The notes beneath the pieces were generated by a model. It was not told the origin of the DNA, made no database searches, and saw only the letters and a list, made by a program, of their open reading frames with translations. This document shows positions 1-10,116 of a DNA stretch of 10,116 bases, piece by piece. The stretch is from an uncultured Lachnospiraceae bacterium (GTDB taxonomy: Bacteria > Bacillota > Clostridia > Lachnospirales > Lachnospiraceae). Position numbers and translations under genes: made by a program. Location of the stretch: NCBI GenBank assembly GCA_958444395.1, contig CAUCOL010000036.1, forward strand, positions 1 through 10,116, written 5' to 3'. How positions within the stretch are numbered: position 1 is the first letter of the stretch; each line of letters starts with the position of its first letter.

Positions 1-125
1 GGTTGGTGACGAGTTTTTCCTATTTTGCACTCTGAAGGCGGAGCTTTTGACTTGTAACGGAGAGGATGCACCGTTATAATGTAGCTAATGATAGTATGTT
101 GTGGATGAGGGGAGCAGGTGAATTT

Positions 126-482
126 ATGAGAAAAGTGATCGGCATAGGAATTCAGGGGCTTTCTATTTGGGAAGAGGAAAAATATCAGAAGCTGCAGGGA
201 ACGTATCCTGTGATTTTTTGAGTTTTGCAGCGGTGAAAGCCGATAATCTGTCGGATGCGCGGCTGGCAACCTCTATCAGCGTGCTGCGTTTAAGACGAAT
301 CCTTACCTGGAGCGTGCCATCATGACAGGTATTACCAGAGTGTCTAAGAAATCGATTTTTTTCGATTTGAATAACCTCCTGGTGGTAGAATTGAAGGAAC
401 GATATGAAATACGTTCTCACAGGCAGAACGGATCCGTCACTATGGATTTGCGTTTGAAGGGAAAAAGGTCTTGATCGGATAA
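126..482 (+). pseudogene. Collapsed AAA-ATPase-like / PD-(D/E)XK family gene relic
   Basis: The remains of one gene can be read only by changing frame. The segments are: MRKVIGIGIQ (126-155), the usual start of the family; GLSIWEEEKYQKLQGTYPVIF, which runs to a frameshift in a T6 run near 216-221; LSFAAVKADNLSDAR in the next frame; NPYLERAIMTGITRVSKKSI followed by FDLNNLLVVE in another frame (about 272-392); and ERIRHYGFAFEGKKVLIG plus TAA (426-482), the usual C-terminus. Intact relatives, as I know them, are about 500-560 residues (AAA-ATPase_like domain with a C-terminal PD-(D/E)XK-type domain), so roughly four fifths is missing, including the Walker A region. The start follows a plausible ribosome site (AGGTGAATTT before ATG). 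No product is expected. The family call rests on recalled motifs, not a search. The 125 bases upstream show no gene. Confidence 0.8.
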
Positions 483-552
483 GGCAGACTGAGCCGCTGG
501 CAGCCACATAGATCAGGTATGGTACTTATCAAAGAATGGAAGGGGATTTGGT

Positions 553-807
553 ATGATTTCAACGATTGTTTTATTTTTTATTATTATTATATATATGGTG
601 CTATTAACCCTGCGCTTTTTAAAAAAGGATAATTATATTGTCTGTGCAGTTGCACAGGGAGTGCAGGCAGCGTTATGGCTTGTGATTGCGGTGAACAGCT
701 GGTCAGAATGCAGTACAAAGTCAAAACTGTTCTGTATCTTCATCATCGGCGCTTCGCTATTTTCTATGGTGAAGATGCTGGATCGAAAATCAAGTACGGG
801 TAAGTAA
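553..807 (+). CDS. Small three-helix membrane protein, function unknown
   Basis: This 84-residue protein is not recognised as a named family. Three hydrophobic segments stand out, at about residues 3-21, 29-47 and 59-75. The positive charges RFLKK after the first segment and DRKSSTGK at the end suggest an outside N-terminus and a cytoplasmic C-terminus. There is no cleavable signal peptide or catalytic motif. The ATG is preceded by AGGGG seven bases away, which supports real translation. It sits alone between a dead gene and the convergent AraC gene, so context gives no function. Similar short hydrophobic proteins are common next to accessory genes in gut Clostridia. It is probably a real gene because it has a good ribosome site and coherent membrane topology, but its role is open. 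Confidence 0.65.
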   Translation: MISTIVLFFIIIIYMVLLTLRFLKKDNYIVCAVAQGVQAALWLVIAVNSWSECSTKSKLFCIFIIGASLFSMVKMLDRKSSTGK

Positions 808-881
808 ATGATGGATAAAAATTGACATGGTACCTTACATTTTTTTAGTTCTGTTCTCCGGCAATTACGAGGGATTACGTT

Positions 882-1607
882 CTAGTGAAATTCGTGCGTT
901 TTCCGGTATCGTGCCGGTGTGACACCATATTCTCTCCGGAAGCAGCGGATATAATGGCTGCAGGAGGAAAAGCCCAGAAAGGAGCTGATATCGGTACAGC
1001 TGATCGAACTGTTTCGCAGCACATAACAGGAAGTTTCACATTTTTTGTGCAGGATATACCGTCCGAGGGTATATCCTGTTTCTGCGTGAAAGAGTCTGGA
1101 CAGATAATCGCGGTGCAGTCCGATGGCGTCTGCCACATCTCCGCTGGAGAGGGGAGTGGAGATGTGCTGCATAATATAGTCGATTGCATGCCGGACATGA
1201 TAAGAGAGGTTTTCACCGTTTTTCAGGGCATGCATGGTCCGGGTATATTCTGTGACCAGTTCGACCTTCAGGTGATCGAGCGAATCATGCCGGCTGCAGG
1301 CATCGACCTTGCGGATAAACAGGTCGCTGAGCGTATATGCCTGTTCCGGCTCCAGACCCTCCTCGATGCAGAAACGGGTGATCATCGAGATCAGGATCAC
1401 CAGATGATATTTGTGATTTTGCAAGGCATCACTGGACAGCACACCCATGTGTTCCCAGGGCTCTTCTGCAATATTTCCCTGCAGGACAGCGAGATTGCCA
1501 CGGGCGATATCCCGATAAAAGGCAAATTCCTCCTCGATCGAAATATGTGAATACTCTTCCTGCTGCTGTTGAAACAGTAAGGCCTGCAGTTCCTTTTTTA
1601 CCGTCAT
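882..1607 (-). CDS. AraC-family transcriptional regulator
   Basis: This 241-residue DNA-binding regulator has the two helix-turn-helix motifs of the AraC/XylS family in its C-terminal ~100 residues: STPLSSGDVADAIGLHRDYL then the recognition helix SRLFHAETGYTLGRY, and CTDISSFLGFSSCSHYIRCF leading into YGVTPARYRK. The N-terminal ~130 residues lack an evident cupin sugar pocket. They show the helical pattern GVLSSDALQNHKY ... FCIEEGLEPEQAYTLSDLFI found in many Lachnospiraceae AraC proteins. The ATG follows AAGGA seven bases upstream. It is divergent from the GH5 gene with a short shared control region, so it probably controls that gene, itself, or both in response to a carbohydrate; this is inference. 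A large open frame on the opposite strand is a shadow. Confidence 0.88.
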   Translation of the reverse strand: MTVKKELQALLFQQQQEEYSHISIEEEFAFYRDIARGNLAVLQGNIAEEPWEHMGVLSSDALQNHKYHLVILISMITRFCIEEGLEPEQAYTLSDLFIRKVDACSRHDSLDHLKVELVTEYTRTMHALKNGENLSYHVRHAIDYIMQHISTPLSSGDVADAIGLHRDYLSRLFHAETGYTLGRYILHKKCETSCYVLRNSSISCTDISSFLGFSSCSHYIRCFRREYGVTPARYRKTHEFH

Positions 1608-1647
1608 ATGTGATTCCTTTCTTGGCCTGTCATTGTCAATGCTTTAC

Positions 1648-1685
1648 GTCGGTTCTGTGATACAAATGTCGGTTTTATTGTATCA
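1648..1685. promoter_or_regulatory. Candidate AraC-type operator (direct plus inverted repeat)
   Basis: GTCGGTT occurs at 1648 and again at 1668, exactly 20 bases apart. Overlapping it, TGATACAA (1658-1665) and TTGTATCA (1678-1685) form a perfect inverted repeat, also offset by 20 bases. Direct repeats about two helical turns apart are typical of sites bound by AraC-family dimers. The site lies between the divergent AraC and GH5 starts, just upstream of a TATACT -10 candidate for the GH5 gene. Confidence 0.5.
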
Positions 1686-1704
1686 TAAAGGACGAAAATA
1701 TACT
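1675..1704 (+). promoter_or_regulatory. Possible GH5 promoter (weak -35, TATACT -10)
   Basis: TATACT at 1699-1704 is a good -10 box, but the -35 region (TTATTG at 1675-1680, 18-base spacing) is poor. That fits a promoter needing an activator, and the repeated candidate operator overlaps the -35. Transcription from here would start near 1711, which favours the downstream ATG at 1779 as the GH5 start over the GTG at 1716. Confidence 0.35.
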
Positions 1705-1778
1705 ACTATGACGATGTGATCACAAGGAACCAAATAGGATGGGCAGATATGCCGAAAGAAGAAAGAGAGGTTTTGCTT

Positions 1779-2810
1779 ATGAGAACGTGGATAGGATATG
1801 AAAAAGGGGTGAATCTGGGTGGCTGGCTTTCCCAGTGCGATTACAGGAAAGAGCATCTGGAGCATTTTATTGAGGAAGAGGATATCAGGAGATTGAGCAG
1901 CTGGGGGCTGGATCACCTCCGCCTGCCGATTGATTACAATGTAATACAGGACGAACAGGGTCAGTTGATCGACAGCGGTTTTGCACATATTCAGAGAGCG
2001 GTTGACTGGTGTGGCAGATACGGGTTGAACCTGATCCTGGATCTGCACAAGACTGCCGGATATTCTTTTGATAAGGGAGAGAAAGAAGACGGCTTCTTTA
2101 CCAGCAGCCGTTATCAGGAATATTTCTATACCCTGTGGGAGGAGCTTGCGAGAAGATATGGCGGTTATGGGGATCGCGTGGCATTTGAGCTGTTAAATGA
2201 AGTGACCGATGAGCATACGATGGATGCCTGGAATGCAATCTCACAGAATTGTATCCGCAGGATCCGTGCGATCGCGCCGACGACGAAGATTCTGATCGGT
2301 GGATATTGGAATAACTGTGTGCTGGCGGTTAAGGCATTGGCAGCGCCGGTGGACGACAATATCGTTTATAATTTTCACTGCTATGAGCCGTTGATTTTTA
2401 CACATCAGGGGGCATACTGGGTAGAGGGAATGCCGCAGGATCTGAAGGTGGCTTTCGATCAGACCAATGTACAGATCAAGAAACTGACACGCCGGTATCT
2501 GCCGGATAATGCAATTATGCTGGAATCGGTTCCCGACACAGAGAAATCGTTAGACAGTTCGCTATTTGAATCCTTATTTGCAGAAGCAGTCGCTGTTGCA
2601 GAGGAAAGAAATGTTCCACTTTATTGCGGAGAGTATGGTGTGATCAACCGCGTGGATCCACAGGATACACTGCGGTGGTATCAGAGCATTCACACTGTAT
2701 TTGAAAAGTATCATATTGGACATGCTGCATGGTGTTATAAAGAAATGGATTTTGGTATTATAGATCCACATATGGACACAGTTCGTGAAAAATTACTTTG
2801 TATTCTTTGA
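1779..2810 (+). CDS. Glycoside hydrolase family 5 (cellulase-like), cytoplasmic
   Basis: This 343-residue retaining endo/exo-glycosidase of the GH5 (beta/alpha)8 fold splits beta-glycosidic bonds. GH5 landmarks are all present in order: GVNLGGWLSQ near residues 10-19, RLP at 48-50, LLNE with the acid/base Glu141, NFHCYEP at 198-204 with His200 and Tyr202, CGEYG with the nucleophile Glu285, and Trp318 in HAAWCYKEMDFG. No signal peptide or membrane segment is seen, so it probably acts inside the cell on imported oligosaccharides. The ATG at 1779 is chosen because GAGAGG lies eight bases upstream and because relatives start close to GYxxGVNLGGW. A GTG at 1716 and an ATG at 1749 are in-frame alternatives. 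The exact substrate (beta-glucan, mannan, xyloglucan) cannot be read from sequence. The divergent AraC gene is the likely regulator. Confidence 0.9.
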   Translation: MRTWIGYEKGVNLGGWLSQCDYRKEHLEHFIEEEDIRRLSSWGLDHLRLPIDYNVIQDEQGQLIDSGFAHIQRAVDWCGRYGLNLILDLHKTAGYSFDKGEKEDGFFTSSRYQEYFYTLWEELARRYGGYGDRVAFELLNEVTDEHTMDAWNAISQNCIRRIRAIAPTTKILIGGYWNNCVLAVKALAAPVDDNIVYNFHCYEPLIFTHQGAYWVEGMPQDLKVAFDQTNVQIKKLTRRYLPDNAIMLESVPDTEKSLDSSLFESLFAEAVAVAEERNVPLYCGEYGVINRVDPQDTLRWYQSIHTVFEKYHIGHAAWCYKEMDFGIIDPHMDTVREKLLCIL

Positions 2811-2896
2811 GTTTTGATTTATATGGTAAACGATCTGTTTGAGTTAAGGAATATAAGTAAAGGCCGGTGGGAAATTAATTTTTTTAAAATAAGGTC

Positions 2897-2925
2897 TTGT
2901 AAAAGATTGGAAGTTGTGCTAAAGT
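2897..2925 (+). promoter_or_regulatory. Weak promoter-like pair ahead of a terminator
   Basis: TTGTAA and TAAAGT are separated by 17 bases. Each box matches four of six consensus positions. Transcription would start near 2932 and meet the terminator at 2945-2977, giving an RNA of only about 45 bases. It may be a chance match. Confidence 0.2.
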
Positions 2926-2944
2926 AAACATCAGTAAGAGCAAA

Positions 2945-2977
2945 GGCGTTCCTATTTTGAATAGGAGCGCCTTTTTT
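2945..2977 (+). terminator. Rho-independent terminator after GH5
   Basis: A 12-base-pair stem, GGCGTTCCTATT against AATAGGAGCGCC with one G-T wobble and a TTG loop, is followed by six T. It lies 134 bases after the GH5 stop codon and is the first terminator downstream of it. Confidence 0.85.
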
Positions 2978-3044
2978 ATGTTATAGGAAACTTGTCGTTT
3001 CCTATAACATAAAAAACACTCCGTGAGGATGCGCATTTCGCGGA
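2972..3044. repeat. Terminator-linked hairpin repeat, copy 1
   Basis: The arms TTTTTTATGTTATAGGAAAC (2972-2991) and its exact complement (2997-3016) make a perfect 20-base-pair inverted repeat with loop TTGTC. The first six T are the T-tract of the preceding terminator. A second hairpin, TCCGTGA (3020-3026) with TCGCGGA (3038-3044), follows. Copies 2 and 3 are at 5795-5859 and 8003-8035. With A-runs on one side and T-runs on the other, it could also end transcription from either direction. Confidence 0.75.
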
Positions 3045-3079
3045 AAAGAAATAAATGCTACGCATTCCGCTCAAGCGCG

Positions 3080-3101
3080 AAAGAGTCGCAAGCGACTCTT
3101 T
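3080..3101. repeat. Perfect short hairpin AAAGAGTCGC/GCGACTCTTT
   Basis: Two perfectly complementary ten-base arms are separated by only two bases, so the practical loop is about CAAG. It lies downstream of hairpin repeat copy 1 and upstream of the tRNA terminator. It may be the outer end of a longer copy of the repeat or a backup terminator for the minus-strand tRNA transcript. No gene is visible in the rest of 2811-3188. Confidence 0.5.
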
Positions 3102-3117
3102 GTTCTTTCATTATATA

Positions 3118-3155
3118 AGAGCAGGGCGCCAAAGAAATCTTTGACACCCTGCTCT
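3118..3155 (-). terminator. Long hairpin terminator of the tRNA-Gly transcript
   Basis: Arms of 18 bases (3118-3135 and 3138-3155) differ from exact complementarity at two places. As minus-strand RNA these become G-U wobbles, whereas as plus-strand RNA they are A-C mismatches, so the structure was kept on the minus strand. It begins 33 bases beyond the tRNA 3' end. The T-tract that follows is weak (TTATAT). Confidence 0.6.
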
Positions 3156-3188
3156 GAAAGGAAAAATATGAAATTAATAAAGTCTATA

Positions 3189-3259
3189 AGCAGCTGACGG
3201 GAGTCGAACCCGCCTCCTCAGCTTGGGAAGCTGATATACTACCGATGTACTACAACTGC
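3189..3259 (-). tRNA. tRNA-Gly (anticodon CCC)
   Basis: Reads Gly codon GGG. On the minus strand the acceptor arm GCAGTTG pairs with CAGCTGC (one G-T). The D-loop contains GG, the anticodon stem is TCAGC/GCTGA with loop TTCCCAA giving anticodon CCC, and the T-arm is GCGGG-TTCGACT-CCCGT. The discriminator base is T, as usual for tRNA-Gly. The variable loop is four bases. No CCA is encoded, so it must be added after transcription. The gene stands alone between the GH5 and LacI genes. Confidence 0.93.
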
Positions 3260-3279
3260 ATATGTTACCGACACTATTT

Positions 3280-3307
3280 ATTATAGTCGATTTCTTTGAT
3301 TTTGCAA
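3280..3307 (-). promoter_or_regulatory. Promoter of the tRNA-Gly gene
   Basis: On the minus strand, TTGCAA (3302-3307) and a perfect TATAAT (3280-3285) are 16 bases apart. The predicted start near 3273 leaves a 5' leader of about 14 bases before the tRNA, as is usual for a single tRNA gene. Confidence 0.7.
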
Positions 3308-3359
3308 GAGGAAAACCGCTATTCAGGCAGGATAAAATATGTTACAATAAAAAAAAGAA

Positions 3360-3396
3360 TGAAATCGTTCTCACATCGAAGTACAGATTATATAGT
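3360..3396 (+). promoter_or_regulatory. LacI gene promoter with CG-centred operator
   Basis: TGAAATCGTTCTCA (3360-3373) is a CG-centred imperfect palindrome (10 of 14 positions symmetrical), the shape bound by LacI-family dimers. Its end overlaps TTCTCA (3368-3373), a -35-like box 17 bases upstream of TATAGT (3391-3396). The arrangement suggests that the repressor encoded 20 bases downstream limits its own expression. Confidence 0.45.
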
Positions 3397-3415
3397 CTGC
3401 AGAATGGAGTGCATC

Positions 3416-4417
3416 ATGAATATAAATGAAATAGCGAAAATGGCAGGTGTATCCAGAGCAACCGTCAGCCGTTATTTGAATGATGGCTATGTCAGTGAAG
3501 AGAAGAAGCAGCAGATCCGCCGGGTGATCGAGGAAACAGGCTATAAGCCGTCCGTGCAGGCGAGACAGCTGCGAAGCGGTCAGAGCCGGTTGATCGGTGT
3601 GATCATCCCGAAGATCAATTCCGATTCGATCGGGCGGATGGTTGCCGGGATCAGCCAGGTACTGGCAGAGAAAGGATACCAGCTGCTTTTGGGAAATACA
3701 GACAATCATGAAAAAGAAGAATTAAAATATATGAAGCTTTTTCAGGCGAGCCATGTGGATGGAATCATACTGATCGGTACGATCCTGACAAAGGAGCATT
3801 ACAAATGTATGAAGCAGATGGATGTGCCGGTAGTTGTGCTGGGACAGCAGGCACAGGGCTATTCCTGTGTGTATTACGATGACTATCATGCAGCCAGGGA
3901 TGTGACACAACGTCTGCTGAAGAAAGCCCGGCATGCCGGATATATCGGGGTGACGAAGAAGGATCAGGCGGCAGGAAAGGACCGGTGCCGGGGATTTTTG
4001 GATGCAGTAGCTGCGTGGAAGGAAGAAATGGGGAAGCAGGCGGAGTTTGATCCGGAGAGGGATATGGCAGAGGCACTGTTTAGGATCGAGTCCGGGTATG
4101 AGCAGATGAAGCAGCTGCTTACGAGATCGCCGGAGGTTGATGCGGTATTCTGTGCGACAGATAATATAGCGATTGGAGCGATGACATATCTGCGGGAACA
4201 GCGGATCCGTGTGCCGAAGCAGATCCGGTTGGCGGGAATTGGAGACACGGTACTGGGACAGGTGTCGGCAGTTGGATTGACGACGGTGCATTACTATTAT
4301 AAGACAAGTGGAGTCGAAGCGGCGAATATGCTTCTGGGTATCCTGGAGAGCGGCAAAGACATCCGGCGCGAGGTGAAGATGGGCTATAAGGTGATCGTGC
4401 GCGACTCGGTGTTATAG
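3416..4417 (+). CDS. LacI-family transcriptional repressor
   Basis: This 333-residue sugar-responsive repressor has an N-terminal helix-turn-helix (residues 1-20, NINEIAKMAGVSRATVSRYL), a hinge (VQARQLRSGQSRLIGVI, 48-63) and a periplasmic-binding-protein-like effector domain (about 60-333) with typical GRCRGF-like segment KDRCRGF (189-194), CATDNIAIG (246-254) and LTTVHYYY (288-295). The N-terminus and the VSRYLNDGYVSEEK pattern resemble ScrR/SacR-type sucrose repressors, but the ligand is not determined. The ATG at 3416 is chosen because GGAG lies six bases upstream and LacI proteins start just before the helix-turn-helix; longer in-frame starts would add an odd extension. No sugar transport genes adjoin it, so its targets other than its own promoter are probably elsewhere. 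Confidence 0.92.
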   Translation: MNINEIAKMAGVSRATVSRYLNDGYVSEEKKQQIRRVIEETGYKPSVQARQLRSGQSRLIGVIIPKINSDSIGRMVAGISQVLAEKGYQLLLGNTDNHEKEELKYMKLFQASHVDGIILIGTILTKEHYKCMKQMDVPVVVLGQQAQGYSCVYYDDYHAARDVTQRLLKKARHAGYIGVTKKDQAAGKDRCRGFLDAVAAWKEEMGKQAEFDPERDMAEALFRIESGYEQMKQLLTRSPEVDAVFCATDNIAIGAMTYLREQRIRVPKQIRLAGIGDTVLGQVSAVGLTTVHYYYKTSGVEAANMLLGILESGKDIRREVKMGYKVIVRDSVL

Positions 4418-4464
4418 AGCGTTGCGCAAATAGAAACCGGGATGCAGCCGTGGTGTGGGTCGAA

Positions 4465-4503
4465 GTTCCCGGACACTCTGTTTTTCATAGAGCTGCCGGG
4501 GAC
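4465..4503. other. Imperfect hairpin after the LacI gene
   Basis: GTTCCCGG pairs with CCGGGGAC (one G-T wobble), then a 3x3 internal loop, then CTCT with AGAG around the loop GTTTTTCAT. There is no T-tract after it, so it is not a standard terminator. An alternative pairing, CCGGGA (4437) with TCCCGG (4467), competes. It may weaken read-through from the LacI gene into the PTS region. Confidence 0.35.
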
Positions 4504-4529
4504 TCGATACAGTATAAATCGTGAATATG

Positions 4530-4611
4530 CACAAAAAATCACAAAAAACATTATAGAATATAAACAAAATAAATAGTTCCTATTGACGAACAGTACAAAG
4601 CATAGTAAAAT
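4530..4611 (+). promoter_or_regulatory. Sigma-A promoter of the antiterminator-pts unit with phased A-tracts
   Basis: TTGACG (4583-4588) and TAAAAT (4606-4611) are separated by exactly 17 bases, a strong vegetative promoter with start near 4618. Upstream, CACAAAAAA occurs twice, ten bases apart (4530 and 4540), in a generally AT-rich stretch; such phased A6 tracts bend DNA and may help polymerase. This gives a leader of about 240 bases before the antiterminator gene. Confidence 0.8.
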
Positions 4612-4613
4612 AT

Positions 4614-4633
4614 GCTTATCAAATGAGATAAGC
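4614..4633. promoter_or_regulatory. Perfect palindrome over the transcription start
   Basis: GCTTATC and GATAAGC (seven bases each, six-base spacer) straddle the predicted start site at about 4618. This is where a repressor could block the promoter. If transcribed it could also make a small 5' hairpin. GATAAG recurs at 4687 and 4701. Confidence 0.4.
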
Positions 4634-4641
4634 GATGAGCG

Positions 4642-4734
4642 AACCGGATTGTTACTATCGTATTTAGGCAAGACTGGGTTATACTCGATAAGACATAATT
4701 GATAAGACACAGGTTATCACCTGTATTGCTGTTT
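4642..4734 (+). promoter_or_regulatory. RAT antiterminator site 1 with candidate overlapping terminator
   Basis: The run GGATTGTTACTATCG (4646-4660) followed by TAGGCAAGACTGG (4665-4677) matches the BglG/SacY/LicT-type RNA antiterminator: the 5' GGATTGTTAC half, an inner CTA/TAG stem, the GGCAArA 3' half, and an outer AACC/GGTT stem (4642-4645 with 4677-4680). Part of the 3' half (4667-4679) can instead pair, imperfectly, with ACCTGTATTGCT (4719-4730), followed by GTTTT. That is the expected exclusive terminator, though it is weaker than the one at site 2. It lies in the leader of the antiterminator gene, suggesting self-control. Confidence 0.7.
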
Positions 4735-4861
4735 TATCATCAGTATTTATGATGATACTTCATATCAATATGACTGGGAAGATGAGTATGGCGCAGTTTT
4801 TTTCATTCTATGACGGGAGATCGGTTCTATCATACGATGACGACCGGAGGGAATGGATGCC

Positions 4862-5692
4862 GTGAAGATAATAAAAGTAATCAATAACAATGTCGCCAGT
4901 GCTTATGATGAACATGGCAAAGAAGTAGTTGTGATGGGAAAGGGGATTGCTTTTCAGAAGAAGAAAGGGGATCCGATCGAGCAGGAGCGGATCGAGAAGA
5001 TCTATTCCCTGCCGCAGGAGAGTGCGACGAAGTTTGAGTCGCTGGTGAAGGATATCCCTTATGAATACATTTCCACAGCATCCAAGATCATTTCTTATGC
5101 CAAAAGGACATTGTCAAAGGAACTGAATGATACGATATACATTACTTTGACGGATCATTTGAACTTCGCGGTAGAAAGGGTCAAGAATGGGATGGAGCTG
5201 GAGAATGCGCTTCTCTGGGAGATCAAGCGGTTTTACCAGCCGGAATTTGAGGTTGGTTTAAAGGCGCTGGGGGTGATCCGGGACGATCTGGGAGTAGAGC
5301 TCTCAGAGGATGAAGCAGGTTTTTTTGCATTGCATCTGGTCAACGCACAGGTTGGCGGGGACATGCATAAAACGATGAATCTGCCGGGGATTCTGAAAGA
5401 CATTTCCAATGTAGTGCATTATACATTTGGCAGGATACCGGATGATTCAGATCTGTATTATGAACGTTTCGTGACACATTTGAAGTTTTTCCTGGAACGT
5501 TCTCTGAAAGGAGAGGTATATGACCAGGGGAATGAAGAGTTTAACACATTTGTAAAAACACAGTATCCAAAAAGCTATCGCTGCGCACTGCGGATACGAA
5601 GCTATCTGAAAGCAAGACTGCAATGCGATGTGCCGGACGAGGAAGTGACCTATCTGACGATGCATATTCAGAGGATTACGCAGAAGCAGTAG
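4862..5692 (+). CDS. LicT/BglG-family transcription antiterminator (PRD protein)
   Basis: This 276-residue RNA-binding antiterminator binds RAT hairpins in nascent mRNA and prevents a terminator forming. Domains are the CAT RNA-binding domain (residues 1 to about 55, starting MKIIKVINNN), PRD1 (about 65-170) and PRD2 (about 171-276). The four PTS-phosphorylated histidines are all present: His99 (LTDHLNFA), His158 (FALHLVNAQ), His206 (VTHLKFF) and His268 (LTMHIQRI), each one below the numbering of B. subtilis LicT. The GTG at 4862 gives the canonical N-terminus and lies 11 bases after GGAGG. The in-frame ATG at 4853 would add three residues but lies only two bases from GGAGG. RAT-like sites occur in its leader and just after its stop, before ptsH. 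By context it could serve a GlcT-like role; its sequence is closer to LicT. Confidence 0.93.
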   Translation: MKIIKVINNNVASAYDEHGKEVVVMGKGIAFQKKKGDPIEQERIEKIYSLPQESATKFESLVKDIPYEYISTASKIISYAKRTLSKELNDTIYITLTDHLNFAVERVKNGMELENALLWEIKRFYQPEFEVGLKALGVIRDDLGVELSEDEAGFFALHLVNAQVGGDMHKTMNLPGILKDISNVVHYTFGRIPDDSDLYYERFVTHLKFFLERSLKGEVYDQGNEEFNTFVKTQYPKSYRCALRIRSYLKARLQCDVPDEEVTYLTMHIQRITQKQ

Positions 5693-5702
5693 GCGTTCGG
5701 AA

Positions 5703-5731
5703 GGGATTGTGACATTGAGTTGGCAAAACCC
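5703..5731 (+). promoter_or_regulatory. RAT antiterminator site 2, upstream of ptsH
   Basis: GGGATTGTGACATTG (5703-5717) followed by TTGGCAAAACCC (5720-5731) reproduces the RAT pattern: a GGG/CCC outer stem, GATTGTkAC in the 5' half and GGCAAAACC in the 3' half. It begins 11 bases after the antiterminator stop codon. Its last two bases (5730-5731) are also the first two of the terminator stem, so RAT and terminator cannot form together. Confidence 0.85.
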
Positions 5732-5798
5732 GGATGAATAGAACAAGAGAGATTGAGAGAGACTATCTATGCCTATGTTCTATTTATCCGGTTTTTTT
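5730..5798 (+). terminator. Regulated terminator between antiterminator gene and ptsH
   Basis: A 16-base-pair stem, CCGGATGAATAGAACA (5730-5745) with TGTTCTATTTATCCGG (5776-5791), one G-T wobble and a 30-base loop, is followed directly by seven T. It should stop transcription into ptsHI unless RAT site 2 is held in its antiterminator fold. Confidence 0.9.
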
Positions 5799-5859
5799 AT
5801 AGGAAATTTCTCATTTTCTATAAAATAAAAACGCTCCGCAAAGATTTGATCTTAGCGGA
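5795..5859. repeat. Terminator-linked hairpin repeat, copy 2
   Basis: TTTTATAGGAAA (5795-5806) and TTTTCTATAAAA (5814-5825) pair with one G-T wobble. After an A-rich linker, TCCGCAAAGAT (5835-5845) and ATCTTAGCGGA (5849-5859) form a second hairpin with one mismatch. The first arm begins inside the T-tract of the regulated terminator, as in copy 1. Confidence 0.7.
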
Positions 5860-5908
5860 ATCTATTTCATAAAACACAGTACAAACACAAAGAAAGGAAG
5901 TGGACGAA

Positions 5909-6166
5909 ATGACAACATTTCAGTATACGATTACAGACGAGGTAGGAATTCATGCAAGACCGGCAGGGCTTCTGGTAAAAGAGGTGAAAAAATACGGTGC
6001 CAATGTGACGATCGAGTCCAATGGGAAAAGCGCCGATGCCAAGAAATTAATGGCACTGATGGCACTGGGCGTCAAGAAGGGCGATACAGTAACGGTCAAT
6101 GTAGAAGGTGACGGAGAGGCAGAGGCTGCCGCAGCACTGGAGACATTTTTTAAAGAGAATCTGTAA
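5909..6166 (+). CDS. ptsH: HPr phosphocarrier protein of the PTS
   Basis: This 85-residue cytoplasmic carrier accepts phosphate from Enzyme I on His15 and passes it to sugar-specific Enzymes II and PRD regulators. The active site is GIHARPAG (residues 13-20, His15 and Arg17), and the length is normal for HPr. Position 46, the serine phosphorylated by HPr kinase in B. subtilis, is lysine here (NGKSADAKKLMALM, residues 38-51); the nearest serine is Ser41. The ATG at 5909 is preferred because GGAAG lies eight bases upstream and it puts the histidine at 15; an in-frame GTG at 5900 would add three residues and sits inside the ribosome site. It lies downstream of a RAT-controlled terminator and 128 bases before ptsI, so read-through from the antiterminator gene should set its expression, with a possible weak internal promoter (TTGATC at 5846). 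Confidence 0.95.
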   Translation: MTTFQYTITDEVGIHARPAGLLVKEVKKYGANVTIESNGKSADAKKLMALMALGVKKGDTVTVNVEGDGEAEAAAALETFFKENL

Positions 6167-6294
6167 TCGATAGCATTATAGTGACAGATGGGGTTACCGG
6201 TGTAGCGGGATACCGTGACGATTTATGCGGCATTTGCAGAGACGGATGTACGGGCGCTATGCCATATTAACGGAAAGGGCATGGATATTGGATT

Positions 6295-7908
6295 ATGGAG
6301 AGATATACAGGTAAGAAGATATTTAGTGGAGTAGCGATTGGCAGAATCAAATTTTATTCAAAGGTACAGAATCAGGTCGTTCGTAAGAAGGTGGACGATG
6401 TAGAGGCTGAACTGAAACGATATGAGCAGGCAAAGGAAACAGCGATTGAGCAGCTGCATGAACTATACGAAAAGGCTGTAAAAGAAGTGGGTGAAATGCA
6501 TGCAGAAATATTTGATGTGCATGCTATGATGCTGGAAGATGATGACTACAATGATTCCGTAACCAATATCATATCTTCCCAGGGGGTGAATGCGGAATAT
6601 GCTGTCGGCATCACCGGAGACAATTTTGCAGAGATGTTTGCCAATATGGATGATGAATATTTTCAGGCGCGTTCTGCGGATGTAAAGGATATCTCCGAGC
6701 GTGTGCTGTCGGTGCTGAGCGGACAGGAAAACAACAGCGAGATCGGGGATCAGCCGGTGATCATTGTAGCAGAGGATCTGGCACCGAGCGAGACCGTACA
6801 GATGGATAAAAGCAAACTGCTGGCATTTGTAACACGTCTCGGTTCTTCCAATTCCCACACGGCGATCCTTGCCCGTACAATGAGCATTCCGGCGTTGATC
6901 GGTGTGGAGATCGACGCGGCATGGAATGGAAAGACGGGCATCGTCGATGGATATACCGGAACGTTTCTGGTCGATCCGGATGAAGAGACGTTGGCGCAGT
7001 ACCGGGAGAAACAGGCACAGGATCAGCAGCAGAAGGAACTCTTGCAGACTCTGAAAGGCAAGGAAAATGTGACAAAATCCGGACAGAAGGTGAATCTGTA
7101 TGCCAATATTGGCAATGTATCTGATCTGGCAGCTGTTCTGCAGAATGATGCAGGGGGCATCGGTTTATTCCGAAGTGAGTTTCTGTATCTGGAGTCCTCC
7201 GATTATCCGACCGAGGAGGAGCAGTTTGCAGCCTACCGCAAGGTGGCAGAGACGATGGCAGGCAAAAAGGTAATCATCCGTACCCTGGATATCGGTGCAG
7301 ACAAGCAGGTAGACTATTTCCATCTGGAGCATGAGGACAATCCCGCAATGGGTTATCGCGCGATCCGTATCTGCCTGACGAGACAGGATATCTTTAAAAC
7401 ACAGCTGCGTGCACTGTTCCGTGCCAGTGCATATGGAAATATCGCGATCATGTATCCGATGATCACATCGCTGGAGGAGGTGCGTCAGATTAAGGAGATC
7501 TCCGCGCAGGTGAAAGCAGAACTGGCAGATGCAGGAATCGAGATGGGTGAGGTCGAGGAAGGCATCATGATCGAAACACCGGCTGCCGTGATGATCAGTG
7601 ATCTTCTGGCAAAGGAAGTGGACTTCTTCAGCATTGGAACGAATGATCTGACGCAGTACACACTGGCGATCGATCGTCAGAATGCGAAGCTGGATCCGTT
7701 TTATAATGCACATCATGAGGCGATACTGCGTATGATCCGTATGGTAGTAGAAAATGCACATAAAGAAGGCATCTGGGCAGGTATCTGTGGAGAACTTGGA
7801 GCGGATACGGAGCTGACACAGACCTTCCTGGAGATGGGTGTGGATGAGCTGTCGGTATCACCGGGCTGCATCCTGCCGATCCGCAAGATTATCCGCGAAG
7901 CAAAGTAG
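6295..7908 (+). CDS. ptsI: PTS Enzyme I (phosphoenolpyruvate-protein phosphotransferase)
   Basis: This 537-residue protein starts the PTS phosphate chain: phosphoenolpyruvate to its own histidine, then to HPr His15. The N-terminal HPr-binding and phosphohistidine part holds His188 in GSSNSHTAILAR (the textbook form is GGxTSH). The C-terminal PEP-binding barrel shows LFRSEFLYL (Arg293), GYRAIRI, MIETPAA (Glu427), the signature SIGTNDLTQYTLAIDR (Asp451) and GICGELGAD with the acid Cys498. Positions run four behind E. coli for the barrel residues, and the length is slightly short but complete. It follows ptsH with a 128-base gap in which I see no gene or clear terminator. The ribosome site is weak (only GGA runs near the ATG), so Enzyme I may be made at lower level than HPr. 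It ends before a terminator at 7966. Confidence 0.97.
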   Translation: MERYTGKKIFSGVAIGRIKFYSKVQNQVVRKKVDDVEAELKRYEQAKETAIEQLHELYEKAVKEVGEMHAEIFDVHAMMLEDDDYNDSVTNIISSQGVNAEYAVGITGDNFAEMFANMDDEYFQARSADVKDISERVLSVLSGQENNSEIGDQPVIIVAEDLAPSETVQMDKSKLLAFVTRLGSSNSHTAILARTMSIPALIGVEIDAAWNGKTGIVDGYTGTFLVDPDEETLAQYREKQAQDQQQKELLQTLKGKENVTKSGQKVNLYANIGNVSDLAAVLQNDAGGIGLFRSEFLYLESSDYPTEEEQFAAYRKVAETMAGKKVIIRTLDIGADKQVDYFHLEHEDNPAMGYRAIRICLTRQDIFKTQLRALFRASAYGNIAIMYPMITSLEEVRQIKEISAQVKAELADAGIEMGEVEEGIMIETPAAVMISDLLAKEVDFFSIGTNDLTQYTLAIDRQNAKLDPFYNAHHEAILRMIRMVVENAHKEGIWAGICGELGADTELTQTFLEMGVDELSVSPGCILPIRKIIREAK

Positions 7909-7965
7909 GGGCAGTAGAAGAGACACACAATTTTAAATAAAGAGAACCGGTCGCACCGGAAAACA

Positions 7966-7999
7966 AAAAGCTTCAATTAATATTAATATTGAGGCTTTT
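7966..7999 (+). terminator. Rho-independent terminator after ptsI
   Basis: AAAAGCTTCAAT (7966-7977) pairs with ATTGAGGCTTTT (7988-7999) with one G-T wobble, and the arm ends in TTTT. It lies 58 bases after the ptsI stop codon. A small hairpin, CCGGT-CGC-ACCGG (7947-7959), lies between them. Confidence 0.75.
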
Positions 8000-8002
8000 G
8001 GG

Positions 8003-8035
8003 CATTAATAGGAAACTTTTCATTTCCTAATAATG
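8003..8035. repeat. Terminator-linked hairpin repeat, copy 3 (short form)
   Basis: CATTAATAGGAAA (8003-8015) and TTTCCTAATAATG (8023-8035) pair with one mismatch around the loop CTTTTCA. It starts three bases after the T-tract of the ptsI terminator. The second TCCG...CGGA hairpin of copies 1 and 2 is absent; only TCCG remains nearby. The rest, to about 8150, is AT-rich with no gene seen. Confidence 0.6.
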
Positions 8036-8154
8036 TCAAAAATCCGATTTTGTGACAACGTGTGCTATCACTTAATCTATATTAGAAAAAAGAAAAATAT
8101 ATTGTTACGATTAAAAACTAAAACGGTAGAGTAATCTCTGTATCTATGGACAAA

Positions 8155-8171
8155 TTGTAAACATTTGTAAA
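8155..8171. promoter_or_regulatory. Tandem TTGTAAA repeat upstream of the chemoreceptor promoter
   Basis: TTGTAAA occurs at 8155-8161 and 8165-8171, ten bases apart (one helical turn), ending 16 bases before the -35 box. The position suits an activator binding on one face of the DNA. It only partly resembles a CcpA cre site because the central CG is CA, so the binder is unknown. Confidence 0.35.
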
Positions 8172-8187
8172 TATCTCCAATAGTAAA

Positions 8188-8216
8188 TTGACAGTGTTTT
8201 TGGGCAGGAGTAAAAT
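8188..8216 (+). promoter_or_regulatory. Sigma-A promoter of the chemoreceptor gene
   Basis: A perfect TTGACA (8188-8193) and TAAAAT (8211-8216) are 17 bases apart, with a start near 8223 and a leader of about 114 bases. No flagellar sigma-D-type box was seen, so this receptor appears to be expressed from a vegetative promoter. Confidence 0.85.
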
Positions 8217-8238
8217 AGAAAGAACACCTAAAGAAGGT

Positions 8239-8304
8239 CTGCACATCATATATCAAGTTAAAAAAGAATCAGGTACTTTTAAGGCTGGAGTGAGGAATGT
8301 GCAG
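8239..8304 (+). other. Long-range stem in the chemoreceptor leader
   Basis: CTGCACAT (8239-8246) is the exact complement of ATGTGCAG (8297-8304), enclosing 50 bases that contain a smaller AAAAG/CTTTT pairing. The stem ends 18 bases before the AAGGAG ribosome site, so it could tune translation. It does not match the c-di-GMP riboswitches I know. Confidence 0.3.
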
Positions 8305-8336
8305 CGGGAATAACATACAAGCAAGGAGTGAACAGC

Positions 8337-10034
8337 ATGTCATACGTGGACAAGAAAATGGACAGGATGAAGTTGAAGGAAAAGCTGAGCTACAGCTACC
8401 GTACACTGATCGGAATGATGGTGATATCCGGTGTGGTTGGTATCGTGGCACTGGGGGTATTGTTTGGAAATCTATCCGGTTATATCAAGGGAGCACAGAA
8501 GGCAGATACCGCTGTAAAGATGTGCCGGATCGACATTAATGTGGCGGCACGTTACATTCGTGAAATGGCACTGAATGAGGATACATCCCAGCAGAGTACA
8601 TATAAAGAAGGGATTGAGTCTTATCTGACAGATCTTGATCCGGAGTTGAAAGCATTGAAGTCTACAAATGTGGTGGATGACGAACTGTATAAACGTTTTC
8701 AGACTTCTGTGACAGAGTGGGCGCAGATCGGAGAAGAGATCATCGGTCTGCTTGAAAAGGGAGATAAAGATACAGCGACACAGGAGATTCTGAATAAATG
8801 TGCACCGGCACTGGAGCAGGTAGTAGATATTGCGAAGGAGATCGATCAGGTCACAGATCAGAGTAAGGAAGCAGCAATCCGTAAGAGCTATGTAGCAGCG
8901 ATCATTGGTATTGTCGGGATCATCGTATTGATTATCGTGGCGATCCTGGCGGCTGTGAAGCTGAGTAAGCAGATTATTGATTCGATCCTTACACCGCTGC
9001 ATTCCATCGAAGAAACAGCCCAGGAATTATCTGCGGGCAATCTTCACAGCATGAGTTCTTACCATTCGGATGATGAGATCGGACATGTGGCACACAGTCT
9101 GCGTGAGTCGATCCGCACACTGAGTACATATGTGGACGATATCAGTCGTTCCATGAAAGAATTTTCAGAAGGAAACTTCGACGTACAGCCGGAGGTAGAG
9201 TGGAAAGGAGATTTTGTGAATATTCTGGACTCCTTTACTACGTTTGAGAAGAGCATGTCAAAGACGATCCGTGGAATCCAGCAGGTAGCAGATCAGGTAA
9301 CTGCCGGGGCGGAACAGGTTGCTGCCAGCTCAACCAGTCTGGCAGAAGGTGCGACAGAACAGGCAGGCATTACAGAGAATCTGGCACAGACGATCAATAC
9401 GATCTCATCCCAGGTGGCAGAGAATGCAGAGAATGCGAAGGATATCAGTCTTAAGACAGAGGATGCTGGAGTAGAGATTGATAATAGTAATGAGAAGATG
9501 CAGGAAATGGTGCGGTCTATGCAGGAGATCAATGCATCCTCTGCTAAGATCAGTAATATCATTGCAACGATCAATGATATCGCATCCCAGACAAATCTGC
9601 TGGCGCTGAATGCTTCGATCGAGGCAGCCAGAGCAGGAGAAGCCGGCAGAGGTTTTGCAGTAGTCGCCGAGCAGGTCGCTGTATTGGCAGAACAGAGTGC
9701 GGAAGCTGCGAAGGAATCCGCCGAGCTGATCGAGACCTCGGTCAATGCAGTAAAGAAAGGTATGGTCATTGCCGATGAGACAGCCGGACGGCTGGTACAT
9801 GTAGTAGAAAGCTCCCGTGAGATTGCAAAAGAGGTCAGCAGTGTTGCAGAGACTTTGGAGGGACAGAAAGAAGAAATCCTTCAGATCAATCATGATGTTG
9901 AGAAGATCAACGATGTCGTACAGACGAACTCTGCTACATCAGAGGAGTGCTCAGCAGCCAGCCAGGAGATGAGCAGCGATGCAGAGACACTAGACGAACT
10001 GATCCGTCATATCAAAGTAGGCAAATACAAATAA
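8337..10034 (+). CDS. Methyl-accepting chemotaxis protein
   Basis: This 565-residue membrane chemoreceptor senses a ligand outside the cell and controls CheA through its cytoplasmic tip. Order: a short positively charged N-terminus; TM1 (about 24-43); an extracellular helical sensor of about 140 residues (45-185, four-helix-bundle type); TM2 (about 186-207); a HAMP domain (about 208-270, DDEIGHVAHSLRES); a second HAMP-like segment (about 271-310, MKEFSEGNFDVQPEVEW); and the signalling coiled coil. The conserved hairpin tip is at 412-440 (NDIASQTNLLALNASIEAARAGEAGRGFA, of which 429-435 is the turn). There is no C-terminal CheR/CheB tether such as NWETF. The ATG at 8337 lies eight bases after AAGGAG; a GTG at 8328 overlaps that site. 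It stands alone with its own promoter. The ligand cannot be told from sequence. Confidence 0.95.
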   Translation: MSYVDKKMDRMKLKEKLSYSYRTLIGMMVISGVVGIVALGVLFGNLSGYIKGAQKADTAVKMCRIDINVAARYIREMALNEDTSQQSTYKEGIESYLTDLDPELKALKSTNVVDDELYKRFQTSVTEWAQIGEEIIGLLEKGDKDTATQEILNKCAPALEQVVDIAKEIDQVTDQSKEAAIRKSYVAAIIGIVGIIVLIIVAILAAVKLSKQIIDSILTPLHSIEETAQELSAGNLHSMSSYHSDDEIGHVAHSLRESIRTLSTYVDDISRSMKEFSEGNFDVQPEVEWKGDFVNILDSFTTFEKSMSKTIRGIQQVADQVTAGAEQVAASSTSLAEGATEQAGITENLAQTINTISSQVAENAENAKDISLKTEDAGVEIDNSNEKMQEMVRSMQEINASSAKISNIIATINDIASQTNLLALNASIEAARAGEAGRGFAVVAEQVAVLAEQSAEAAKESAELIETSVNAVKKGMVIADETAGRLVHVVESSREIAKEVSSVAETLEGQKEEILQINHDVEKINDVVQTNSATSEECSAASQEMSSDAETLDELIRHIKVGKYK

Positions 10035-10106
10035 GTGACAGATATTTTGTACACGTAGTGACTGTGGAATCACCGATGGGGATCGCCGGGCATATAGTAA
10101 AGAAAA

Positions 10107-10116
10107 AAGGTGATAC
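10107..10116 (+). promoter_or_regulatory. Ribosome-site-like end, next gene probably starts beyond the edge
   Basis: AAGGTGAT at the very end, after an A-rich run, looks like a Shine-Dalgarno sequence for a plus-strand gene outside the window. There is no clear terminator between the chemoreceptor stop (10034) and this point, so the next gene may be co-transcribed. Confidence 0.35.

What the first reader, a model, noticed from the sequence alone, without database searches (positions are those of the whole stretch)
4583..6166. Two RAT sites place the antiterminator gene and ptsHI under one antitermination circuit
Seen: RAT-like sequences at 4642-4680 and 5703-5731 flank a LicT-type gene that keeps all four phosphorylatable histidines, and the second RAT shares bases with a 16-base-pair terminator ahead of ptsH. 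Known: B. subtilis has glcT-ptsG-ptsH-ptsI with one RAT ahead of ptsG. Here no Enzyme II gene intervenes, so the general PTS proteins themselves seem to be the regulated output. Inferred: a double loop, self-control at site 1 and ptsHI control at site 2, with phosphorylation by the products closing the circuit.
Basis: partly seen in the sequence, partly recalled or inferred. Interest (0 to 1): 0.75.

Follow-up and report, generated by a model that had tools for sequence, protein, structure and literature searches.

The report
Antiterminator RNA switches controlling ptsH-ptsI
A bacterium related to gut clostridia appears to use two copies of a known RNA on/off switch, worked by one regulator protein, to control that regulator's own gene and then the genes for the general sugar-uptake proteins; the switch is familiar, but here it drives the general proteins directly because the usual sugar-transporter gene is missing from the operon.

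Summary
Confirmed: a LicT/BglG-type antiterminator gene (4853-5692) lies between two RAT-terminator switches, the second directly ahead of ptsH-ptsI. The two RATs exceed chance (0 hits in 100 shuffles). Across relatives the RAT helices covary, and RAT 3' halves pair better with their own downstream terminator arm than those of other loci do; both window leaders rank first. One correction: terminator 1 ends near 4803, not 4734. A promoter-like site precedes RAT1 and none was found between RAT2 and ptsH, so the switches probably act in series.

The double-RAT design is known (E. coli bgl; C. acetobutylicum bglGTH). Unusual is the output. A relative has licT-RAT-bglP-bglA-ptsH-ptsI with very similar RATs; the window looks like such an operon without bglP-bglA. 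licT-RAT-ptsHI loci without a detected EII lie in four separate LicT clades. Four genomes with EIIC-less loci of this kind encode an EIIB-EIIA protein without EIIC, one of them in trans. The controlled HPr has His15 but not Ser46.

Verdict: real, a new variant of a known kind; expression and signal logic are untested.

The parts
4583..4611 (+). sigma-A-type promoter-like site TTGACG-17-TAAAAT ahead of RAT1
   Evidence: 10 of 12; promoter-like sites within 90 nt before RAT1 in 56 of 67 leaders against 13.1 expected
4642..4680 (+). RAT1 (antiterminator hairpin) in the licT leader
4670..4803 (+). terminator 1: long-range helix 4670-4687 with 4783-4800 overlapping RAT1's 3' half, T-run 4797-4803
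   Evidence: (own pairing ranks 1 of 62)
4853..5692 (+). licT: BglG/LicT-family antiterminator, CAT_RBD + PRD1 + PRD2, all four PRD histidines
5703..5731 (+). RAT2 ahead of ptsH
5725..5798 (+). terminator 2: arms 5725-5745 / 5776-5796, T-run from 5792; shares bases with RAT2
   Evidence: (own pairing ranks 1 of 67)
5909..6166 (+). ptsH (HPr): His15 present, Lys at position 46
6295..7908 (+). ptsI (Enzyme I)

Best explanation
A promoter at about 4583-4611 makes one transcript that must pass two LicT-dependent switches in series. By default the 3' part of each RAT is taken into an intrinsic terminator, and transcription stops near 4803 (before licT) or near 5798 (before ptsH). LicT in its active form binds and stabilises each RAT hairpin, which takes away the base of the terminator; so LicT switches on its own gene (site 1) and then ptsH-ptsI (site 2). 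LicT activity is set by PTS phosphorylation of its PRDs: HPr~P, made by the operon's own EI and HPr, phosphorylates PRD2 (activating), and an EIIB~P phosphorylates PRD1 (inhibiting) until PTS sugar drains it. The inhibiting EIIB must come from elsewhere in the genome here. The operon most likely arose from a licT-bglP-bglA-ptsH-ptsI operon by loss of bglP-bglA. Supported by comparison here: the RATs, the terminators and their mutual exclusion, the single promoter-like site, the gene order, the relatives. Inferred: LicT binding, the phosphorylation inputs, the expression logic and the direction of gene loss.
For: Both RATs beyond chance. RAT helix covariation over 138 RATs from 83 of 94 licT loci: e.g. 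pair L10/R-1 in RAT2 sites is U-A 49, A-U 9, G-C 9, 67 of 70 paired against 40.7 in shuffles. RAT/terminator mutual exclusion: pairing of RAT 3' half with the locus's own pre-T-run arm averages -17.7 against -8.3 kcal/mol when swapped between loci (62 licT leaders) and -20.8 against -9.8 (67 second leaders); the window ranks 1 of 62 and 1 of 67. Promoter-like sites are enriched before RAT1 (56 of 67, 13.1 expected) but not before RAT2 (13 of 70, 10.5 expected) or after it (8 of 70, 11.1 expected), and none lies at 5800-5908. The four PRD histidines are kept in 104, 104, 103 and 103 of 104 LicT rows, duplicate loci included. Relative G312 has licT-RAT-EIIBCA-bglA-ptsHI; its RAT1 equals the window's outside the loop and its RAT2 differs at two arm positions and in the loop. 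In C. acetobutylicum bglGTH the same two-RAT arrangement was tested with reporters, a bglG mutant and RAT deletions (PMC12628678, passages).
Against: No expression or binding data exist for this locus. No whole genome is held for the window, so a second ptsHI copy, further promoters or EIIs in trans cannot be checked. Forcing either RAT in the fold removes only the base of the terminator (7 pairs at site 1; two G-C and four A-U pairs at site 2) and leaves the upper stem, so antitermination depends on losing the part next to the U-tract. Of the 94 loci, 44 have both RATs and 11 have none by the scan; L007, with licT-ptsHI, has none. 6 of 68 RAT1 and 3 of 70 RAT2 sites had no T-run by my criterion. 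RAT1 of L008 and L118 is degenerate: seen with the looser scan, missed by the stricter one.
Confidence: 0.78

Rival explanations
1. An ordinary beta-glucoside switch with ptsHI as a passenger: LicT still answers to a bgl-type EII encoded elsewhere, and ptsHI is simply induced by beta-glucosides. The general PTS level is not itself sensed.
For: Many related LicTs control bglP-bglA; the PRD1 histidines are kept in the EII-less loci, so an EIIB input is probably still used; 9 of 10 genomes searched have an EIIC protein somewhere.
Against: In four genomes with EIIC-less licT-pts loci (G002, G022, G032, G188) an EIIB-EIIA protein without EIIC is present, which cannot transport a sugar by itself; G005 has no PTS_EIIC match, although its assembly may be incomplete.
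Confidence: 0.35
2. RAT2 is a leftover and ptsHI is mainly transcribed from its own promoter downstream of the terminator.
Against: No promoter-like site at 5800-5908; downstream regions of 70 RAT2 sites are not enriched (8, 11.1 expected); RAT2 and terminator 2 are under compensatory selection in relatives.
Confidence: 0.1
3. The circuit has become a transport-free PTS relay: EI, HPr and a soluble EIIB-EIIA report the cell's PEP/PTS phosphorylation state to LicT, which sets EI and HPr levels.
For: EIIC-less EIIB-EIIA fusions beside licT and pts genes in L003, L111, L115 (Pfam) and in trans in G188; the sister of L003 still has the full EIIBCA, 83-84% identical in the two retained parts.
Against: No EIIB-EIIA is seen in the window, and its genome is not held; none appeared among the listed rows for G271 (list cut) or for G005; an EIIB-EIIA could also serve an EIIC encoded elsewhere.
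Confidence: 0.2

Closest known systems
Clostridium acetobutylicum bglGTH operon (PMC12628678, passages)
   Same: BglG/LicT regulator between two RAT-terminator switches, single promoter upstream, RAT 3' end built into each terminator
   Different: its second RAT controls an EII (bglT) and bglH; here it controls ptsH-ptsI with no EII
E. coli bglGFB operon (PMC9678765, passages)
   Same: antiterminator gene flanked by two intrinsic terminators that it overcomes, hence self-control plus control of the next gene
   Different: downstream genes are EII BglF and phospho-beta-glucosidase BglB; Gram-negative, H-NS silenced
B. subtilis glcT-ptsG-ptsH-ptsI (recalled)
   Same: RAT antitermination reaching ptsHI
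   Different: ptsG (EII) intervenes and is the main target; the regulator here is LicT-type, not GlcT-type; glcT is not preceded by a RAT (recalled)
licT-bglP-bglA-ptsH-ptsI operons of relatives (G312/L175, G030/L113)
   Same: same part of the LicT tree or close to it, ptsHI in the operon; in L175 both RATs very similar to the window's
   Different: EIIBCA and 6-phospho-beta-glucosidase lie between licT and ptsH; in L113 the scan found RAT1 but no RAT2

Membership tests
BglG/LicT antiterminator family | N-terminal CAT RNA-binding domain plus two PRDs | tested here: met
   PF03123 83.4 bits, PF00874 two stretches; LicT equivalog over cut-off
BglG/LicT antiterminator family | four conserved PRD histidines | tested here: met
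   H102, H161, H209, H271 aligned to histidines of 1tlv
BglG/LicT antiterminator family | binds RAT RNA and prevents termination | not testable with these tools
   needs binding or reporter assay
GlcT subgroup (ptsGHI type) | GlcT equivalog score | tested here: not met
   246.7 bits, cut-off 320
RAT element | conserved two-sided motif with covarying helix | tested here: met
RAT element | 3' half shared with an intrinsic terminator | tested here: met
   both window sites rank first in the swap test
bgl operon | EII and phospho-beta-glucosidase downstream of the antiterminator | tested here: not met
   only HPr and EI follow; no EII match better than E 0.39 and no GH1 match better than E 0.49 in the window
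Double-RAT autoregulated layout | one RAT-terminator before and one after the antiterminator gene | tested here: met

The most novel reading that the evidence does not exclude
An antiterminator freed from any sugar-specific transporter acts as a homeostat for the general PTS: EI and HPr, helped in some species by a soluble EIIB-EIIA, feed phosphate back on LicT and so set their own amount, while catabolite-repression signalling is moved to a separate Glu15/Ser46 HPr paralogue.
Probability: 0.2. Interest if true: 0.75.

Novelty: new variant of a known kind. Interest (0 to 1): 0.5.

Why it matters
ptsH and ptsI are usually thought of as near-constant housekeeping genes, or as passengers behind a sugar-specific EII. 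Here the regulator's direct output appears to be the very proteins that phosphorylate it, which would make PTS homeostasis by feedback a testable idea. Comparison of related operons shows plausible steps: full EIIBCA, EIIC-less EIIB-EIIA, then no EII. It also suggests a split of HPr's two classical jobs between two proteins in these bacteria.

Tried and rejected
Rejected: the small hairpin at 4709-4724 as terminator 1 (no strong T-run behind it; the long-range helix is conserved in relatives instead). Rejected: GlcT membership. Rfam search gave no RAT-type match in the window; I did not check whether Rfam holds a RAT family. Own-genome searches failed because no genome is held. A search of 397 family genomes for closer LicT orthologues gave 8 with a match at E <= 1e-85, the best 59% identical. 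I first counted 11 'pts only' rows in the LicT tree; on checking, L093, L095, L105 and L125 (the last two the same gene) and L007 have EII sequence upstream, L114 has a HAD gene and bglA in between and L021 has HPr without EI, leaving window, L008, L116 and L118. My EII queries were of the glucose/bgl type only, so EIIs of other families beside L008, L116 and L118 are not excluded; L008 has only 1,049 nt upstream before its contig ends. The window row's EII list was empty because the window was not in that BLAST database; the proper test is. L001's ptsI has an in-frame stop at codon 405 and L004/L112's licT one internal stop, so those copies may be broken or misread; they are left as they are. 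The absence of EIIC in G005 is not general in its genus (6 of 7 genomes have it). RAT-pattern hits at G188:C3, G003:C34 and G032:C38 look like one conserved sequence elsewhere and were not pursued. Papers: in 10 searches (one search listed 15 of 26) I noticed no listed title or abstract start that describes LicT/RAT control of ptsHI without an EII; I read passages of PMC12628678, PMC9678765, PMC4706839, PMC3526391 and PMC8560693 only, and most subscription papers are not held.

Full report
WHAT IS THERE. The window carries, on the + strand, a LacI-type regulator (3416-4417), then a leader, a LicT-type antiterminator gene (4853-5692), a second leader, ptsH (5909-6166) and ptsI (6295-7908), followed by a chemotaxis receptor gene. 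A motif scan of both strands finds two RAT-like sites, at 4646-4675 and 5704-5730; with thresholds that both pass, 100 dinucleotide-preserving shuffles give none. The antiterminator has a CAT domain and two PRDs, scores as a LicT equivalog and not as GlcT, and has histidines at the four PRD positions of B. subtilis LicT. No EII was found in the window.

THE TWO SWITCHES. Leader 2: RAT2's last bases are part of a terminator whose arms are 5725-5745 and 5776-5796, with a T-run from 5792. Folding alone favours termination at both sites, by 8.2 and 3.0 kcal/mol over a forced RAT; forcing a RAT removes the base of the terminator and leaves its upper stem.

COMPARATIVE TEST. I took 80 licT loci from named genomes, 30 ptsI loci from 299 genomes of the family of Butyribacter and further regions. 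After removal of ten duplicate or unsuitable loci, 94 licT loci were scanned; 138 RATs were found in 83 of them: 68 sites before licT in 68 loci and 70 after licT in 59 loci, both kinds in 44. Pairs with at least one side outside the scanned motif covary: L10/R-1 of RAT2 is U-A, A-U or G-C (67 of 70 paired, 40.7 in shuffles), and L-1/R+1 and L11/R-2 exceed all 1000 shuffles at both sites; L0/R8 of RAT1 moves between G-C, G-U and A-U. Pairs L1/R7, L3/R4, L5/R2 and L9/R0 hardly vary, or were fixed by the scan, and say little; L12/R-3 does not covary; L4/R3 of RAT1 sites shows no excess. Shuffles ignore relatedness. For the terminators I asked whether a RAT's 3' half pairs better with its own locus's arm before a T-run than the other loci's RAT halves do: own mean -17.71 against -8.28 kcal/mol for 62 first leaders, -20.78 against -9.76 for 67 second leaders; own beats the swapped median in 61 of 62 and 67 of 67, is in the best 5% in 45 of 62 and 42 of 67, and the window ranks first in both. 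6 of 68 and 3 of 70 sites had no T-run by my criterion and were left out.

PROMOTERS. A promoter-like site (TTGACG-17-TAAAAT) precedes RAT1. Such sites lie within 90 nt before RAT1 in 56 of 67 leaders (13.1 expected from mononucleotide shuffles; 1 of 68 leaders was too short), but are not enriched before RAT2 (13 of 70, 10.5 expected) or 60-170 nt after it (8 of 70, 11.1 expected); none lies at 5800-5908 of the window.

WHERE IT CAME FROM. Of the 95 rows in the LicT tree 64 were labelled EII only, 9 EII plus pts genes, 3 EIIB-EIIA plus pts genes, 11 'pts only' and 8 none, by glucose/bgl-type queries downstream of licT. After correction (see Tried and rejected) licT-RAT-ptsH-ptsI with no such EII match in the held stretch remains in the window, L008, L116 and L118. 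They sit in separate supported clades: window with L002, L001 and L003 (96/93), L008 with L113 (100/97), L116 with L063, L065 and L079 (97/94), L118 with L114 and L115 (99/93). L001 and L003 have licT-RAT-ptsI; L001's ptsI has one in-frame stop. G312 (L175) has licT-RAT-EIIBCA-bglA-ptsHI; its RAT1 and flanks equal the window's outside the loop, its RAT2 differs at two arm positions and in the loop. Loss of bglP-bglA from such an operon is the simplest history; it is inferred. By comparing the printed lists by hand, at least 11 of the 63 genomes (of 299) with a LicT match at E <= 1e-60 have it within about 6 kb upstream of ptsI; the ptsI list was cut, so this is a lower bound. A review notes that in solventogenic clostridia ptsH and ptsI are not contiguous (PMC4706839, passages), unlike here.

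THE MISSING EII. In Butyribacter (L003) the gene after ptsI encodes EIIB and EIIA domains without EIIC (285 aa), whereas its sister L001 has the full 643-aa EIIBCA, 84% and 83% identical in the two shared parts. L111 (G022) and L115 (G032) have the same kind of EIIB-EIIA beside licT, and G188, whose licT-RAT-ptsHI locus has no EII match, encodes a 269-aa EIIB-EIIA elsewhere. In the listed part of the search of 299 genomes these four were the only full-length matches in short frames (the list was cut). In three of the four the protein lies in the licT locus itself, so only G188 is an independent co-occurrence. The EII-less LicTs keep their PRD1 histidines, so an EIIB input in trans is likely. 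The window's own case cannot be checked. With a strict RAT pattern, G001, G002 and G005 have one hit each, at this locus; the pattern misses degenerate RATs.

HPr. The window HPr has His15 and Lys46. All 20 licT-linked HPrs examined (some with an EII in the locus) have His15 and Lys, Arg or Gln at 46. Of 19 paralogues taken from the list in nine of these genomes (weak matches and G004 left out), nine, one in each genome, have Glu15 with Ser46, five have His15 with Lys, Arg or Gln46, and five more distant ones have His15 with Ser46. The Glu15/Ser46 type resembles Crh, described as an HPr homologue that lacks His15 and serves catabolite repression (PMC3526391, passages). So the RAT-controlled HPr would be a pure phosphoryl carrier; this is inference.

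KNOWN SYSTEMS. The double switch around the regulator gene is known from E. coli bgl (PMC9678765, passages) and was tested with reporters, a bglG mutant and RAT deletions in C. acetobutylicum bglGTH (PMC12628678, passages). That LicT is phosphorylated by EI and HPr is in the title of Lindner et al. 1999, seen only in a reference list. The signs of PRD1 and PRD2 phosphorylation and the B. subtilis glcT-ptsGHI layout are recalled.

VERDICT. It is a new variant of the LicT/RAT double-switch operon in which ptsHI is the direct output. Whether it works as a PTS homeostat is open.

Noticed in passing
2976-3015, 5792-5831, 8001-8040: A 40-nt hairpin repeat (TATAGGAAA..TTTCCTATA type) in three copies (83% and 63% identical to the first), lying at or near terminator-like sequence; the second overlaps the T-run of terminator 2. 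Possibly a dispersed terminator-linked repeat.
   Followed up: partly
L130, L132, L134, L136, L138, L141, L142, L146, L147: Each of nine sampled genomes has an HPr paralogue with Glu15 in place of His15 and Ser46 kept (Crh-like).
   Followed up: partly
L003 9013-9870, L111 2712-3515, L115 2524-3384, L150 3697-4506: EIIB-EIIA fusions without EIIC, three beside licT and pts genes and one alone in trans.
   Followed up: yes
L156 2091-2813: In the Cellulosilyticum assembly G005, which has no PTS_EIIC match, a 240-aa frame with an N-terminal hydrophobic stretch and an EIIA-like part.
   Followed up: partly
L021 6001-8843: licT directly followed by HPr and a sensor histidine kinase gene with a Cache domain; no EI match downstream.
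   Followed up: no
G188:C3:41445, G003:C34:8760, G032:C38:110335: Near-identical RAT-pattern matches in three genomes away from licT; a conserved sequence of unknown meaning.
   Followed up: no
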